DNA of 64,000 nucleotides. Origin: Thermocrinis jamiesonii (GTDB taxonomy: Bacteria > Aquificota > Aquificia > Aquificales > Aquificaceae). Under the pieces are notes generated by a model. The model was not told where the DNA came from, made no database searches, and saw only the letters and a program-made list of their open reading frames with translations. Both the position numbers and the translations under genes were made by a program. The DNA lies in assembly GCF_000702425.1 (NCBI RefSeq), contig NZ_JNIE01000002.1, positions 186,001 through 250,000 of the forward strand, given 5' to 3'. Shown here piece by piece: positions 1 through 64,000 of this stretch. Positions within the stretch are counted from its first letter, which is position 1. Each line of letters begins with the position of its first letter.

Positions 1-1495
1 GTTCCGTAATTTTATCCTTCAAGACTACCAAAAACTTTTCTTTTTTGTCTTTTACGGTAAAGTCCCAAAAGCCTATTCTGTCCTTTGTCTTTTTCACATC
101 GGACAGGGACAAAAACAGAGCGGTATGTGCTATATCACAGGGTATATAAACCTGAGCTTTTACTAAGCTATTCCAAACGCCCAAACCATTTCCGTATTCT
201 ATAAGATTGCTTGGTGCTTCCGCCAGATGCTGCTTAAGAACATCCTCTGCTTGCCTCAGTTCCATAAGGTCTATTGCCCTTTTGGCATACAAAAGATTTT
301 TTACAGTTTCTATGCCAGAAATGTCTGCAAAGAACCAACCGTCTGAAGAAAAGGCAAATTGCATAAGAGCAAGCGAATGCAGTGCTTTAAATACCTGTGT
401 TCTTTCTTCCTTTGACAAGCTTCTCCTTGCGTGATTTCTTAAATAGTTATCTTTTGACTTTTTAGAGTAATCTTCTAATATGACTTCCACGTAGTGCAAG
501 AAGGCTACTTTTGGGTCAGTAAGGTATTTTTCCAAGAGGTTGTAAGCCTTTTCTTTGACCGCAGACCTTATGGCCTCTAAACCCTCCCTTAAGGGCTTTC
601 TCCACTTTTGATGCCAACCTGGTAGTCCTCCCGTGCTACATCCACAGTCCGATCGCCACCTTTCTACTCCATGAGCACAGCTCCAAGAGGTATAAGGAAT
701 GAGTTTTCCTTCCTCTACGGGCTTGTGGGACCTATAGTATTCCTCTGCGGTAGTAAAGCTTTTGGAGTACTTTTTAAACAAATATGCAAGGGCAAGCTCT
801 GCGAACTTTTTGTGGTGACCAAAGGTTTCGCCGTCTGTCGCTATAACTGTAAGTTCTCCTTTGTGTGTCATTAATGCGAAAAGCTTTTCCGCGTCCCAAA
901 GCAAATCTCCAAAGGATACTCCGTGGGAAAGCTCTCCGTTGTAAACAAAAACCGCCAACCCATTGATCCTCAAATAGTTTCCCTTGGCGGAAACCTGATG
1001 GGGTGCAAGCACTATGAACTCTATGTGGTATTTTTTTAGGATCTCAAGGGTTAGATCATCCACCGCCAATTCGGGAAGCCAAAAACCTTTTGGCTTTCTA
1101 CCAAAAAACTTTTCGTAAGCTCTTATGCCCCAAAATATTTGCACCTCCCTGTCTTCCGGCGGATCTAAAGGAAGGATGGTATGATTGAAAGAGGTAGCCA
1201 GGGCATGGGAACTTCCCTCTCTTATTTTTTCTACAAGCTCTGGATGGAACTTCTCTATCCAGTTTAAGAGCGTCCATCCAATGTTGAAACTGAGATGACT
1301 ATAGCAGTTTATTATGTCCTTTGTAATGGTTCCTTCTCTGTAGTGGGCATAGGCTACAGGTAAATAGCACTCCCTGTATATTCTCTCGTTCCAATTTTCA
1401 AAAGGAAAGGCAGATTCTTCCAATGGTATTTCACCAAGGTATGGATTTTCCCTAAGGGGCTGGTAAAAGTGAGCGTGAATTATGAGATTTTTCAT
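1..1495 (-). CDS. GH57 family glycoside hydrolase with DUF3536 region, 3' end outside window
   Basis: An open frame of 498 codons starts at ATG 1495 and runs off the left edge without a stop. Visible GH57 features are the N-terminal HAHFYQP motif (residues 7-13), the nucleophile region FWLPELAVD (Glu142) and the acid/base region TDGETFGHH (Asp221). The part after about residue 270, with a conserved SWSCAHGVERW stretch and a Cys pair, fits the DUF3536 half of this family. Members are alpha-glucan-active amylase-like or branching-like enzymes; the exact reaction cannot be read from sequence. The ATG overlaps the accA stop by 4 bp (ATGA), so it is probably co-translated with accA. The family call is confident, the substrate is not. 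Confidence 0.85.
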   Translation of the reverse strand, partial: MKNLIIHAHFYQPLRENPYLGEIPLEESAFPFENWNERIYRECYLPVAYAHYREGTITKDIINCYSHLSFNIGWTLLNWIEKFHPELVEKIREGSSHALATSFNHTILPLDPPEDREVQIFWGIRAYEKFFGRKPKGFWLPELAVDDLTLEILKKYHIEFIVLAPHQVSAKGNYLRINGLAVFVYNGELSHGVSFGDLLWDAEKLFALMTHKGELTVIATDGETFGHHKKFAELALAYLFKKYSKSFTTAEEYYRSHKPVEEGKLIPYTSWSCAHGVERWRSDCGCSTGGLPGWHQKWRKPLREGLEAIRSAVKEKAYNLLEKYLTDPKVAFLHYVEVILEDYSKKSKDNYLRNHARRSLSKEERTQVFKALHSLALMQFAFSSDGWFFADISGIETVKNLLYAKRAIDLMELRQAEDVLKQHLAEAPSNLIEYGNGLGVWNSLVKAQVYIPCDIAHTALFLSLSDVKKTKDRIGFWDFTVKDKKEKFLVVLKDKITE

Positions 1496-2442
1496 GATTC
1501 CAAGAAGAAGCCTATACGCTCAAATTTTTCAATTCTTCTTTTTACAAGATCTTCAGGGCTTAGCTTTATAAGTTCCCTTAAGTGCTTCCTTATGCAGTAT
1601 TTGAGAACCCTTGCAGTCCTTGCGTAGTCCCAATGGGCTGCACCCAATGGCTCCCGAATAATTCCGTCTATAACTCCAAGCTCAAGAAGATCCTTTGCGG
1701 TTAGCCTTAGGGCTTTGGATGCTTCCTTTACTTTGGACTGATCCTTCCAAAGAATGGCTGCACAACCTTCAGGGGATATGACAGAGTATATGGAATTTTC
1801 CAGCATTAAAACTACATTTGCGACACCCAAAGCCAATGCCCCTCCCGAACCTCCTTCACCAATAACCACCGCCAGCACCGGAACCTTTAAGTATCCAAAG
1901 GTGTAAAGGCTTTCTGCAATGGCTTCCGACTGACCCCTCTCCTCCGCACCTATGCCCGGGTAAGCACCAGGCGTATCTATGAAGGTAATAACGGGCAAGC
2001 AGTAGTGCTCGGCAAGCTTGGCTATTCTTATTGCTTTTCTGTAACCTTCTGGATGTGGCATGCCAAAGTTTCTTTCCATCTTCTCCTTTGTAGTCCTTCC
2101 CTTTTCGTGTCCGATAACCGCCACTGGCACGTCATCCAAATAAGCAAAACCGGCTACTATGGCTTTATCATCACCAAACTTCCTGTCTCCGTGAAGTTCT
2201 ATAAAATCTTTGAAGATAAGCTTTATGTAGTCCAACGTGTGAGGCCTCTGCGGATGCCTTGCCAACAAAACCTTCTCCCATGGGCCTAACTTAGCATAAA
2301 TTTCTTCGCTTTTTTTCTTAAAAGCTCTTTGAAGTCTTCTGAGCTCTTCCTCTTTGTCCTTTTCTCCCAGGTGATATAGCTTTCTAAGTTGGATGATCTT
2401 TTCGTTTAATTCTGCAAGTTCTTTTTCAAATTCTAAAAACAT
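1492..2442 (-). CDS. accA: acetyl-CoA carboxylase carboxyltransferase subunit alpha
   Basis: A 316-residue protein of the usual AccA length. It transfers the carboxyl group from biotin-BCCP to acetyl-CoA together with AccD, the first step of fatty acid synthesis, in the cytosol. Recognisable stretches are RPHTLDYI (residues 47-54), FIELHGDR (61-68), FIDTPGAYPGIGAEERGQ and the crotonase-fold oxyanion region GEGGSGGALALGV. The hisZ stop lies 8 bp upstream, and the GH57 gene overlaps its end. accD and the biotin carboxylase genes are not in this window. Confidence 0.97.
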   Translation of the reverse strand: MFLEFEKELAELNEKIIQLRKLYHLGEKDKEEELRRLQRAFKKKSEEIYAKLGPWEKVLLARHPQRPHTLDYIKLIFKDFIELHGDRKFGDDKAIVAGFAYLDDVPVAVIGHEKGRTTKEKMERNFGMPHPEGYRKAIRIAKLAEHYCLPVITFIDTPGAYPGIGAEERGQSEAIAESLYTFGYLKVPVLAVVIGEGGSGGALALGVANVVLMLENSIYSVISPEGCAAILWKDQSKVKEASKALRLTAKDLLELGVIDGIIREPLGAAHWDYARTARVLKYCIRKHLRELIKLSPEDLVKRRIEKFERIGFFLES

Positions 2443-2450
2443 TACAAAAA

Positions 2451-3290
2451 TTATAAAACTTCCAAAAGGGCTTCTAAATACACCGCTCCCCCTACAGCCT
2501 TTGACTGTAGAAAAAGATTGTCGTATCTTCCCCCTCCCGCAATTGGATATCCCACCTCTGGATGAAAGATCTCAAAAACTATACCTGTGTAGTATTCCTG
2601 CGTTCTTATCTCCGAAAGGTCATAGAAAACCTTAGCTTTGCAATCCTTTAAAAGCTCTCCTAAGCGCCTTAGCTCTTCACATTCGGCAGAAAACTCGGGA
2701 AACTTTTTTGAAAACTCCCCCAAAACTTCACTTCCTCCGTAAGCCTTCAGAAGGTGATACATACTGTCCTCTTCCTTCAGTCCAAAAAAGCTCTTCTTCC
2801 TTAGCCTTTCTTTGTCCTCTTCACTCCTGCAAAGCTTTTTTACTATACCCATGTGTCCCAAAATAATGGATAGATCTTTAAGCCCTAAGCTGAGAAGATA
2901 CTCCACCAACCTGCTTATGACTTCATACTCCCCTTCTGGAAATCCAAAACCTACCAACTCTATTCCCATCTGAAACCCTTCCAACTCCTTTGGAGAAAAA
3001 ACCGGTCCCCAATAAAAAACCTTGAGGGGAAGATCTACCTTTCTAAGACTGTTGAGAAATCTCGTTAAACTTATGGTCCAGTCTGACCTAAGAGCTAAAT
3101 AACTTCCGTCAGACTGCGTGCATATAAGAAAAGGTTTGTAAAGTTTAGCATCCTGCGGATGATAAACCTCCAACGTGGGAAGCTGTATAAAGTTGTAATC
3201 TCTAAATAGCTCGCAAGCTTTTACGAAGGTGTCCTTGAGCTTTTTTGAATCTTCAAAGTTGAAAAATCTCTCCCCTTCCGGAATAAGCAT
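2451..3290 (-). CDS. hisZ: ATP phosphoribosyltransferase regulatory subunit (HisZ-like)
   Basis: A 279-residue class II aminoacyl-tRNA synthetase paralogue resembling the HisRS catalytic core (QLPTLEVY, LALRSDWTISLTRF, VFYWGPVFSP) but without an anticodon-binding domain. That is the HisZ layout: HisZ binds short-form HisG and regulates the first step of histidine synthesis. The C-terminal GGGRYDNL motif matches the HisRS/HisZ family. It starts 25 bp from the divergent MFS gene and is followed 8 bp later by accA. A very short HisRS is the alternative, but the missing C-terminal domain argues against it. Confidence 0.85.
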   Translation of the reverse strand: MLIPEGERFFNFEDSKKLKDTFVKACELFRDYNFIQLPTLEVYHPQDAKLYKPFLICTQSDGSYLALRSDWTISLTRFLNSLRKVDLPLKVFYWGPVFSPKELEGFQMGIELVGFGFPEGEYEVISRLVEYLLSLGLKDLSIILGHMGIVKKLCRSEEDKERLRKKSFFGLKEEDSMYHLLKAYGGSEVLGEFSKKFPEFSAECEELRRLGELLKDCKAKVFYDLSEIRTQEYYTGIVFEIFHPEVGYPIAGGGRYDNLFLQSKAVGGAVYLEALLEVL

Positions 3291-3315
3291 AAGGCTATTT
3301 TATACTATTAACTTA

Positions 3316-4488
3316 ATGCTTAAAAACCTCACAAAGGAAGAGAAAAAAGTAATCTTAGGCATTTCCTTTGCGGTGTCTGCCAGAATGCTTGGGCTTTTTT
3401 TGTTGCTACCCGTCCTTTCTCCCTATCTGAGAAGCCTCGAAGATTCCACACCCTTTTTGATAGGCCTTGCGATAGGCATATACGGCTTTGCGCAAGCTAT
3501 TTTCCAAATACCCTTTGGCTATCTTTCAGACAAGGTCGGAAGAAAGCGGGTGATAATCTTTGGGATGATAACCTACATCTTGGGGAGTTTGCTTGGGGGT
3601 TTGGCTAAAAACATATGGGTTATGGTGATGGCAAGATTTGTTCAGGGTTTTGGAGCAGTTTCTTCTGCTATGATTGCCCTCTCTTCAGACTTAACCAGAG
3701 AGGAAGTAAGAACCAGCGCTTTTGCGGTAATCGGATCGTCCATTAGTCTTGTTTTCACCTTTAGCTTGGTCTTTGCCCCCGTTATTGCAGGAATGGTAGG
3801 TGTGCCTACGCTGTTTTTCCTTACCGCCTTCCTAAGCCTGTTGGCTACTGTATATTTAGCCCTCTTTATTCCAGAACCAAAGAATCATCGCAGGGAGATA
3901 GAACCGTCTATGAAGAACTTTGTCATTATCCTCATGGATAAGAATCAAATTTTTTTAAACTTTTCGGTTGCGGTTTTGCATGCCTTTCTTGTAGCCATTT
4001 TTACCGTCATACCCTACAGGTTGGTTTATGAATACGGTATGCCAAAGGTGGAGCATTGGAAGATCTACGTTCCAGCGCTGATTTTATCCCTAATTCTTAT
4101 GGTTCCCGCTGTGGTTTTTGCAGAAAGAAAAAAAAGATTTGGAGAAGTTTTTCTGCTAGGTGTTGCTCTAATAGGTTTTGGCTTTCTGATCTACCAAATT
4201 TTAAATTCCCTATATGGAGCAATTATTCTACTCGTTTTGTTTTTAATAGGCTTTCACCTTTTGGAGCCCATAATCCCTTCCCTTCTTACTAAGCTAACCC
4301 ATAGGGACTTAAAGGGTTTATCTTTGGGATTTTTCAACACTTTGCAATTCTTGGGAGCATTTTTTGGGGGACTGCTTGGTGGATTGACTATAAAGCATGA
4401 TACTTTTCTTTTTACGTCCTTTGGCATGCTATTTTCAGCCCTTTGGTTTATTGTTGCCTATCTGTGGCTAAAAGCTCTAAGGTTCTGA
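3316..4488 (+). CDS. major facilitator superfamily transporter
   Basis: A 390-residue protein with about twelve hydrophobic segments. The MFS loop 2-3 motif is clear (GYLSDKVGRKRVI, about residues 70-82), followed by the ARFVQGFGA region of helix 4, typical of drug:H+ antiporter-like proteins. I chose ATG 3316 because the longer frame from 3229 overlaps the divergent hisZ start by 62 bp and adds a non-membrane leader unlike the family. A TATACT box at 3301-3306 is the nearest promoter-like element and would give a very short leader. The substrate is unknown. Confidence 0.8.
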   Translation: MLKNLTKEEKKVILGISFAVSARMLGLFLLLPVLSPYLRSLEDSTPFLIGLAIGIYGFAQAIFQIPFGYLSDKVGRKRVIIFGMITYILGSLLGGLAKNIWVMVMARFVQGFGAVSSAMIALSSDLTREEVRTSAFAVIGSSISLVFTFSLVFAPVIAGMVGVPTLFFLTAFLSLLATVYLALFIPEPKNHRREIEPSMKNFVIILMDKNQIFLNFSVAVLHAFLVAIFTVIPYRLVYEYGMPKVEHWKIYVPALILSLILMVPAVVFAERKKRFGEVFLLGVALIGFGFLIYQILNSLYGAIILLVLFLIGFHLLEPIIPSLLTKLTHRDLKGLSLGFFNTLQFLGAFFGGLLGGLTIKHDTFLFTSFGMLFSALWFIVAYLWLKALRF

Positions 4489-4598
4489 ATCTACCTTAGG
4501 AATTTCGCTAACCAAATAAATTAGCTCGTAAAGCATCGCATTGTAGTTTCTTTTTATTTTCAGGTAGTGTGTCTTTTTTCTCCTCCAAAGATCAAGCT
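4477..4598 (-). pseudogene. C-terminal remnant of a minus-strand gene cut off by the TnpB element
   Basis: Read on the minus strand from the element boundary at 4598, an open frame of about 40 codons (including LDLWRRKKTHYLKIKR and YELIYLVSEIPKVDSEP) ends at a TAG at 4479-4477, inside the MFS stop region. The composition looks like real coding sequence. It lies in line with the tig-clpP-clpX series, so it may be the tail of a gene that once followed clpX. I cannot name the family. The region also contains a 7-bp inverted repeat (4477-4483/4493-4499) with no T run. Confidence 0.4.
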
Positions 4599-5596
4599 GA
4601 GGCTGTCCGAAAAATCCTTCAGGCAGTGCTGAGTAGTTATAATAAAAACCTGATGTATGTAAGCGTGCAGTTTAAACTTCAGTTGAACAGTTCAGACAGA
4701 AAAAAGCTTTTGGAATTAATGCGTAAGCAATCATCAGCCATAAGGTCAGCTTATAAACTACTGAAAGACAAAAACTCCCATAGCCAAATATACCAAAATC
4801 TAAGACAACTGTTTCCTGACCTACCTACCAAATACATAGAATAGTAGAAATAGCAAAAGAGAAAGGAAAAGCTATAGCTATAGAAAACTTAAAGAAAGTC
4901 AATCGTGGTTATCGTGGGGATGGGAAAGCTAAGCTAAGAAAGAGACTACATCATTGGAACTTTAAGAGCTTGCTTTCAAAGATTGAAAGAACTGCAAAGC
5001 TAAGTGGATTAGAAGTTATCAAGGTAAATCCCGCTTTCACTTCTGTTATAGGAGCACTAAAATATGCACCACAGTTTGGGATAGACAAAGACATAGCAGG
5101 AACTTACGTGATAGGAAGAAGGGCATTAGGTTTTAAAGAAGAAGTTCCTGAGAACTATCTAAAACTTCTTTCATACAGGGAATACTTAGAGTATGCCATT
5201 TACACCTACACGGAAAAGGAAGAGGAGTTAAAGGAACAACTAAAGAAAGAGACAAACCAATACAAAAGAAATGCCATAAACTCTGAGCTAAAACAAGTTC
5301 AGAAAGCAAAAGGTTTGCTTTTAGAAAAACTTAAAAGCCTTCAGGACGAGCCGAGTTTCTGTGAGGCCGTCAACGGAAGGAATCCCAAGCGGGGAGAGAC
5401 TAAAAAAGTCTCTCAAAGTGCTTGGCAAGTTCTGAAGGTAGCCTTCCTCTTCCCTGTTCTTGGAAAGGTTATGTCGAGGGACCTTTCCCCTCTTCCGCCC
5501 TTACTGGTGGAAGCTCTGTGGGACAGGGTGAGGAGAAGGTCAGTTCCCTTAGAGGTTGGGGGGACGTCCCAATGAGAGATTTTTTTGAACAACCTC
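4599..5596 (+). mobile_element. TnpB element, internally deleted copy (copy A)
   Basis: The ends are inverted repeats of about 23 bp: GAGGCTGTCCGAAAAATCC at 4599 and, on the opposite strand, GAGGTTGTTCAAAAAAATC ending at 5596. Against the intact copy at 56051-57653 it keeps both ends but has lost roughly 200 codons of the tnpB middle. The right end stops one base before the clpX TGA (5597-5599), so nothing remains between clpX and the element. No clear target duplication is visible. The conserved right-end core (5527-5572) recurs at 56071-56121, 61029-61075 and 23056-23101. Confidence 0.8.
4653..5575 (+). pseudogene. tnpB: broken TnpB-family gene (internal deletion plus frame break)
   Basis: The ATG at 4653 aligns with the start of the intact TnpB, and codons 1 to about 63 follow it closely. 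At about 4840-4847 the sequence jumps to the region just before RuvC-II (EIAKEKGKAIAIENLKK), and stop codons follow the join. The downstream frame (from about 4847, open from 4970) holds RuvC-II and the RuvC-III region GIDKDIAGTYVIGRR through to the C-terminus. The RuvC-I aspartate region is deleted, so it cannot be an active nuclease. The remaining part is still highly similar to the intact copy, so the decay looks recent. Confidence 0.85.
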
Positions 5597-6841
5597 TCAA
5601 ACTGCTTCTTTGAAGATGTATTTAGGCTTAGTATTATTCTTCACAGTCTCTTCATCTACTAAAACTTTCTTTAAACCTTTTTTTGATGGAATTTCAAACA
5701 TAACATCCGTCATTATCTCTTCCATTATGGCTCTTAGCCCACGGGCACCTGTTTTTCTCCTTATAGACTCCTTCGCTATTTCCCTTAAAGCTTCTTCTGT
5801 TATTTCAAGCTCTACGCCTTCCATTTCAAAAAGCTTTTTGTACTGCTTTACCAAAGCATTTTTAGGCTCCACTAATACCCTAACCAGCTCATCTTCTGTA
5901 AGCTCATCAAGGACAGCAATAACAGGAAACCTTCCCACAAACTCAGGGATCATACCAAAGTGGATAAGGTCATCCGGCTCCACATAAGAAAGCACATTTC
6001 CCTCAAGGTTATACTTACCTATGGCTGATTCAAAACCTACTGTTGATTTGCCGAGCCTGCGCTTTATTATGTCCTCCAATCCCACAAAGGCACCACCGCA
6101 TATAAAGAGAATGTCCGTTGTATCTACCTGTATAAATTCTTGATGGGGATGCTTTCTTCCACCCTGAGGGGGCACGTTTGCTACAGTCCCCTCCACGATC
6201 TTTAGGAGTGCCTGCTGAACGCCCTCTCCCGAAACGTCCCTGGTTATGGAAGGGTTTATGCCAGACTTTTTGGCTATTTTGTCTATCTCGTCTATATACA
6301 CTATACCCTTCTGCGCCAGCTTTACATCATAACCACAGTTTTGCAAAAGGCGCGTTAGCACATTTTCCACATCCTCGCCTACATATCCTGCTTCCGTAAG
6401 ACTCGTAGCATCCGCTATGGCAAAGGGAACGTTTAGGATCTTTGCTAAGGTTTTTGCCAGCAAGGTTTTTCCAGAACCGGTAGGACCTATCATAAGTATA
6501 TTACTCTTTTCTATTTCTACGTCATCCAACTTCATGCCAAGCTCTTTCATTCTTATTCTTTTGTAATGGTTATAAACTGCAACAGAAAGAATCTTCTTTG
6601 CCCTTTCTTGACCTATCACATACTGATCTAAGATGGCCTTTATTTCCTCTGGCTTTGGAATTTCCCTAATTTCAGTTTTTGCCAACTGACTTTTTTGCTC
6701 CCTTATGATTGCATTGCAAGTTTCTACGCACCTGTCACATATGAAAGTATCGTTGGGACCTGCTATAAGCACAAGAACTTCGCTCTGCGTCCTACCGCAA
6801 AAAGAACATCTGTGCTCTTGTTTTTTATAAACCTTACTCAA
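5597..6841 (-). CDS. clpX: ATP-dependent Clp protease ATP-binding subunit ClpX
   Basis: A 414-residue AAA+ unfoldase that delivers substrates to ClpP. The N-terminal zinc-binding domain has Cys12, Cys15, Cys35 and Cys38; Walker A is GPTGSGKT (about 118-125), Walker B VYIDEIDK, with [12 protein letters not shown] and the [11 protein letters not shown] region typical of ClpX. The length is normal. It lies 11 bp after clpP and is the last intact gene of a tig-clpP-clpX series; the TnpB element starts directly at its stop codon. Confidence 0.97.
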
Positions 6842-6852
6842 AACAGAGCCTC

Positions 6853-7449
6853 CTAAGTTCTCTTTGTGATAACCTTATCAACTATGCCGTATTCTACCGC
6901 CTCTTGGGCAGACATAAAGTAGTCCCTTTCCACATCTTTCTCTATCTTTTCTAAGGGCTGTCCTGTGTGGAAAGCAAGTATCTCATTTAGCATGTTCTTT
7001 ATCCTCTTTATTTCCTCCGCATGGATTATTATGTCCGTCGCCTGACCGGTTATTCCACCTAAGGGTTGATGGATCATTATCCTTGCATGGGGAAGGGCAT
7101 ACCTTTTACCCTTTGTCCCCGCTGCCAAAAGCACCGCGCCCATAGATGCAGCCTGTCCTATGCATATGGTTACCACATCGGGCTTTATGTATTGCATAGT
7201 ATCGTATATAGCCATACCTGCGGTGACAGAACCTCCTGGACTGTTTATGTACATGTATATGTCCTTTTCGGGGTCCTGCGCTTCCAAGAAAAGAAGCTGG
7301 GCAACTATAAGGTTAGCTACGTGATCATCTATTGGATATCCAAGTAGAACGATTCTATCCTGCAAAAGCCTTGAGTATATGTCGTAAGCCCTTTCTCCCC
7401 TCGGCGTTTGTTCTATAACTATAGGCACAAGTTGGTCAAGTATTCTCAT
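6853..7449 (-). CDS. clpP: ATP-dependent Clp protease proteolytic subunit ClpP
   Basis: A 198-residue serine protease that forms the tetradecameric barrel capped by ClpX. The catalytic triad can be read as Ser102 (GQAASMG), His127 (MIHQP) and Asp176 (VERDYF). I chose ATG 7449 rather than the upstream ATG 7473 because AGGAGG sits 8-9 bp before it and the family starts near MRILDQLVP. The gene overlaps the end of tig by 14 bp, which suggests translational coupling. Confidence 0.97.
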
Positions 7450-8737
7450 TTTCCTTTTCCTCCTTAGTTTCAACTTCTACGAAAACTACTTTATTTATTA
7501 TGTCTTTTAGAGCTTTGGTTCTTAAGATGTCCTTTACTATGGCGCCTTCTAAACCGCTGGATTGTATTTCCGCCTTTACTTTATCTACCTCCACACCGCG
7601 TAAGGAAGCCAGCTTAGCGTATTCGCTTTCCAATTCCTCTGGAGAAACTTCCAAGTTCTTTACCTGAGCGTATTTATCCAAAATATAACTAAGTTTTATG
7701 TTTGCAACTGCTTGAGGCAACAGTTCTTTTGCTATTCCTTGCACGTCTAAGTATTTTGTGTCTATACCCAAAGAGGCAAGTTCTTTTAGCCTGGCATCTA
7801 CCAAAAAGCCCAGCTCCCTTCTAAGAAGGGTTTGAGGAACTTCAAACTCATGAAGCTCTAACAACTTTTTTACAACAGCACCTTCCCGCACACGCTCTTT
7901 GTAATCTTCAAGGCGACTCTTTATAAGATCCCTTATCTTTTCCTCCGCTTCTTTCCAAGTTTCTCCAAAGCCAAGTTCTTTTGCAAAGTCGTCGTTAGCT
8001 TCCGGAAGCACTTTCTCCTTTACTGCTTTTATCTGTATCTTAACCTTTGCCTTACCTACCACCTTTCCCTCCGCATCAAACAGATCCACGCTATCTATGG
8101 TTATCTCATCTCCCTCCTTTTTGTTCAACAGCTCTCTTTCTATTTCTTCCCTCAAAAACTTCTGACCCACTATAACCGTGGTTTCCCCTTCCGAAGTTTC
8201 TCCGCTTTCTAAATCCTGGACATTGTATTGGATGACTACCATGTCTCCCTCTTTGATTTCCCTTTCTACTGGCTCCCACAGGGCATGCTGATCTCTAAGC
8301 CTATTTATCTCTTCCTGAACCATCTCCTCTTTAAATTCAATCTTTGGCACTTCAACCTGTAAGTTCTCAATCTCTTCCAGCTTAAGTTCAAAGGAAGGTG
8401 GAACTTCAAAAACAACTCTGTAAGCTAACTTATTTTCCTTCTCATCAAGCTCCACTTCTTCCAAGTATATGTCAGCCACCGGTTTAAGATTGCTTTCTTC
8501 TATTGCTTTTTGTAATGTTGCGTCTGCTACCTTTTTTCCCACCTCTTCCCTTATGTAGTCCCTATACCTTGCCTTTATAAGCCATAGGGGAGCCTTTCCT
8601 CTCCTAAAACCTTCCAATTCTACATTTTGAATAAGTTGGTTATAAACTTCCTCTAAACTTTCCTTTACTATTTGTCCTTCGACCTCTACTTTAAGGCTCT
8701 TAAAAAGTCCTTCCCTTTCCTCTAAGCTAACCTTCAT
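7436..8737 (-). CDS. tig: trigger factor (ribosome-associated chaperone and prolyl isomerase)
   Basis: A 433-residue trigger factor. The N-terminal ribosome-binding domain carries the GFRRGKAP signature; the middle is an FKBP-like domain (about 160-245, starting [10 protein letters not shown]) and the rest is the helical substrate-binding arm. It binds at the exit tunnel through L23 and folds nascent chains. It is the first gene of tig-clpP-clpX; tRNA-Leu lies 19 bp upstream on the same strand, so the two may share a transcript. Confidence 0.96.
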
Positions 8738-8756
8738 GAAAACCTCCTTTTAGTAA

Positions 8757-8839
8757 TGCGGGTGGAGGGACTCGAACCCTCACGGGCTAAGCCCACAGGA
8801 TCCTAAGTCCTGCGCGTCTGCCAATTCCGCCACACCCGC
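8757..8839 (-). tRNA. tRNA-Leu (anticodon TAG)
   Basis: The minus-strand sequence folds as a class II tRNA: acceptor GCGGGTG pairing with CACCCGC, discriminator A, D-arm GGCGGAATTGGCAGACGC, anticodon arm around CTTAGGA (anticodon TAG), a long variable arm and T-arm GGTTCGAGTCC. CCA is not encoded. It sits between tig and the divergent SurA-like gene. Confidence 0.95.
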
Positions 8840-8852
8840 TTTAAGGTGTAAA

Positions 8853-8858
8853 ATTATA
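8853..8858 (-). promoter_or_regulatory. putative -10 box of the tRNA-Leu/tig promoter
   Basis: A perfect TATAAT on the minus strand, with a predicted transcription start about 7 bp before the tRNA 5' end. A partial -35 match (GTAACA, 4 of 6) lies 16 bp upstream, inside the divergent coding sequence. The -10 is the main support. Confidence 0.45.
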
Positions 8859-8860
8859 TC

Positions 8861-9688
8861 ATGTTCGGGTTTTTTGTTACCCTTCTGCTTGTAAGTCTTT
8901 CTTGGGCTTCCGTAGTGGCAAGAATAGGTTCTGAAACAATAGAAAGGGACGAGGTCTATTCACTTTTCCAATCCTACTGGAGGGAGATCCTTCACCTTCC
9001 AATAGCAAGAGCTACAAAGTTTGACGTTCAGAACTTTTTGGTGGAGCTTGTAAGGGCAAAAATCATACAACAGGAAGCCAAAAAGATGGGCATTACTGCA
9101 GGTAAAAGAGAATTAGAAGAGTATATAGAAAGAAACATAGGCTCTAAGAACTTAAGCAGGGTGGTGCGCGAATTTATAAAAACAGAGCTGTTGATAGACA
9201 AGATCCTTGATAGATTGGTGGGTGGTGTGCAAGTAAATGAAAATCAGATAATAGCTTACTATTATTTAAACCTTAGGGACTTTAAGATGCCTGCTCAGGT
9301 TGGGCTTGAACGCTTTGTCGCGGATAGTCTTGATAGCGCCAACGAAGCCTATTATCGGCTTTCAAAAGGCATTGAGTTTTTGGAAGACATTAAGGGATTG
9401 AGAAAGGGTGAGACTATGTGGTATTCCATACAAGCTTTGCCAGAAGCGCTTCGCAAACAACTCAGTCCCTATCATATCGGAACCATTTCCAAGCCCATTC
9501 AAACCGAAGCGGGTTATGTAATATTCAGAGTTGTTGGACGGAGAAACGAGGGCATTATACCTTTGGAGGAAGCCAAATCCATGGTTAGGGCTAAGCTTAT
9601 AAGGGAAAAAAGGCAGGAGGTTTTAAAGGAATGGTTGGAGAACACATTAAAAAAGTATCGTGTGGAATTTTACTTTTCGCAACTTTAG
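8861..9688 (+). CDS. SurA/PpiC-type periplasmic peptidyl-prolyl isomerase
   Basis: A 275-residue protein with an N-terminal signal-like segment (FGFFVTLLLVSLSWA), a SurA-like helical N-terminal region and a divergent parvulin (PpiC) domain at about 125-240, ending in the GTISKPIQTEAGYVIFRV motif. It probably acts as a periplasmic chaperone for outer-membrane proteins. AAGGTG lies 13 bp upstream of the ATG as a possible ribosome site. The next gene, a second SurA-like protein, overlaps it by 58 bp. Family clear, exact role inferred. Confidence 0.8.
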   Translation: MFGFFVTLLLVSLSWASVVARIGSETIERDEVYSLFQSYWREILHLPIARATKFDVQNFLVELVRAKIIQQEAKKMGITAGKRELEEYIERNIGSKNLSRVVREFIKTELLIDKILDRLVGGVQVNENQIIAYYYLNLRDFKMPAQVGLERFVADSLDSANEAYYRLSKGIEFLEDIKGLRKGETMWYSIQALPEALRKQLSPYHIGTISKPIQTEAGYVIFRVVGRRNEGIIPLEEAKSMVRAKLIREKRQEVLKEWLENTLKKYRVEFYFSQL

Positions 9689-10482
9689 TAACATTTTCCT
9701 TTGCGGGAAGACTCTTTGATAGGGTTGTTGCATCTGTCAATGGCGAAGCAATCTTGGAAAGCGATTTAAAGCTTGGAATGCTCTTTTACAACTCCGCAAA
9801 CAAGCAGGAAGTCCTATCAAGACTTTTGGATGTGTGGCTGATAAACCAGTTTGTGCAGGGGAAAGGACTCAGCGTTCAAGAAGAGATCTTGGACCAAAAC
9901 ATACTCAGACTAGCCCAGTTTAACAATATGAGTTTGGAAGAACTCCAAAAAGAGCTGGAAACTGAAGGTCTTACTCTTAAAGACTTAAAGGAGTTCCTAA
10001 GACGTGAAATGATCTTTAGTCAGGGTATATATGCGATTTTAATAAGGGAGGTTGATGTTTCTTCTGTAGAGCTTGCTTTGGAAAAATACAAAGCTGGAGA
10101 GGTGGTTGTGAAAAGGGTTGTGGATGTAATCACTGTAGAAAAGGAGGATGGGCAGAAGGTGCTAAGCATACTGGAAAAGACAAGGGACTTTGAGGAGATA
10201 GCCAAACTTCTTGGGCTTAACCCTGAAAGGTTGTCTGTTGAAAGGGGGATGTTGGTGGATAGCCTTGACAAAGAGGTGTGGAATGCAAAGGTGGGAGATC
10301 TGGTCTTTGCAGAAGACAAAGATCACATATACATCGCAAGGGTTTCTGAGATCAGAGAAGAATACAAAGGCAAGTCTATTGAAGAGTTAAGGGAAGAGAT
10401 CCTGCTAAAAAAGCTGGAGGAGAGAAAGAAGGAGCTAATAGAAAACCTTAGGAAAAGGAGCTTTATAAAGGTGGTGCAATGA
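9631..10482 (+). CDS. SurA-like periplasmic chaperone N-domain protein
   Basis: A 283-residue protein with a cleavable-looking signal peptide (CGILLFATLVTFSFAG) followed directly by the SurA N-domain signature (DRVVASVNGEAILESDL). The C-terminal half resembles a degenerate parvulin domain. ATG 9631 is supported because it yields a proper signal peptide, despite the 58-bp overlap with the preceding gene in another frame. Two adjacent SurA-type genes suggest a tandem chaperone pair for envelope protein folding. Its end overlaps pgpA by 4 bp. Confidence 0.75.
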   Translation: MVGEHIKKVSCGILLFATLVTFSFAGRLFDRVVASVNGEAILESDLKLGMLFYNSANKQEVLSRLLDVWLINQFVQGKGLSVQEEILDQNILRLAQFNNMSLEELQKELETEGLTLKDLKEFLRREMIFSQGIYAILIREVDVSSVELALEKYKAGEVVVKRVVDVITVEKEDGQKVLSILEKTRDFEEIAKLLGLNPERLSVERGMLVDSLDKEVWNAKVGDLVFAEDKDHIYIARVSEIREEYKGKSIEELREEILLKKLEERKKELIENLRKRSFIKVVQ

Positions 10483-10907
10483 ACTGGGAGCTGATCGCCA
10501 CAGGCTTTTACCTTGGAAGGTTCAAATATGGACCTGGGACGGTGGGAACCCTTTTAGGTGTGCCTTTGGCATACCTTTTTGGCTTTAAGTGGTGGCTTGT
10601 CTTGCTCTTGGGTATTCCCCTTTACCTTTTGGCTGTAAAAAGTGCAGAGTATATGTTAGAGCTAACCAGAGAAAAAGACCCAGAAAGCGTGGTGATAGAC
10701 GAGATAGTGGGCTATTTCTTTTCCTTTCTCTGGATTGAGCCCACTTTAAAAATGATCGTTCTTGCCTTTTTGGTCTTTAGAGTTTTGGATATCTTAAAGC
10801 CCTTTCCCATAAGTCTTTTTGAAAGATTGCCCAAGGGACACGGAGTGGTGGCGGACGATGTCATTGCAGGATTACTGACTGGTTTTATACTTTACTTAAT
10901 ACTTTAA
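10479..10907 (+). CDS. pgpA: phosphatidylglycerophosphatase A
   Basis: A 142-residue integral membrane phosphatase that dephosphorylates phosphatidylglycerol phosphate to phosphatidylglycerol. PgpA hallmarks are GPGTVGTLLGVP near the N-terminus, VVIDEIVGYF in the middle, and RVLDILKPFPI plus HGVVADDVIAG near the C-terminus. The start overlaps the preceding stop (ATGA). The fusion gene begins 13 bp downstream. Confidence 0.93.
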   Translation: MNWELIATGFYLGRFKYGPGTVGTLLGVPLAYLFGFKWWLVLLLGIPLYLLAVKSAEYMLELTREKDPESVVIDEIVGYFFSFLWIEPTLKMIVLAFLVFRVLDILKPFPISLFERLPKGHGVVADDVIAGLLTGFILYLIL

Positions 10908-10920
10908 GGAGGTGCAAATA

Positions 10921-13101
10921 ATGTGGAGGGTTTTATATACAGGCCAAAGGCCACAGCACGAGAACATAGCCCTTGACCAGATTATGCTTGAGCTAAGGTC
11001 TGAGGGAAAAATCCCAAATACCATAAGGTTTTTGCAGTTTAAGCCCGAGTGCGTCCTAATAGGTTATCATCAGTCCGTAGAACAAGAAGTTAGACTTGAA
11101 TACACCCAAAGGGAAGGCATAGAGGTGGGTAGAAGGATAACGGGGGGCGGTGCCATATACTTTGACGAAACCCAAATAGGATGGGAGGTAATAGCGGACA
11201 GAAGAGACTTTGGAAACCTAAGCTTTGAGGAGATCACCGCAAAGATATGCACCGCAGTAGCAAAGGGACTCCAAAAGCTTGGCATACCAGCCCAATTTAG
11301 ACCAAGGAACGACATAGAGGTGGAGGGTAGAAAAATATCGGGCACCGGTGGAGTTTTTGAAGGCAATGCCTTTCTTTATCAAGGAACTATTTTGATGGAC
11401 TTTAACGTGGAGCGTATGCTAAAGTCTTTGCAGATTCCCGTGGAAAAGCTAACCTCAAAGGGTATAAAGTCTGCAGAGGACAGAGTGGAGTGGGTAAAAA
11501 GATACTTGGGAAAGCTTCCGGAAAAGGAGGAGGTCTTTTCTGCCATACTGGAAGGTCTTTCAGAAGAACTGGGTATTGAGTTTGAGTGGGGAGAACTAAC
11601 AGAAGAGGAAAAGAAGCTTTTAGAACAAAGAAAAGAATACTACAAAAGCCCAGAGTGGGTTTATGAGGTTAAGAAGTCTTCTTCTGACCCAGAGTTTCTT
11701 TTTGGTATATACCGCTGTCTTGGTGGAACTTTTAGGGTCTCTGCAAAGGTAGATCCAGAGCGCAAGGTCCTGGAGCAGATCATCATAAACGGAGACTTCT
11801 TTGTAAATCCAAAAAGACTAATATATGACCTTGAAGCATACTTAAAGCACACCCACCTTTCGGACGTAGAAAGAAGGATCAGGGAGTTTTTCAAAAACAA
11901 GGAGTGGGAAGGTTTGAACCTTACCGTGGACGATATAGTTGAGGCGGTCTTGTTTCCACTAAGGAAGATAGAGGGGGTTGAACTTGGTATAGGAAAAAAA
12001 AACTTTAATCAAATAATAGGCAGTATAGGAGGGGGGCTAATAGAAAACATAAAGAACGCAAAGGTTATGCTCTTGCCTTATTGTGCCAAGCCCCGTTGGT
12101 GTGACTACAGACACTTAGACGATTGTGGAGAGTGTGGGGGATGCACTGTTGGAGATGCCTACAGGCTTGCCTACCAAAAGGGCATGATCCCAATAACCAT
12201 CACCTCCTTTGAGCTTCTGAGAGATACCCTCAAGTGGTGTGCAGAAAACGGATACACCTACATAGGCCACTGCTGTTATGAGTTTTACGAAAAACGATAC
12301 GAGATCTTCCAAAAGGCAAGCAAAGAGGGTGCAAAGGGAGTGCTATTTGATATTGTAGGGACAACCTGCTACAGCTTGGGAGTAGAAGAAGAGGAAAAGG
12401 CATACCACGGAGAATTTACCGTAGAGCTGGACCTAATAAAGGACACCTTAGAAAAGTCCTTGGCTATAAAAGAAGATCTGCCACAAGTTCAAAGGAAAGA
12501 AAGTCCAAAATTTGATTTTTCTCCCTACTTTTCTGAGTTTATCCCACCATACTACAAAAAGCCAAAGGCGGTGCCATCTCCACAGGAAGACAGAACAAGA
12601 ACCGCCGTCCAAAAGGAAGTATTCTTAGGAGAAGCGACCATAGAAGGTAAAGCGGTCAGTTACGAACAAGCCCTTGAAGAGTTAGCCCAGTGGATAGAAA
12701 GGTCCCAAAATCCCACCCTTGTTGTAGGGCCCTTGCTCTTTTGGGACTGGCAAGAAGAGGAGCTAAGAAAGAAAGCCCAAGCGATAAAAAAGCTGATCCA
12801 AAAGGTTAAAAAATTTCAGGTGAAGGTTCTTCCAGACTACAGGCCCAAACTAAAAAAGTATGACCCTTCTTTGGAAATGGACCCACCGAATCCCCACGAG
12901 ACGATCCTTCACGACAAAAACGACCTTACCGTGCTTGTGGGAGTGCATTGTTATAGAACGGACTTTGTAATAAGACTTCTCAAAAAGCACACAAAGACCA
13001 AAGTAGTAACACTTTGCGGTCTTTACGGACATCCAGAAGCACACCTTTCCACAAGCTTTACAGACGAAAGCAAACTCGCTAAGCTATTAGAACTCCTATG
13101 A
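10921..13101 (+). CDS. three-part fusion: lipoate-protein ligase, DUF116, CODH/ACS epsilon-like domain
   Basis: A 726-residue protein starting at ATG 10921, which has GGAGGT 8 bp upstream; the GTG at 10912 lies in that ribosome site. Residues 1-245 form a lipoate ligase (LplA-type) domain with RRITGGGAIYFDE (about 71-83) and the catalytic Lys in GRKISG (about 138). An LplA C-terminal accessory domain follows (about 260-350). Residues about 365-490 match DUF116, with eight Cys (PYCAKPRWC, DDCGECGGC, GHCCYEF, TTCYS) able to hold a metal or Fe-S centre. The last 130 residues (PTLVVGPLLFWDW to the end) resemble the CODH/ACS epsilon (CdhB-type) fold. The ligase activity is well supported; the joint role is unknown. 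It probably attaches lipoate or octanoate to a GcvH-like or 2-oxoacid dehydrogenase-like protein. Confidence 0.75.
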   Translation: MWRVLYTGQRPQHENIALDQIMLELRSEGKIPNTIRFLQFKPECVLIGYHQSVEQEVRLEYTQREGIEVGRRITGGGAIYFDETQIGWEVIADRRDFGNLSFEEITAKICTAVAKGLQKLGIPAQFRPRNDIEVEGRKISGTGGVFEGNAFLYQGTILMDFNVERMLKSLQIPVEKLTSKGIKSAEDRVEWVKRYLGKLPEKEEVFSAILEGLSEELGIEFEWGELTEEEKKLLEQRKEYYKSPEWVYEVKKSSSDPEFLFGIYRCLGGTFRVSAKVDPERKVLEQIIINGDFFVNPKRLIYDLEAYLKHTHLSDVERRIREFFKNKEWEGLNLTVDDIVEAVLFPLRKIEGVELGIGKKNFNQIIGSIGGGLIENIKNAKVMLLPYCAKPRWCDYRHLDDCGECGGCTVGDAYRLAYQKGMIPITITSFELLRDTLKWCAENGYTYIGHCCYEFYEKRYEIFQKASKEGAKGVLFDIVGTTCYSLGVEEEEKAYHGEFTVELDLIKDTLEKSLAIKEDLPQVQRKESPKFDFSPYFSEFIPPYYKKPKAVPSPQEDRTRTAVQKEVFLGEATIEGKAVSYEQALEELAQWIERSQNPTLVVGPLLFWDWQEEELRKKAQAIKKLIQKVKKFQVKVLPDYRPKLKKYDPSLEMDPPNPHETILHDKNDLTVLVGVHCYRTDFVIRLLKKHTKTKVVTLCGLYGHPEAHLSTSFTDESKLAKLLELL

Positions 13102-13285
13102 ATGACCTGGAACTTTTAAACAAACTGCCCTTTGAGGTCTTGCTCATAGAGTTCCTTTCCGCATGGACAAATGTTCCATGCACACTCACCCTTGAAGGTA
13201 AGCCCTAGAATATATGCTCAGAAGGGCAGATCAGGCACTTTACGAGGCAAAACGTCTGGGTAAAAACAGAGTGGAAATAGCTTGA
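13098..13285 (+). pseudogene. deleted GGDEF (diguanylate cyclase) gene remnant
   Basis: An ATG at 13098 overlaps the stop of the fusion gene (ATGA) and opens 36 codons starting MNDLELLNKLPFEVLL, ending at TAG 13206. In another frame, 13202-13285 encodes LRRADQALYEAKRLGKNRVEIA and a stop, which is the characteristic C-terminal end of a GGDEF domain. I read this as the two ends of one cyclase gene joined by a large deletion near 13195-13205. The N-terminal part alone is not diagnostic. It fills the gap before ftsH. Confidence 0.65.
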
Positions 13286-13330
13286 AAAGTGTAAAGCTCA
13301 CACTATCTTAATTTTTTTAGGAGGAAAGTA

Positions 13331-15211
13331 ATGCAGTGGATGAAAAACTTATTCACCTGGATTTTAATAATTGGTTTTATGATCCTCGCTTTTAACGTGT
13401 TTAGTTCGTCAAACAGAGAGTCTGCAGTTAAAACTCCGATAAATACCATACTTGAACTGGCAGAGGAGGGCAAGCTCAAAGAGGTCAAGATAAAAGACAA
13501 TACTTTGGTAGGTATAACTACAGAGGGTCAGAAGGTTGAAACGGGCTTGCCACCTGGGACAGACATAGTTGGCAAATTGATAGATAAAGGCGTTAGGGTA
13601 GAGGTGGCGGTCCAAGAGCATGGTGGTTGGTGGCTCACCTTTTTGATCTCTTGGCTACCCATACTGCTCTTCATAGGTATATGGATTTACATGATGAGGC
13701 AGGTAAGCGGTGGAGGTGGAGGTGGAGCAAGGGGAGCTTTCAGCTTTGGGAAAAGTAGGGCAAAGGTCTATATTGACGAAAAGCCAAAGGTAACGCTAAA
13801 CGATGTAGCTGGAATGGACGAGGTAAAGGAGGAGGTAAAGGAAATCATAGAATATTTGAAGGATCCTGTTAGGTTTCAAAGGCTTGGGGGAAGACCACCT
13901 AAGGGTGTGCTTCTTTATGGAGAGCCGGGCGTTGGAAAAACCCTTTTGGCAAAGGCAATAGCAGGGGAGGCTCATGTGCCTTTTATATCTGTTTCTGGTT
14001 CAGACTTTGTGGAGATGTTCGTAGGTGTGGGTGCGGCAAGGGTAAGGGACCTGTTTGAAACTGCCAAAAAGCACGCACCTTGCATCATATTCATAGACGA
14101 GATAGACGCAGTGGGAAGGTCAAGGGGTGCATTCAACATAGGTGGGGGGCACGACGAAAGAGAACAAACTCTAAACCAGCTTTTGGTAGAGATGGACGGC
14201 TTTGACACTTCAGAAGGTATAATCGTCATAGCTGCCACAAACAGACCGGACATCTTAGACCCAGCCCTCTTAAGACCCGGAAGGTTTGACAGACAGATCT
14301 TCATTCCAAAGCCCGACGTAAAGGGAAGGTATGAGATACTAAAGGTGCATGCAAGAAACAAAAAGCTTGCTCCCAACGTAGACCTTGAGATCGTAGCAAG
14401 GGCTACGCCTGGGTTTAACGGTGCAGACCTTGAAAATGTCTTAAACGAAGCTGCGCTCCTTGCTGCAAGAAAAGGAAAGGACGCTATAGAGATGGAGGAC
14501 ATAGAGGAGGCAATAGACAGGATCACGATGGGTTTGGAAAGAAAAGGTATGGTTATATCTCCAAAGGAAAAAGAAAAAATAGCCTATCACGAAGCAGGAC
14601 ATGCCATAATGAGCTTGATGGTGCCAGGTTCGGACGCCCTACACAAGGTTTCTATTATCCCAAGGGGAATGGCCCTTGGAGTTACCCAACAACTGCCCAT
14701 AGACGACAAACACATGTATGACAAACAGGACCTTATGGGAAGGCTTGTGGTTCTATTTGGGGGAAGAGCAGCAGAAGAAGTGTTTTACGGTAAAGAAGGC
14801 ATAACCACAGGTGCGGAAAATGACCTGCAGAGGGCAACAGAATTAGCTTATAGGATGGTTTCCATGTGGGGTATGAGCGAAAACGTAGGTCCGGTGGCGG
14901 TAAGAAGGGTAGTCAATCCCTTCTTGGGAGGCATGACCACATCCATAGACATAAGCGAAGCGCTAAAAAGGGAAATAGACGAAGAGGTAAAGTGCATACT
15001 TACAGAGGCATACAACATGGCAAAGAGTATAATAGAAACTTACAAAGAACCTATTAGGGCTGTGGTTAAAAGATTGCTTGAAAAGGAAACCATATCCTGC
15101 GAAGAGTTTATAGAGGTCCTAAGGCTTTACGGCGTTGAGGTAAAGAACGAGTGCAAGAAAGAGGAGTTTAAGAAAGAAGAAAGTAAGCAAGAAGAAAAAA
15201 TTACAGTGTAA
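13331..15211 (+). CDS. ftsH: ATP-dependent zinc metalloprotease FtsH
   Basis: A 626-residue membrane AAA+ protease. It has two N-terminal transmembrane segments flanking a periplasmic domain, a Gly-rich linker, Walker A GEPGVGKT, Walker [13 protein letters not shown], the SRH region [11 protein letters not shown] and the zinc site HEAGH. The C-terminal tail is charged ([14 protein letters not shown]). It degrades membrane and regulatory proteins. AGGAGG lies 7 bp upstream of the start. leuC follows 14 bp later. Confidence 0.97.
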
Positions 15212-15225
15212 GAAGGAGGTGTGCT

Positions 15226-16515
15226 ATGGGTATGACAATTACAGAGAAGATCATTGCGGATCATGCGGGTAAAAAAGAAGTGAAGGCTGGGGAGCTTGTA
15301 AATGTAAAGATTGACTTAGCTATGGCAAACGATGTAACAGCTCCCTTGGCTATAAAGATTTTAGAAAAGTACGGGATAGATAAGGTTTTTGACCCTGAAA
15401 AGATCGCTTTGGTTCTATCCCACTTTGTGCCCGCAAAGGACATAAAGTCTGCAGAACAGGCAAAGATCGTCAGAGATTTTGCCAAAAAGCACGGTATAAA
15501 GTGGTTTTTCCAAGAAGGGGAGGGTATAGAGCATACCATTTTGCCCGAAGAAGGTTTGGTAGTTCCCGGAGACTTGGTGGTGGGGGCAGACTCTCACACT
15601 TGCACCTACGGTGCCCTTGGAGCCTTTTCCACCGGTATGGGTTCTACGGACATCGCTTATGCTATGGCAACGGGGGAAACTTGGCTTAGGGTTCCGCAGT
15701 CCATGAAGTTTATCTTTTATGGAAAGCCAGCGCCTTGGGTTATGGGAAAGGACCTGATCCTTTACACCATAGGACAAATTGGAGTGGACGGAGCCCTCTA
15801 CAAAGCTATGGAGTTTGAAGGAGAAGCTATAAAGAGTCTTTCTATGGACCAGCGCTTTACCATTACCAACATGGCGGTAGAGGCTGGAGCAAAGAACGGC
15901 ATAATAGCACCAGACGAAAAGACCATAGAGTATGTATCCCAAAGAGCCAAAAAGCCATGGAAGGTCTATGAAAGCGATAAAGATGCAGAATACGCAGAAA
16001 TTTACGAGTGGGACGCTGGCAAGTTAGAACCTTTGGTAGCTTGGCCCTATCTTCCCTCCAACGTCCATCCTGTTAGCGAATCCACTCATATATCCATAGA
16101 CCAAGCCTTTATAGGCTCTTGCACCAACGGAAGAATAGAGGACCTACGCATTGCCGCAAAGATCCTAAAAGGTAGAAAGGTCCATCCCTACGTCAGATGC
16201 ATAGTGATCCCTGCTTCCAAGAAGGTTTATATGCAAGCATTGAGGGAAGGTCTTATTGACGTTTTCTTAGAAGCAGGATGTGTAGTCTCTGTTTCTACGT
16301 GCGGTCCATGCCTTGGGGGTCATATGGGGATATTGGCAGAAGGGGAAAGATGCATATCTACTTCCAACAGGAACTTTCCCGGAAGGATGGGACATCCAAA
16401 GAGCGAAGCATACCTTGCTAACCCTGCAGTGGTGGCAGCAAGTGCAGTAATGGGAAGGATAGCCCATCCAGAAGAGCTGGTGAGCCTAAAAGAGCTGGAA
16501 GAGGCTCTGGCATGA
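15226..16515 (+). CDS. leuC: 3-isopropylmalate dehydratase large subunit (LeuC/HacA type)
   Basis: A 429-residue aconitase-superfamily enzyme. The 4Fe-4S cysteines are in GSCTNGR and STCGPCLGGH; GADSHTCTYGALG is the substrate region. The length and the separate large subunit match prokaryotic LeuC, which isomerises 2- to 3-isopropylmalate in leucine synthesis; a homoaconitase role cannot be excluded. The small subunit gene is not in the window. The first ATG was chosen because GGAGGT lies 5 bp upstream. Its stop overlaps the moeA start. Confidence 0.88.
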   Translation: MGMTITEKIIADHAGKKEVKAGELVNVKIDLAMANDVTAPLAIKILEKYGIDKVFDPEKIALVLSHFVPAKDIKSAEQAKIVRDFAKKHGIKWFFQEGEGIEHTILPEEGLVVPGDLVVGADSHTCTYGALGAFSTGMGSTDIAYAMATGETWLRVPQSMKFIFYGKPAPWVMGKDLILYTIGQIGVDGALYKAMEFEGEAIKSLSMDQRFTITNMAVEAGAKNGIIAPDEKTIEYVSQRAKKPWKVYESDKDAEYAEIYEWDAGKLEPLVAWPYLPSNVHPVSESTHISIDQAFIGSCTNGRIEDLRIAAKILKGRKVHPYVRCIVIPASKKVYMQALREGLIDVFLEAGCVVSVSTCGPCLGGHMGILAEGERCISTSNRNFPGRMGHPKSEAYLANPAVVAASAVMGRIAHPEELVSLKELEEALA

Positions 16516-17726
16516 TGCCCTACGAGGAAGCACTGGATATAGTCTTATCCTTCTGTAGAAGCTTGCCTTCCGAAAAGGTTTTTATAGTGGATGCACTAAA
16601 CAGAGTTCTTGCAGAAGACGTGGTTTCCCAAGAAGATAGACCTTCCTTTGACAACTCCGCAATGGATGGGTATGCAGTTAGATGGGAGGATATAAAGGAA
16701 GCAACGGAAAAGTCTCCCATATCCTTAAAGGTGATAGGAGAGATGCCCGCGGGAGGAGAAGGGTCTTTTAAGGTGGAAAGAGGCACAGCAGTGAAAATAT
16801 TTACTGGCGCACCAATTCCGGAGGGAGCAGATACGGTGATACCCGTGGAATATACAGAGACGAAAAACGGAATGGTCTTTATAAAAACCTCCTTGAAAGA
16901 GGGGGCAAACATAAGGCGAAGGGGGGAAGAACTAAAGGCTGGTGATGTGGTGTTGGAAAAGGGAACCATAATCAGGCACTACGAGGTAGGGATCTTGGCT
17001 TCTTTGAACAAGATAAACGTAGAAGTTTCAAGAAAGCCAAGGGTAGCCATTCTCTCCACCGGAGACGAGATAAAGGACATAGGAGAACCCATAACTAAGC
17101 CATCCCAGATAAGAACATCCAACAACTACACTCTTTTGGCTGGAGTGCTCTCCGCTGGAGGTATTGCTTACCATCTTGGTATCGTGGAGGATGATCCAGA
17201 AAAGCTTAAAAACGTGCTTTCCCAGATAGGGGAATATGATGTCTTTATAACCACCGGCGGAGTGTCTATGGGTGAAAAGGATTACGTAAAAACCTTAGTC
17301 AGTGAGCTGGGAGTAGATGTAAAGTTTCACAAAGTTAGGATAAAACCAGCCAAGCCTATTCTCTTTGGCACATACAATGGTGGAAAAGGTCTTTTCTTTG
17401 GCATACCCGGAAATCCAGTTTCTTGCGCTATTGCCTTTGACCTTTTGGTTAAACCAGCCCTTCTGAAGATGCAAGGGGCAAAAGAATATCTTCCCAAAAC
17501 TTTCAAGGCAAAGATAAAGAGAGATTTTTACAGAAGAGATGCAGAAAGAAGAGAGTTCGTTAGGGCGGTTTATTGGTGGGAAGGCGATAGCCTTGTCTGT
17601 GATTTTTCCCAAAAGCTTCAATCCCATATGCTAACTTCTTACGTTGGTGCCAACTGCTACCTTGTGGTAAAAGAAGGAGTTAAAGAAATAAAAGAGGGGG
17701 AAGAGGTGGAGCTTATATTATTCTAA
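16512..17726 (+). CDS. moeA: molybdopterin molybdenumtransferase
   Basis: A 404-residue MoeA that inserts molybdenum or tungsten into adenylated molybdopterin. Family motifs are [28 protein letters not shown], the MogA-like core STGDEI, and [15 protein letters not shown] plus [14 protein letters not shown]. It starts within the leuC stop (ATGATG) and overlaps the convergent rpsB end by 9 bp, leaving no room for a terminator between them. Confidence 0.95.
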
Positions 17727-18545
17727 CTCTTCCGCCCCTTTGTCTATGTATTCGTATTTTTCAGACATCTCCATAGCCTTCTCAAAGAGAGCCTTTTCTT
17801 CTTCTGCAATGGTGATAATTCTCTTCTTGGTTACTTCTGCAACTTCTTCGCCCAAAGACTCTCTTCTCATCTTTCCTTCCAAGACCGCATCAGCTATCTT
17901 TGAAGTTAAAAGCTTTATAGATTTAATAGCATCGTCGTTGCCGGGAATTGGATAGTCTATTAGGTCTGGATCGCAGTTAGAGTCTGCAATGGCTACCACA
18001 GTTATGCCCAACTTCTTTGCTTCTAAGACCGCTATATGTTCCCTTACGGTATCCACTACCCAGAGGATATCTGGTAGCCTTTCCATGTTTAGTATGCCCC
18101 CGTAGAGTTTGCGAAGCCTTTCCATTTTCTTTCTGAGAGCTCTAACCTCTTTTTTGGGCAAAACATCAAAGACTCCTTCCGCTTCCATTCTCTCTAAGGT
18201 CTTAAGTTTTAGAATGCTTTTTCTGACAGTTCTAAAGTTTGTAAGCAATCCTCCTACCCACCTTTCGTTTACATAATGAGCCCCACACCTTTCTGCCTCT
18301 TCTTTTATGATGTCCTTTGCCTGCTTTTTTGTGCCCACAAAAAGCACCTCTGCACCCTGAGCTACGCTGTCCGCCACAAAGTGATAGGCTTGCCTAAGAT
18401 AGACCAAAGTTTTGTTTAGGTCTATTATGTGTATGCCTTGCCTGACTCCATATAAAAAGGGAGCCATTTTTGGGTTCCATCTACCCTTGCTGTGTCCAAA
18501 ATGGACACCTGCTTCCAAAAGCTCATTCATAGTAGCTACACTCAT
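17718..18545 (-). CDS. rpsB: 30S ribosomal protein S2
   Basis: A 275-residue S2 with the N-terminal signature [31 protein letters not shown] and the second signature [12 protein letters not shown]. In many bacteria tsf follows rpsB, but here moeA faces it and overlaps its end, so rpsB is not followed by tsf. A strong hairpin leader precedes it. Confidence 0.97.
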
Positions 18546-18550
18546 GCTCT

Positions 18551-18601
18551 ACCTCCTTGGGTTTTGCCACCCTTTTCCATCACCCTTTCGGGCAACCCAA
18601 G
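18551..18601 (-). promoter_or_regulatory. structured rpsB mRNA leader abutting the ribosome-binding site
   Basis: On the minus strand CTTGGGTTGCC pairs with GGCAAAACCCAAG: 11 base pairs with a 2-nt bulge, closing a 22-nt loop. The arms are 18591-18601 and 18556-18568. The Shine-Dalgarno GGAGGT (18556-18551) starts at the last base of the 3' arm, 5 nt before the ATG. The position suits autogenous control by S2, as known for rpsB leaders in other bacteria, but that is inference. Confidence 0.55.
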
Positions 18602-18640
18602 CGGAAAAGGTGCGGTTTAAAAAACATTATACCACATAAT

Positions 18641-18796
18641 TTACTGACTCCAAAATCGCCTCTCCTTTTTGAGGATCTTCTCCTTATATTCATCTATCCG
18701 CTCTTTCCTAACTTGAGGATCACTGTAGAACCAAAGCCCAAATAGAAAAGAAGCTAAGATTAATAACATCAGGGCTATAGCTAACTTCCATTTCAT
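18641..18796 (-). CDS. small single-span membrane protein at the end of the oxidase operon
   Basis: A 51-codon frame on the minus strand, starting KWKLAIALMLLILASFL and ending in a charged helix (KERIDEYKEKILKKERR). It has one N-terminal transmembrane segment and a basic cytoplasmic tail. It starts 39 bp after the coxA stop, on the same strand. The layout resembles small accessory subunits of haem-copper oxidases, but there is no sequence signature I recognise. Confidence 0.5.
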   Translation of the reverse strand: MKWKLAIALMLLILASFLFGLWFYSDPQVRKERIDEYKEKILKKERRFWSQ

Positions 18797-18813
18797 AGAT
18801 TATCAAACAGAAC

Positions 18814-18830
18814 CGGGGGAGCACCCCCCG
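18814..18830 (-). terminator. GC hairpin after coxA, weak terminator or attenuator
   Basis: Six G-C pairs (CGGGGG with CCCCCG) enclose a 5-nt loop just past the coxA stop. The following minus-strand sequence is only moderately T-rich (TTCTGTTTG), so termination would be partial, which fits a small gene continuing behind it. Confidence 0.4.
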
Positions 18831-18835
18831 AAGGT

Positions 18836-20458
18836 TTAATAGTTGCCCTTGTGCTTTTTGAGCCATTCATAGTTGTAAGGATCCCAGTCCGCTGGCATGT
18901 GAGGTATTTTGTCAAAGTTGTGAGGAGGGGGTGGAGAGGGAATGAGCCATTCCAGAGAGGGAGATTCCCAAGGATTGTCGGGTGCCTTCTTTCCGAACTT
19001 TGCAGATAGGATCAGGTTAAGAATTGCTATAGCTATACCAATTGCAAGAATAAAAGCACCAAAGGTTTGCCAATGGTGAAGCACTATCCAACTTTCTATG
19101 GCTGGGTAGTCCGCATACCTCCTTGGCATACCCTCAAGACCTACTATAAACTGAAGGAAATAAAAGATGTTAGAACCTATCATGATCAACACGAGCCCCA
19201 CTTTGCCCCAAAATTCACTATACATCTTGCCAGTTAGCTTGGGGAACCAATAGTGGAATCCACCAAAAACCGCAAGGGTTAGAGCCATACCTAAAACGTA
19301 GTGGAAGTGAGCTACCACAAAGTGAGAGTCATGGATACCTATGTCAAAAGCTGGCAGACCCAAAGGTATTCCGGTAAGACCACCTATCAAGAACATGAAT
19401 ATGGCAGAAAGTGTATAAAGCATGGGTGTGGTAAACCTTATAGAACCTTTGTATAGTGTGCCTATCCAGTTGAAGATCTTAATACCAGTGGGCACGCCTA
19501 TAAGCACTGTGGTGTAGGAGAACAAGATCCTTATCCAATCTGGCACACCGCTGGTGAACATGTGATGGATCCATACCATAAATCCAAGTATGGCTATACC
19601 CCATATAGCAAAGATCATAGAAGTCCTTCCAAATATTTCCCTCCTTGAGAAGGTAGCTATCATCTCCGAGATTAAACCGAAGGCTGGCAAAATCATAACA
19701 TACACAACTGGGTGGGAGTAGAACCAAAATAGATTCTGATAAAGAACTGGGTCTCCTCCTCTTGCTGGGTCAAAAAAGGCGGTGTGGAAATACTTGTCCA
19801 AAAGTAGCATGGTCACTGCACCCGCAAGGGCTGGTACACCAAGGATCTGTATCACGTTCATAGCCAAGAAGGAGTGAAGGAATAGGTTCATCTTTTTAAG
19901 GCTTATACCCGGAGCCCTCATGCTGAGGTTTGTAACTACCAAGTTTATGGCAGAGGCCAAAGAAGATGCTCCAAGAAGGTGTATGATTAAGGCGTAAAAG
20001 GCTACGGGACCTGCGTTGTCGTTAAGAGAAAAGGGTGGATAACCAGTCCACATCATCCTTATTTGGCTTCCGGGCAGAAGGGTAAGAAGCGCCATAACGC
20101 TTGCAGAAAAGAATAGCCAATAGCTAAGAGCATTTAATCTTGGAAAAGCTACATCTCTTGCACCTATCATGAGCGGAAGCAAGAAGTTACCAAAGGATCC
20201 CCATATACCCACAGCCCACCAAAACTGCATCAAAACTCCGTGCAAAGTTAAAAGTTGGTTGTAGTGATCCTCATCCACGTACTGCAGACCAGGTTGGAAA
20301 AGCTCAAGCCTTATGCCCAAGGCGGATATGCCCGCAATCAAGAAAAATATAAGGCTGGTTATACCGTACATTACTCCTATCTTTTTGTGGTCTGTGGTGA
20401 AGATCCACTCTTTTACACTGGCTCCAAACCACGGTTTGTGTACGCCTACTACCGCCAT
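18836..20458 (-). CDS. coxA: cytochrome c oxidase subunit I, A2-type
   Basis: A 540-residue haem-copper oxidase catalytic subunit with about twelve transmembrane helices; it reduces O2 at the haem-CuB site and pumps protons. The helix VI motif reads FWFYSHPVVYVMILP, that is YSHPxVY, which defines the A2 branch: the Glu of canonical GHPEVY is replaced and the proton path uses Tyr-Ser. Later ligands are in IHHMFTSG and in HDSHFVVAHFHYVLG. It is the fourth gene of coxC-sco-coxB-coxA, 13 bp after coxB. Confidence 0.96.
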   Translation of the reverse strand: MAVVGVHKPWFGASVKEWIFTTDHKKIGVMYGITSLIFFLIAGISALGIRLELFQPGLQYVDEDHYNQLLTLHGVLMQFWWAVGIWGSFGNFLLPLMIGARDVAFPRLNALSYWLFFSASVMALLTLLPGSQIRMMWTGYPPFSLNDNAGPVAFYALIIHLLGASSLASAINLVVTNLSMRAPGISLKKMNLFLHSFLAMNVIQILGVPALAGAVTMLLLDKYFHTAFFDPARGGDPVLYQNLFWFYSHPVVYVMILPAFGLISEMIATFSRREIFGRTSMIFAIWGIAILGFMVWIHHMFTSGVPDWIRILFSYTTVLIGVPTGIKIFNWIGTLYKGSIRFTTPMLYTLSAIFMFLIGGLTGIPLGLPAFDIGIHDSHFVVAHFHYVLGMALTLAVFGGFHYWFPKLTGKMYSEFWGKVGLVLIMIGSNIFYFLQFIVGLEGMPRRYADYPAIESWIVLHHWQTFGAFILAIGIAIAILNLILSAKFGKKAPDNPWESPSLEWLIPSPPPPHNFDKIPHMPADWDPYNYEWLKKHKGNY

Positions 20459-20471
20459 GGCTACACCTCCT

Positions 20472-21227
20472 TTATTTATTTAATGATACTTGTTTGTTAT
20501 CTATAGCTTCACCATACCACTTTTCAAACTCTTCCTTTGGAACAACTTTTAGCACAGCAGCCATTTTGGAGTGCTTGGTTCCGCAGTATTCCCTACAAAA
20601 GACCCAATACTCTCCAGGTTGGTTGATCTTAAACCACATGTGAGTTATCCTTCCGGGAACTGCATCCTCAGTTACCTTGGCAGGATGGACGTAGAAGGAA
20701 TGAATTACATCCTGAGAGGTAAGAAGAACCTTTATAGGGACTCCTGCAGGTATGTAAGCTTTTGCCATATCCGGTATTTTGTCAAAAGGAAGGTAAGACT
20801 TTGTTTCTGGATCTTCAAACATGTTAAAGAAAGCATAAACCTGCTTTCCATTAGGGTATTCAAAGGACCAACCCCACATAAAACCCGTTACCTTTATTTC
20901 AAAAGCTCCTTCTGGGGCAGTCCTTTGAGTCTTATAAAAGGCAAAGCTTTGCGTCGCAAGGTATATAACTATTATCACAGGGATTATGGTCCAAAGGACT
21001 TCAAGCATAGGGTTTTCATGAACGTGCTGTGCTTCTTCGTTTGAACCTTTTTTATATCTGTACTTAACTAAAAAGTAAGCCCCTGGTATGAACACCACCA
21101 GGTATATTACCACAGATATGGCGAGCCATATGTAGTACATCTTGTCCCACAATTGGGCTGGCTCTGCAAGAGGTTCGGCAAAGCTTAGACTAAATCCACC
21201 AAGCAAACCTAACATGGCGCGCCTCAT
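20472..21227 (-). CDS. coxB: cytochrome c oxidase subunit II
   Basis: A 251-residue subunit with a signal-like N-terminus, two transmembrane helices and a periplasmic cupredoxin domain. The CuA ligands are visible: an upstream His in DVIHSFYV, then CREYCGTKHSKM with both Cys, His and Met. It accepts electrons from cytochrome c. No fused cytochrome c domain (no CxxCH) is present. It overlaps sco by 4 bp. Confidence 0.95.
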   Translation of the reverse strand: MRRAMLGLLGGFSLSFAEPLAEPAQLWDKMYYIWLAISVVIYLVVFIPGAYFLVKYRYKKGSNEEAQHVHENPMLEVLWTIIPVIIVIYLATQSFAFYKTQRTAPEGAFEIKVTGFMWGWSFEYPNGKQVYAFFNMFEDPETKSYLPFDKIPDMAKAYIPAGVPIKVLLTSQDVIHSFYVHPAKVTEDAVPGRITHMWFKINQPGEYWVFCREYCGTKHSKMAAVLKVVPKEEFEKWYGEAIDNKQVSLNK

Positions 21228-21991
21228 CTTAAAACCTCCTTTTTTGGTTTATAAAATAAACCTATAGCAAGCGTTGCAAGCACTGCACCTATTCCTAAAC
21301 TTGCAAAGATAAACATGGGATCTATTACATACTTGCTCCTTGTACTATCGTATCTGTAGCACGCAAGTAAAGCCAAGTCAATTATATTATTAAGCTTAGG
21401 CTGTTCTTTTTGAGCTTCTATGAATGCAAGTTTGAGGTCTTTTTCTGTAGGAAAAGCTCCATAAAGGTATCTGGTTATTTTGCCAGAAGGCGAAATAAAG
21501 ATTATTGCAGAAGTGTGTATAAAGATTTTGTCCCTGGGTATGTAATAAAACTTGTAGCCTGTAGCTTCTGTGAGCTTTTTTATATCTTCCTTTGAAAGAA
21601 GACCTACCAACCAATTTTTAGGGACATGATTACCGAAGTTTTTCTCTACAAATAACTTAAGAGTCTCCAGACTATCCCTTTCGTCAAAGGATAAGACCAC
21701 AAATCTGTAATCTTTGTATTCTGAGCGAACTAATTTTTTCACGTTCTGAACAGTGAGAGGACAAGCGGTTTCGCAAGTATAGTAAGCAAAGATCAGGGCT
21801 GCGGGTTTTTGGTTTATAAACTCTTTCAGACTTACGTCTCCCGTTAGAGTTTTAACCTTTGCGTCAGGTATCGTTTTACCCAAGTATAGCTCCTCTTTAA
21901 TTTTCACGACTGACAAATCCTGCTCGCCGTAATTGGATATCCTGTAAGCCATAGCTAAAAGAGGAAGAAGCACAAGAAAGATAAGCTTCAT
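21224..21991 (-). CDS. SCO1/SenC family copper chaperone
   Basis: A 255-residue thioredoxin-fold protein with the copper-binding CETAC (CxxxC) motif and the distal His in KIFIHTSAI. It has an N-terminal signal or anchor and a second hydrophobic segment near the C-terminus (LGIGAVLATLAIGLFY), so it may be anchored at both ends. SCO proteins load CuA of subunit II. It lies between coxC and coxB with 4-bp overlaps on both sides. Confidence 0.9.
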   Translation of the reverse strand: MKLIFLVLLPLLAMAYRISNYGEQDLSVVKIKEELYLGKTIPDAKVKTLTGDVSLKEFINQKPAALIFAYYTCETACPLTVQNVKKLVRSEYKDYRFVVLSFDERDSLETLKLFVEKNFGNHVPKNWLVGLLSKEDIKKLTEATGYKFYYIPRDKIFIHTSAIIFISPSGKITRYLYGAFPTEKDLKLAFIEAQKEQPKLNNIIDLALLACYRYDSTRSKYVIDPMFIFASLGIGAVLATLAIGLFYKPKKEVLR

Positions 21992-22770
21992 ACCAAGCTA
22001 CCCACCAGATAGGCACTGCTTGCTACCAAAAGCCACATAAGGTCTACAAAGTGCCAGTAAAGAACAGTGGCTCTAATGTAAGTGTGTCCCTTATGATGAG
22101 ATATTTGGTTTGTTAGTATTAGAGCTATGGCAACCAATTGCATGAATATACCCACGAATATATGTGATGTGTGTATGCCTGTAAGAGCATAAAAGCCTGT
22201 ACCATACATGTTTGAGCTTATGGTAAAGCCACCGTGCCAAAGGTGAATCCACTCATATATGTGCAAAATTGCGAAAATCAAACCTAAGGCTATAGTTATT
22301 AGGAAGAAAAGCGTAGATAAAAATCTTTTTCCAGAAGCTATAGCTTTCTCTGCTATTATTGCAGTGCCGCTGGAAGTCCAAAGGATAAGGGTTAGTATGA
22401 CCGGCATTATTAGGTTCATTTCCTTGGGAACCCACTCAGGCCATTTGTCCGCATGGGCTACCCTTGCCATGTAGAAAGCTGCAAACATAGTGCCGAATAT
22501 AACTATTTCAGAAACTATGAAGAAAATCATAGCGGGGAAGCCTAAACCTTCTTCATGTCCCTTTTTATAAAACTCATAGGCCCAGCCAGCCAAAGACAGG
22601 ACGAATAGCACCAATGATATCCCTCCCAAAATTAGGGCAAGCATGGGCTTTTGCCACACAAAGTAAGACACAAAGGTTACAGGGAGCAGAAGAATTGCTA
22701 GTCCCATAGGTAAGGGCCAAAAGCTATACTCATGCTCTCCAAGGTGGTGGTGCACCTCGTGCTGTGCCAT
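21988..22770 (-). CDS. coxC: cytochrome c oxidase subunit III
   Basis: A 260-residue membrane protein with about seven hydrophobic helices. Family stretches include FIVSEIVIFGTMFAAFY, GTGFYALTGIHTSHIFVG and the C-terminal YWHFVDLMWLLV. It is the first gene of the oxidase operon; a strong site (AGGAGGAG) precedes the ATG. Upstream lie an FNR-type palindrome and a TATACT-like box. Confidence 0.94.
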   Translation of the reverse strand: MAQHEVHHHLGEHEYSFWPLPMGLAILLLPVTFVSYFVWQKPMLALILGGISLVLFVLSLAGWAYEFYKKGHEEGLGFPAMIFFIVSEIVIFGTMFAAFYMARVAHADKWPEWVPKEMNLIMPVILTLILWTSSGTAIIAEKAIASGKRFLSTLFFLITIALGLIFAILHIYEWIHLWHGGFTISSNMYGTGFYALTGIHTSHIFVGIFMQLVAIALILTNQISHHKGHTYIRATVLYWHFVDLMWLLVASSAYLVGSLV

Positions 22771-22855
22771 TTTACTCCTCCTTTCAAACCTCTTAGCTTA
22801 GTGTAAAAACTTTCAACAGTTAGTTTAGTATAAAAGACTTTCACATGATGCTAAT

Positions 22856-22869
22856 ATGATTTAAATCAT
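22856..22869. promoter_or_regulatory. FNR/CRP-type palindrome upstream of the oxidase operon
   Basis: A perfect 14-bp palindrome ATGATTTAAATCAT. Its core TGAT-N4-ATCA matches the FNR/NNR half-site geometry (consensus TTGAT-N4-ATCAA) with A and T as the outer bases. It lies 86 bp upstream of the coxC start and 171 bp before kdsD. An Fnr/Crp-family regulator is inferred, not seen. Confidence 0.45.
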
Positions 22870-23040
22870 GAAAATTACTATTTTAAACTTCCACGCAGAA
22901 ACACTGCGAAAAATCCTCGAAAACCAAGCAGTCAGGGCTTCCAGCTGTTCCTTGATTTTCTACTCAAACTGTTATATTTATTTACATGTTAAACACAGCA
23001 TTTCGCTTAACAAAACCCAAATGGGTAGGTTTGGATAAGT

Positions 23041-24066
23041 ATGATTAAGGAAAAAGGTGAGGAGAAGGTCACTCCTTTTAAAGGTTTGGGAGACGTCCCA
23101 AGTGAAGAAATTATCGCAAAGGCTAAAAGGGTTATAGAGGAGGAGATAAAAGGGCTTGTAAATCTTTCGGAAAATCTAGACCAATCCTTTGTGAAAGCGG
23201 TAGAGCTTATACTCAACTGCGAAGGTAAAGTTATAACCACGGGCATAGGTAAATCTGGACACATAGCGCAAAAGATCGCTTCTACACTTTCGTCCACCGG
23301 CACACCTGCCCACTATTTACATCCATCGGAGGCGCTTCACGGAGACCTTGGAGTTGTGGAAGGCAGGGATGTGGTAGTTGCCATATCCAACAGTGGAGAG
23401 TCTGAAGAGGTGATAGCCCTTCTTCCTTACATAAAACTCATAGGTGCTAAGCTGATAGCTATCACAAACAATAAAAACTCCACCTTAGCCAAACATTCAG
23501 ATGTCCATCTGCTTTTGGGAGTAGAAAGAGAAGCCTGTCCTCTAAATCTGGCTCCCACCACCTCCGCCACTGCTTCTTTGGTGCTTGGACATGCGTTAGC
23601 TATGGTTCTTTTGGAACTTAGAGGTTTTACGGAAAAAGACTTTGCTTGCAGACATCCTGCAGGGGCTCTCGGAAGAAAGCTAAAACTTGTCAGAGAGCTG
23701 TGTCACACCGGAGAGGAAGTGCCTATAGTAAAATACACCGATCCCATGGGGAAGGTCATAGTTGAGATTACGAGCAAAGGGTTTGGGGCTGTCGCAGTAG
23801 TGGATGAGGAGGGAAAGCTGTGCGGTATCATCACCGACGGAGATTTAAGGAGATTTATAAACAGAGGAGGTGACCTAAATAACAGTCTTGCCAAGGATGT
23901 AATGACCAAAGATCCAAAAACCGCCAAGATGGATGAACTTGCAGCAGAAGCCCTAAGAAGAATGGAAGATTACAAGATTACCGTTTTGATTATCACAGAC
24001 GAAAACAGAAAGCCCATAGGTATCATTCATATGCACGATATTCTTAGGGCTGGCGTGATATACTAA
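23041..24066 (+). CDS. kdsD: arabinose-5-phosphate isomerase (KpsF/GutQ family)
   Basis: A 341-residue protein: a SIS sugar isomerase domain ([45 protein letters not shown]) followed by two CBS domains (about 215-340). It converts ribulose-5-phosphate to arabinose-5-phosphate for KDO synthesis. waaA, the KDO transferase, lies two genes downstream. The first 20 residues ([20 protein letters not shown]) are not family sequence; they are encoded by a TnpB-element relic (23056-23101). A TTG at 23086 is an alternative start. Confidence 0.9.
23056..23101 (+). repeat. TnpB-element right-end relic inside the kdsD start
   Basis: Counted base by base without gaps, 39 of 46 bases match 5527-5572 of copy A, including a first run of 16 identical bases (GGTGAGGAGAAGGTCA) and the last run of GACGTCCCAA. 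The orientation is the same as in copy A. The frame used by kdsD ([15 protein letters not shown]) is not the tnpB frame but corresponds to a shifted frame of the element end (GEEKVSSLRGWGDVP). Confidence 0.8.
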
Positions 24067-24072
24067 CTTTTT

Positions 24073-25428
24073 ATGTTAGACCTTTTGGTAGAGGATGCAT
24101 TCGTAGTTCAAAGGGGCAAAAGGCTAAACATAGGTGTAAAGGACGGCAAGATAGCATACGTTGGTGAGGAAAACAGAGAAGCTAAAAACGTGATAAAAGC
24201 CAACGGAAAACTGCTTTTACCATCCTTTGCTAACATGCACACCCACTTACCCATGACACTGTTAAGGGGGCTTGGTGCGGATCTACCACTTATGGATTGG
24301 CTTCAGAAGGTTATCTGGAAGTTAGAAGCTGAGTTCGTTTCTCCGGAGTTTGTTAGGGATGGCACTCTAATAGCTTTGGCAGAGGGAATAAGGAGCGGAA
24401 CTACCTTGTTTATGGATATGTATTTCTTTGAAGAGGTGGTGGGGGAAGTGGCAAAGCAGGTTGGAGTTAGGGTAGGATTGGGCTTTGGTATATTGGACTT
24501 TCCTACGAAGGTAGCCAAAACACCGGAAGAGTACATAAAAAGGGCAAAGGATTTTGTGAAGGTTTTTAAAAATGAAGACCTTGTCTTTCCCGTGCTTTGC
24601 CCTCACGCACCCTACACCTGCGGACCTTCTACCTTTGAGAAGGTTCAAGAGCTGGCCCTGTCTGAAAACCTTTACATCCACACCCACCTTTCCGAAACAA
24701 AGGAGGAAGTAGAGAACATAAAGGATCGGTATGGCAAAACTCCTGTAATGCATTTGGAAAGCTTAGGCTTGTTAAGCGAAAGGCTTTTGTGCGCTCACGT
24801 GGTATGGACAACAGAGGAAGAAAGGGAAGTTCTAAAAGAAAGGGGTGTTAAAGTCCTGCACTGTCCGGAGAGCAACCTAAAGCTTGGCTCTGGCATTGCT
24901 CCCGTGTGGGATTACATAAAAAGAGGAATTCACGTTTGCCTTGGCACAGACGGACCCGCTTCTAATGATAACTTGAACATGCACGAAGAGATGGCTCTTA
25001 TGGCAAAACTGCAAAAGGGGTATAGCTTGAATGCAAAAGCAATCGATGCGCTTAAGGCTTTTCAAATAGCTACTGAGATGGGTTTTTCTGCGGTTGGCAT
25101 AAAGGCTGGGAAGATAGAGCCGGGATACGATGCGGATTTTATCCTTGTTAGCACAGACGCGCCCCACTGGAAACCTCTTTATGATCCTATCTCTCAGTGG
25201 GTTTATAGCGCAAGCGCAGAGGACATAGACACTGTGGTTTGCAAGGGAAAGGTTCTGATGGAAAAGAGGGAACTCAAAACCATAGACGTGCAAGAGGTAG
25301 AGTTTTTGGCTAATAGATGGAGAGAAAGAATTTTAAGGTTTCTTACGGGGCGTGGCGCAGGTGGTAGCGCGTCGGCTTCGGGAGCCGAAGGTCAGGGGTT
25401 CGAGTCCCCTCGCCCCGATGTTGAATAG
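24073..25428 (+). CDS. amidohydrolase, MtaD/SAH deaminase-like, reading through a tRNA gene
   Basis: A 451-residue metal-dependent deaminase of the 5-methylthioadenosine/S-adenosylhomocysteine deaminase type. Metal ligands are in NMHTHLPM, YIHTHLSET and CLGTDGPASNDN. After the normal C-terminus (about residue 425) no stop occurs before tRNA-Pro, so the last two dozen codons are the tRNA itself and the stop TAG lies at 25426-25428. RNase P cleavage of the transcript would remove the stop codon. Purine salvage or methionine-cycle repair is the likely role. Confidence 0.85.
   Translation: MLDLLVEDAFVVQRGKRLNIGVKDGKIAYVGEENREAKNVIKANGKLLLPSFANMHTHLPMTLLRGLGADLPLMDWLQKVIWKLEAEFVSPEFVRDGTLIALAEGIRSGTTLFMDMYFFEEVVGEVAKQVGVRVGLGFGILDFPTKVAKTPEEYIKRAKDFVKVFKNEDLVFPVLCPHAPYTCGPSTFEKVQELALSENLYIHTHLSETKEEVENIKDRYGKTPVMHLESLGLLSERLLCAHVVWTTEEEREVLKERGVKVLHCPESNLKLGSGIAPVWDYIKRGIHVCLGTDGPASNDNLNMHEEMALMAKLQKGYSLNAKAIDALKAFQIATEMGFSAVGIKAGKIEPGYDADFILVSTDAPHWKPLYDPISQWVYSASAEDIDTVVCKGKVLMEKRELKTIDVQEVEFLANRWRERILRFLTGRGAGGSASASGAEGQGFESPRPDVE
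25346..25418 (+). tRNA. tRNA-Pro (anticodon CGG)
   Basis: A 73-nt cloverleaf: acceptor CGGGGCG pairing with CGCCCCG, discriminator A, anticodon stem TCGGC/GCCGA with loop TTCGGGA (anticodon CGG), T-arm AGGGGTTCGAGTCCCCT. CCA is not encoded. The gene lies fully inside the 3' end of the amidohydrolase frame, and its last base is the A of the waaA ATG. Confidence 0.95.
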
Positions 25429-26494
25429 ACTTTTTCCAAAGATAGAAATATCCACTCAAAAAGCGATTGTTTGGTTCCACTGCGCAAGCATAGGTGAGTT
25501 CAACACCGCCAAACCCATACTTGTGGAGCTTAAAAAACACTTTTTTGTAGTTTTGACCTATTTTTCCCCAAGAGCTAAAGCTTTTTTGCAACAACAAAGA
25601 GAGTTTTATGACGCATTGCATCCTTTACCCATAGACATTCCCTTTTCCGTAGACAGATTTTTAAATCAGATCAAGCCCCTTGCCCTAATAATTATGGAAA
25701 GGGAACTTTGGTATTACCTGATAAAGAGGGTAAAAGCTAAAAAGATTTTACTGAATGCTTATGCAAAAGGGGGTGTGTTGGAAAGAGCCCTTTCCAAAGA
25801 GTTTGACCTGATAGTTTGCAGAACCGAAGAGGATAAAAGAAAGTTTGAGTCTTTTGGTGCCAAGGCTGTAGTTTGCGGGAACCTAAAGTTTGTTTTAGAG
25901 AGGGAAAGAAAAAAGGTGGAGATTAACCTACCTGAGGGTAAGACCATAATTGCTGGGAGTATTCATCCCTCTGAGTTGAAATTTATAAAAACCTTCTATA
26001 AGGAACTGTCTGAAAGATTCAAAGGTTTAAACTTGGTTGTGGTCCCCCGGCATATTTCAAAGGTAGATGTCTTTATGAAAGAGCTGGCGGACTTTAAGCC
26101 CTGTCTGAAAAGTTCAAAAGGGGAAAACTGTAGAGTAATAGTGTCAGACACATTGGGCGAACTTTTTCATCTTTACCGCTATGGCGACTTATCTTTAGTT
26201 GGAGGAACCTTTGCAAAAGGCATAGGAGGACACAACATTTTGGAACCTATCTACCACAGAAAATTTGTAATCTTTGGACCTTACACCCAAAAGATAAAGG
26301 ACTTGGAGGACTTTGTGCTCTCTAAAGGACTTGGTTTTAAAGTCAAGAGCGTCTCAGAAGCGGTGGAAAAGGCTGAAAAAATAATCAACGAAGAGATCGT
26401 TTATCCCCTTCAGTTTGACTTAGCACAGTATGCCAATCAGATAAAAAACTGTTATTTGTTTTGGATAAGAAAATGTTTGGAGATAGGTGGATAG
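25418..26494 (+). CDS. waaA: 3-deoxy-D-manno-octulosonic acid transferase
   Basis: A 358-residue GT30 enzyme that adds KDO to lipid IVA at the inner membrane. Family signatures are FHCASIGEFNTAKPIL, the Glu in IIMERELWYY, AGSIHPSE, VPRHISK, and GGTFAKGIGGHNILEPI. I start it at ATG 25418; a longer frame would translate the tRNA. It is shorter than many WaaA proteins (about 420 residues), because the usual N-terminal membrane segment is missing. Confidence 0.9.
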   Translation: MLNRLFPKIEISTQKAIVWFHCASIGEFNTAKPILVELKKHFFVVLTYFSPRAKAFLQQQREFYDALHPLPIDIPFSVDRFLNQIKPLALIIMERELWYYLIKRVKAKKILLNAYAKGGVLERALSKEFDLIVCRTEEDKRKFESFGAKAVVCGNLKFVLERERKKVEINLPEGKTIIAGSIHPSELKFIKTFYKELSERFKGLNLVVVPRHISKVDVFMKELADFKPCLKSSKGENCRVIVSDTLGELFHLYRYGDLSLVGGTFAKGIGGHNILEPIYHRKFVIFGPYTQKIKDLEDFVLSKGLGFKVKSVSEAVEKAEKIINEEIVYPLQFDLAQYANQIKNCYLFWIRKCLEIGG

Positions 26495-27585
26495 CTTACT
26501 CTGTAGTTCTTCTGTTCATAATGGGGGAAGTTGCCATAATCAGCTGTAATGTACTTGGTTTTGCAGAATTTAAGTATGAAACCCTCAGAAGGCCCCTTTT
26601 GCAAATGATAGCCTTTACCTTTGGTTTTATTTTGGCTGAGTTCATAAGCAGGTTGGACTACAGAAAGCTTTTTAATAAAAAGTTGGCCTATTCTCTCGTT
26701 TTTCTTTCCTTTCTTTCACTCACTGCAGTACTAATAAAAAAGATCATTACAGGTAAGCCTGTAGATAGGTGGTTGATAGGTAAAAGCGTACAGCCTTTAG
26801 AATTTTTGAAGATCTCCATAATAGTTTTCTTAGCATACTACATAGCAGTTAAAGGTTCTTTGAGAAGTTTTGCCTGGACTTTGTGGGTTTCTCTTTTGAT
26901 ATTTCCAAACGTTTTACTTCTTACTTTACAACCTGACAATGGAGGAGCGGTATTTGTGCTTCTCCTTTCCCTCAGCATAATGTATGTTGGAGGCATTCCC
27001 TATAAGCTTTACCTTCCGCTGTTAGCTTTGGCTTTTCTCTTTAGCCTTAGCCTTTTAAGGGTTGGTTATATTTCTGAGAGGATATTGGCTTGGATAGATC
27101 CTTTTGCAGAGGCTGAAGAAAAGGGCTATCAAATAATACAGTCCTTGTATGCCTTTGCAAAAGGAGGTCCCTTTGGCGTAGGCATAGGAAAGGGTATTCA
27201 AAAAATGGGTATTCTTCCAGAGGCTGATACGGACTACGTGATGTCTGTAATAGGGGAAGAACTTGGCTTTGTTGGTGTTATGTTAGTGGTAAGTTTGTAC
27301 GCTATACTCGTGGGTAGGCTGTTTTATTACTCGGTGAAGATAGCAGAGCCCTTTGGAAAGCTTTTGACCTTTGGCATTGCCATGAACTTTTCTCTTGCCT
27401 TTCTTTGGAGTTTAGGCGTGGCTGTCAACCTTATCCCACCTAAGGGTTTAGCGCTACCTTTTGTTAGTTACGGTGTTTCTAACATGATAGCCTCAATGAT
27501 TATGGTAGGTTTAGCTCAATCAGTCATTAAGGTTTGGCACAGAGAAAAAACCTTTTCTACGCTAACAGACCTAAGACACTCGTAA
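26473..27585 (+). CDS. rodA: RodA/FtsW-type peptidoglycan glycosyltransferase (SEDS)
   Basis: A 370-residue membrane protein with about ten hydrophobic helices. SEDS motifs are present: LQPDNGGAVFVLL, ISERILAWIDPFAEAEEKGYQ, FGVGIGKGIQKMGILPEADTDY as consecutive blocks, and LPFVSYGVSNM near the C-terminus. Rod-shape RodA is more likely than FtsW given its short N-terminus. ATG 26473 overlaps waaA by 22 bp; a TTG at 26461 is an alternative. Its last 70 bp overlap the convergent heptosyltransferase gene. Confidence 0.88.
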   Translation: MFGDRWIAYSVVLLFIMGEVAIISCNVLGFAEFKYETLRRPLLQMIAFTFGFILAEFISRLDYRKLFNKKLAYSLVFLSFLSLTAVLIKKIITGKPVDRWLIGKSVQPLEFLKISIIVFLAYYIAVKGSLRSFAWTLWVSLLIFPNVLLLTLQPDNGGAVFVLLLSLSIMYVGGIPYKLYLPLLALAFLFSLSLLRVGYISERILAWIDPFAEAEEKGYQIIQSLYAFAKGGPFGVGIGKGIQKMGILPEADTDYVMSVIGEELGFVGVMLVVSLYAILVGRLFYYSVKIAEPFGKLLTFGIAMNFSLAFLWSLGVAVNLIPPKGLALPFVSYGVSNMIASMIMVGLAQSVIKVWHREKTFSTLTDLRHS

Positions 27586-28460
27586 GTTTTGGTTTTACAT
27601 CTTTTTGGATTAGGCGAACAGGGAGAACATTCAACATTTGGGACAAGGTATCCGCCTTTTAGTGGATAAAAGCCGTAGATGGGAGATGTAGAGGTGTATA
27701 TGGTTAAGGCTGGCACGCCTAAGGCATTGGCAATATGGACCGCAGAGGAATCGCAGGATACGACAAGCTTAGCTTTGGACAGAATAGCCATAAACTCCCG
27801 CAAAGAAGTTTTGCCTACCAAGTTTATTGCACTGTCCTCAAAGATCTTAGCCCTTTCCTCATCCCTTTTTGTGCCCACTACAACAACCTTTTTGCCAATG
27901 GCCCTTGAAAGTTCTACCCAATGGTCTATGAGCCATTCCTTTAGGGGAAAGTTGGAAAAAGGCGAAAAGACTACGTAATCCTCCGGAAGAAAAAACTTTT
28001 CTTTAACCCTTTTGACTTCTAACTTATCTACAAACAGCTTTGGATAAAGTTCATCCTTCTTTGGAACTATTCCAAGGGGTTTTAAAAGCTGTGCGTTTCT
28101 TTCTACTTCGTGCATTCCCCACCTGTGGGGAATTCGGTGGGTGTATAACATAGAGAACTCCGACTTATCAAACCCTATCCTTAAGGGTATGCCAGAAAAA
28201 TAAAGTATAAGGGCGGTGCGCATAGATCTGTGAATAGAAACTACCCCATCATAATGCCTTATTTGTTTGATTATCCTGAAAGATTCAAAAAGTCCTTTGT
28301 TGAAGGGAATGAGCTTTACACTGTAGCCCTTTAACAGTTCAGTTATAAAAGGTCTTCCTACAAAACCTATTTCTGAAAACTTTCCTTCAAGTATGCGAAG
28401 CAGGGAAGTGGCCAAAACCACATCCCCAAGGAAGGCAGTTTGCCAAATTAACAGCTTCAT
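27516..28460 (-). CDS. ADP-heptose:LPS heptosyltransferase-like (GT9)
   Basis: A 314-residue GT9 protein. It starts KLLIWQTAFLGDVVLATSLL, has the DGVVSIHRSMRTALI region and the C-terminal CDSSAVHIANALGVPALTIY loop that binds the nucleotide sugar. A C-terminal Cys cluster (ECSPCSPNPKRCKTKTYEC) resembles that of WaaF-type heptosyltransferases. Together with kdsD and waaA it points to LPS inner-core synthesis. Its end overlaps rodA by 70 bp on the opposite strand. Confidence 0.82.
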   Translation of the reverse strand: MKLLIWQTAFLGDVVLATSLLRILEGKFSEIGFVGRPFITELLKGYSVKLIPFNKGLFESFRIIKQIRHYDGVVSIHRSMRTALILYFSGIPLRIGFDKSEFSMLYTHRIPHRWGMHEVERNAQLLKPLGIVPKKDELYPKLFVDKLEVKRVKEKFFLPEDYVVFSPFSNFPLKEWLIDHWVELSRAIGKKVVVVGTKRDEERAKIFEDSAINLVGKTSLREFMAILSKAKLVVSCDSSAVHIANALGVPALTIYTSTSPIYGFYPLKGGYLVPNVECSPCSPNPKRCKTKTYECLRSVSVEKVFSLCQTLMTD

Positions 28461-28885
28461 TTAACATTAGAAATGCTTGCAATCTTCCACCTCTTTTCAT
28501 CCTTTATGGTTATAAACCAAAAGAGCTTTTCCACACCGTTTTTATCTATGACTTTAACCAACACCTCAACGTGTTTATCGTCTATCCTCTTAACATCTAT
28601 TATCTTTACCTTCTTTACATTCTCTCCCATGGAACTAAGGGCGCAAGCCAAAAGTTCTGAAGGTTTCATCTCGGTGATATGTATGGGTAGTTTTACATCT
28701 TGTACCAAAGCATCCCTAAAGGGTGGGTAAAGCAGTTTAACAGCCTCTTTACCCTCTCCTTCCCTTATGGCGGACATAAACTCCTTTACAGTATCTTTGG
28801 AAGCTTCCTCTGGACTTGTGTTACAGGCTCTAAAGGCAAAAAAGCTTGCCAACACCACCGCAAGTATTATGACGATCCTCCTCAT
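28457..28885 (-). CDS. secreted or lipid-anchored protein of unknown function
   Basis: A 142-residue protein with an N-terminal hydrophobic segment (IVIILAVVLASFFAFRAC) whose Cys could be a lipid attachment site, followed by a small alpha/beta domain. The pattern (TVKEFMSAIREGEGKEAVKLL, then WFITIKDEKRWKIASI) recalls DUF4878/NTF2-like lipoproteins. It overlaps both neighbours by 4 bp, so it sits in an operon with the GltD-like gene and the heptosyltransferase. Role unknown. Confidence 0.55.
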   Translation of the reverse strand: MRRIVIILAVVLASFFAFRACNTSPEEASKDTVKEFMSAIREGEGKEAVKLLYPPFRDALVQDVKLPIHITEMKPSELLACALSSMGENVKKVKIIDVKRIDDKHVEVLVKVIDKNGVEKLFWFITIKDEKRWKIASISNVK

Positions 28886-30303
28886 AGTGAAACCTCCGTA
28901 AGGTATTCGTGTATAGATTTTGCTGCCTTCTTGCCGTGGACTATAGCCCTTACTACAGTATCCCCTCCATTTACCACATCTCCCCCTGCAAAAAGACCTT
29001 TAATACTTGTTCTAAACTTTTCATCTACCTTAATCGTCCCCCAACGGGTCAGTTCTAAACCCTCTATGCCTTCGTAGGCTATGGGGTTTGCCTTTTGGCC
29101 TATGGCAAAGATCACAGAATCGCACTCAATGATGTGTTCTGAGTTGGGAACCGGTATAGGCTTTGGTCTCCCACTTTCGTCTGGTTCGCCAAGCTCCATC
29201 TTTATGCACTTAACACCTACCACCCTTCCTTTGCTGTCTCCTAATATTTCCACAGGTTGAGTGAGCCAATGTATGATGGCTCCTTCTTCGGCTATATGGT
29301 CCCATTCTTCATCCCTTGCAGAGGAGGTCTCCCTCGTTCTTCTGTATAGCACGTGAGTTTCCACTCCAAGCCTTAAGGCTGTTATGGCACAATCTACTGC
29401 GGTAAAACCTCCACCTATTATGGCAGTTCTCTTGCCAAGGTCTATTGGTGTGGAAGATTGGGGAAACTGGTTTGCCTTCAAAAGCCCTACCCTTGTGAGA
29501 ACTTCTATGGCAGAATATACTCCCTTTAGCGTATCTCCTTTAATTCCAAGACTACCTCTTCCTGCACCTACGCCCAAAAAGACCGCATCGTAGTTTTCAA
29601 GAAGTTCCCTAAGGCTTATGGTCCTTCCCACAACCCAACCAAAGAAAAAGCGCACACCAAGTTTTTCCAACCTCTTTATTTCCCATTCTATAACGCTTCT
29701 GTCAAGTCTTGCGGTTGGTATGCCGTAGGCCATTACACCTCCAGCCTTTGGAAGAGCTTCAAACACATCTAAGCTGTGTCCGAGTTTTGCAAGTTCATAG
29801 GCACAGCTTAAGCCCGCAGGCCCCGCTCCTACAACTGCTACTCTTTTTCCCGTTGGCTCTTTCTTTTCTTCCAAATCTAAGCCGGAGATTCGGACAAAGT
29901 CCCCCACAAACTTCTCTAAGGTTCCTATAGCTACTGCTAAGCCCTTGTTCTTTCTATTCCTTACCACATCGTAGTGCAGTATGCAAGAACCTTCACACTG
30001 TTTTTCCTGAGGACAAACTCTTCCGCATATAGAAGGAAACGGATTAGACTCTATGATCTTTTTGTAAGCATTCACCAAGTTTCCTTGAGCTATTTCTTTT
30101 ATAAACCCCGGTATGTCAATACCTGCGGGACAGGCCTTTATGCACCTTTGGTCCGCATCTTTGCAAAAAAGACACCTTTGCGCTTCGTCCAAGGCAAGGG
30201 ATACAGAATATCCCAAAGCATATTCTCTAAAAGTGCTTACTCTTTGCTTTGGTGGCAATAAAGCTTCTTGATTTCTGTCCTCGTAGCGTATTCTTGTAGG
30301 CAT
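28882..30303 (-). CDS. GltD-like NAD(P)H oxidoreductase (glutamate synthase small subunit family)
   Basis: A 473-residue flavoprotein. The N-terminal Fe-S domain shows CLFCKDADQRCIKACPAGIDIP and a second Cys set (CGRVCPQEKQCEGSC). Two Rossmann motifs follow: AVVGAGPAGLSCAYELAKLG for FAD and AIIGGGFTAVDCAITALRLG for NAD(P). It could be a stand-alone glutamate synthase subunit or an NfnB-like ferredoxin:NADP reductase subunit; no large subunit is next to it. Confidence 0.82.
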   Translation of the reverse strand: MPTRIRYEDRNQEALLPPKQRVSTFREYALGYSVSLALDEAQRCLFCKDADQRCIKACPAGIDIPGFIKEIAQGNLVNAYKKIIESNPFPSICGRVCPQEKQCEGSCILHYDVVRNRKNKGLAVAIGTLEKFVGDFVRISGLDLEEKKEPTGKRVAVVGAGPAGLSCAYELAKLGHSLDVFEALPKAGGVMAYGIPTARLDRSVIEWEIKRLEKLGVRFFFGWVVGRTISLRELLENYDAVFLGVGAGRGSLGIKGDTLKGVYSAIEVLTRVGLLKANQFPQSSTPIDLGKRTAIIGGGFTAVDCAITALRLGVETHVLYRRTRETSSARDEEWDHIAEEGAIIHWLTQPVEILGDSKGRVVGVKCIKMELGEPDESGRPKPIPVPNSEHIIECDSVIFAIGQKANPIAYEGIEGLELTRWGTIKVDEKFRTSIKGLFAGGDVVNGGDTVVRAIVHGKKAAKSIHEYLTEVSL

Positions 30304-30323
30304 TATTATAATTTTATCACGCT

Positions 30324-31106
30324 ATGCGAATAGGCATAATTGGCTTTGGAAATATGGGTAGTGCCTTGGGGGAAGGGTTAAGCAGAGTTTGGGAAGTTAT
30401 AGCCTTTGATGTGGATCATTCTAAGTCAGAAAAGGCATTAAAGCTTGGTATTGGCTGGGCAAACAGCTTGGACTTTTTGGTAGAAAATTCCCAATTTATT
30501 CTCCTGGCGGTAAAACCAAAGGACGCAAAGGAAGTCTTAGAAAGTCTAAAAGGTAAGCTAAAGGGCAATAAGGTGCTGATAAGCATTGTAGCTGGACTTT
30601 CTCTCAAAAGGATTGAAGAAATTTTGGGAGAGGAGAAGATAATAAGGTGTATGCCAAACCTTGCGGTGGCGGTTGGGAAGGGTGCGATAGCTTACGTTTG
30701 TAATGAGTTGGTTAGCGATCAAGAGGAAAAACAATTTTGTGAAGGCTTTTCTCAGTGTGGAAACTTGTATAAGATAGATGAAGGTTTAATGGATGCCTTC
30801 ACGTCCCTCGCAGGTTCTGGTCCTGCCTTTGTGATGAAGTTTATATCCGCACTTTGCCTTGCGGGTGTTAGGGAAGGTTTTAACTACAATCAGGCAAAGG
30901 ACATGGTTTTGGATACCATAGAGGGCACCATTTATATGCTTAAAACTTTTGGAGGACATCCAGAAGAATGGATAAGCAAAGTAGCCTCTCCTTCGGGAAC
31001 CACCATAGAAGGTTTGAAGGTTTTGGAAGAGAGTGGATTTTCTGGTATATTGATGGAATGCATACGAAAAAGCACCCAACGCTCAAAGGAGCTTGGACAG
31101 TCATAA
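30324..31106 (+). CDS. proC: pyrroline-5-carboxylate reductase
   Basis: A 260-residue ProC, the last step of proline synthesis. NAD(P) motif IGIIGFGNMGSALGEGL at the start; the family signature near the C-terminus reads SPSGTTIEGLKVLEESGF. The length is normal. It diverges from the GltD-like gene across a 20-bp gap, and its end overlaps the pgeF start by 49 bp. Confidence 0.94.
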   Translation: MRIGIIGFGNMGSALGEGLSRVWEVIAFDVDHSKSEKALKLGIGWANSLDFLVENSQFILLAVKPKDAKEVLESLKGKLKGNKVLISIVAGLSLKRIEEILGEEKIIRCMPNLAVAVGKGAIAYVCNELVSDQEEKQFCEGFSQCGNLYKIDEGLMDAFTSLAGSGPAFVMKFISALCLAGVREGFNYNQAKDMVLDTIEGTIYMLKTFGGHPEEWISKVASPSGTTIEGLKVLEESGFSGILMECIRKSTQRSKELGQS

Positions 31107-31663
31107 AATACCAAAACGCCTTGGCAGGACTTAAACTCTATGAACCAGAAGACAGAGTTTTTACACTTAGGCAAATACATTCAGATAGGATAGTTTATTT
31201 AGAGGAAGAGTGGCATTTAGAAGGAGACGCTATAATTACGACCAGAAAAAACTTTCCCATAGGTGTAAGAACCGCAGACTGCGTGCCTATGGCCTTCTTA
31301 GGTAAAGAAGCTGTGGGAGTGGTACATGCAGGCTGGAGGGGTATAAAGGCTAACATAGTGGAGAAGTTTTTGGAGAGGTTTCTGAAAATAGAAGAGGATC
31401 CGTTGGTTTTTGTAGGTCCCTCAGCAAAAGCATGCTGTTATGAAGTGGGTCAGGAGTTTAGGCATGGCTTTATTTTCCTTCACCACAAAAATGGCAGGCT
31501 CTTTTTGGACACTCAGCTGGAAGTTTTGCATAGAATAAAAAGCTTTGGAGTAAAAAGAATAATCACCTATAATCAATGTACCATATGCAGTGAAAAGTTT
31601 CCTTCCTATAGAAGGGACAAAACATCCCAAAGGATGTTAGTTTTTGCCTTGCTTGAGGCATGA
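31058..31663 (+). CDS. pgeF: PgeF/YfiH-type laccase-domain protein
   Basis: A 201-residue Cu-oxidase_4 (YfiH) protein. Zinc ligand regions are RTADCVPMAFLG, VVHAGWRGIK and the C-terminal Cys cluster. Family members act as peptidoglycan editing factors or purine nucleoside phosphorylases in the cytosol. ATG 31058 gives the family N-terminus; the longer frame from 30968 would lie deep in proC. Its stop overlaps the birA start (ATGA). Confidence 0.85.
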   Translation: MHTKKHPTLKGAWTVIKYQNALAGLKLYEPEDRVFTLRQIHSDRIVYLEEEWHLEGDAIITTRKNFPIGVRTADCVPMAFLGKEAVGVVHAGWRGIKANIVEKFLERFLKIEEDPLVFVGPSAKACCYEVGQEFRHGFIFLHHKNGRLFLDTQLEVLHRIKSFGVKRIITYNQCTICSEKFPSYRRDKTSQRMLVFALLEA

Positions 31664-32358
31664 GAATAGGTGAATTTATGCTGTGGTTTGATGAGGTATC
31701 TTCAACGCAGGACATTTTGAAAGGGGGAAGATTTCCTTATGGAACGGTTGTGGTAGCAAACAGGCAAAGCAAGGGTAGGGGTAGGTTTGGAAGGGTTTGG
31801 CATTCTCAGGAGGGCGGGCTTTACCTTAGCTTTTTGTTAAATGCTAAGGAGTTTAATGAGATCCCTCCTTTTCCTTTGGTTGTTGGTTATTCCGTATTAC
31901 TGATGCTTGAAAAGGAGGGCTTTAGTCCAATGCTTAAGTGGGTAAATGATGTTTATATAAAGGGGAAGAAGGTGTGTGGTGTGCTGGTAGAAAGGTCTAA
32001 GGATAAGCTTGTTGTTGGAGTGGGGATAAACCTAAACCAAAAGGAGCTTCCAGCCCATCTAAACGCAACTTCCCTTTACATGCTAAGTGCCAAAACCTTT
32101 GACAAAAGGGTTTTTATGTTAAACCTTCTAAACATCTTCAACCAGATTTTGGACGAATACGTAAGGTCTGGCTTCAAAAGTTTTAAAGATCGCATAAAGA
32201 AAAAGCTGTTGTTTCTTGGGCAAGAGGTGGTAGTTCAATCTGATACAGCCATAGCGGGTATATTTGAGGACATAGATTGGGATGGGGGCTTACTGCTTAG
32301 GACCTCTGACGGCATAGTTAAATTTACAGCCGGAGAGGTAAGTTTAAGAAGCTTATAG
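31660..32358 (+). CDS. birA: biotin-[acetyl-CoA carboxylase] ligase
   Basis: A 232-residue biotin ligase without the N-terminal DNA-binding domain, so it is an enzyme and not a repressor. Signatures are NRQSKGRGRFGRVW, GGLYLSFLL, KWVNDVYIKGKKVCGVLVE and VGVGINLN. It charges the biotin carrier protein, in line with accA at 1492. The last 6 bp overlap the convergent flgL stop. Confidence 0.94.
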   Translation: MRIGEFMLWFDEVSSTQDILKGGRFPYGTVVVANRQSKGRGRFGRVWHSQEGGLYLSFLLNAKEFNEIPPFPLVVGYSVLLMLEKEGFSPMLKWVNDVYIKGKKVCGVLVERSKDKLVVGVGINLNQKELPAHLNATSLYMLSAKTFDKRVFMLNLLNIFNQILDEYVRSGFKSFKDRIKKKLLFLGQEVVVQSDTAIAGIFEDIDWDGGLLLRTSDGIVKFTAGEVSLRSL

Positions 32359-33522
32359 ATACCTTAAGATCGTCAGATCCTTTTGGTCTGCCACGATACG
32401 CATAAGAGCTTCGTATGCTATTCTGTATCTTGTGTATTCCATTATGCTTTCTGGTATATCTGCATCCTCAAGATCGGATTTTTGCTTTTTAAGGACCAAA
32501 TCAAGGTTTTCCTGAGTGGATTGTAAGTTTTTTACAACATTCAGAACAGACCCTACCTCTGATCTTCTCATTGCAACAATATCGTAGCTTCTGTTTATAG
32601 AAAAAAGATCAAACTCATCGGGATATATGCCATTTTCAAGCTTATCCCTGACACGTTTTATCGCCTGTAAGATGTTAGGATTATCAAAACCTGTGGAAAA
32701 GTTGCCGGTTATACTAATAAACTCCATGTCTGCGCTTAAGTCTTTTGTTGATAAAGCCAAAGAGTATGTCCCATCTGGGTTTGTTGATACAAAAGCTAAA
32801 ACTTTATCCCCTAAGGTGGAGTTTATGTAGTTTGCTAACTGCTCAATATTCTGAGGCTCTCCAGCTCCTCCATAGTTTATGGTATAGGTGTTTGTTCCAA
32901 TCTGTATGGTTATGCTTCCAGCAGAAGAGAAGCTATCCGTAGGTGAGTTAAAGGTTGCTCGTGATACATAAAGGTTAGTTTTAAACACTCTTCCTCCTTC
33001 AAGGAATACAGAGACCTTTGAGTTTTCAGAGATCCACACTTCAAAATCCTCAGGGCCTGCCTCATAACTCAATGTATTTTCATTGAATGGTTTAACAGTT
33101 AGAGAATTTCCACCAAAGATGTAGTTTTGACCTAATCTTTCATTAACTCTGTCCAGGAGCTGTCTTATAGATTGATTAAAGCCCTCAGCCATTGCGATGA
33201 GTTGTTCTGAAGAGACGGTGGCACTGTTTTTTGTTCTTAGCAAGTCTGCATATAGCTTTTTTATCGTATCTTCAATCTTGCCTAAGGTAAAGTCTACGTA
33301 GGTGAGGTTTGTGTCTGCAAAGAGCCTGTTTTGGGAGTGCTGAGACAGTTGAGCTATTTCCTTCTTTAATTCAATAACGTTGTAAGTAATACTTGGTTCC
33401 TCTGAAATAGCTCTTACCCTTCTTCCGGTAGCAATATCTAAGGTTTTTTCTGACAGTGCTTTCTTTATTCTTGCGTCTTGATCTTGAAAGATTGAAAATA
33501 GCAAGTTATCCGGCAACTTCAT
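32353..33522 (-). CDS. flgL: flagellar hook-associated protein 3
   Basis: A 389-residue flagellin-related junction protein. The N-terminal coiled-coil region (ITYNVIELKKEIAQLSQHSQN) and the C-terminal helix (LVLKKQKSDLEDADIPESI) match the D0/D1 domains of FlgL, and the middle is variable. It connects hook and filament. It follows flgK by 11 bp, the standard flgK-flgL order. Confidence 0.85.
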   Translation of the reverse strand: MKLPDNLLFSIFQDQDARIKKALSEKTLDIATGRRVRAISEEPSITYNVIELKKEIAQLSQHSQNRLFADTNLTYVDFTLGKIEDTIKKLYADLLRTKNSATVSSEQLIAMAEGFNQSIRQLLDRVNERLGQNYIFGGNSLTVKPFNENTLSYEAGPEDFEVWISENSKVSVFLEGGRVFKTNLYVSRATFNSPTDSFSSAGSITIQIGTNTYTINYGGAGEPQNIEQLANYINSTLGDKVLAFVSTNPDGTYSLALSTKDLSADMEFISITGNFSTGFDNPNILQAIKRVRDKLENGIYPDEFDLFSINRSYDIVAMRRSEVGSVLNVVKNLQSTQENLDLVLKKQKSDLEDADIPESIMEYTRYRIAYEALMRIVADQKDLTILRYL

Positions 33523-33533
33523 AGCCCATCACC

Positions 33534-35084
33534 TCAAACCATATTTAAAGTGGTTTGCAAAAGCTCATCCAAAGCGCTTACCACCTTTGCCAAAGCTTGA
33601 TAGCTTTTTTGAAGCTGAAAGATCTCCATAAACTCTTTGTCTATGGAAACTCCTTGAAGCTCTTGCAGTTTTGCCTCTATGGAATTTAGCACCGCACTTT
33701 CTATATCACTTTGCCTTTTATATTCGTTCAAATTTGTGGCTATAGAGTTTGTGAGGCCTTGGTATATGTCCTTAGAGTGGTCCCACCAAGACCTTGAAAA
33801 ATCGTTAAATTCGTCCGCCTTTGAGTAATCCAAGTTGGAAAGGTATAAATATAGATTAGAATTCACACTAATATCTCCTATCCCCACACCCTGAAAAACC
33901 CTTGTTCCAACCATCCCTTGGCTATCCTCTATGATGTAAGATGGGTCTGAGGAAATTATCTGTAAAGTGTAAGTTCCGTCTGGGTTGGTTATAACATTGG
34001 CGCTAAAGCCCGCACCGGAAGCATTTATAGCATTAGCCAAATCTGTTAATGTATCTGTAGAGTTGTAGTTTATCACCACTGTAGAACTTCCCTGCAATGT
34101 TAGGCTACCGGACACTCCAAGTAAGTCCGTAGGGTTGGCGTAGTTCAAGGTCCAGTAATATTCAGTTGTTCCAGTCCTAACGGGAACTTTTACTTCGCTT
34201 ATGAGCTTTTTTGCAAGCTGGTCAAGCCTATTTTGATAGTCCTGTAGATCAGCGTAAGAGTCCAAAAGACCCTTTATCCTTCCTCCCGATATATCGTTGG
34301 ATATATTAATCTGCGTGCCATCCTTTGAATTCCAAAATACCCATTTGTTAGCTCCATCGTAAGAAAGTTCCCAGCTAAACTTGTCCTCAACCAAAACAAA
34401 ACCTTTTGATGTTTCTACCCTTATCCTTCCTATATCATCTTCTTGGGCTCTGATGTTGATATACTCCGAAAGCTCCCTCAAAAGTCTGTCCCTTTCGTCC
34501 AGTATGTTCTTGTAGTCCTGACCCCTTGAGTAGGTTTGGGCATAGAGCGTTAATATTTCCTGGTTTAGTTTGGCGAGTTTTTTGGTTATTGTATTTACCT
34601 TGTCTATGTATTGGCGCATGCTGTAGTCTATGGAATTGGAAACGCTGTCTAAGTTTCTCTTTCTGTCCTTCAAGTAGCTAACCAAAGATCCAGCGGAATT
34701 AACCAACTTGGACCTTGCTCCTTCATTGGTTGGATCTTTCATAAGATCTTGGTAACTGCTAAAAAACCCGTTTATGTATTCCAGACCTCCCAAGCCCTGC
34801 GTAAATTCTTGGAAAAGATCCTCCACTCTGCTGTTATTTTTTATCTTCTCATCAAGGGATGAAACCAAGGAAAGTTGGGCATTTCTTTGTCCAACAAAGT
34901 GAAAACTTCTGACCCTTTCAATAGTTTCTAAGGCTATGCCATATGGAGCAAAGCTCTTGATTACTGGGTCCTCCTGTGCGTAGTCTGGATTGTTGGCATT
35001 AAGAATGTTTCTGTTTCTTATATCAATGGACTTTCTGAATATTTCCAAACTCTGAAAGATCACGCCAAAGCTTGCTCCAAACAT
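33534..35084 (-). CDS. flgK: flagellar hook-associated protein 1
   Basis: A 516-residue HAP1. The N-terminus (IFRKSIDIRNRNILNANNPDYA) is the flagellar rod-motif variant, and the C-terminus (SIDKEFMEIFQLQKSYQAL then SALDELLQTTLNM) is the classic axial-protein end. It pairs with FlgL at the hook-filament junction. No other flagellar genes occur in the window. Confidence 0.88.
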   Translation of the reverse strand: MFGASFGVIFQSLEIFRKSIDIRNRNILNANNPDYAQEDPVIKSFAPYGIALETIERVRSFHFVGQRNAQLSLVSSLDEKIKNNSRVEDLFQEFTQGLGGLEYINGFFSSYQDLMKDPTNEGARSKLVNSAGSLVSYLKDRKRNLDSVSNSIDYSMRQYIDKVNTITKKLAKLNQEILTLYAQTYSRGQDYKNILDERDRLLRELSEYINIRAQEDDIGRIRVETSKGFVLVEDKFSWELSYDGANKWVFWNSKDGTQINISNDISGGRIKGLLDSYADLQDYQNRLDQLAKKLISEVKVPVRTGTTEYYWTLNYANPTDLLGVSGSLTLQGSSTVVINYNSTDTLTDLANAINASGAGFSANVITNPDGTYTLQIISSDPSYIIEDSQGMVGTRVFQGVGIGDISVNSNLYLYLSNLDYSKADEFNDFSRSWWDHSKDIYQGLTNSIATNLNEYKRQSDIESAVLNSIEAKLQELQGVSIDKEFMEIFQLQKSYQALAKVVSALDELLQTTLNMV

Positions 35085-35130
35085 AAGCCACCCCTTACTT
35101 ATATTAGATTTCGTCCTCTACCTAAAAAAT

Positions 35131-35760
35131 TTAACCCCACAGACCCTCCCATAGCTTTTCTAATTTTCTGTCCTTCGTTATAAGCTTTACGTAGTTTATC
35201 ACGTACTTTCCCAAGATGTCCAACTCCACATTAACAAGGTCTCCAACTTTTCTGTGTTTTAAGTTCGTTTTTTCATAAGTGTGGGGTATTATGTTTATAC
35301 TCACCGCATCTTGCTCTACGTAGTTTATCGTCAGACTTATACCGTCTATTCCTATGGAGCCTTTCTCTACTACATACTCTCTGTAGTCTTCTGGTATTTG
35401 TATTTTCAATTCCCAGTGGGAACCCCTTTGGGAAAAGACTAAGACTTTTGAGGTAAAATCCACGTGTCCCTGAAGAAAGTGTCCCCCTATTCTGTCTCCT
35501 ACCCTTAGAGCTCTTTCAAGATTTACTGGATCTCCCTTTTTTAAAAGCTTTAGATTGCTCCTGCTTAGTGTTTCTTGGGATAGGTCAAAGCTCAGAGTGT
35601 CATTCTGTATATCTACCACTGTCAGGCAAACCCCATTAACCGCTATGCTGTCACCGATCTTTACATCTTTTAGTGTGCTTTTAACGGTTAGCTTGGCACC
35701 GCCCGAAAGAAGCTTTAGCTCTTCCACTCTTCCCACTTCTTCCACCAAACCAGAGAACAT
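35131..35760 (-). CDS. ribE: riboflavin synthase alpha subunit
   Basis: A 209-residue protein made of two homologous lumazine-binding barrels (about 1-90 and 95-190). The N-terminus [15 protein letters not shown] and the internal GHFLQGHVD motif are diagnostic. It dismutates two lumazines to riboflavin. Its ATG shares a base with the pyrK stop (TAATG), so it is translationally coupled. Confidence 0.95.
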
Positions 35761-36506
35761 TAAAGCACCACCTCCTCTGCGTCAAAGACTGGACCATCAA
35801 AGCAAACCCTCAAAAACTCACCGTTTTTTGACCTGACCACACAACCAAGACATACTCCCCAACCGCAAGCCATTGGCGCTTCCAAAGATAGATAAACCTT
35901 CCTACCCTCTGACATACGCTGAAGAGCTCTAAGCATACCAATTGGACCACACGCATGCACTATCCAGTCTTTATCAAAGTCTTTTAGAGCATCCAAAACA
36001 GAGCCCTTTTCCCCTTCACTACCATCGTCCGTAAAGATCCTATAACTCAAACCACCCTCTTTGAGCCATCCCTTCATAGAAAGTCCTTCGGAACTTTTTG
36101 CTCCGTAGCATACAAAGACCTCTTTTCCCAGATTTTTTAACTCTTTTGCCAAGAGAGAAAGTCCAGAAAGACCTATTCCGCCACCTAAGAGAAGATGCTT
36201 TTGCCCTTCTATTGGAAAAAGCCTTTTTCCCAATGGTCCTAGAACTCTGATGCTGTCACCCTCCCTTAGCTTGCTCATAAGGGCTGTGCCTTTGCCTACC
36301 ACGTCGTAGTATATGCTTATGCTGTCTTCTTTCTTGTCTGCTACCGCAAAAGCTCTTCTTGAAAGCGGATCTAAACCATCCCAAGCTTTTACCATCAAAA
36401 AGTGTCCAGGTTTTATAGCTGTTGTGTTGGGAAACTCCAACTCCATCAGATAGGTGTGGGACCCAACCCTTTGATTTTTTATAACTTTGCAAACTAATTC
36501 CTTCAT
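35760..36506 (-). CDS. pyrK: dihydroorotate dehydrogenase electron transfer subunit
   Basis: A 248-residue ferredoxin reductase-like protein. An FAD domain ([12 protein letters not shown]) and an NAD domain ([13 protein letters not shown]) are followed by a 2Fe-2S site with Cys in [13 protein letters not shown] and RVCFDGP (Cx4Cx2Cx11C). It links PyrD to NAD+. Its partner pyrD is not in the window. Confidence 0.88.
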
Positions 36507-36523
36507 ATTAGAGAGCTAACCTA

Positions 36524-36850
36524 TTAGCTAATTTTAGAGCCTTCTTTTATGTCCTTTTCTGGGATCAGAACGGACAGAGTCTCTCCGTCTGAGGCAGCCA
36601 AGAGCATACCCTGAGATTCTACGCCAAATATCTTTCTTGGTCTTAAGTTAGCAAGCACTACTATTTTCTTTCCCACCAGATCCTCAGGAGAGTAGTGTTT
36701 GGCTATACCAGCCATTAAAGTTCTTTCTTCGTTTCCAAGGGACACTCTGAGTTTGATGAGTTTTTCAGAACCTTCCACCCTTTCTGCAGATAGAACCTTT
36801 GCGACCCTTATGTCTAGCTTGATAAAGTCTTCTAAACTAATTAATTCCAT
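36524..36850 (-). CDS. stand-alone tRNA-binding protein (MetRS beta subunit, Trbp111-like)
   Basis: A 108-residue OB-fold protein: DFIKLDIRVAKVLSAERVEGS, LMAGIAKHYSPEDLVGKK and RKIFGVESQGMLLAA are the EMAP-II/MetRS C-terminal domain. In Aquifex this domain is a separate gene (Trbp111, MetRS beta). Here metG (48195-49667) also ends without it, so the same split holds. I start at ATG 36850; the frame open to 36865 would need TTG. Confidence 0.88.
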   Translation of the reverse strand: MELISLEDFIKLDIRVAKVLSAERVEGSEKLIKLRVSLGNEERTLMAGIAKHYSPEDLVGKKIVVLANLRPRKIFGVESQGMLLAASDGETLSVLIPEKDIKEGSKIS

Positions 36851-36896
36851 AGCATAGTTCTCCAAACACTGTGCATTAAATTATAACTTAGTTCTT

Positions 36897-37928
36897 TCAT
36901 TCAGATGGAACCTGTATAACTATAAACTCCGCTCTTCTGTTGGTTAGCCTACCGATAGAGGTGTTATTTTCTGCTATAAACCTCTCTTTTCCAAAGCCCA
37001 CAACCTCTATTCTTTGGGCATCTATACCTTGCCTTACAAGGTAGTCTTTAACTGCCATAGCTCTTCTAAGTGCAAGTTTTTCGTTGTAGGCTTTGCTACC
37101 TATGTCATCAGTGTATCCTTCAATTCTTATGCTAATTTTCGGATTTTCCTTCAAAATTTTGACCACTTCGTTCAGCAAAGGCATATACTCCTTTTTTATT
37201 TCAGCTTTGTTAAAATCAAAATGAATCCTAGCACGAACCAATAGAGGTTCTTCTACCCTTTTCTTTGTTTCTTCTGTAACAGCTTCTGAAACCTTTTCTG
37301 TTTCCACCGGCTCTTCCTTAGCTTCTGGCACACTGACCAGTTGCACTTTACCTACATAACACTCAAGCGATGCCTTTTTTGCTATATCTACCTTGTCCTT
37401 AACGATTAAATAATAGGAAAGATAGCTGTTATACAGACTTTGCAAAAGAGAACTGTTTGGTTTGTCCTTTGAAAGTTCATAATTTATGGCGTCGTAATAA
37501 GCTTCTGTGTAAGCCAGTTCCTTAGGGGCACAGTTAAACGCCTTATCCTCCCTGAGTTTTTCAAGCGCGGATAGAAGGCTTTTTGGGTCTATGTTTAGAG
37601 TTTGTCCTTCTTTTTTTGGTTCTGTAATTTCCAAAGTATCGAGTGTTTGACTTCCCTCTATGGACTTGGATGCAGAGTTCATACTCTTTATGGCAAAAAT
37701 CTTAGAACCTACCTCCTCCATTTCTGAGGCAAGCAATACGGATATATCTCTGTAAGCTCTTGCTTTTTCAAAGTGATAGATAGATTTATCCTTACCTCCT
37801 GCTTTGTAAGCGGTTTCTATGAGTCTTTGGGATTCATTAATGGCTTCGGAAACTCTAAGATCACTTTTGATGACAACCCCAAAACAAACAGCGACAGCTA
37901 AAACCTTTATCAGTATTACTTTTTTCAT
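36897..37928 (-). CDS. OmpA-family outer membrane protein with DUF-type helical domain
   Basis: A 343-residue exported protein with a signal-like N-terminus (KKVILIKVLAVAVCFGV). A helical middle region is followed by an OmpA/Pal peptidoglycan-binding domain (about 225-340): HFDFNKAEIK, IRIEGYTDDIG, and LALRRAMAVKDYL plus NRRAEFIV. It probably ties the outer membrane to the cell wall. A TATAAT box on the minus strand about 40 bp upstream suggests its own promoter. Confidence 0.8.
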   Translation of the reverse strand: MKKVILIKVLAVAVCFGVVIKSDLRVSEAINESQRLIETAYKAGGKDKSIYHFEKARAYRDISVLLASEMEEVGSKIFAIKSMNSASKSIEGSQTLDTLEITEPKKEGQTLNIDPKSLLSALEKLREDKAFNCAPKELAYTEAYYDAINYELSKDKPNSSLLQSLYNSYLSYYLIVKDKVDIAKKASLECYVGKVQLVSVPEAKEEPVETEKVSEAVTEETKKRVEEPLLVRARIHFDFNKAEIKKEYMPLLNEVVKILKENPKISIRIEGYTDDIGSKAYNEKLALRRAMAVKDYLVRQGIDAQRIEVVGFGKERFIAENNTSIGRLTNRRAEFIVIQVPSE

Positions 37929-38013
37929 ACTACTCCTCCTTTTTACCTCACTGTAATTATAATTCTATAGGTCTTCCGTTCTGCAAAAATTTTGGACAAA
38001 ACAAAATTTAGCT

Positions 38014-39546
38014 TTAAACTCCGTCTTTGAAAGTTAGTAATTTTTCTTCAACTCTGTAGTGTATAGCTTCCGAGATATGATCTTCTCTTATTTTTTCTTC
38101 CCCTTCCAAGTCCGCTATGGTTCTTGATACTTTTAAGAGTTTACTGTAAGACCTTCCACTTAGGTGAAGCTTGTTCATGATTCTTTCAAGAAGAGTCTTT
38201 GCACTTGCGGTAAGCACACAGTATTTTTCTATTTCCTTTTCCGTCATCTGGGCATTAAATTTTGTCTTTGAATCCTTAAACCTTTCTCTTTGAATTTGAT
38301 AAGCCTTTATAACCCTCTCCCTTACCTCTTTTGAACTTTCACCAACGTTTGGATTTATAAGGTCTTGGACTTCGACGGGTTCCACCCATACCTTTAGGTC
38401 TATTCTATCCAGTATTGGTCCAGAGAGTTTGGCTTGGTATGTTCTTATTTGGGAAAGGGAACATGTGCAAGCTTTGTATGGGTTGCCGTAGTTTCCACAG
38501 GGACATGGATTTGTTGCTCCTATGAGTATAAAACTGGCTGGAAAGGTTATCCTTCCACCCACTCTTGATACTGTCACGTATCCGTCCTCAATAGGTTGTC
38601 TCAAGGATTCAAGCGCCCTTCTGCTAAACTCTACCATCTCGTCTAAGAACAGCACACCTCTGTGAGCTAAAGAAATTTCTCCGGGCATAGGATTGCTACC
38701 ACCTCCTATCAGCGCCACCTCTGATGCGGTATAGTGAGGTGACCTGAAGGGTCTATGAACCATCAGTCCTTCCTTTAGTATTCCCGCTACGCTGTATATC
38801 TTGCTTACTTCCAACGCCTCTTCCAAAGTCAAAGGAGGAAGTATGGTAACTATACGTTTTGCCAACATACTTTTTCCAGCTCCAGGAGGTCCTATCAACA
38901 ACAGGTTATGCATGCCTGCGGCGGATATTTCCAAAGCCCTCTTTGCCTGATACTGTCCCTTTACGTCCGCAAGGTCTATGCTGTAGTCAAAAGCCTTAGA
39001 AAGAAGTGCATTAACATCAACCTTTTCTGATTCTATGTTTTCTTCTCCTCTAAAAAACCTAATTAACTGTTCCAAAGAGCTTACGCCAAACACCTCAACA
39101 CCTTGGGCTATTGCTCCCTCCTTTGCATTTTCCTTTGGCACAAAAAATTTTCTAAAACCTTTCTGCTTTAGAGACAAGACTATGGGAAGGACACCATTTA
39201 CAGGATTAACCTTTCCATCTAAGGAAAGTTCCCCAACAAAAACCGCATCCTCATCAACGTCCAAAACTCCGGTAAGCTTTAGTATGCCAATCGCTATAGG
39301 AAGATCATACAGTGTGCCTTGCTTTCTTAGGTTAGACGGAGACAAATTTACCGTTATTCTTTTGGCTGGAAGCTGAAAACCAATATTTTTAAGAGCAGAC
39401 CTAACCCTATCCTTTGCCTCATTTATAGCCTTGTCCGGAAGCCCAACTATGTTAAATTGGGGAAGACCGGGCGCTATATCTACTTCCACATCAACCAGAA
39501 AGCCATCAATTCCAAGAACCCCTCCGCTCTTTACCCTACAGAACAT
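38014..39546 (-). CDS. comM: YifB/ComM-type magnesium chelatase-like AAA+ ATPase
   Basis: A 510-residue protein. The N-terminal Lon-protease-like fold (LPQFNIVGLPDKAINEAKDRVRS in sequence blocks), Walker A GPPGAGKSM, Walker B VLFLDEM and the C-terminal Mg-chelatase helical part are visible, with Cys cluster NPCPCGNYG. In other bacteria ComM is a helicase for branch migration during transformation. It lies 6 bp after gap. Confidence 0.92.
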   Translation of the reverse strand: MFCRVKSGGVLGIDGFLVDVEVDIAPGLPQFNIVGLPDKAINEAKDRVRSALKNIGFQLPAKRITVNLSPSNLRKQGTLYDLPIAIGILKLTGVLDVDEDAVFVGELSLDGKVNPVNGVLPIVLSLKQKGFRKFFVPKENAKEGAIAQGVEVFGVSSLEQLIRFFRGEENIESEKVDVNALLSKAFDYSIDLADVKGQYQAKRALEISAAGMHNLLLIGPPGAGKSMLAKRIVTILPPLTLEEALEVSKIYSVAGILKEGLMVHRPFRSPHYTASEVALIGGGSNPMPGEISLAHRGVLFLDEMVEFSRRALESLRQPIEDGYVTVSRVGGRITFPASFILIGATNPCPCGNYGNPYKACTCSLSQIRTYQAKLSGPILDRIDLKVWVEPVEVQDLINPNVGESSKEVRERVIKAYQIQRERFKDSKTKFNAQMTEKEIEKYCVLTASAKTLLERIMNKLHLSGRSYSKLLKVSRTIADLEGEEKIREDHISEAIHYRVEEKLLTFKDGV

Positions 39547-39552
39547 AGAAAA

Positions 39553-40560
<1,008 letters not shown>

Positions 40561-40573
40561 TTAATTATAAAGC

Positions 40574-41236
40574 TTACTGACTTATTTCTGAAATTGCAAG
40601 CTTTATTTCGTGTAATAGCATGGCGGGTGTTTTAATAGGATAGTGAAGCTTTTTCACCACTTCCTCTGCAGGATTATCTTTTATTTTCAAACCTTTTAGC
40701 TTTTCCTGAAGCACAGAGCTTTCTTGGATTGGATATTTTACGCCCTTTGTGTATTTCAGTACCATATAAGCCCACGGTATATCAAGGACTTTGCATACAT
40801 CCTCTGCAACCGCATTACAGAAGCTTACGAAAACATCTGCTTCCTGCCCTTCTGAAACTAATTTATAAGCAAGCTTTACTATTCCACCCGCTGTATGGAC
40901 CTTTAACTCCTTTGACTCTTCCTTTGTTAACTCTTCCAGTTTCTTTATCTTTTCCAAAGCCAACGCGGGATCCGCTCTAAGAATACCCCTTACTGTATTC
41001 TTTGTAATGCCTACTATCTGAGCTATTTCCTCATCCGTTTTCAGATACTCGTTCTTTAGGACAACCACAAAAGCAGCCCTTGCCATACTGGGAAGCCAAG
41101 TAAGGGTCCTATACTCAGTCAGCTTTGACAGTCCCCCCAATAAATCAATAGCCTTTAGAAATACTCTGGCTGTTAGGTTTTCCAAGCTTTTCACGTCCAT
41201 CTGCTGTGCTTGGACTTCAGTAATTTCAATTACCAT
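40574..41236 (-). CDS. near-KaiC regulatory domain protein
   Basis: A 220-residue protein. The central region TDEEIAQIVGITKNTVRGILR is a helix-turn-helix, preceded by RTLTWLPSMARAAFVVVL. This matches the described family of proteins that lie next to thermophile KaiC-like ATPases (the 'near-KaiC' domain). It starts 3 bp after the KaiC-like gene. It is likely a transcriptional or signalling partner of that ATPase; its targets are unknown. Confidence 0.65.
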   Translation of the reverse strand: MVIEITEVQAQQMDVKSLENLTARVFLKAIDLLGGLSKLTEYRTLTWLPSMARAAFVVVLKNEYLKTDEEIAQIVGITKNTVRGILRADPALALEKIKKLEELTKEESKELKVHTAGGIVKLAYKLVSEGQEADVFVSFCNAVAEDVCKVLDIPWAYMVLKYTKGVKYPIQESSVLQEKLKGLKIKDNPAEEVVKKLHYPIKTPAMLLHEIKLAISEISQ

Positions 41237-41239
41237 AGC

Positions 41240-42136
41240 TTAACCTCCTATGGGTTCTTTTATCTTTATCAAACCGGTCTCGGTAATTTCTAAAAAGTGC
41301 GTCCTTGTGTCGTGTCCGGACATTCTACAACCGTCTATCCTAAAAAGTCTAACTATGTCTCCTAAGGGTTTTTTATAAAGCTTTGATTTAAAAGAAGAAT
41401 CTATAAGCTCTTTAGCTACCACCATAGTGCCGTCCAGTATGTGGCTTACTGCATAACCACCTGCAGCTTCTGCGGTAAGCTCTTCATGCCCACTCCTCTT
41501 CTGAGATATGAATATAGCGGTCTGATACCACTTTTTCATAAAGTTGTAAAGCCTCCTTACCACCGCGCGAGCCATCATCTCCTTGTTTTCAAATAGCCCC
41601 GTCACAGAATCTATTACAGTAAACTTTACTTTGTAGGTCTTTATTACGTAGGCCAAAGTATCCAAAAGGTCTGGTATATTTTCTCTCAGTCTGGTAGAAG
41701 ACGCAGCATCTATAAGGATTATGTTGTCCTGAAACTTGTTAAAGTCCAAACCCATAGCAATAGCTCTTAGCTTAAGAGAGGCAACCAAAAAGTTAGCGGG
41801 CGTTTCAACAGTTACAAAAGCTATCTTGTCCCCCTTGCTGGCTCTGTAAACCGTAAACTGCTCTGCCATTAAGGATTTTCCAGTGTCCGCAACACCGGTC
41901 AAGTTCATAACTGAATATGCGGGGATACCTTTCAGTGATTCTTTTACTAACTTTCCGTTTCTTTCCCTTACTATAAAGAAAAGATCATCTAAACCTTCCA
42001 CACCCGTTTCTACACCGTATATTTCCGGAGCTTCCTCTAAAGCTTGAGATCCAGTGTATATAGCAGATAGCTCAGGTCCGTGTTCTGCCCCCGATTTTTC
42101 ATACTCCTCAACCCGTTCTCTGAACCCTTCGTGCAT
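41240..42136 (-). CDS. KaiC-like RecA-superfamily ATPase of thermophiles
   Basis: A 298-residue single-domain protein. Walker A is GVADTGKSL (about 82-90), followed by FVTVETPANFL with the catalytic Glu, and Walker B FTVIDSVTGLF. The C-terminal half (GYAVSHILDGTMVVAKE) is typical of the KaiC/GvpD/RadA-like branch. ATG 42136 or GTG 42139 both lie only a few bases behind the predicted transcription start, so the mRNA may be leaderless. Its function has not been established for this branch. Confidence 0.75.
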   Translation of the reverse strand: MHEGFRERVEEYEKSGAEHGPELSAIYTGSQALEEAPEIYGVETGVEGLDDLFFIVRERNGKLVKESLKGIPAYSVMNLTGVADTGKSLMAEQFTVYRASKGDKIAFVTVETPANFLVASLKLRAIAMGLDFNKFQDNIILIDAASSTRLRENIPDLLDTLAYVIKTYKVKFTVIDSVTGLFENKEMMARAVVRRLYNFMKKWYQTAIFISQKRSGHEELTAEAAGGYAVSHILDGTMVVAKELIDSSFKSKLYKKPLGDIVRLFRIDGCRMSGHDTRTHFLEITETGLIKIKEPIGG

Positions 42137-42147
42137 CACTGTTTTTA

Positions 42148-42176
42148 AATATATACTACCAAAAAGTAAATAGCAA
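42148..42176 (-). promoter_or_regulatory. predicted sigma-70-type promoter of the KaiC-like operon
   Basis: On the minus strand TTGCTA (42176-42171) and TATATT (42153-42148) are separated by exactly 17 bp. The expected start, near 42141, is 2-5 bases before the start codon, with no room for a Shine-Dalgarno site. Confidence 0.5.
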
Positions 42177-42184
42177 GATTTAAT

Positions 42185-43177
42185 TTACTGCAAAACTTTT
42201 TCAAATCCTTTAGTGGAGTAAAGCTCTTCCTTAATTGCTGACAGAAGCATATCCAAGGCCTGTTGGTAATCCAAGGTTTTTATCTTACACCCGCTTGCGT
42301 ATTTGTGTCCTCCACCACCAAGTTTTTCCGCAATCTTTGCTACATCAACTTTTCCCTTGGATCTCAAAGAAACTTTAAAAACTCCCTCATCCGGTTTTTC
42401 TATCAAAGCAAAGGCTACTTCCACACCTTCTATGGACCTGGGATAATTTACCAAACCTTCACTGTCTGAATACTCTGTGGCGGTTTCTTTAAAGAATCTA
42501 TCAAATATAGTTATGCCAGCTATCAGACCATCCTCGTAGCAAGTCAGCGTATCAAGGACTTTAGATATGAGCTTCATCTTGTTTAGCGACTCCCTTTCAC
42601 TGAACATAACGTAGGTTTGGTGAGGATCTGCACCCAACATAACAAGTTCCTTAGCCATCTCAAACACTTCTGCAGAAGTGTTTGAATACCTAAAAAATCC
42701 CGTATCTGTTGCCAAACCAGCGTAAAGACATTGAGCAATCTCTGCGTCAATGCAGTCTTTATCCCAATATTTTAAAAGGTTGTATACTAAACTTGCGGTA
42801 GCAGGGGCAGAATGATCTATGTAATCAAACTCCCCGTAAAATTCACCACCTATGTGATGATCTATCCTAACCTTTCTGACCACCTTCACTTCCGCACCGA
42901 CTCTATAGAAACCAGAAGCATCAACGACTATGCCAAGATCAAAAACTTCATCTGTTGGAAGTCTTATAACTTCATCTGCATGGGGCAAAAAATCAAGAAA
43001 GTGGGGCACCTTGTCCTTACATCCAACCTTTACGTTTTTCCCCTTCTTCTTAAGAAAAAGATAAAGCGCCAACGCACTTCCAAGGGTATCCGCATCCGGA
43101 CTTTCATGGCTCGCTATAAGTATAGAACCCTTTTCCTCTTTTAGCAAATCAACCAAAGGTATGGTTTCCAATCTCAT
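42185..43177 (-). CDS. DHH-family phosphoesterase (NrnA-like)
   Basis: A 330-residue DHH/DHHA1 protein: ASHESPDADTLGSALAL, then VVDASG, RIDHHIGG, and the C-terminal GGGGHKYASGC of DHHA1. This is the layout of NrnA, which degrades nanoRNA and 3'-phosphoadenosine 5'-phosphate. All metal-binding Asp and His motifs are present, so it should be active. Its end lies just before the promoter of the KaiC-like operon. Confidence 0.88.
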   Translation of the reverse strand: MRLETIPLVDLLKEEKGSILIASHESPDADTLGSALALYLFLKKKGKNVKVGCKDKVPHFLDFLPHADEVIRLPTDEVFDLGIVVDASGFYRVGAEVKVVRKVRIDHHIGGEFYGEFDYIDHSAPATASLVYNLLKYWDKDCIDAEIAQCLYAGLATDTGFFRYSNTSAEVFEMAKELVMLGADPHQTYVMFSERESLNKMKLISKVLDTLTCYEDGLIAGITIFDRFFKETATEYSDSEGLVNYPRSIEGVEVAFALIEKPDEGVFKVSLRSKGKVDVAKIAEKLGGGGHKYASGCKIKTLDYQQALDMLLSAIKEELYSTKGFEKVLQ

Positions 43178-43213
43178 GTCCTCATACCTCCAAAGAAATT
43201 TAAATATAAGACA

Positions 43214-44608
43214 TCATCCTTTTCTTATCCATGTTATTGGACCATAATAAACCTCCATAGCAGCTTGAACTATAGATTCAGATAAGGATGGATGGGAAAA
43301 AATAGATTCCGCAAGGGACTTTATGCCTATATCAGCTTTTATAAGATGGATCACCTGATGCAGAAGTTCTCCTGCATGAGGTCCTAAGATGTGACATCCC
43401 AGTATTTTACCTGTATGTTCATCCACTACCAACCTAACAAACCCTTCATCCTCTCCGTCGTCCATAGCCTTAGGGTTAGACATAAAGGACACTACACCCA
43501 CCTTATAATCATAGCCCTCTTCCTCTGCCTGATCCTCCGTTAAACCCACAGATGCGACCTCGTAAGCACTGTAAATAACCTTTGGCATTAAGCTTTCGTT
43601 CCTTTTCCAATTGTTATCTCCTAAGATGTGGCTTACTGCAACTTTTCCTTCATACATAGATTTGTGGGCAAGCATCAAGGATGAGGTTATATCTCCACAG
43701 GCATAGATGTTTTTTACAGAGGTTTGACAATACTGATTTACCTGGACAAAGCCCTTTTCATCCTTTTCTACGCCCACCTCTTCCAAACCTATCCCTTCTG
43801 TGTTCGGTTTCCTTCCAACACCTAAAAGGATGCAATCTACCTCCACCACAGAACCATCAGACAGAGCTACCTTTAGCACTTCATCTTCCGAATAATTTAA
43901 AACATAAGTCTTTAGCCTTATGTCTATTCCCAATCTTTTAAGCTTCCTTGCGAGATATCTTGAAGATTCCTCCGGTATGCTTGGATAAGGAAGAATTCTA
44001 TCTTTCATTTCCACCAAAATCACTTCTACCCCGTACATCCGATATATGTAGGCAAATTCTACACCTACCGCACCCCCACCTACAATGAGCATACGCCTTG
44101 GGAATTCCTTTAAGCTCCATATTTGGTCCGTGTTAAAAATCTTCCTGCCATCTGGCTTTAAGTTGTCTAAGGATACACAGGAAGAACCCGTTGCCAAAAG
44201 TATAAATTTTGTCTTTATTTCCCGCTCTTCTCCTTCCACATAAACCGTGTTCGGATCTTTGAGAACACCCTTACCATAAAAGATTCTGATGCCGAGCTTT
44301 TCTGCAAATTTTTTAAAGTTTTCCCTTATGGTAGTTACCACTCTATCCCTACCTTCCGCCAGCTTTTTAGGATCAAGCCTTGGCTCATCAAAAATTATGC
44401 CGTAGTTTTTTCCTTTCTTAATCTTTTCCAAAAGATAGGCTCCGTGTCTCATGTATTTGGAAGGAATGCATCCTCTGTTTAGGCAAGAGCCTCCCACTGT
44501 TTCCGGAGATAGCTCTACAAAGGCTACCTTCATGCCCCTGCGGTGTGCATAAAGCCCAGCTTCATAGCCCCCACTGCCCGCACCTAAGATCACAAGATCA
44601 AACTCCAT
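43214..44608 (-). CDS. lpd: dihydrolipoyl dehydrogenase
   Basis: A 464-residue pyridine nucleotide-disulfide oxidoreductase. FAD motif VILGAGSGGYEAGLYAHRRG, redox-active disulfide GGSCLNRGCIPSK, NAD motif MLIVGGGAVGVEFAYIY and C-terminal HPSLSE with the catalytic His region. It reoxidises lipoyl groups of GcvH or 2-oxoacid dehydrogenase complexes and so belongs functionally with the lipoate ligase fusion at 10921. No E2 or GcvH gene is in the window. Confidence 0.9.
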   Translation of the reverse strand: MEFDLVILGAGSGGYEAGLYAHRRGMKVAFVELSPETVGGSCLNRGCIPSKYMRHGAYLLEKIKKGKNYGIIFDEPRLDPKKLAEGRDRVVTTIRENFKKFAEKLGIRIFYGKGVLKDPNTVYVEGEEREIKTKFILLATGSSCVSLDNLKPDGRKIFNTDQIWSLKEFPRRMLIVGGGAVGVEFAYIYRMYGVEVILVEMKDRILPYPSIPEESSRYLARKLKRLGIDIRLKTYVLNYSEDEVLKVALSDGSVVEVDCILLGVGRKPNTEGIGLEEVGVEKDEKGFVQVNQYCQTSVKNIYACGDITSSLMLAHKSMYEGKVAVSHILGDNNWKRNESLMPKVIYSAYEVASVGLTEDQAEEEGYDYKVGVVSFMSNPKAMDDGEDEGFVRLVVDEHTGKILGCHILGPHAGELLHQVIHLIKADIGIKSLAESIFSHPSLSESIVQAAMEVYYGPITWIRKG

Positions 44609-44807
44609 TCCCTTTTCTCCTCCTTCTTTCTTTATAAACTTCCTTTCTGCACTGTTTTATGATGGTTTTGTATTTGTAATACACGGAAGGTATCTTAATA
44701 GGCAATCCATAATAACGCTCCAAAAGAAGCATGATTTCTTCCGAAGTAAGAAACTTGTGATTTCTTATTATACCTTTTATATACTTGATAATCCGCGTTT
44801 CTTTCAT
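44598..44807 (-). CDS. small basic protein, unknown
   Basis: A 69-codon frame (starting KETRIIKYIKGIIRNHKFLT) rich in Lys and Arg with a basic tail (KERRRRKG). The order LTSEEIMLLLERYYGLPIKIP suggests a small winged or helix-turn-helix-like fold. It overlaps the lpd start by 11 bp in the same direction. I do not recognise a family. Confidence 0.45.
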   Translation of the reverse strand: MKETRIIKYIKGIIRNHKFLTSEEIMLLLERYYGLPIKIPSVYYKYKTIIKQCRKEVYKERRRRKGNGV

Positions 44808-44858
44808 GATCTAAATAAGTATATCATTCCAGATTAGGATTATAATTTAACTATTAGA

Positions 44859-45653
44859 ATGAGGGAGATAGCGGTTTTTGAAGAACCGGTAAAGAAAAGG
44901 AAGGTTTCTTTGGTGCTTGTGGATGTGAATGAAATAGAAATCCCCAACTTTCAAAGGGATATATCCCCTGCCTTAAAAAAGCGCCTAATGACCGCCATAG
45001 AAAAGTTAGGTTTTTTGGTGCCGATAATACTTGTAAAGCGGGGAGAAAAACTTTATGTGATAGATGGACAGCACAGGCTTGAAGCTTTAAAAGATATTGG
45101 AGGCAAAGAAATATTAGCCATACTTGTTGATGAAGAGCTTTATAGATACTTTTTAGAGTTGAACACGGAAAAGCCACCAAACGTAAAAGAAAAGTCAAAA
45201 CAAGCTTACAGGCTTTATATGGATCTCCTAAAGGAAAACCCAGAACAGATTGAGGAAGATTTGATAGACTACTTTGAAAAGCCCGAATACATAACCCTTG
45301 GCTTTGCTATAGAGGAAGTAGAACCTAAGTTTCCAGCCAGCTTTTACGAAAACTTTGTTTCAAAAATAGACAGGTTTCTTTATACACCACTTAAATCTGC
45401 GGTTGAGGAAAGGAGAAAAAGAGCAAAGGCGCTTGCAGAGCTAAACCAGATTGTTAATCAAAAATACGCAGAATTTGGTTGGGACAACGCCCTCTTGAAG
45501 GGGGAAATAATCAAGGAAGCCATTCAAAAAGTTTATGGAGCAAGAGTTAGAGTAATTTCCGATGACTTTTACGATGCGGTTGAGAAGGTAAAAAGAGCCT
45601 GTGAGAGCTTAACTATTGAGGATTTTGAAAAAGGCGCTGATGTTGAACTCTGA
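44859..45653 (+). CDS. ParB/sulfiredoxin-fold protein with DGQHR-type motif
   Basis: A 264-residue protein. The first 110 residues form a ParB-like N-terminal domain with FQRD, VPIILVKRGEKLYVIDGQHRLEAL. The Arg and His of DGQHR are the nucleotide-binding part in ParB-like domains. The rest is helical and charged with no DNA-binding helix-turn-helix I can identify, so it is not a normal chromosome-partition ParB. A TATAAT box about 20 bp upstream is likely its -10. The TatD-rSAM gene begins 6 bp behind it. Confidence 0.65.
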   Translation: MREIAVFEEPVKKRKVSLVLVDVNEIEIPNFQRDISPALKKRLMTAIEKLGFLVPIILVKRGEKLYVIDGQHRLEALKDIGGKEILAILVDEELYRYFLELNTEKPPNVKEKSKQAYRLYMDLLKENPEQIEEDLIDYFEKPEYITLGFAIEEVEPKFPASFYENFVSKIDRFLYTPLKSAVEERRKRAKALAELNQIVNQKYAEFGWDNALLKGEIIKEAIQKVYGARVRVISDDFYDAVEKVKRACESLTIEDFEKGADVEL

Positions 45654-45659
45654 ATAGCC

Positions 45660-47024
45660 ATGATAGACACACACTGCCATTTAGATCTGTTGAAAAAGGA
45701 AGATTACGAAGAGTCCATAAAGGATGGCTCCTTAGAATACTTGATAACAGTCGGTTACGACAGAAAAACTATTGAAAACGCTCTTAGGATATCTGAGCAG
45801 GAGGATAAGGTTTATTGTGCAATAGGTTTTCATCCACACGAAGCGGACAAAGTCAAGGATCAGGACCTTGAATGGTTAAAAAGTTTGGCGCTTAGTCACC
45901 CAAAGGTTAAGGCTTTGGGAGAAATAGGATTAGATTTTTACAAAAACTACTCCGATAGAAAAAAACAAGAGGACATTTTTAGAAAGCAGATTCAGATAGC
46001 AAGGGAGCTGGGTCTTCCGATCGTGGTTCATTCAAGGAACGCAGAGGAAGAAACTTACAGAATACTGAGAGAAGAAAAAGCTTATGAAGTGGGTGGTGTG
46101 ATGCACTGTTTTACTGGAAGCTACGAATTTATGAAAAAATGCATAGACCTTGGCTTTTACATATCTTACTCTGGCATTATTACTTATCCTAACGCATACT
46201 CTCTTAGGGAGGTGGTAAAAAGAACTCCAACCCAAAGGATACTTATAGAAACCGATAGTCCTTTCCTTGCACCGCAACCTGTAAGAGGAAAACCTAACAA
46301 ACCACCTCACATCCGCTATGTTGCAGAAACTTTAGCCCAGATTATACCCAACACAAACTTAGAGGATGTAGATAGGATGACTTCCGAAAATGCAAAACTC
46401 ATCTTCAACATAGGCAATAATAGCAAAAAGGAGTCCATAACATACGTCATAAATAACAAACTTTACATAAACCTTACGAACAAGTGCAACCTTCATTGCG
46501 TGTTCTGTCAGAGGGAAAGAGAAAGAAACTTTATGGTAAAGGGCTATTGGGTTTGGGTTTCAAAAGATCCGTCTGTAGAGGAAGTAATAAGGGAAATAGG
46601 TGATCCGAAAAAATACGACGAAATTGTTTTTTGTGGCTATGGCGAGCCTACCTTAAGGTTTTCTGCCTTAAAGGAAATAGCAAGTTGGGTAAAATCGCAA
46701 GGCGGTAAAGTGAGAGTAGATACCAACGGCCTTTTATTTACCTTCATGCCAAAGGAAAGTCTAAAACAGCTAAAAGGTTTGGTAGATGTTTGGTCTGTAA
46801 GTCTCAATGCTCCTGACGAAGAAACCTATAACAGGGTTTGCAAACCTGTCCAGCCAAATGCCTTTGAAATGGTAGTAGAATTCATAAAAGAGGCTAAAAA
46901 TTTGGGCTTTGAAGTAATTGCCACTGCGGTGGATTTTCCGGGTGTTGATATGAAGAAGACTGAAGAACTTGCTACAAGTTTGGGTGCTAAGTGGAGGGCA
47001 AGAATATACGAATCTGTTGGATAG
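45660..47024 (+). CDS. TatD-family nuclease fused to a radical SAM domain
   Basis: A 454-residue two-domain protein. Residues 1 to about 255 are TatD-type metal-dependent DNase (MIDTHCHLD, AIGFHPHEA, GEIGLDFYKN, VHSRNAEEE, IETDSPFLAP). From about 265 to 454 a radical SAM domain follows, with CNLHCVFC (CxxxCxxC) binding the 4Fe-4S cluster and FCGYGEPTLR. TatD-linked radical SAM proteins are a known, uncharacterised family; here both are one chain. The substrate is unknown. Confidence 0.85.
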   Translation: MIDTHCHLDLLKKEDYEESIKDGSLEYLITVGYDRKTIENALRISEQEDKVYCAIGFHPHEADKVKDQDLEWLKSLALSHPKVKALGEIGLDFYKNYSDRKKQEDIFRKQIQIARELGLPIVVHSRNAEEETYRILREEKAYEVGGVMHCFTGSYEFMKKCIDLGFYISYSGIITYPNAYSLREVVKRTPTQRILIETDSPFLAPQPVRGKPNKPPHIRYVAETLAQIIPNTNLEDVDRMTSENAKLIFNIGNNSKKESITYVINNKLYINLTNKCNLHCVFCQRERERNFMVKGYWVWVSKDPSVEEVIREIGDPKKYDEIVFCGYGEPTLRFSALKEIASWVKSQGGKVRVDTNGLLFTFMPKESLKQLKGLVDVWSVSLNAPDEETYNRVCKPVQPNAFEMVVEFIKEAKNLGFEVIATAVDFPGVDMKKTEELATSLGAKWRARIYESVG

Positions 47025-47059
47025 ATTGAGATTAAAATAAACCTTTAAGGAGGGTCATA

Positions 47060-47479
47060 ATGGTTGATCCAGATATACTGCTTCTTGCCATAGTTAATAT
47101 GTCAGAAGGTGTTAAGGCTCTTATAGGGGACAAGGGAGCTAAGGCGGTCCTTAGGGATGCGGGAAGGCAATCTGGACCAAAGCTTCTTGAAAGCTTAATT
47201 GGACATTTCCCAGAAGTGCTTGATAAGGAAGAAGCTTTAAGAAGGGCGTGCATTATACTAGAAGACTTGGGATTTGCGAAGGTTATAAGTAAAGAAGATG
47301 GGAAAATCACTATAGAAGAAGACATATTTACCGATGCTATAGTAGGAGAAAATGTGGCAGAATCTCCCATAATATACTTTTTTGCCGGGCTTATAGAGGG
47401 TTTCGTTTCCTTCATGAGCGATCAAAAGCTTACCCTAATACCAGAAACTGTAGAAAGGGGGAAAATCGTTTATAAATAC

Positions 47480-47485
<6 letters not shown>
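47060..47485 (+). CDS. V4R-like small ligand-binding protein (tentative)
   Basis: A 141-residue protein. The order KAVLRDAGRQSGPKLLESL, LEDLGFAKVISKEDGKITI, then PIIYFFAGLIEGFVSFM resembles the V4R (4-vinyl reductase-like) fold of small regulatory domains. A strong site (AAGGAGG) precedes the ATG. It overlaps the convergent phosphatase gene by 6 bp. Function unknown. Confidence 0.4.
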
Positions 47486-50695
<3,210 letters not shown>

Positions 50696-50704
50696 AATTG
50701 CATC

Positions 50705-50731
50705 AAAAATCCAAAAGTTTTGAGGATTTTT
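50705..50731. terminator. bidirectional terminator between thiO and tRNA-Cys
   Basis: AAAAATCC (50705-50712) pairs perfectly with GGATTTTT (50724-50731), with an 11-nt loop. The stem ends in T runs on both strands, so it can serve thiO on the plus strand and the tRNA pair on the minus strand. Confidence 0.6.
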
Positions 50732-50749
50732 ATGGAACCTTTGTCAAAA

Positions 50750-50821
50750 AGGCAACGGGCGGATTCGAACCGCCGTAGAAGGGATTTGCAGTCCCTCGCC
50801 TAACCACTCGGCCACGTTGCC
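50750..50821 (-). tRNA. tRNA-Cys (anticodon GCA)
   Basis: A 72-nt cloverleaf: acceptor GGCAACG/CGTTGCC, discriminator T, anticodon stem GGGA/TCCC with loop CTGCAAA (anticodon GCA), T-arm GCGGTTCGAATCCGC. CCA is not encoded. It lies 7 bp after tRNA-Gly on the same strand. Confidence 0.95.
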
Positions 50822-50828
50822 TTCAAAA

Positions 50829-50900
50829 AGCGGGCGACGGGACTCGAACCCGCGACCTGCTGCATGGCAAGCAGCCGCTCCACCTCTGAGCTACGCCCGC
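50829..50900 (-). tRNA. tRNA-Gly (anticodon GCC)
   Basis: A 72-nt cloverleaf: acceptor GCGGGCG/CGCCCGC, discriminator T, anticodon loop TTGCCAT (GCC), T-arm CGGGTTCGAGTCCCG. A TATAAT box on the minus strand at 50917-50912 lies just upstream, so the tRNA-Gly/tRNA-Cys pair may have its own promoter behind yicC. Confidence 0.95.
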
Positions 50901-50921
50901 TGATATATAATATTATACTAC

Positions 50922-51770
50922 TTACTCCACATTGGCTACCTGCTGTTTTAGCCTATCTATTTCAACCTTTATTTCCACTGCCCACTTGGATAGTTCTGGC
51001 ATCTTGTTGCCGAGGGTGTTTATCTCTCTGTGCATCTCCTGAAGCAAAAAGTCTAATCTCCTTCCTACTTCCTCTTCCGAATTTAAAAGATTTTCAAATC
51101 TTTCAAGGTGAACCTTAAACCTTGTTAGTTCCTCCTCTATGTCCATCTTTGAGAGTAAAAACACTATCTCATTTAGCACCGTAGGGTTTTCTTCCGGGAG
51201 ACCCAGCTCTTTAGCCCTTTCCAAAACCCTGTGCCTTAGCCTTTCCAAAACCTCTTCTTTTCTTTCCAAAATCTGGGTTAAATTTGCCTTTATGATCTTT
51301 ATTCTTTCTGTGAAGTCTTCTTTGAGTTTTCTACCTTCTTCCTCTCTGCTTTGAACTAACTCCCTTAAAGCTTGAAAGAGTGCCTGATTTACAAGGGACT
51401 TTATCTCTTCGCTTAGTTCTTCCTCCTTTTTTTCAGCGTATCTTAGGGACGCATAAAAAGCCATATCATCCGATAGGTTTATGTTTAACTCTTGAGATAG
51501 AGATTTAAAGGTTTGGAAGGTTCTTATCAAACTCTGCAAATCTAAAGGGCTCTTTTCCAGCTTAGGCTCAATCTGTATTATTAGACTTACAGTACCTCTT
51601 TTGATGTAGTCTTTTAGAAAATTCCTTATATCAAGTTCAAATTCATATAGGGGCATGTTTGACTTTATGGAAATTTCAAGACCCTTTGAGTTGAGTGTTC
51701 TAATAAATACCACTGCCCTCCAGTTCTCGTTTTCCGAAACCCCCTTCCCTACTCCTGTCATACTGCGCAC
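50922..51770 (-). CDS. YicC family endoribonuclease-like protein
   Basis: A 282-residue YicC protein: MRSMTGVGKG at the start, RTLNSKGLEI, and the C-terminal block GRRLDFLLQEMHREINTLGNK. YicC proteins act in RNA turnover. It begins 2 bp after the stop of the preceding small gene and is followed by two tRNA genes. Confidence 0.9.
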   Translation of the reverse strand: MRSMTGVGKGVSENENWRAVVFIRTLNSKGLEISIKSNMPLYEFELDIRNFLKDYIKRGTVSLIIQIEPKLEKSPLDLQSLIRTFQTFKSLSQELNINLSDDMAFYASLRYAEKKEEELSEEIKSLVNQALFQALRELVQSREEEGRKLKEDFTERIKIIKANLTQILERKEEVLERLRHRVLERAKELGLPEENPTVLNEIVFLLSKMDIEEELTRFKVHLERFENLLNSEEEVGRRLDFLLQEMHREINTLGNKMPELSKWAVEIKVEIDRLKQQVANVE

Positions 51771-51772
51771 TT

Positions 51773-52081
51773 TTAACCCCCACCATATTCAGTGCTTTCC
51801 GACTCTGCTACAAACTCCTCTATCATATCTTTGATAAGTTTGGTAAGCTCTGTAATGTCCTTCTCCAGATAATACTCAAAAAGTTCTATTATCCTTGTCC
51901 GGTTACGTTGCTCGTCTATGTAAAAATGTACTCTTATGTAAGGGATTTCTTTCTTTAACTCAAAATCTTCTTGGTCGGGCAATACAAGCTCAACCTCCAC
52001 CTCTGGGCCAAAAAGTCCCTCGTTTTCAAAGTATGTCTTTATCGTCAAAAGTTTGTCCTCATAATTTCTCCAGTTAAACAT
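51773..52081 (-). CDS. conserved-looking small acidic protein, unknown
   Basis: A 102-residue protein, start MFNWRNYEDKLLTIKTYF, with an alternating strand pattern (EVEVELVLPDQEDF, then IPYIRVHFYIDEQRNRTRII) and a long C-terminal helix. No family is recognised. ATG 52081 was chosen; it overlaps ndk by 8 bp. It lies between ndk and yicC in a tight operon. Confidence 0.55.
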   Translation of the reverse strand: MFNWRNYEDKLLTIKTYFENEGLFGPEVEVELVLPDQEDFELKKEIPYIRVHFYIDEQRNRTRIIELFEYYLEKDITELTKLIKDMIEEFVAESESTEYGGG

Positions 52082-52511
52082 CTTCAACTATTTCCAGTTG
52101 GGAAAAGATGAAGCTTATTTCATACTGAGCGGATTCTGGGGAGTCAGAAGCGTGTATGGCATTTTTCCCTTTATCTGTACCAAAGAGCGCTCTGATGGAG
52201 TTTGGAGCTATCCTTCTGGCTTCCTCGCTATCGGTTGGTCCTATTATCTCCCTCACTCTTCTTATAGCATCTTCACCTTCCAAAACACAGGCAACCACGG
52301 GACCAGAGCTCATAAACTCCACAAGTTCTTTGTAGAACGGCCTTTCCTTATGGACTATGTAAAATCCTTTGGCTTTTTCTTCAGTAAATCGGAAAAGCTT
52401 CATGGCTAAAATTTTAAAACCTTCTGAGATAAACCTATCAAGTATTTTACCCGTCGCTCCCTTTTCAAAGGCATCCGGCTTGATGATAATTAACGTCCTT
52501 TCCTTTGCCAT
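52074..52511 (-). CDS. ndk: nucleoside diphosphate kinase
   Basis: A 145-residue Ndk, balancing NTP pools. ERTLIIIKPDAFEKG at the start and the catalytic His in NAIHASDSPESA. The length is standard. It follows atpH by 34 bp on the minus strand and overlaps the next small gene by 8 bp. Confidence 0.96.
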   Translation of the reverse strand: MAKERTLIIIKPDAFEKGATGKILDRFISEGFKILAMKLFRFTEEKAKGFYIVHKERPFYKELVEFMSSGPVVACVLEGEDAIRRVREIIGPTDSEEARRIAPNSIRALFGTDKGKNAIHASDSPESAQYEISFIFSQLEIVEDV

Positions 52512-52545
52512 TTTTACCTCCTTATGGAATTTTTAAAATTTCTCA

Positions 52546-53070
52546 TCATCCAAGCCTTTCTAAAATACGCTTAACAGAAGCATCTATGACCATACCGGAA
52601 GTTTTAACCACAAACCCACCTATTAGGGACGGATCTTCTAAAATCTCAAACTCAAGCTCTCTGTTAATCAACTGCTTTATCTTTGCCTTAAGAGATTGAA
52701 GAATGTCTTCATCCACCTTCTTTGCCAATATCAGAAAGGCTTTTGAAACCTTCAGGAGTTTTTCTACCTCATAGTCATAAAGCCTTTTTATTTCGCCAAG
52801 CATTGGGATGGCGTTTAGTTCCACCAAGTAATTTATAAATTCCTTAACTTCAGAGGGCATAGAGAATTTTTCTGAAAGTTCAGTTAAATATGCTGTTTTC
52901 TTTTCGTTGGGCACCTTTGGGTTAAGAACAAAGTCTCTAAATAATTTTTCTCTTTTGTAAAGGTCATAGACAAAAGCTAAAAAGTTTGAGCCTAAAACTA
53001 AAGTAGTTTTATCTTTGGGAAGTTTGCTAATAAACACCTTTGCCAATTTTTTTGCTAACTCTTTGTTCAT
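52546..53070 (-). CDS. atpH: ATP synthase F1 subunit delta
   Basis: A 174-residue peripheral stalk subunit. The C-terminal signature region ILEDPSLIGGFVVKTSGMVID is that of the OSCP/delta family. It connects the b subunits to the F1 head. It overlaps atpF by 4 bp. The alpha, gamma and beta genes that often follow are absent here; ndk comes next instead. Confidence 0.9.
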   Translation of the reverse strand: MNKELAKKLAKVFISKLPKDKTTLVLGSNFLAFVYDLYKREKLFRDFVLNPKVPNEKKTAYLTELSEKFSMPSEVKEFINYLVELNAIPMLGEIKRLYDYEVEKLLKVSKAFLILAKKVDEDILQSLKAKIKQLINRELEFEILEDPSLIGGFVVKTSGMVIDASVKRILERLG

Positions 53071-53561
53071 TGGCTAGCCTCCATTTTCTTAATAGTCTTT
53101 TCTACATATCGTCTTTGCACATCTGGGTTTTGGAAGTCTTCCATAAGCCTTTTTATAGCAAGCTCCTTAGCTTTTTGTATGCCATACTTTAACAGCTCTT
53201 CCTTTGCTTTCTTTGTTTCTAACTCTATGCTTTCCCTTGCCTTTTCTTTGATCCTTCTTACGACCTCATCTATTTTCTTTATTTCCTCCTCTTTTATCTG
53301 TTGTGCGGTTTGCTCCGCAAGTTTTATTTGTTCTGCGTGACGTCTTTTTGCATCTTCGTATTCAAACTTTGCTTTTTCTAAAGCTTCCTTTGCTCTCCTT
53401 AGCTCTTTTTCCGATTCTTCTAAGTTTTCCGTAAGTTTTAAAAAGAAAGACCTGAAGGCTTCACCTACGGGTTTTCTTCCAAAATAATAGACTATTGCCA
53501 AAAAGAGTAAAATGTTTAGACCTTTCCACACAAGCTCCAAGGTGTGATGCCCTTCTGCCAT
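53067..53561 (-). CDS. atpF: ATP synthase F0 subunit b
   Basis: A 164-residue subunit: one N-terminal membrane span (LELVWKGLNILLFLAIVYYFG) followed by a long charged coiled coil and a C-terminal helix. Together with the b' subunit directly upstream it forms the peripheral stalk as a b/b' heterodimer. Confidence 0.88.
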   Translation of the reverse strand: MAEGHHTLELVWKGLNILLFLAIVYYFGRKPVGEAFRSFFLKLTENLEESEKELRRAKEALEKAKFEYEDAKRRHAEQIKLAEQTAQQIKEEEIKKIDEVVRRIKEKARESIELETKKAKEELLKYGIQKAKELAIKRLMEDFQNPDVQRRYVEKTIKKMEASQ

Positions 53562-53562
53562 G

Positions 53563-54000
53563 TTACGCCGCCTCCTCTATTCTTTGCACTATGCTTTTTG
53601 CTATTTCTTCTATTTTCTCTTCAAGCTTTGCCTTTTCAACATTTAAAGCTTTGCGGATCTCTTCCACGCTCTTTTCTATTTCCTTCTGAGCTTCCTCTTC
53701 AGCCTGAGCTATTTTTTCCGCTTTTATTCTTTCCACCTCTTTCTTTGCTTTTTCCAGGATCTCCTTGGAAGCTATGCTTGCCTTTTCTATTTCCTCTTTG
53801 GCTAATGCGAGCAGTTTGTTTGCTTCCTCTTGAAGCTTGCTTGCTTCTTCGTAATTTTTACGGACAATATTTTCTCTACTTTCTATAACTTCGCCGTAGG
53901 GTTTGGTAAGTATTTGTCTGATGATGAACATAAAGATTAAAAACAAGAATGCTTGAATAAAGAGGGTTATATTTGGATATAGGGCTTGCTGTATCTCCAT
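53563..54000 (-). CDS. atpF': ATP synthase F0 subunit b'
   Basis: A 145-residue subunit with one membrane span (LFIQAFLFLIFMFIIRQIL) and a heptad-rich helix. It is a second, diverged b-type subunit next to atpF, the b/b' arrangement known from photosynthetic bacteria and Aquifex. It is the first of the three stalk genes, 21 bp after rpiB. Confidence 0.86.
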   Translation of the reverse strand: MEIQQALYPNITLFIQAFLFLIFMFIIRQILTKPYGEVIESRENIVRKNYEEASKLQEEANKLLALAKEEIEKASIASKEILEKAKKEVERIKAEKIAQAEEEAQKEIEKSVEEIRKALNVEKAKLEEKIEEIAKSIVQRIEEAA

Positions 54001-54021
54001 AACTTCCTCCTTTTTAAAATT

Positions 54022-54468
54022 TTAACACAAGCCTTTTTCTATTTCTTCTATTAGCTTTATCCTTTCCTGATGTCTTCCACCTTCAAAGCTTGTGCTTAGC
54101 CAAGCTTCCACTATGGAAAGCGCCAATTCATCTCCCACAACTCTGTCTCCTAAGCACAACACGTTAGCATCGTTGTGCATTCTACTCATCCGAGCCATAT
54201 ATTCGTTCAGACAAAGGGCTGCTCGTATGCCCGGAAACTTGTTCGCGGTTATGGACATACCTATTCCACTTCCACATATGAGAATTCCATAATCTGCCCT
54301 CTTTTCCTGAACAGCCTTAGCCACTTCTTTTGCAAAGAGGGGATAGTGGGTTGAGTCTGTAGAGTTGGTGCCAAAGTCCAAAACCTCATAGCCTTTTGAA
54401 AGGAGAAATTGCTTTATCTTTTCCTTTAATCTAAAGCCTGCGTGGTCCGAACCTATGGCTATTTTCAT
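54022..54468 (-). CDS. rpiB: ribose-5-phosphate isomerase B
   Basis: A 148-residue RpiB/LacA family isomerase: [17 protein letters not shown], catalytic Cys in [13 protein letters not shown], and [20 protein letters not shown]. It interconverts ribose-5- and ribulose-5-phosphate, the substrate pool of KdsD. It overlaps the gatB end by 4 bp. Confidence 0.95.
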
Positions 54469-55880
54469 TTGGATATCACCTCAGATATTAATTTATTTAC
54501 CAATTGAGGATTAGCTTTACCTTTCGTAGCCTTCATAACCTGGCCTACAAAAAAGCCTATGAGCTTGCTTTCTCCCGATTTTAACCTTTGGTATTCGTTA
54601 GGGTAGGCATTGAACACCTGTTGGACTATTTCCATAATGGCGCTTTCGTCACTTATTTGTTTCAGACCTTTCTTTTCCACTATAGTCTGTGGGTCTTCAC
54701 CGGTTGCAAACATCTCTGCAAGCACTTCCTTTGCAAGCTTTGATGATAAAACACCTTCCTTTATTAGCTTTACAAGCTGAGCCAATTTCTCTGGGCTTAC
54801 GGGAGATTGATCTACGCTCAGATTATTTTCTCTCAAAAGACCTAAAAAGTCGTTAAGTATCCAATTGGAAGTTAGCTTTGGATCCTTGTCGTAGAATTTA
54901 AGAGAAGCTTCAAAGAAATCTCCCAATTCTTTTATGTCCGTTAATACTTTGGCTTCGTATGGAGTTAAAGCGTATGCTTTTATAAACCTTTCAATTCTTT
55001 CGTGAGGAAGCTCGGGCATGCTGTTTTTTATTTGCTCTATCCAGTCTTTACTTATCACCAAAGGTAATAGGTCTGGGTCTGGAAAGTATCTGTAGTCCTC
55101 CGCTTCCTCTTTTGTGCGCATGGGATGGGTTAGTCCGGTAGATGGATCAAAGGTTCTCGTCTCTTGTATGATCTTCCCACCAGAAGATAGGATCTTTTTT
55201 TGTCTTTCTATTTCACTCTCTATAGCCTTTTGCACAAACCTAAAGGAATTTACGTTCTTTATTTCTACTTTTGTGCCCAACTCTTTTGAGCCCTTTGGTC
55301 TTAAAGACAGGTTTATATCGCACCTGAGCTGTCCCTTTTCCATATCTGCCTTGGAAACACCAGCGTACCGGAGGATGTTTCTGAGCGTTTCTAAAAACTC
55401 TCTTGCCATTTCTGGCGAATCTATGTCTGGCTCGGTAACGATCTCTATTAAAGGAGTTCCAGCTCTGTTTAGATCTACATAAGTTTTATTTCCTTCGTGG
55501 ATGTTCTTTCCGGCGTCCTCCTCAAGGTGCAGTCTCCTTATCCTTACCTTTTTTCCGTTTATCTCAATCCATCCGTCTGTCGCTAAGGGTTTTTCATACT
55601 GAGATATCTGGTATCCCTTTGGAAGGTCTGGGTAGAAGTAATTTTTCCTTGCAAATACGGAAAACTCATGAACTTTGCAATTAAGGGCTAATGCTGCTCT
55701 TATGGCATACTCTACAGCCTTTTTGTTTACCACTGGCAAGCTTCCCGGCAAACCAAGACACACTGGACACACAAGGGTATTGGGCTCAGCTCCAAACTCC
55801 ACAGGACAGGAACAGAACATTTTAGTTTTCGTATCAAGCTGAACGTGTATCTCAAGTCCTATAACTGGTTCAAACTCCAT
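54465..55880 (-). CDS. gatB: aspartyl/glutamyl-tRNA(Asn/Gln) amidotransferase subunit B
   Basis: A 471-residue GatB, which activates mischarged tRNA for GatCAB amidation. [20 protein letters not shown], the zinc cysteines CSCP and [23 protein letters not shown] and the C-terminal GatB/YqeY tail ([18 protein letters not shown]) are clear. I start at ATG 55880 because the family begins there; an upstream ATG at 55910 adds ten residues without family match. Confidence 0.95.
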
Positions 55881-55995
55881 AGGTTTTATTTTAATCTCTA
55901 ATTCTAACACGCAGAGATATTATAAATCCCTATCCTCCAAAGGACTTTCTAATAAGGCAACTCAACGCTTTACCAATTTCTCACTCAATGTATAT

Positions 55996-56053
55996 GAGCT
56001 GTTCGAAAAATGCCACCTTAGGAGAGTGATGGTATAAAAAAGATCCTTATGAG
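55996..56053 (+). repeat. isolated copy of the DDE insertion sequence left end
   Basis: These 58 bp match 57663-57720, the leader of the DDE transposase gene, with few differences; both read through CTTAGGAGAG-type sequence (here CCTTAGGAGAGTGATGG) to TCCTTATGAG. Here the copy is followed directly by the TnpB element rather than by a transposase gene, so only the end survives. Confidence 0.75.
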
Positions 56054-57653
56054 GTTGTTCTAAAAATCCCTCATCGGGGCGTCCCCCCAACCTCTAAGGG
56101 AACTAACCTTCTCCTCACCCTGTTCCACGCCCCTTCCACCAATAAAGGCTTCAGAGGAGAAAGGTCCCTTGGTAGAACCTTTCCAAGAACAGGGAAGAGG
56201 AAGGCGGACTTCAGAACTTGCCAAGCACTTTGAGAAGTAGTTTTAGCTACTTCTCCCTGCTTGGGATTCCTTCCGTTGACGGCCTCACAGGAACTTGGCT
56301 CGCCCTGAAGGCTTTTAAGCTTTTCTAAAAGCAAGTCCTTTGCTTTTTGAACTTGCTTTAACTCAGAGTTTATAGCATTTCTTTTGTATTGGTTAGTCTC
56401 TTTCTTAAACTGTTCTTTTAGCTCTTTTTCTTTCTCTTGGTAAGTGTAGATTGCATACTCTAAGTATTCCCTGTCTGAAAGAAGTTTAAGGTAATTCTCA
56501 GGGACTTCTTCCTTAAAGCCTAAAGCCCTTCTTCCTATCACGTAAGCGGATGCTATGTCTTTGTCTATCCCAAACTGTGGTGCATATTTTAGTGCTCCTA
56601 TAACAGAAGTGAAAGCGGGATTTACCTTGATAACTTCTATTCCACTTAGCTTTGCAGTTCTTTCAATCTTTGAAAGCAAGCTCTTAAAGTTCCAATGGTG
56701 TAGTCTCTTCCTTAGCTTAGCCTTCCCATCCCCACGATAACCACGATTGATTTTCTTTAAGTTTTCTATAGCTATTGCTTTTCCTTTCTCTTTTGCTATT
56801 TCTACTACCTTATGAGCTATTAGCCATTCCTGATATTCCTTTTTATTCTTTGAAAGTCCTATCAACTCGTGCAAGCTAATATTTTGATAGCTCAAAAGAT
56901 TTCCATCAGGGCTAACCTCTGCTAAAGCTAAATGCAGTGGGCTTGCGTTTGTGTCTATGGCTATTACTCCATACTCTTTGGTTAGCCATACTTCAGGTGT
57001 GGGAACTTCAAAAGAAACACTTCCATAAATCTCTCCATCCCTTAGCTTTAGCTCTACTGTGTAAGGGAAATAAACTTTACTTTGCCAGCTCGTTTGAAGC
57101 ATAGTCAAAAATGTGTTCCACTTATCCTTTGCGTTGCTTGGTTCCCTTAACACCTTTGCGTAAATGAACTTTCTCTCACCTACCGTAATCCTTAAAAGAA
57201 GCTCTCCGTTTATGCTTTCAAACCTTAAAAGTCTGTTTCCTTTATCTGCCTTTGAACCTACGCTTATTAAAGTCCCTTGTCTTAACTCTTTCCACATTCT
57301 TTTTAACTTTTCCCTACTTTTCTTGTCTCTGTTTTTACAGAGCTTTTCAAAAAGGGCTTTACCGCCAAACACCACTTTTTTGTCTGTTGGATATTGCTTT
57401 GCTTTGTAGATAGCAGAGTCTATGTACTTGGTAGGCAGGTCAGGAAAAAGCTGTCTTAGCTTTTGGTATATTTGGTTATGGGAGTTTTTGTCTTTCAGTA
57501 GTTTATAAGCTGACCTTATAGCGGATGATTGCTTACGCATTAATTCCAAAAGCTTTTTTCTGTCGGAACTGTTCAACTGAAGTTTAAACTGCACGCCTAC
57601 ATACATCTTAGGCTTTTATTATAACTACCTTGAGGGGTTTTTAGAACAATCTC
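56051..57653 (-). mobile_element. intact TnpB element (copy B) with terminal inverted repeats
   Basis: The ends are GAGGTTGTTCTAAAAATCCC at 56051 and, on the other strand, GAGATTGTTCTAAAAACCCC ending at 57653. Outside them GATCCTTAT is also repeated in inverted form, so the total inverted repeat is 31 bp (56042-56072/57632-57662). The element carries one gene, tnpB, and no TnpA. Its ends resemble the first 16 bp of the neighbouring DDE element (GAGGTTGTTCGAAAAA at 57663). The right-end core (56071-56121) is shared with all relics in the window. Confidence 0.8.
56071..57606 (-). CDS. tnpB: TnpB-family RNA-guided nuclease, variant without zinc ribbon
   Basis: A 511-residue TnpB-related protein. 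The RuvC acidic residues are all present: Asp218 (IAIDTNASPLHLALAE), Glu281 (AIAIENLKK), and Asp350 (GIDKDIASAYVIGRR). The zinc ribbon usually found before RuvC-III is missing: no Cys pair lies between 281 and 350. The C-terminal part after 370 is a long charged helix followed by a Cys-containing tail (CEAVNGRNP). TnpB proteins of IS200/IS605 use an RNA from the element right end to cut DNA. This one should be catalytically competent. Confidence 0.9.
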   Translation of the reverse strand: MYVGVQFKLQLNSSDRKKLLELMRKQSSAIRSAYKLLKDKNSHNQIYQKLRQLFPDLPTKYIDSAIYKAKQYPTDKKVVFGGKALFEKLCKNRDKKSREKLKRMWKELRQGTLISVGSKADKGNRLLRFESINGELLLRITVGERKFIYAKVLREPSNAKDKWNTFLTMLQTSWQSKVYFPYTVELKLRDGEIYGSVSFEVPTPEVWLTKEYGVIAIDTNASPLHLALAEVSPDGNLLSYQNISLHELIGLSKNKKEYQEWLIAHKVVEIAKEKGKAIAIENLKKINRGYRGDGKAKLRKRLHHWNFKSLLSKIERTAKLSGIEVIKVNPAFTSVIGALKYAPQFGIDKDIASAYVIGRRALGFKEEVPENYLKLLSDREYLEYAIYTYQEKEKELKEQFKKETNQYKRNAINSELKQVQKAKDLLLEKLKSLQGEPSSCEAVNGRNPKQGEVAKTTSQSAWQVLKSAFLFPVLGKVLPRDLSPLKPLLVEGAWNRVRRRLVPLEVGGTPR

Positions 57654-57662
57654 ATAAGGATC

Positions 57663-58341
57663 GAGGTTGTTCGAAAAAAGCCACTTTAGGAGAGTTATGG
57701 TATAAAAAAATCCTTATGAGAAGAAGCAGGTTACCTTTGAAAAAACTTTATGCCCTTACCAAACACATACTTGAAAATATAAACCTAAACCAAGTAAAAA
57801 AGAAAGGAAGACCTAAAAAATACGAAGAGCGGTTTATAATTGCCCTGTGGCTTTTCCAAATACTCAACAAAAGATCTTACAGAGAAACCTTTGAAACCGC
57901 TAAAAATGAAAACTTTGATGTCCCATCTCTTAGCAACTACCACTATAGAGTTAAACAGTTAGATGAAAAGCTCCTAAGGCTCATCCTGAAAGAACGTGCC
58001 AAACTGCTCCTTGAAGATAAACAAATCAAATGTTAAATAGCTGATACGGAAGGCTTTGGCTTTGGAGGCAAATACAACATTAACTGGAAAAGAGGAACGC
58101 AAATAAAAACTGTTCAGGCTCACGTTAGGCTTGAAGTGGTAAAAAGGTTGGCTCAAGCTTTAATCTTTTGAGAGAGGACTTAGCAAGGAAGACGGCTATT
58201 GCCTGTGCTATTCTTTGGAACTTTTGGCTACTTGTAATCTATTTATTTTTGTTTGCCTTATCCACTGCCTTATGCTTTAACCTATTCTTAAGGTATTCGG
58301 TGGATTTTTCAAACAGCCTTAGATCCTTATTGACTTTTTGA
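57663..58341 (+). mobile_element. decayed DDE-type insertion sequence
   Basis: It begins GAGGTTGTTCGAAAAA, carries a transposase relic, and has no matching right end near 58350; the right end seems lost. The relic has one in-frame stop (58034-58036) and a later frame break with loss of the middle. The left end is also duplicated at 55996-56053. Confidence 0.75.
57716..58341 (+). pseudogene. DDE transposase relic (IS4/IS5-like)
   Basis: The first 106 codons from ATG 57716 contain KKGRPKKYEERFIIALWLF and SLSNYHYRVKQLDEKLLR. After the TAA at 58034 the same frame continues with IADTEGFGFGGKYN, where the Asp is the first DDE residue. In a shifted frame LREDLARKTAIACAILWN through to a TGA at 58339-58341 gives the transposase C-terminus. 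The catalytic middle is deleted, so it is dead. Confidence 0.8.
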
Positions 58342-58358
58342 ATTTTTTAATGTATACT
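58330..58358 (+). promoter_or_regulatory. predicted thiS promoter, -35 box inside the transposase relic
   Basis: TTGACT (58330-58335) and TATACT (58353-58358) with exactly 17 bp between them. The -35 box lies in the last codons of the transposase relic (stop TGA at 58339). Transcription would start near 58365, about 40 bp before thiS. Confidence 0.6.
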
Positions 58359-58363
58359 CTTAA

Positions 58364-58375
58364 CTTGTTAACAAG
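58364..58375. promoter_or_regulatory. palindrome at the thiS transcription start
   Basis: A perfect 12-bp palindrome CTTGTTAACAAG located 5 bp after the -10 box, at the expected start site. The position would allow repression by an operator-binding protein. No regulator can be named. Confidence 0.35.
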
Positions 58376-58404
58376 CTCCATAATTTTGGACAGAGCTATT
58401 AACC

Positions 58405-58611
58405 ATGAAGATTTACATAAACGGTGAAGAAACAGACGTTCCAGAGGGTATTACCCTTGCACAGCTGATAGAGCTGAAAGGTATAAAAGTGAGAGAAATA
58501 GGTTTTGCGATTTCTGTAAATGAAGAAGTAATTCCAAAATCAAGGTATGGAGAATACAGGCTTTCTGAGGGTGATAGAGTAGAAATAGTCCATATAGTAG
58601 GTGGTGGCTAA
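58405..58611 (+). CDS. thiS: sulfur carrier protein ThiS
   Basis: A 68-residue ubiquitin-fold protein starting MKIYINGEETDVPEG and ending in a Gly tail (HIVGGG), where the C-terminal Gly is made a thiocarboxylate to give sulfur to the thiamine thiazole. Typical ThiS ends in GG; this one reads GGG. It is isolated from other thi genes here; thiO is at 49664. The NSS gene ends 2 bp away on the opposite strand. Confidence 0.9.
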   Translation: MKIYINGEETDVPEGITLAQLIELKGIKVREIGFAISVNEEVIPKSRYGEYRLSEGDRVEIVHIVGGG

Positions 58612-58613
58612 AA

Positions 58614-60116
58614 TTACATATGCGGACCTGAAAGGTATCTTCTTCTGCTTTCTATGGAAAAGAAGGCTATAAGCAAAATAATGAAGATTACAAAAGCCCG
58701 CGATATGAGCACATTTGGATCTGTTTGAGAAAGCACCTTAGGTAGTTGAACTATGCCCCAGAAGTATAGCAGAAGCACCAAAAACAAAGGAGAAACCACA
58801 GCGTAGAAATAAATCAGTCCCTTAGGTATTTTTATGAAACTATTTGTGTTTATTTCTTTATAGAAGTTATGAACGCCGAAGATCCAGACAAACACTATGA
58901 TTTCCAACAATCCAAAGAACAACAGCATAAATGTACCAGCCCAAAAATCCACATCGTCTATAAAGCCCTTCACATAAGCGGATAAAAAGGCACCGAAGCT
59001 CACTATAATCATAGACACATTCACCGCTTTAGCATGACTCCACCTCATTTCGTCTTCCAAAAGTGCCACCAGTGGTTGAGTCAAGGCAAGGGATGATGTA
59101 AGAGCTGCTATAAAAAGAAGAAAGAACCATACTGCAGAAAGCAAGCTTCCTATTGGCAAAGACATCAGTATGGCAGGCATCGTTATAAAGCCAAGCCTAA
59201 AGGTTCCTTCCTTTGCCAGCTCTGGCACGCTCATAGCTCCAAAAACTGCAAAGGCTGCAGGTATGGCTATACTTGCACCTATAACAACTTCCACAAACTC
59301 ATTTATACCTGCGGTATATAGCCCGGCTTTTACTACATCCTCATTTTTCTTCACATAGCTTGCATAGGTAGCTATTGCACCCATACCTAAGGAGAGGGTA
59401 AAGAATATCTGCCCAGAAGCTTCTAACCATACCTGAGGATCAGTCAGTTTTGAAAAATCCGGCTTGTATATAAACAGAAGTCCTTCTAAGCCCTTCCAAC
59501 CGTTCATGCTTAAGGAGACTATACCAAGGAAGAGTCCCATAGCTATAAGAATGGGAAGACCATACTTGGCTGTGAGCTCTATACCCTTAACAATGCCCCT
59601 TTGAAGGATCACCCAATTGATGATAAGGGTTATTATCAGAAAAACCACCGCTATAGGTGAGGGTTTGGTATAGTCTTTGTAGAAAGAAACAAAAGGTTCC
59701 ATAGCGATTCTGGGATCGTCAGAAACCACAGGTTCTGGCATTTGACCAAGCAAAGACATAAACGCAAAACCCAAAGTCCAAGATTCTATGTATATGTAAT
59801 AGCAAACTATGAGTGTGGGTATTGATACCCCTATGGATCCCAGGACTCTTGAGCCATAGGAGTGATTGAAGAAGGATCCGATTATTCCCGTCATGGAACC
59901 ATGTCCTTTTGCTCCAGCATACCTACCTATTACCCACTCTATGAGCATGAGAGGTATTCCAAGAAGAAAGAGGGCTACAAAGTAAGGGATCATAAAGGCT
60001 CCGCCACCGTATAAAGCTACCTTAGATGGAAAACGTAGCAAGTTACCAAGACCTACTGCATTTCCAGCAGCGGCGAATATCAAGCCTACCTTAGTCTTCC
60101 AAGTCTCCCTTTTCAT
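58614..60116 (-). CDS. sodium:neurotransmitter symporter family transporter
   Basis: A 500-residue NSS (LeuT-fold) protein with about eleven or twelve membrane helices. The sodium-site signature AAGNAVGLGNLLRFP in helix 1 and GGGAFMIPYF in helix 2 are intact. Family members take up amino acids with Na+; LeuT itself is from Aquifex. The substrate cannot be read here. It follows the DsbC-like gene by 2 bp. Confidence 0.92.
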   Translation of the reverse strand: MKRETWKTKVGLIFAAAGNAVGLGNLLRFPSKVALYGGGAFMIPYFVALFLLGIPLMLIEWVIGRYAGAKGHGSMTGIIGSFFNHSYGSRVLGSIGVSIPTLIVCYYIYIESWTLGFAFMSLLGQMPEPVVSDDPRIAMEPFVSFYKDYTKPSPIAVVFLIITLIINWVILQRGIVKGIELTAKYGLPILIAMGLFLGIVSLSMNGWKGLEGLLFIYKPDFSKLTDPQVWLEASGQIFFTLSLGMGAIATYASYVKKNEDVVKAGLYTAGINEFVEVVIGASIAIPAAFAVFGAMSVPELAKEGTFRLGFITMPAILMSLPIGSLLSAVWFFLLFIAALTSSLALTQPLVALLEDEMRWSHAKAVNVSMIIVSFGAFLSAYVKGFIDDVDFWAGTFMLLFFGLLEIIVFVWIFGVHNFYKEINTNSFIKIPKGLIYFYAVVSPLFLVLLLYFWGIVQLPKVLSQTDPNVLISRAFVIFIILLIAFFSIESRRRYLSGPHM

Positions 60117-60118
60117 AC

Positions 60119-60865
60119 TTAGTTAATCAGCTTGTTTAAGTCCTCTTCTGTAGGCAAACCTGAGTGTATCCTACCATTGGAACCTATAAAAGTGGGAGTG
60201 CCGTTTATTCCAAGCTTTTCGGCCAGTGCTAAGTTGCTTTCCACCTTTCTTTTCCCTTCTTCACACTGATTGTCGGATTTATACCTACTTTTGTATTCTT
60301 CCCAACCTTTCTTGTCGCATATCAAAGACACGGACTTTGGAAAGGCATCTGGATGTATAGGAAGTGGGAATAAGATAACCCTTACCTCCACACCTTTCTC
60401 CTGTGCCCACTTTTCTACTATAGGCTCAGACCTCTTACAGAAAGGACAGTCTGGGTCTGTGAACATGTATATGAACTTACCAGAAGACTTTTCCCCAAAG
60501 ACAAAGTCTGTGTGTTTTTCAAGCTCTTTTAACTCTTCTTGGCTTACCTTCATAAACTCTTGCTGTCTTTCCCTTGTTATATTTTTTTTGTCTGCTAAGC
60601 TTATCAGATTCCCAGCCATTATATACTTCATTTCTTTGTCCGTGTAAAAGACCAAAGGTTGAGCTCCTACTTTGATAACCACCTCACAAAGACCTTGAAT
60701 GTCTTTCAAAGCTTGCACAGACTCTACTTTGAACTCCTGCGGAATAAGATCCTTTACTTCAGTCTTTATTTTATCCTCAGTAGGGCATGCTTTGGTTTGC
60801 TGACAGCTTGCTAACCCACCAAAGGCGACCAAAACCATTGTCAATACGGCTACCTTATTCCTCAT
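60119..60865 (-). CDS. DsbC/DsbG-like thiol:disulfide lipoprotein
   Basis: A 248-residue exported protein. The signal peptide ends in a lipobox-like LASC (Cys21), so it is probably lipid-anchored. The thioredoxin domain has CPFC in FTDPDCPFCKRSEP and cis-Pro in NGTPTFIG. Family members isomerise or reduce disulfides in the periplasm. It is the first gene before the NSS transporter. Confidence 0.85.
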   Translation of the reverse strand: MRNKVAVLTMVLVAFGGLASCQQTKACPTEDKIKTEVKDLIPQEFKVESVQALKDIQGLCEVVIKVGAQPLVFYTDKEMKYIMAGNLISLADKKNITRERQQEFMKVSQEELKELEKHTDFVFGEKSSGKFIYMFTDPDCPFCKRSEPIVEKWAQEKGVEVRVILFPLPIHPDAFPKSVSLICDKKGWEEYKSRYKSDNQCEEGKRKVESNLALAEKLGINGTPTFIGSNGRIHSGLPTEEDLNKLIN

Positions 60866-60933
60866 AACAACCTCCTATTCCAATTATAAACCACTAACTT
60901 TCTGAATATAAACCTTCGTGTCAAACTTTCTTT

Positions 60934-61096
60934 GCAGTGCTGAGTAGTTATAATAAAAACCTGATGTATTTAAGCTTGCAGTTCAAACTCCAGCTGAACA
61001 GTCCAGGCAGAAAAAAGCTCTTTCAGCTAAGAGGAATAGGTTAGTTCCCTTAGAGGTTGGGGGACGTTTCAATGAGGGGTTTTGAAAAGCAACCTC
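60934..61096 (+). mobile_element. 163-bp deletion derivative of the TnpB element (copy C)
   Basis: The first 95 bp match the tnpB start region of copy A (CAGTGCTGAGTAGTTATAAT, then the start codon and about 22 codons). The sequence then jumps, at about 61017-61030, to the right-end core (GTTAGTTCCCTTAGAGG) and ends in the inverted repeat CAACCTC at 61096. The left inverted repeat is no longer visible. It fills most of the gap between the DsbC-like gene and murJ. Confidence 0.75.
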
Positions 61097-61119
61097 AGTT
61101 AGTATAATAGACTGGAAAG

Positions 61120-62475
61120 ATGTTCAATTTAGCTAAAAGCTATATCTTATTTTTCTTCTCCCACAAGAAAGCAGAATCAATAAGAGAAGCAATTTTCAGA
61201 ACGTCTCTTATAAACTTATTCGCAAGAATTTTTGGATACTTGAGACAACTCTCAATAGCCATTCTCTTTGGTTTTAACTATCACACGGACGCTTTCTTTA
61301 TGGCCCTTTCACTGATTGGCCTTTTTCTCATTTTTGCTGACGTCTTTGATTCTTTGGGGGTCCCTAACTTGGTCTTTACAAGACAAAAAGGTGAAGAAGA
61401 GTTCAAAAGGCTTGCAGGCTTGCTTTTTACTTTTACCACTATTCTCTCTGTTAGCCTTACTATGCTCTGCTTGGTTTTAATTCCAATACTTATAAGAATT
61501 CCAATAGGCTTTGACCAAAAAGCAAAAGAAAGCTTAGAAACTGCTATTCTTTTTTTAATACCATACCTTTTCTTTAATTTTTTCTTCCATCACTTTAGTG
61601 CAGTGCTAAGAAGTCTAAGAAGGTTCACCGCATACTTTGTAGGAGAGCTTATCTTTTCCTTGTCTGCTTTTTTGACCACTTTTTTAGGGCTTTATCACTT
61701 TAATAGTTTCGTAGTTTTGCCTATAAGCCTTAGCCTCTCTCAGGCTATAGCCACTGTTTATATGATCTACACAGGGAAAGAATTTTTGCACTTTAAGTTT
61801 TATATAGATGAACAAACCAAGAGTATCATAAAACACTTCTTCTACCTTCTTGCCCTGTATGGAGTTTTTCATCTATTCATAGTCGTGGATAGAATCTTTG
61901 CATCCCTTCTTGGGGAAAAGGGCATTTCTGCTCTAACTTACGGATCAATGCTAGCCTTTGCCGTCGGCGCAATAATCAAACTCCCCCTCATGTCTATCAC
62001 AACCCTTGCAGAAACAAAAGGAAGCCTAAAAACCATAAACAAGTTTGCTAAATTTTCTCTTTTTATATCGCTTCCTACCACTCTTTTTCTGTTCTTCTTC
62101 TCTCACCTTCCAGTGGATATCCTCTTTGGACATGGAAAATTCACCAAAATGGATGTTGGTTTGACAGCTACCGCATTAAAGTATTATTCCCTAAGTCTTT
62201 TTTTCTACTTCTTTTGGCAAGTGCTTTATCGCGCCTTTCAGGTTTTAAGTTGGCTCAAACCTGTATTTTTTGTGGCTATAATTGGGGTAATAATCAATGG
62301 TCTTGCTAACTATGTTTTTGTGTTGGTCTTCAGGCTCGGAATTGCCGGGATCTGTCTTGGGACCTTTTTGGCTTATGCTTTTATTTCATTGACTTCTTAC
62401 CTTTTGCTCTACAGAAGAGAAAAGATAGTTTCTGGTTCTAATAGCACTTCCTCGAGGAATTACAATATAGAATAG
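61120..62475 (+). CDS. MurJ/MviN-like lipid II or polysaccharide flippase
   Basis: A 451-residue MOP-superfamily membrane protein with about twelve to fourteen helices. FARIFGYLRQLSIAILFGFNYHTDAFF is the N-terminal signature (two blocks), and FFHHFSAVLRSLRRF and LYRAFQVL match MviN-type flippases. It could be MurJ itself or a polysaccharide flippase, since the next genes are accessory. It starts 23 bp after the TnpB derivative. Confidence 0.78.
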   Translation: MFNLAKSYILFFFSHKKAESIREAIFRTSLINLFARIFGYLRQLSIAILFGFNYHTDAFFMALSLIGLFLIFADVFDSLGVPNLVFTRQKGEEEFKRLAGLLFTFTTILSVSLTMLCLVLIPILIRIPIGFDQKAKESLETAILFLIPYLFFNFFFHHFSAVLRSLRRFTAYFVGELIFSLSAFLTTFLGLYHFNSFVVLPISLSLSQAIATVYMIYTGKEFLHFKFYIDEQTKSIIKHFFYLLALYGVFHLFIVVDRIFASLLGEKGISALTYGSMLAFAVGAIIKLPLMSITTLAETKGSLKTINKFAKFSLFISLPTTLFLFFFSHLPVDILFGHGKFTKMDVGLTATALKYYSLSLFFYFFWQVLYRAFQVLSWLKPVFFVAIIGVIINGLANYVFVLVFRLGIAGICLGTFLAYAFISLTSYLLLYRREKIVSGSNSTSSRNYNIE

Positions 62476-62488
62476 ACTTAGAACAAGT

Positions 62489-62899
62489 ATGAGCTTAAAG
62501 GATATAGAATTTCTAAAGGAAAAGAGTAGAAAATTTTACGCAAATGCTTTGTATCTTTTTGAGAAAGGAGATTACGACTTATGTGCTTTTAACTTGGAGC
62601 AGGCCTGCCAGCTTTTGCTGAAATATCTTATCGCTAAGCGCACTGGTGACTGGCCCAAAACTCATTACTTAGAACAACTTCTTAGAACTTTAAGTGAGGT
62701 TTATGAGATTCCAGAAATATACCAATACTATCTTGATAATGAGCTCTTTTTTGACGACTTAACAGATGCATACTTTACTACCCGATATTTTCCTAAGATC
62801 TTTACTAAAAGTTTGGCTGAAAAGCTGTTAAAAAGCTTTAAGAATTTTGTAAAATTTTTAGAGAGAGTGCTAAATGAAGAGTTTGAGTTTGATATATAA
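62489..62899 (+). CDS. HEPN domain protein (toxin-like partner)
   Basis: A 136-residue HEPN protein. The helical core FNLEQACQLLLKYLIAKRTG and the later P-K-THYLEQLL pattern are typical of the minimal HEPN group. Many of these are RNases controlled by a nucleotidyltransferase partner. The MNT gene starts 25 bp before its end. Confidence 0.82.
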   Translation: MSLKDIEFLKEKSRKFYANALYLFEKGDYDLCAFNLEQACQLLLKYLIAKRTGDWPKTHYLEQLLRTLSEVYEIPEIYQYYLDNELFFDDLTDAYFTTRYFPKIFTKSLAEKLLKSFKNFVKFLERVLNEEFEFDI

Positions 62900-63230
62900 A
62901 AAGTTTTGGGAAGAAAGAAAGGAATACTTTGAAAATTATTTAGAGTGGGCAAAGAGAATAAAAGAAACCACTCGTGAATTGATCGGTGAAGATGTAAAAG
63001 TTATAGTCTTTGGCTCTGTTGTTAGAAAGGACTGGACGCCAGTAAGCGACATAGACGTTTTGATTATTTCAGACAATCTTTCAAAAAATTGGGAGGAAAA
63101 TAGATGGTTAAGAACTGAAATTAAAAAAAGAATAAGTCCCTTTTCTCCTTTTCAGATACACTTAGCAACTACTGAAGAATTTAAAAATTGGTGGAAAAAT
63201 TTTATTAAGGAAGATTATGTTGAGGTGTGA
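62874..63230 (+). CDS. MNT nucleotidyltransferase (antitoxin-like partner)
   Basis: A 118-residue minimal nucleotidyltransferase with the signature VFGSVVRKDWTPVSDIDVLI, that is GS-x10-DxD. MNT proteins AMPylate and neutralise their HEPN partners. It overlaps the HEPN gene by 26 bp, the usual HEPN-MNT layout. Confidence 0.85.
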   Translation: MKSLSLIYKKFWEERKEYFENYLEWAKRIKETTRELIGEDVKVIVFGSVVRKDWTPVSDIDVLIISDNLSKNWEENRWLRTEIKKRISPFSPFQIHLATTEEFKNWWKNFIKEDYVEV

Positions 63231-63233
63231 GGT

Positions 63234-64000
63234 ATGAGTGGTATAATAAGTATCATGAACAACACTCAGTGTCCCATTTGTCTGACAGAGGTAGCAAAAG
63301 AGAACTACAGTGAAACCTACATAAGTCCTTACAACAACCAAGAATACAAGCGTTATGAGTGTCCAAACTGCGATGTTCATTGGTGGGAGCCGTTAAAGAT
63401 TATCCCAGAGTTTTATGAAAGTGAAGTAATTGAAAGTTATATAGCTCTGCATGAAGGAATTGGATTAAGATTAGGACAAAATCACGAAGCTTTTTTTGAG
63501 TATTTTCCGCAGAATATCCGTGGCAGGCTACTTGACGTTGGATGTGGTAATGGTTTGTTTTTAAAACATGCAAAGCAAGCGGGTTTTGAAGTGTGGGGGA
63601 TAGATTTTGACAGAAAGTCTGTAGAAGTCGCAAGGAAAGCATTAAACACAGACACCATCTATGCCATGAGCCTTGAGGAGTTTTACGAGTATGCAAGTAA
63701 AGAAGGGCTTAAGTTTGATGTAATAACCTTCTTTGAAGTCCTTGAGCATCAGGATAAGCCGAGGGAGTTTTTGGAGATGGTTAAGGGGCTTTTAAAGGAA
63801 GGAGGCTACATAGCTGGAAGCGTGCCAAACAGGGAGAGGCTTTTTGCTAAAGATATTGATTGGAAATATTTTCATGGTGATTATCCACCGAATCATTTTC
63901 TCCGTTTTTCAAAGGAATGTTTGGAAAAAGTTTTAAAGCTTTCTGGCTTTTCGGAAGTAAGCGTAAGAAGGTTGGATTTTCCTTTTAAGGAGTTTTTTCC
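63234..64000 (+). CDS. SAM-dependent methyltransferase with zinc-ribbon N-terminus, 3' end outside window
   Basis: An open frame of 255 codons starts at ATG 63234 and runs off the right edge. The N-terminus has CPIC and CPNC zinc-ribbon pairs (QCPICLTE, ECPNCDVHW). The SAM motif is LLDVGCGNGLFLKHAKQAG, followed by FEVLEHQDKPREF and LKEGGYIAGSVPNRERL. This resembles class I methyltransferases of surface-sugar pathways, next to a flippase gene. It starts 3 bp after the MNT gene. Confidence 0.8.
   Translation, partial: MSGIISIMNNTQCPICLTEVAKENYSETYISPYNNQEYKRYECPNCDVHWWEPLKIIPEFYESEVIESYIALHEGIGLRLGQNHEAFFEYFPQNIRGRLLDVGCGNGLFLKHAKQAGFEVWGIDFDRKSVEVARKALNTDTIYAMSLEEFYEYASKEGLKFDVITFFEVLEHQDKPREFLEMVKGLLKEGGYIAGSVPNRERLFAKDIDWKYFHGDYPPNHFLRFSKECLEKVLKLSGFSEVSVRRLDFPFKEFF

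What the first reader, a model, noticed from the sequence alone, without database searches (positions are those of the whole stretch)
56042..57662. TnpB element with terminal inverted repeats that resemble the ends of a DDE insertion sequence
IS200/IS605-type TnpB elements normally have no terminal inverted repeats and are moved by TnpA. This one has repeats of 23-31 bp, no TnpA, and ends (GAGGTTGTTCTAAAAA) almost equal to the first bases of the neighbouring DDE element (GAGGTTGTTCGAAAAA). It may be mobilised in trans by the DDE transposase while TnpB supplies RNA-guided cutting that keeps the element in place.
Basis: partly seen in the sequence, partly recalled or inferred. Interest (0 to 1): 0.8.

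Follow-up and report, generated by a model that had tools for sequence, protein, structure and literature searches.

The report
TnpB cassette carried by DDE transposon
In hot-spring bacteria (Aquificaceae), a gene for an RNA-guided DNA-cutting enzyme (TnpB) and its guide RNA sit inside a mobile cassette whose ends and insertion marks match an ordinary cut-and-paste (DDE) transposon, so such a nuclease can apparently ride a transposon other than the usual IS605/IS607 types.

Summary
The TnpB gene (window 56071-57606, minus) lies in a 1603-bp element (56051-57653) with ~20-bp terminal inverted repeats. Only the inner ~23 bp of the reported 32-bp repeat belong to the element; the outer 9 bp are flanking target DNA.

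Related copies in Thermocrinis, Hydrogenobacter and other Aquificaceae share these ends. 23 of 45 elements have 9-13 bp target duplications (0.03 expected from shuffled flanks). An intact DDE insertion sequence in a sister Thermocrinis genome has the same ends, a 10-bp duplication and the same target preference (TTGNCA). The TnpB cassette is best read as a non-autonomous passenger moved in trans by this PF01609 transposase. No Y1 TnpA exists in these genomes.

TnpB is under strong purifying selection (dN/dS ~0.1) with its RuvC triad intact. Its 3' end overlaps a covarying structured RNA that ORF-less ~307-bp miniature elements also keep.

Several genomes with cassettes hold no PF01609 transposase, so current dependence is unproven. 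RNA-guided retention is plausible: TTGNCA sits at the TAM position, on one side, in TnpB cassettes. But the transposase itself prefers that motif, so retention is not shown. I found no prokaryotic precedent in the papers available.

The parts
56051..57653 (-). TnpB cassette (whole element, 1603 bp), bounded by inverted repeats
   Evidence: Borders set by copies elsewhere in the genome and in sister genomes
56051..56073 (.). Right terminal inverted repeat (TnpB orientation), GAGGTTGTTCTAAAAATCCCTCA on the plus strand
57631..57653 (.). Left terminal inverted repeat (TnpB orientation; GAGATTGTTCTAAAAACCCCTCA on the minus strand)
56071..57606 (-). tnpB ORF, 511 aa; RuvC residues D218, E281, D350; no CxxC zinc ribbon
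56068..56313 (-). Predicted omegaRNA scaffold (three stem-loop domains plus a small terminal hairpin), overlapping the 3' end of tnpB and ending at the inverted repeat
56041..56050 (.). AGATCCTTAT, flanking target sequence (left copy of a 10-bp direct repeat that brackets TnpB cassette plus DDE remnant)
   Evidence: sequence
57654..57662 (.). ATAAGGATC, inverted copy of the same target sequence between the two elements; not part of the cassette
   Evidence: sequence
57663..58320 (+). Decayed DDE insertion sequence with matching ends (transposase ORF interrupted by TAA, internally deleted)
58321..58330 (.). AGATCCTTAT, right copy of the 10-bp direct repeat; followed by TGACTT (TTGACT target motif)
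55996..56040 (+). Fragment of another DDE left end
   Evidence: (D5)
4599..5596 (+). Second, internally deleted copy of the TnpB cassette in the same window
   Evidence: L113
60944..61097 (.). Small remnant (~154 bp) of a third copy
   Evidence: G000:C2:246944-247097

Best explanation
The element is a non-autonomous mobile cassette. A TnpB gene and its overlapping omegaRNA sit between the terminal inverted repeats of a PF01609 (DDE_Tnp_1) insertion sequence. The DDE transposase, made by a separate element, cuts and pastes the cassette in trans and leaves a 9-13 bp target duplication next to a TTGNCA sequence. TnpB and omegaRNA are maintained by selection and probably still act as an RNA-guided nuclease whose guide is read from the DNA flanking the right end. 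ORF-less ~307-bp derivatives keep the omegaRNA and may supply guides in trans. Shown: the shared ends, target duplications, target preference, conserved RuvC triad, purifying selection and conserved RNA structure. Inferred: movement by this transposase, RNA-guided cutting, the guide boundary and any role in retention.
For: Copies in seven genomes share the ends GAGGYTGTTYNAAAAA. 23 of 45 elements have 9-13 bp target duplications (19 perfect) against 0.03 expected from shuffled flanks. An intact DDE element in G001 (Thermocrinis sp. Bin P10) has the same ends and a perfect 10-bp duplication GCGAAACAGT. TnpB cassettes and DDE-derived miniature elements share the TTGNCA target motif. No Y1 TnpA is found in any of the genomes with cassettes. 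dN/dS is ~0.10 over codons 1-430 and D/E/D are kept in 20 of 20 copies. The RNA structure has 96.9% of cells paired, 26 two-sided changes against 10.2 shuffled, and 39-57% pairing when slid; folding z-scores are -4.3 (window) and -6.1 (ORF-less derivative).
Against: G002, G004, G015, G022 and G029 carry cassettes or remnants but no PF01609 transposase at all, though G015, G022 and G029 have perfect duplications. About half of the copies show no target duplication. In the window's own genome every DDE copy found is broken. Most of the right end of the IS605-like relatives (~120 nt) is missing here, so the RNA may not guide cutting. The G029 lineage has distinct ends and a separate origin.
Confidence: 0.8

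Rival explanations
1. An extension of the best explanation: TTGNCA doubles as the TnpB TAM. Insertions in the orientation that puts TTGNCA directly 5' of the guide-matching DNA can be re-cut when empty, so RNA-guided retention filters which insertions persist.
For: In the empty site TTGNCA lies directly before the duplicated bases, the position a TAM must have if the guide starts at the right end. The motif flanks 31 of 51 left ends but 3 of 61 right ends of TnpB and omegaRNA cassettes (chance 5%), whereas DDE elements and their derivatives show it on either side (5 left, 8 right); Fisher p = 0.0005. The ISDra2 TAM is the similar TTGAT (PMC8612924).
Against: The DDE family itself prefers TTGNCA, including in lineages with no link to TnpB (G112, G009), and some DDE lineages are polar on their own, so unequal transposon ends could explain the bias. 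IS605-like relatives appear to use GGAGG, not TTGNCA. One G029 cassette has the motif on the right-end side. The sample was gathered unevenly and counted by hand in part.
Confidence: 0.35
2. TnpB is a hitch-hiker without RNA-guided function: an old IS605-type element that landed between DDE ends, now kept only as filler.
For: No TnpA; the zinc ribbon is absent; much of the right end of the IS605-like relatives is gone.
Against: dN/dS ~0.1 and an intact catalytic triad in all full copies, and RNA structure conserved even in ORF-less derivatives. IS605-like relatives also lack the zinc ribbon, so its absence is a clade trait.
Confidence: 0.12
3. The cassettes move without the DDE transposase, by an unknown route (another transposase family or TnpB itself).
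For: At least five closely similar G029 copies and perfect duplications in G015, G022 and G029 although PF01609 is absent from these essentially complete genomes.
Against: Ends, duplication length and target preference coincide with the DDE element. Loss of an autonomous partner after spread of non-autonomous copies is common, and PF01609 searches can miss divergent members or plasmids.
Confidence: 0.1
4. Ordinary IS200/IS605 element with chance inverted repeats.
For: Protein family (TIGR01766).
Against: Repeats conserved across genomes, target duplications, no TnpA and no IS605-like right end.
Confidence: 0.01

Closest known systems
IS200/IS605 and IS607 TnpB elements (for example ISDra2)
   Same: TnpB with RuvC D-E-D; RNA from the right end overlapping the tnpB 3' end; relatives at 44-48% identity in the same order sit in IS605-like elements that insert at GGAGG
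   Different: Here terminal inverted repeats and 9-13 bp target duplications, no Y1 TnpA, a shortened right end, and ends shared with a DDE transposon
Fanzor1 in eukaryotic and viral DDE transposons, including IS4-type ISvEsV1_1 (Bao and Jurka 2013, PMC3627910; PMC10711439)
   Same: TnpB-like nuclease as passenger of a DDE transposon with TIRs and TSDs
   Different: Eukaryotes and their viruses, often with the transposase in the same element; here bacterial TnpB, with transposase and TnpB on separate elements
Mobile insertion cassettes and transporter IS (MIC231 type; named from own knowledge)
   Same: Passenger gene between the ends of a DDE insertion sequence, no transposase inside
   Different: Passenger is an RNA-guided nuclease with its own RNA
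PATEs (omegaRNA-only IS605 derivatives; own knowledge)
   Same: ORF-less derivatives that keep the omegaRNA
   Different: Bounded by DDE inverted repeats with target duplications

Membership tests
IS200/IS605 element | Y1 (HuH) TnpA in the element or genome | tested here: not met
   PF01797 absent from G000 and all genomes with inverted-repeat cassettes
IS200/IS605 element | No terminal inverted repeats, no target duplication | tested here: not met
   Both present
TnpB (RNA-guided nuclease) family | Curated TnpB-type family match | tested here: met
   TIGR01766 67 bits, cut-off 32; guided_TnpB NF040570 only 45.5 of 100 bits
TnpB (RNA-guided nuclease) family | RuvC D-E-D triad | tested here: met
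   20 of 20 copies
TnpB (RNA-guided nuclease) family | C4 zinc ribbon | tested here: not met
   No CxxC in any of 53 relatives, IS605-like ones included
TnpB (RNA-guided nuclease) family | Structured right-end RNA overlapping tnpB | tested here: met
   no Rfam family matches
TnpB (RNA-guided nuclease) family | Guide-dependent DNA cleavage | not testable with these tools
   needs biochemistry
Non-autonomous cassette of a DDE insertion sequence | Ends shared with an autonomous DDE element | tested here: met
   G001:C50 element
Non-autonomous cassette of a DDE insertion sequence | Same class of target duplication | tested here: met
   10 bp for the DDE element; 9-13 bp for cassettes
Non-autonomous cassette of a DDE insertion sequence | Partner transposase in the same genome | tested here: inconclusive
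   Intact in G001; split over contig ends in G012; broken in G000; none in G002, G004, G015, G022, G029
IS4/IS5 superfamily (for the DDE partner) | PF01609 match over cut-off | tested here: met
   47.8 bits, cut-off 23
IS5 family sensu NCBIfam (for the DDE partner) | Equivalog cut-off | tested here: not met
   68.4 bits against 140

The most novel reading that the evidence does not exclude
A bacterial division of labour: a DDE transposase moves the cassette to TTGNCA sites, and the same TTGNCA serves as the TAM of the passenger TnpB. Insertions in the right orientation are then re-cut and copied back whenever they are lost, with ORF-less omegaRNA elements drawing on the same TnpB.
Probability: 0.3. 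Interest if true: 0.88.

Novelty: new variant of a known kind. Interest (0 to 1): 0.66.

Why it matters
In prokaryotes TnpB is described with Y1 (IS605) or serine (IS607) transposases; DDE transposons carrying TnpB-like nucleases are described for eukaryotic Fanzor. A bacterial DDE-borne TnpB, captured at least twice in Aquificaceae (or one gain and one loss), would be a prokaryotic counterpart and would let one test why RNA-guided nucleases help transposons whose excision already leaves a double-strand break. The ORF-less omegaRNA elements are a natural guide-RNA library in a thermophile.

Tried and rejected
Peptide-pattern scan of genome contigs with TnpB found nothing. I first read TTGNCA as TnpB's TAM outright, then downgraded it after finding the motif at DDE-only insertions and in lineages without TnpB cassettes. 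I considered the terminal repeat itself as the guide (about 17 nt, with GAGG resembling the IS605-like GGAGG); no evidence found, left open. The apparent DDE homologues in G015, G022, G028 and G034 are a stand-alone chromosomal domain, not transposons. A 1.26-kb element in G029 with matching ends contains a different transposase nested inside it, not the missing partner. Structure prediction was not run.

Full report
Observation. The window (G000:C2:186001-250000) belongs to an Aquificaceae genome of the genus of G001, identified as Thermocrinis sp. Bin P10. The TnpB ORF 56071-57606 (-) is 511 aa and scores above cut-off for TIGR01766. The inverted repeat is real. The genome contains several other full, partial and internally deleted copies. 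Their ends place the element at 56051-57653, so the outer 9 bp of the reported repeat are flanking target sequence. In the window the cassette and a dead DDE copy (57663-58320) are together bracketed by a 10-bp direct repeat AGATCCTTAT (56041-56050, 58321-58330), with an inverted copy between them. This is a rearranged cluster and no model of its order of events is claimed.

Movement. Sister genomes G001, G002, G006 and G012 hold 65-75% identical TnpB copies, G015 and G022 ~55%, and G029 ~39%. All of these groups are bounded by inverted repeats. 23 of 45 paired ends show 9-13 bp target duplications, 19 perfect, against a mean of 0.03 for shuffled flanks (this set includes three DDE elements and the ORF-less derivatives, and some flanks were entered by hand). 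The intact DDE element G001:C50 is 934 bp with ends GAGGCTGTTCTAAAAATAATGC / GGTAGATTTTTAAAACAGCCTC and duplication GCGAAACAGT. Its transposase is PF01609, below every NCBIfam IS4 or IS5 equivalog cut-off. No Y1 TnpA exists in genomes with these cassettes. A 274-bp element in G006 joins a TnpB right end to a DDE right end (L171); lacking a duplication it may be a recombination product.

Target motif. TTGNCA abuts the target duplication at TnpB left ends. The motif also flanks DDE-derived miniature elements and DDE copies in G112, G009 and G040, so it is a transposase preference. In the Thermocrinis/Hydrogenobacter set the sides differ: TnpB and omegaRNA cassettes 31/51 left against 3/61 right; DDE 5/13 left and 8/18 right. 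DDE counts were adjusted by hand (one weak match removed, one unclassified left end and new G012 ends added). This fits TAM-dependent retention but also unequal ends.

TnpB and its RNA. dN/dS has a median of 0.10 over codons 1-430. D218, E281 and D350 are invariant in 20 copies. No relative in the clade has a zinc ribbon. The last ~245 nt form a stable structure (z -4.3). On 21 sequences 96.9% of cells pair, with 26 two-sided changes against 10.2 in shuffles, and pairing falls to 39-57% when slid; one of five measures, further pair types, did not exceed shuffles. As this region is coding, the stronger support is the ORF-less ~307-bp family in six genomes, which keeps the same architecture (z -6.1). 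Promoter-like TTGAAA/TATAAT boxes at its left end were read by eye. Rfam has no match.

Relatives. IS605-like relatives (44-48% identity) insert after GGAGG and have a longer right end with a subterminal hairpin. A tree of 53 proteins needs at least two changes between the types, with G029 apart from the main group; the method warns of long branches there, and 'IS605-like' is assigned from ends alone.

Limits. Genomes without a PF01609 transposase that carry cassettes weaken the claim of present dependence. No transcription or biochemical data were available. Literature: Fanzor1 in DDE elements is known (PMC3627910, PMC10711439), and TnpB RNA-guided cleavage and the retention model come from PMC8612924.

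Noticed in passing
L034, L144-L161 (IS605-like relatives): TnpB relatives of the IS605-like type insert directly after GGAGG, i.e. at Shine-Dalgarno sequences a few bases upstream of start codons.
   Followed up: partly
L254-L269 (G112), L270-L272 (G009), L274-L279 (G040): PF01609-type DDE elements prefer TTGNCA next to the target duplication; TTGACA is the -35 box, so insertions may often sit just outside promoters.
   Followed up: partly
L137, L138, L139, L141: A conserved ~140-aa chromosomal protein resembling only the N-terminal domain of the DDE transposase, in the same gene neighbourhood in four genomes; possibly a domesticated domain.
   Followed up: no
window 4599-5596 and 60944-61097: Two more copies or remnants of the TnpB cassette in the same window.
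   Followed up: partly
L320 (G029:C1:1260427-1261691): Inverted-repeat element with a different transposase nested inside it.
   Followed up: partly
Thermus phages phiLo (MH673673.1) and Lalka8/27a/27b: 37-42% identical TnpB relatives in Thermus phages.
   Followed up: no
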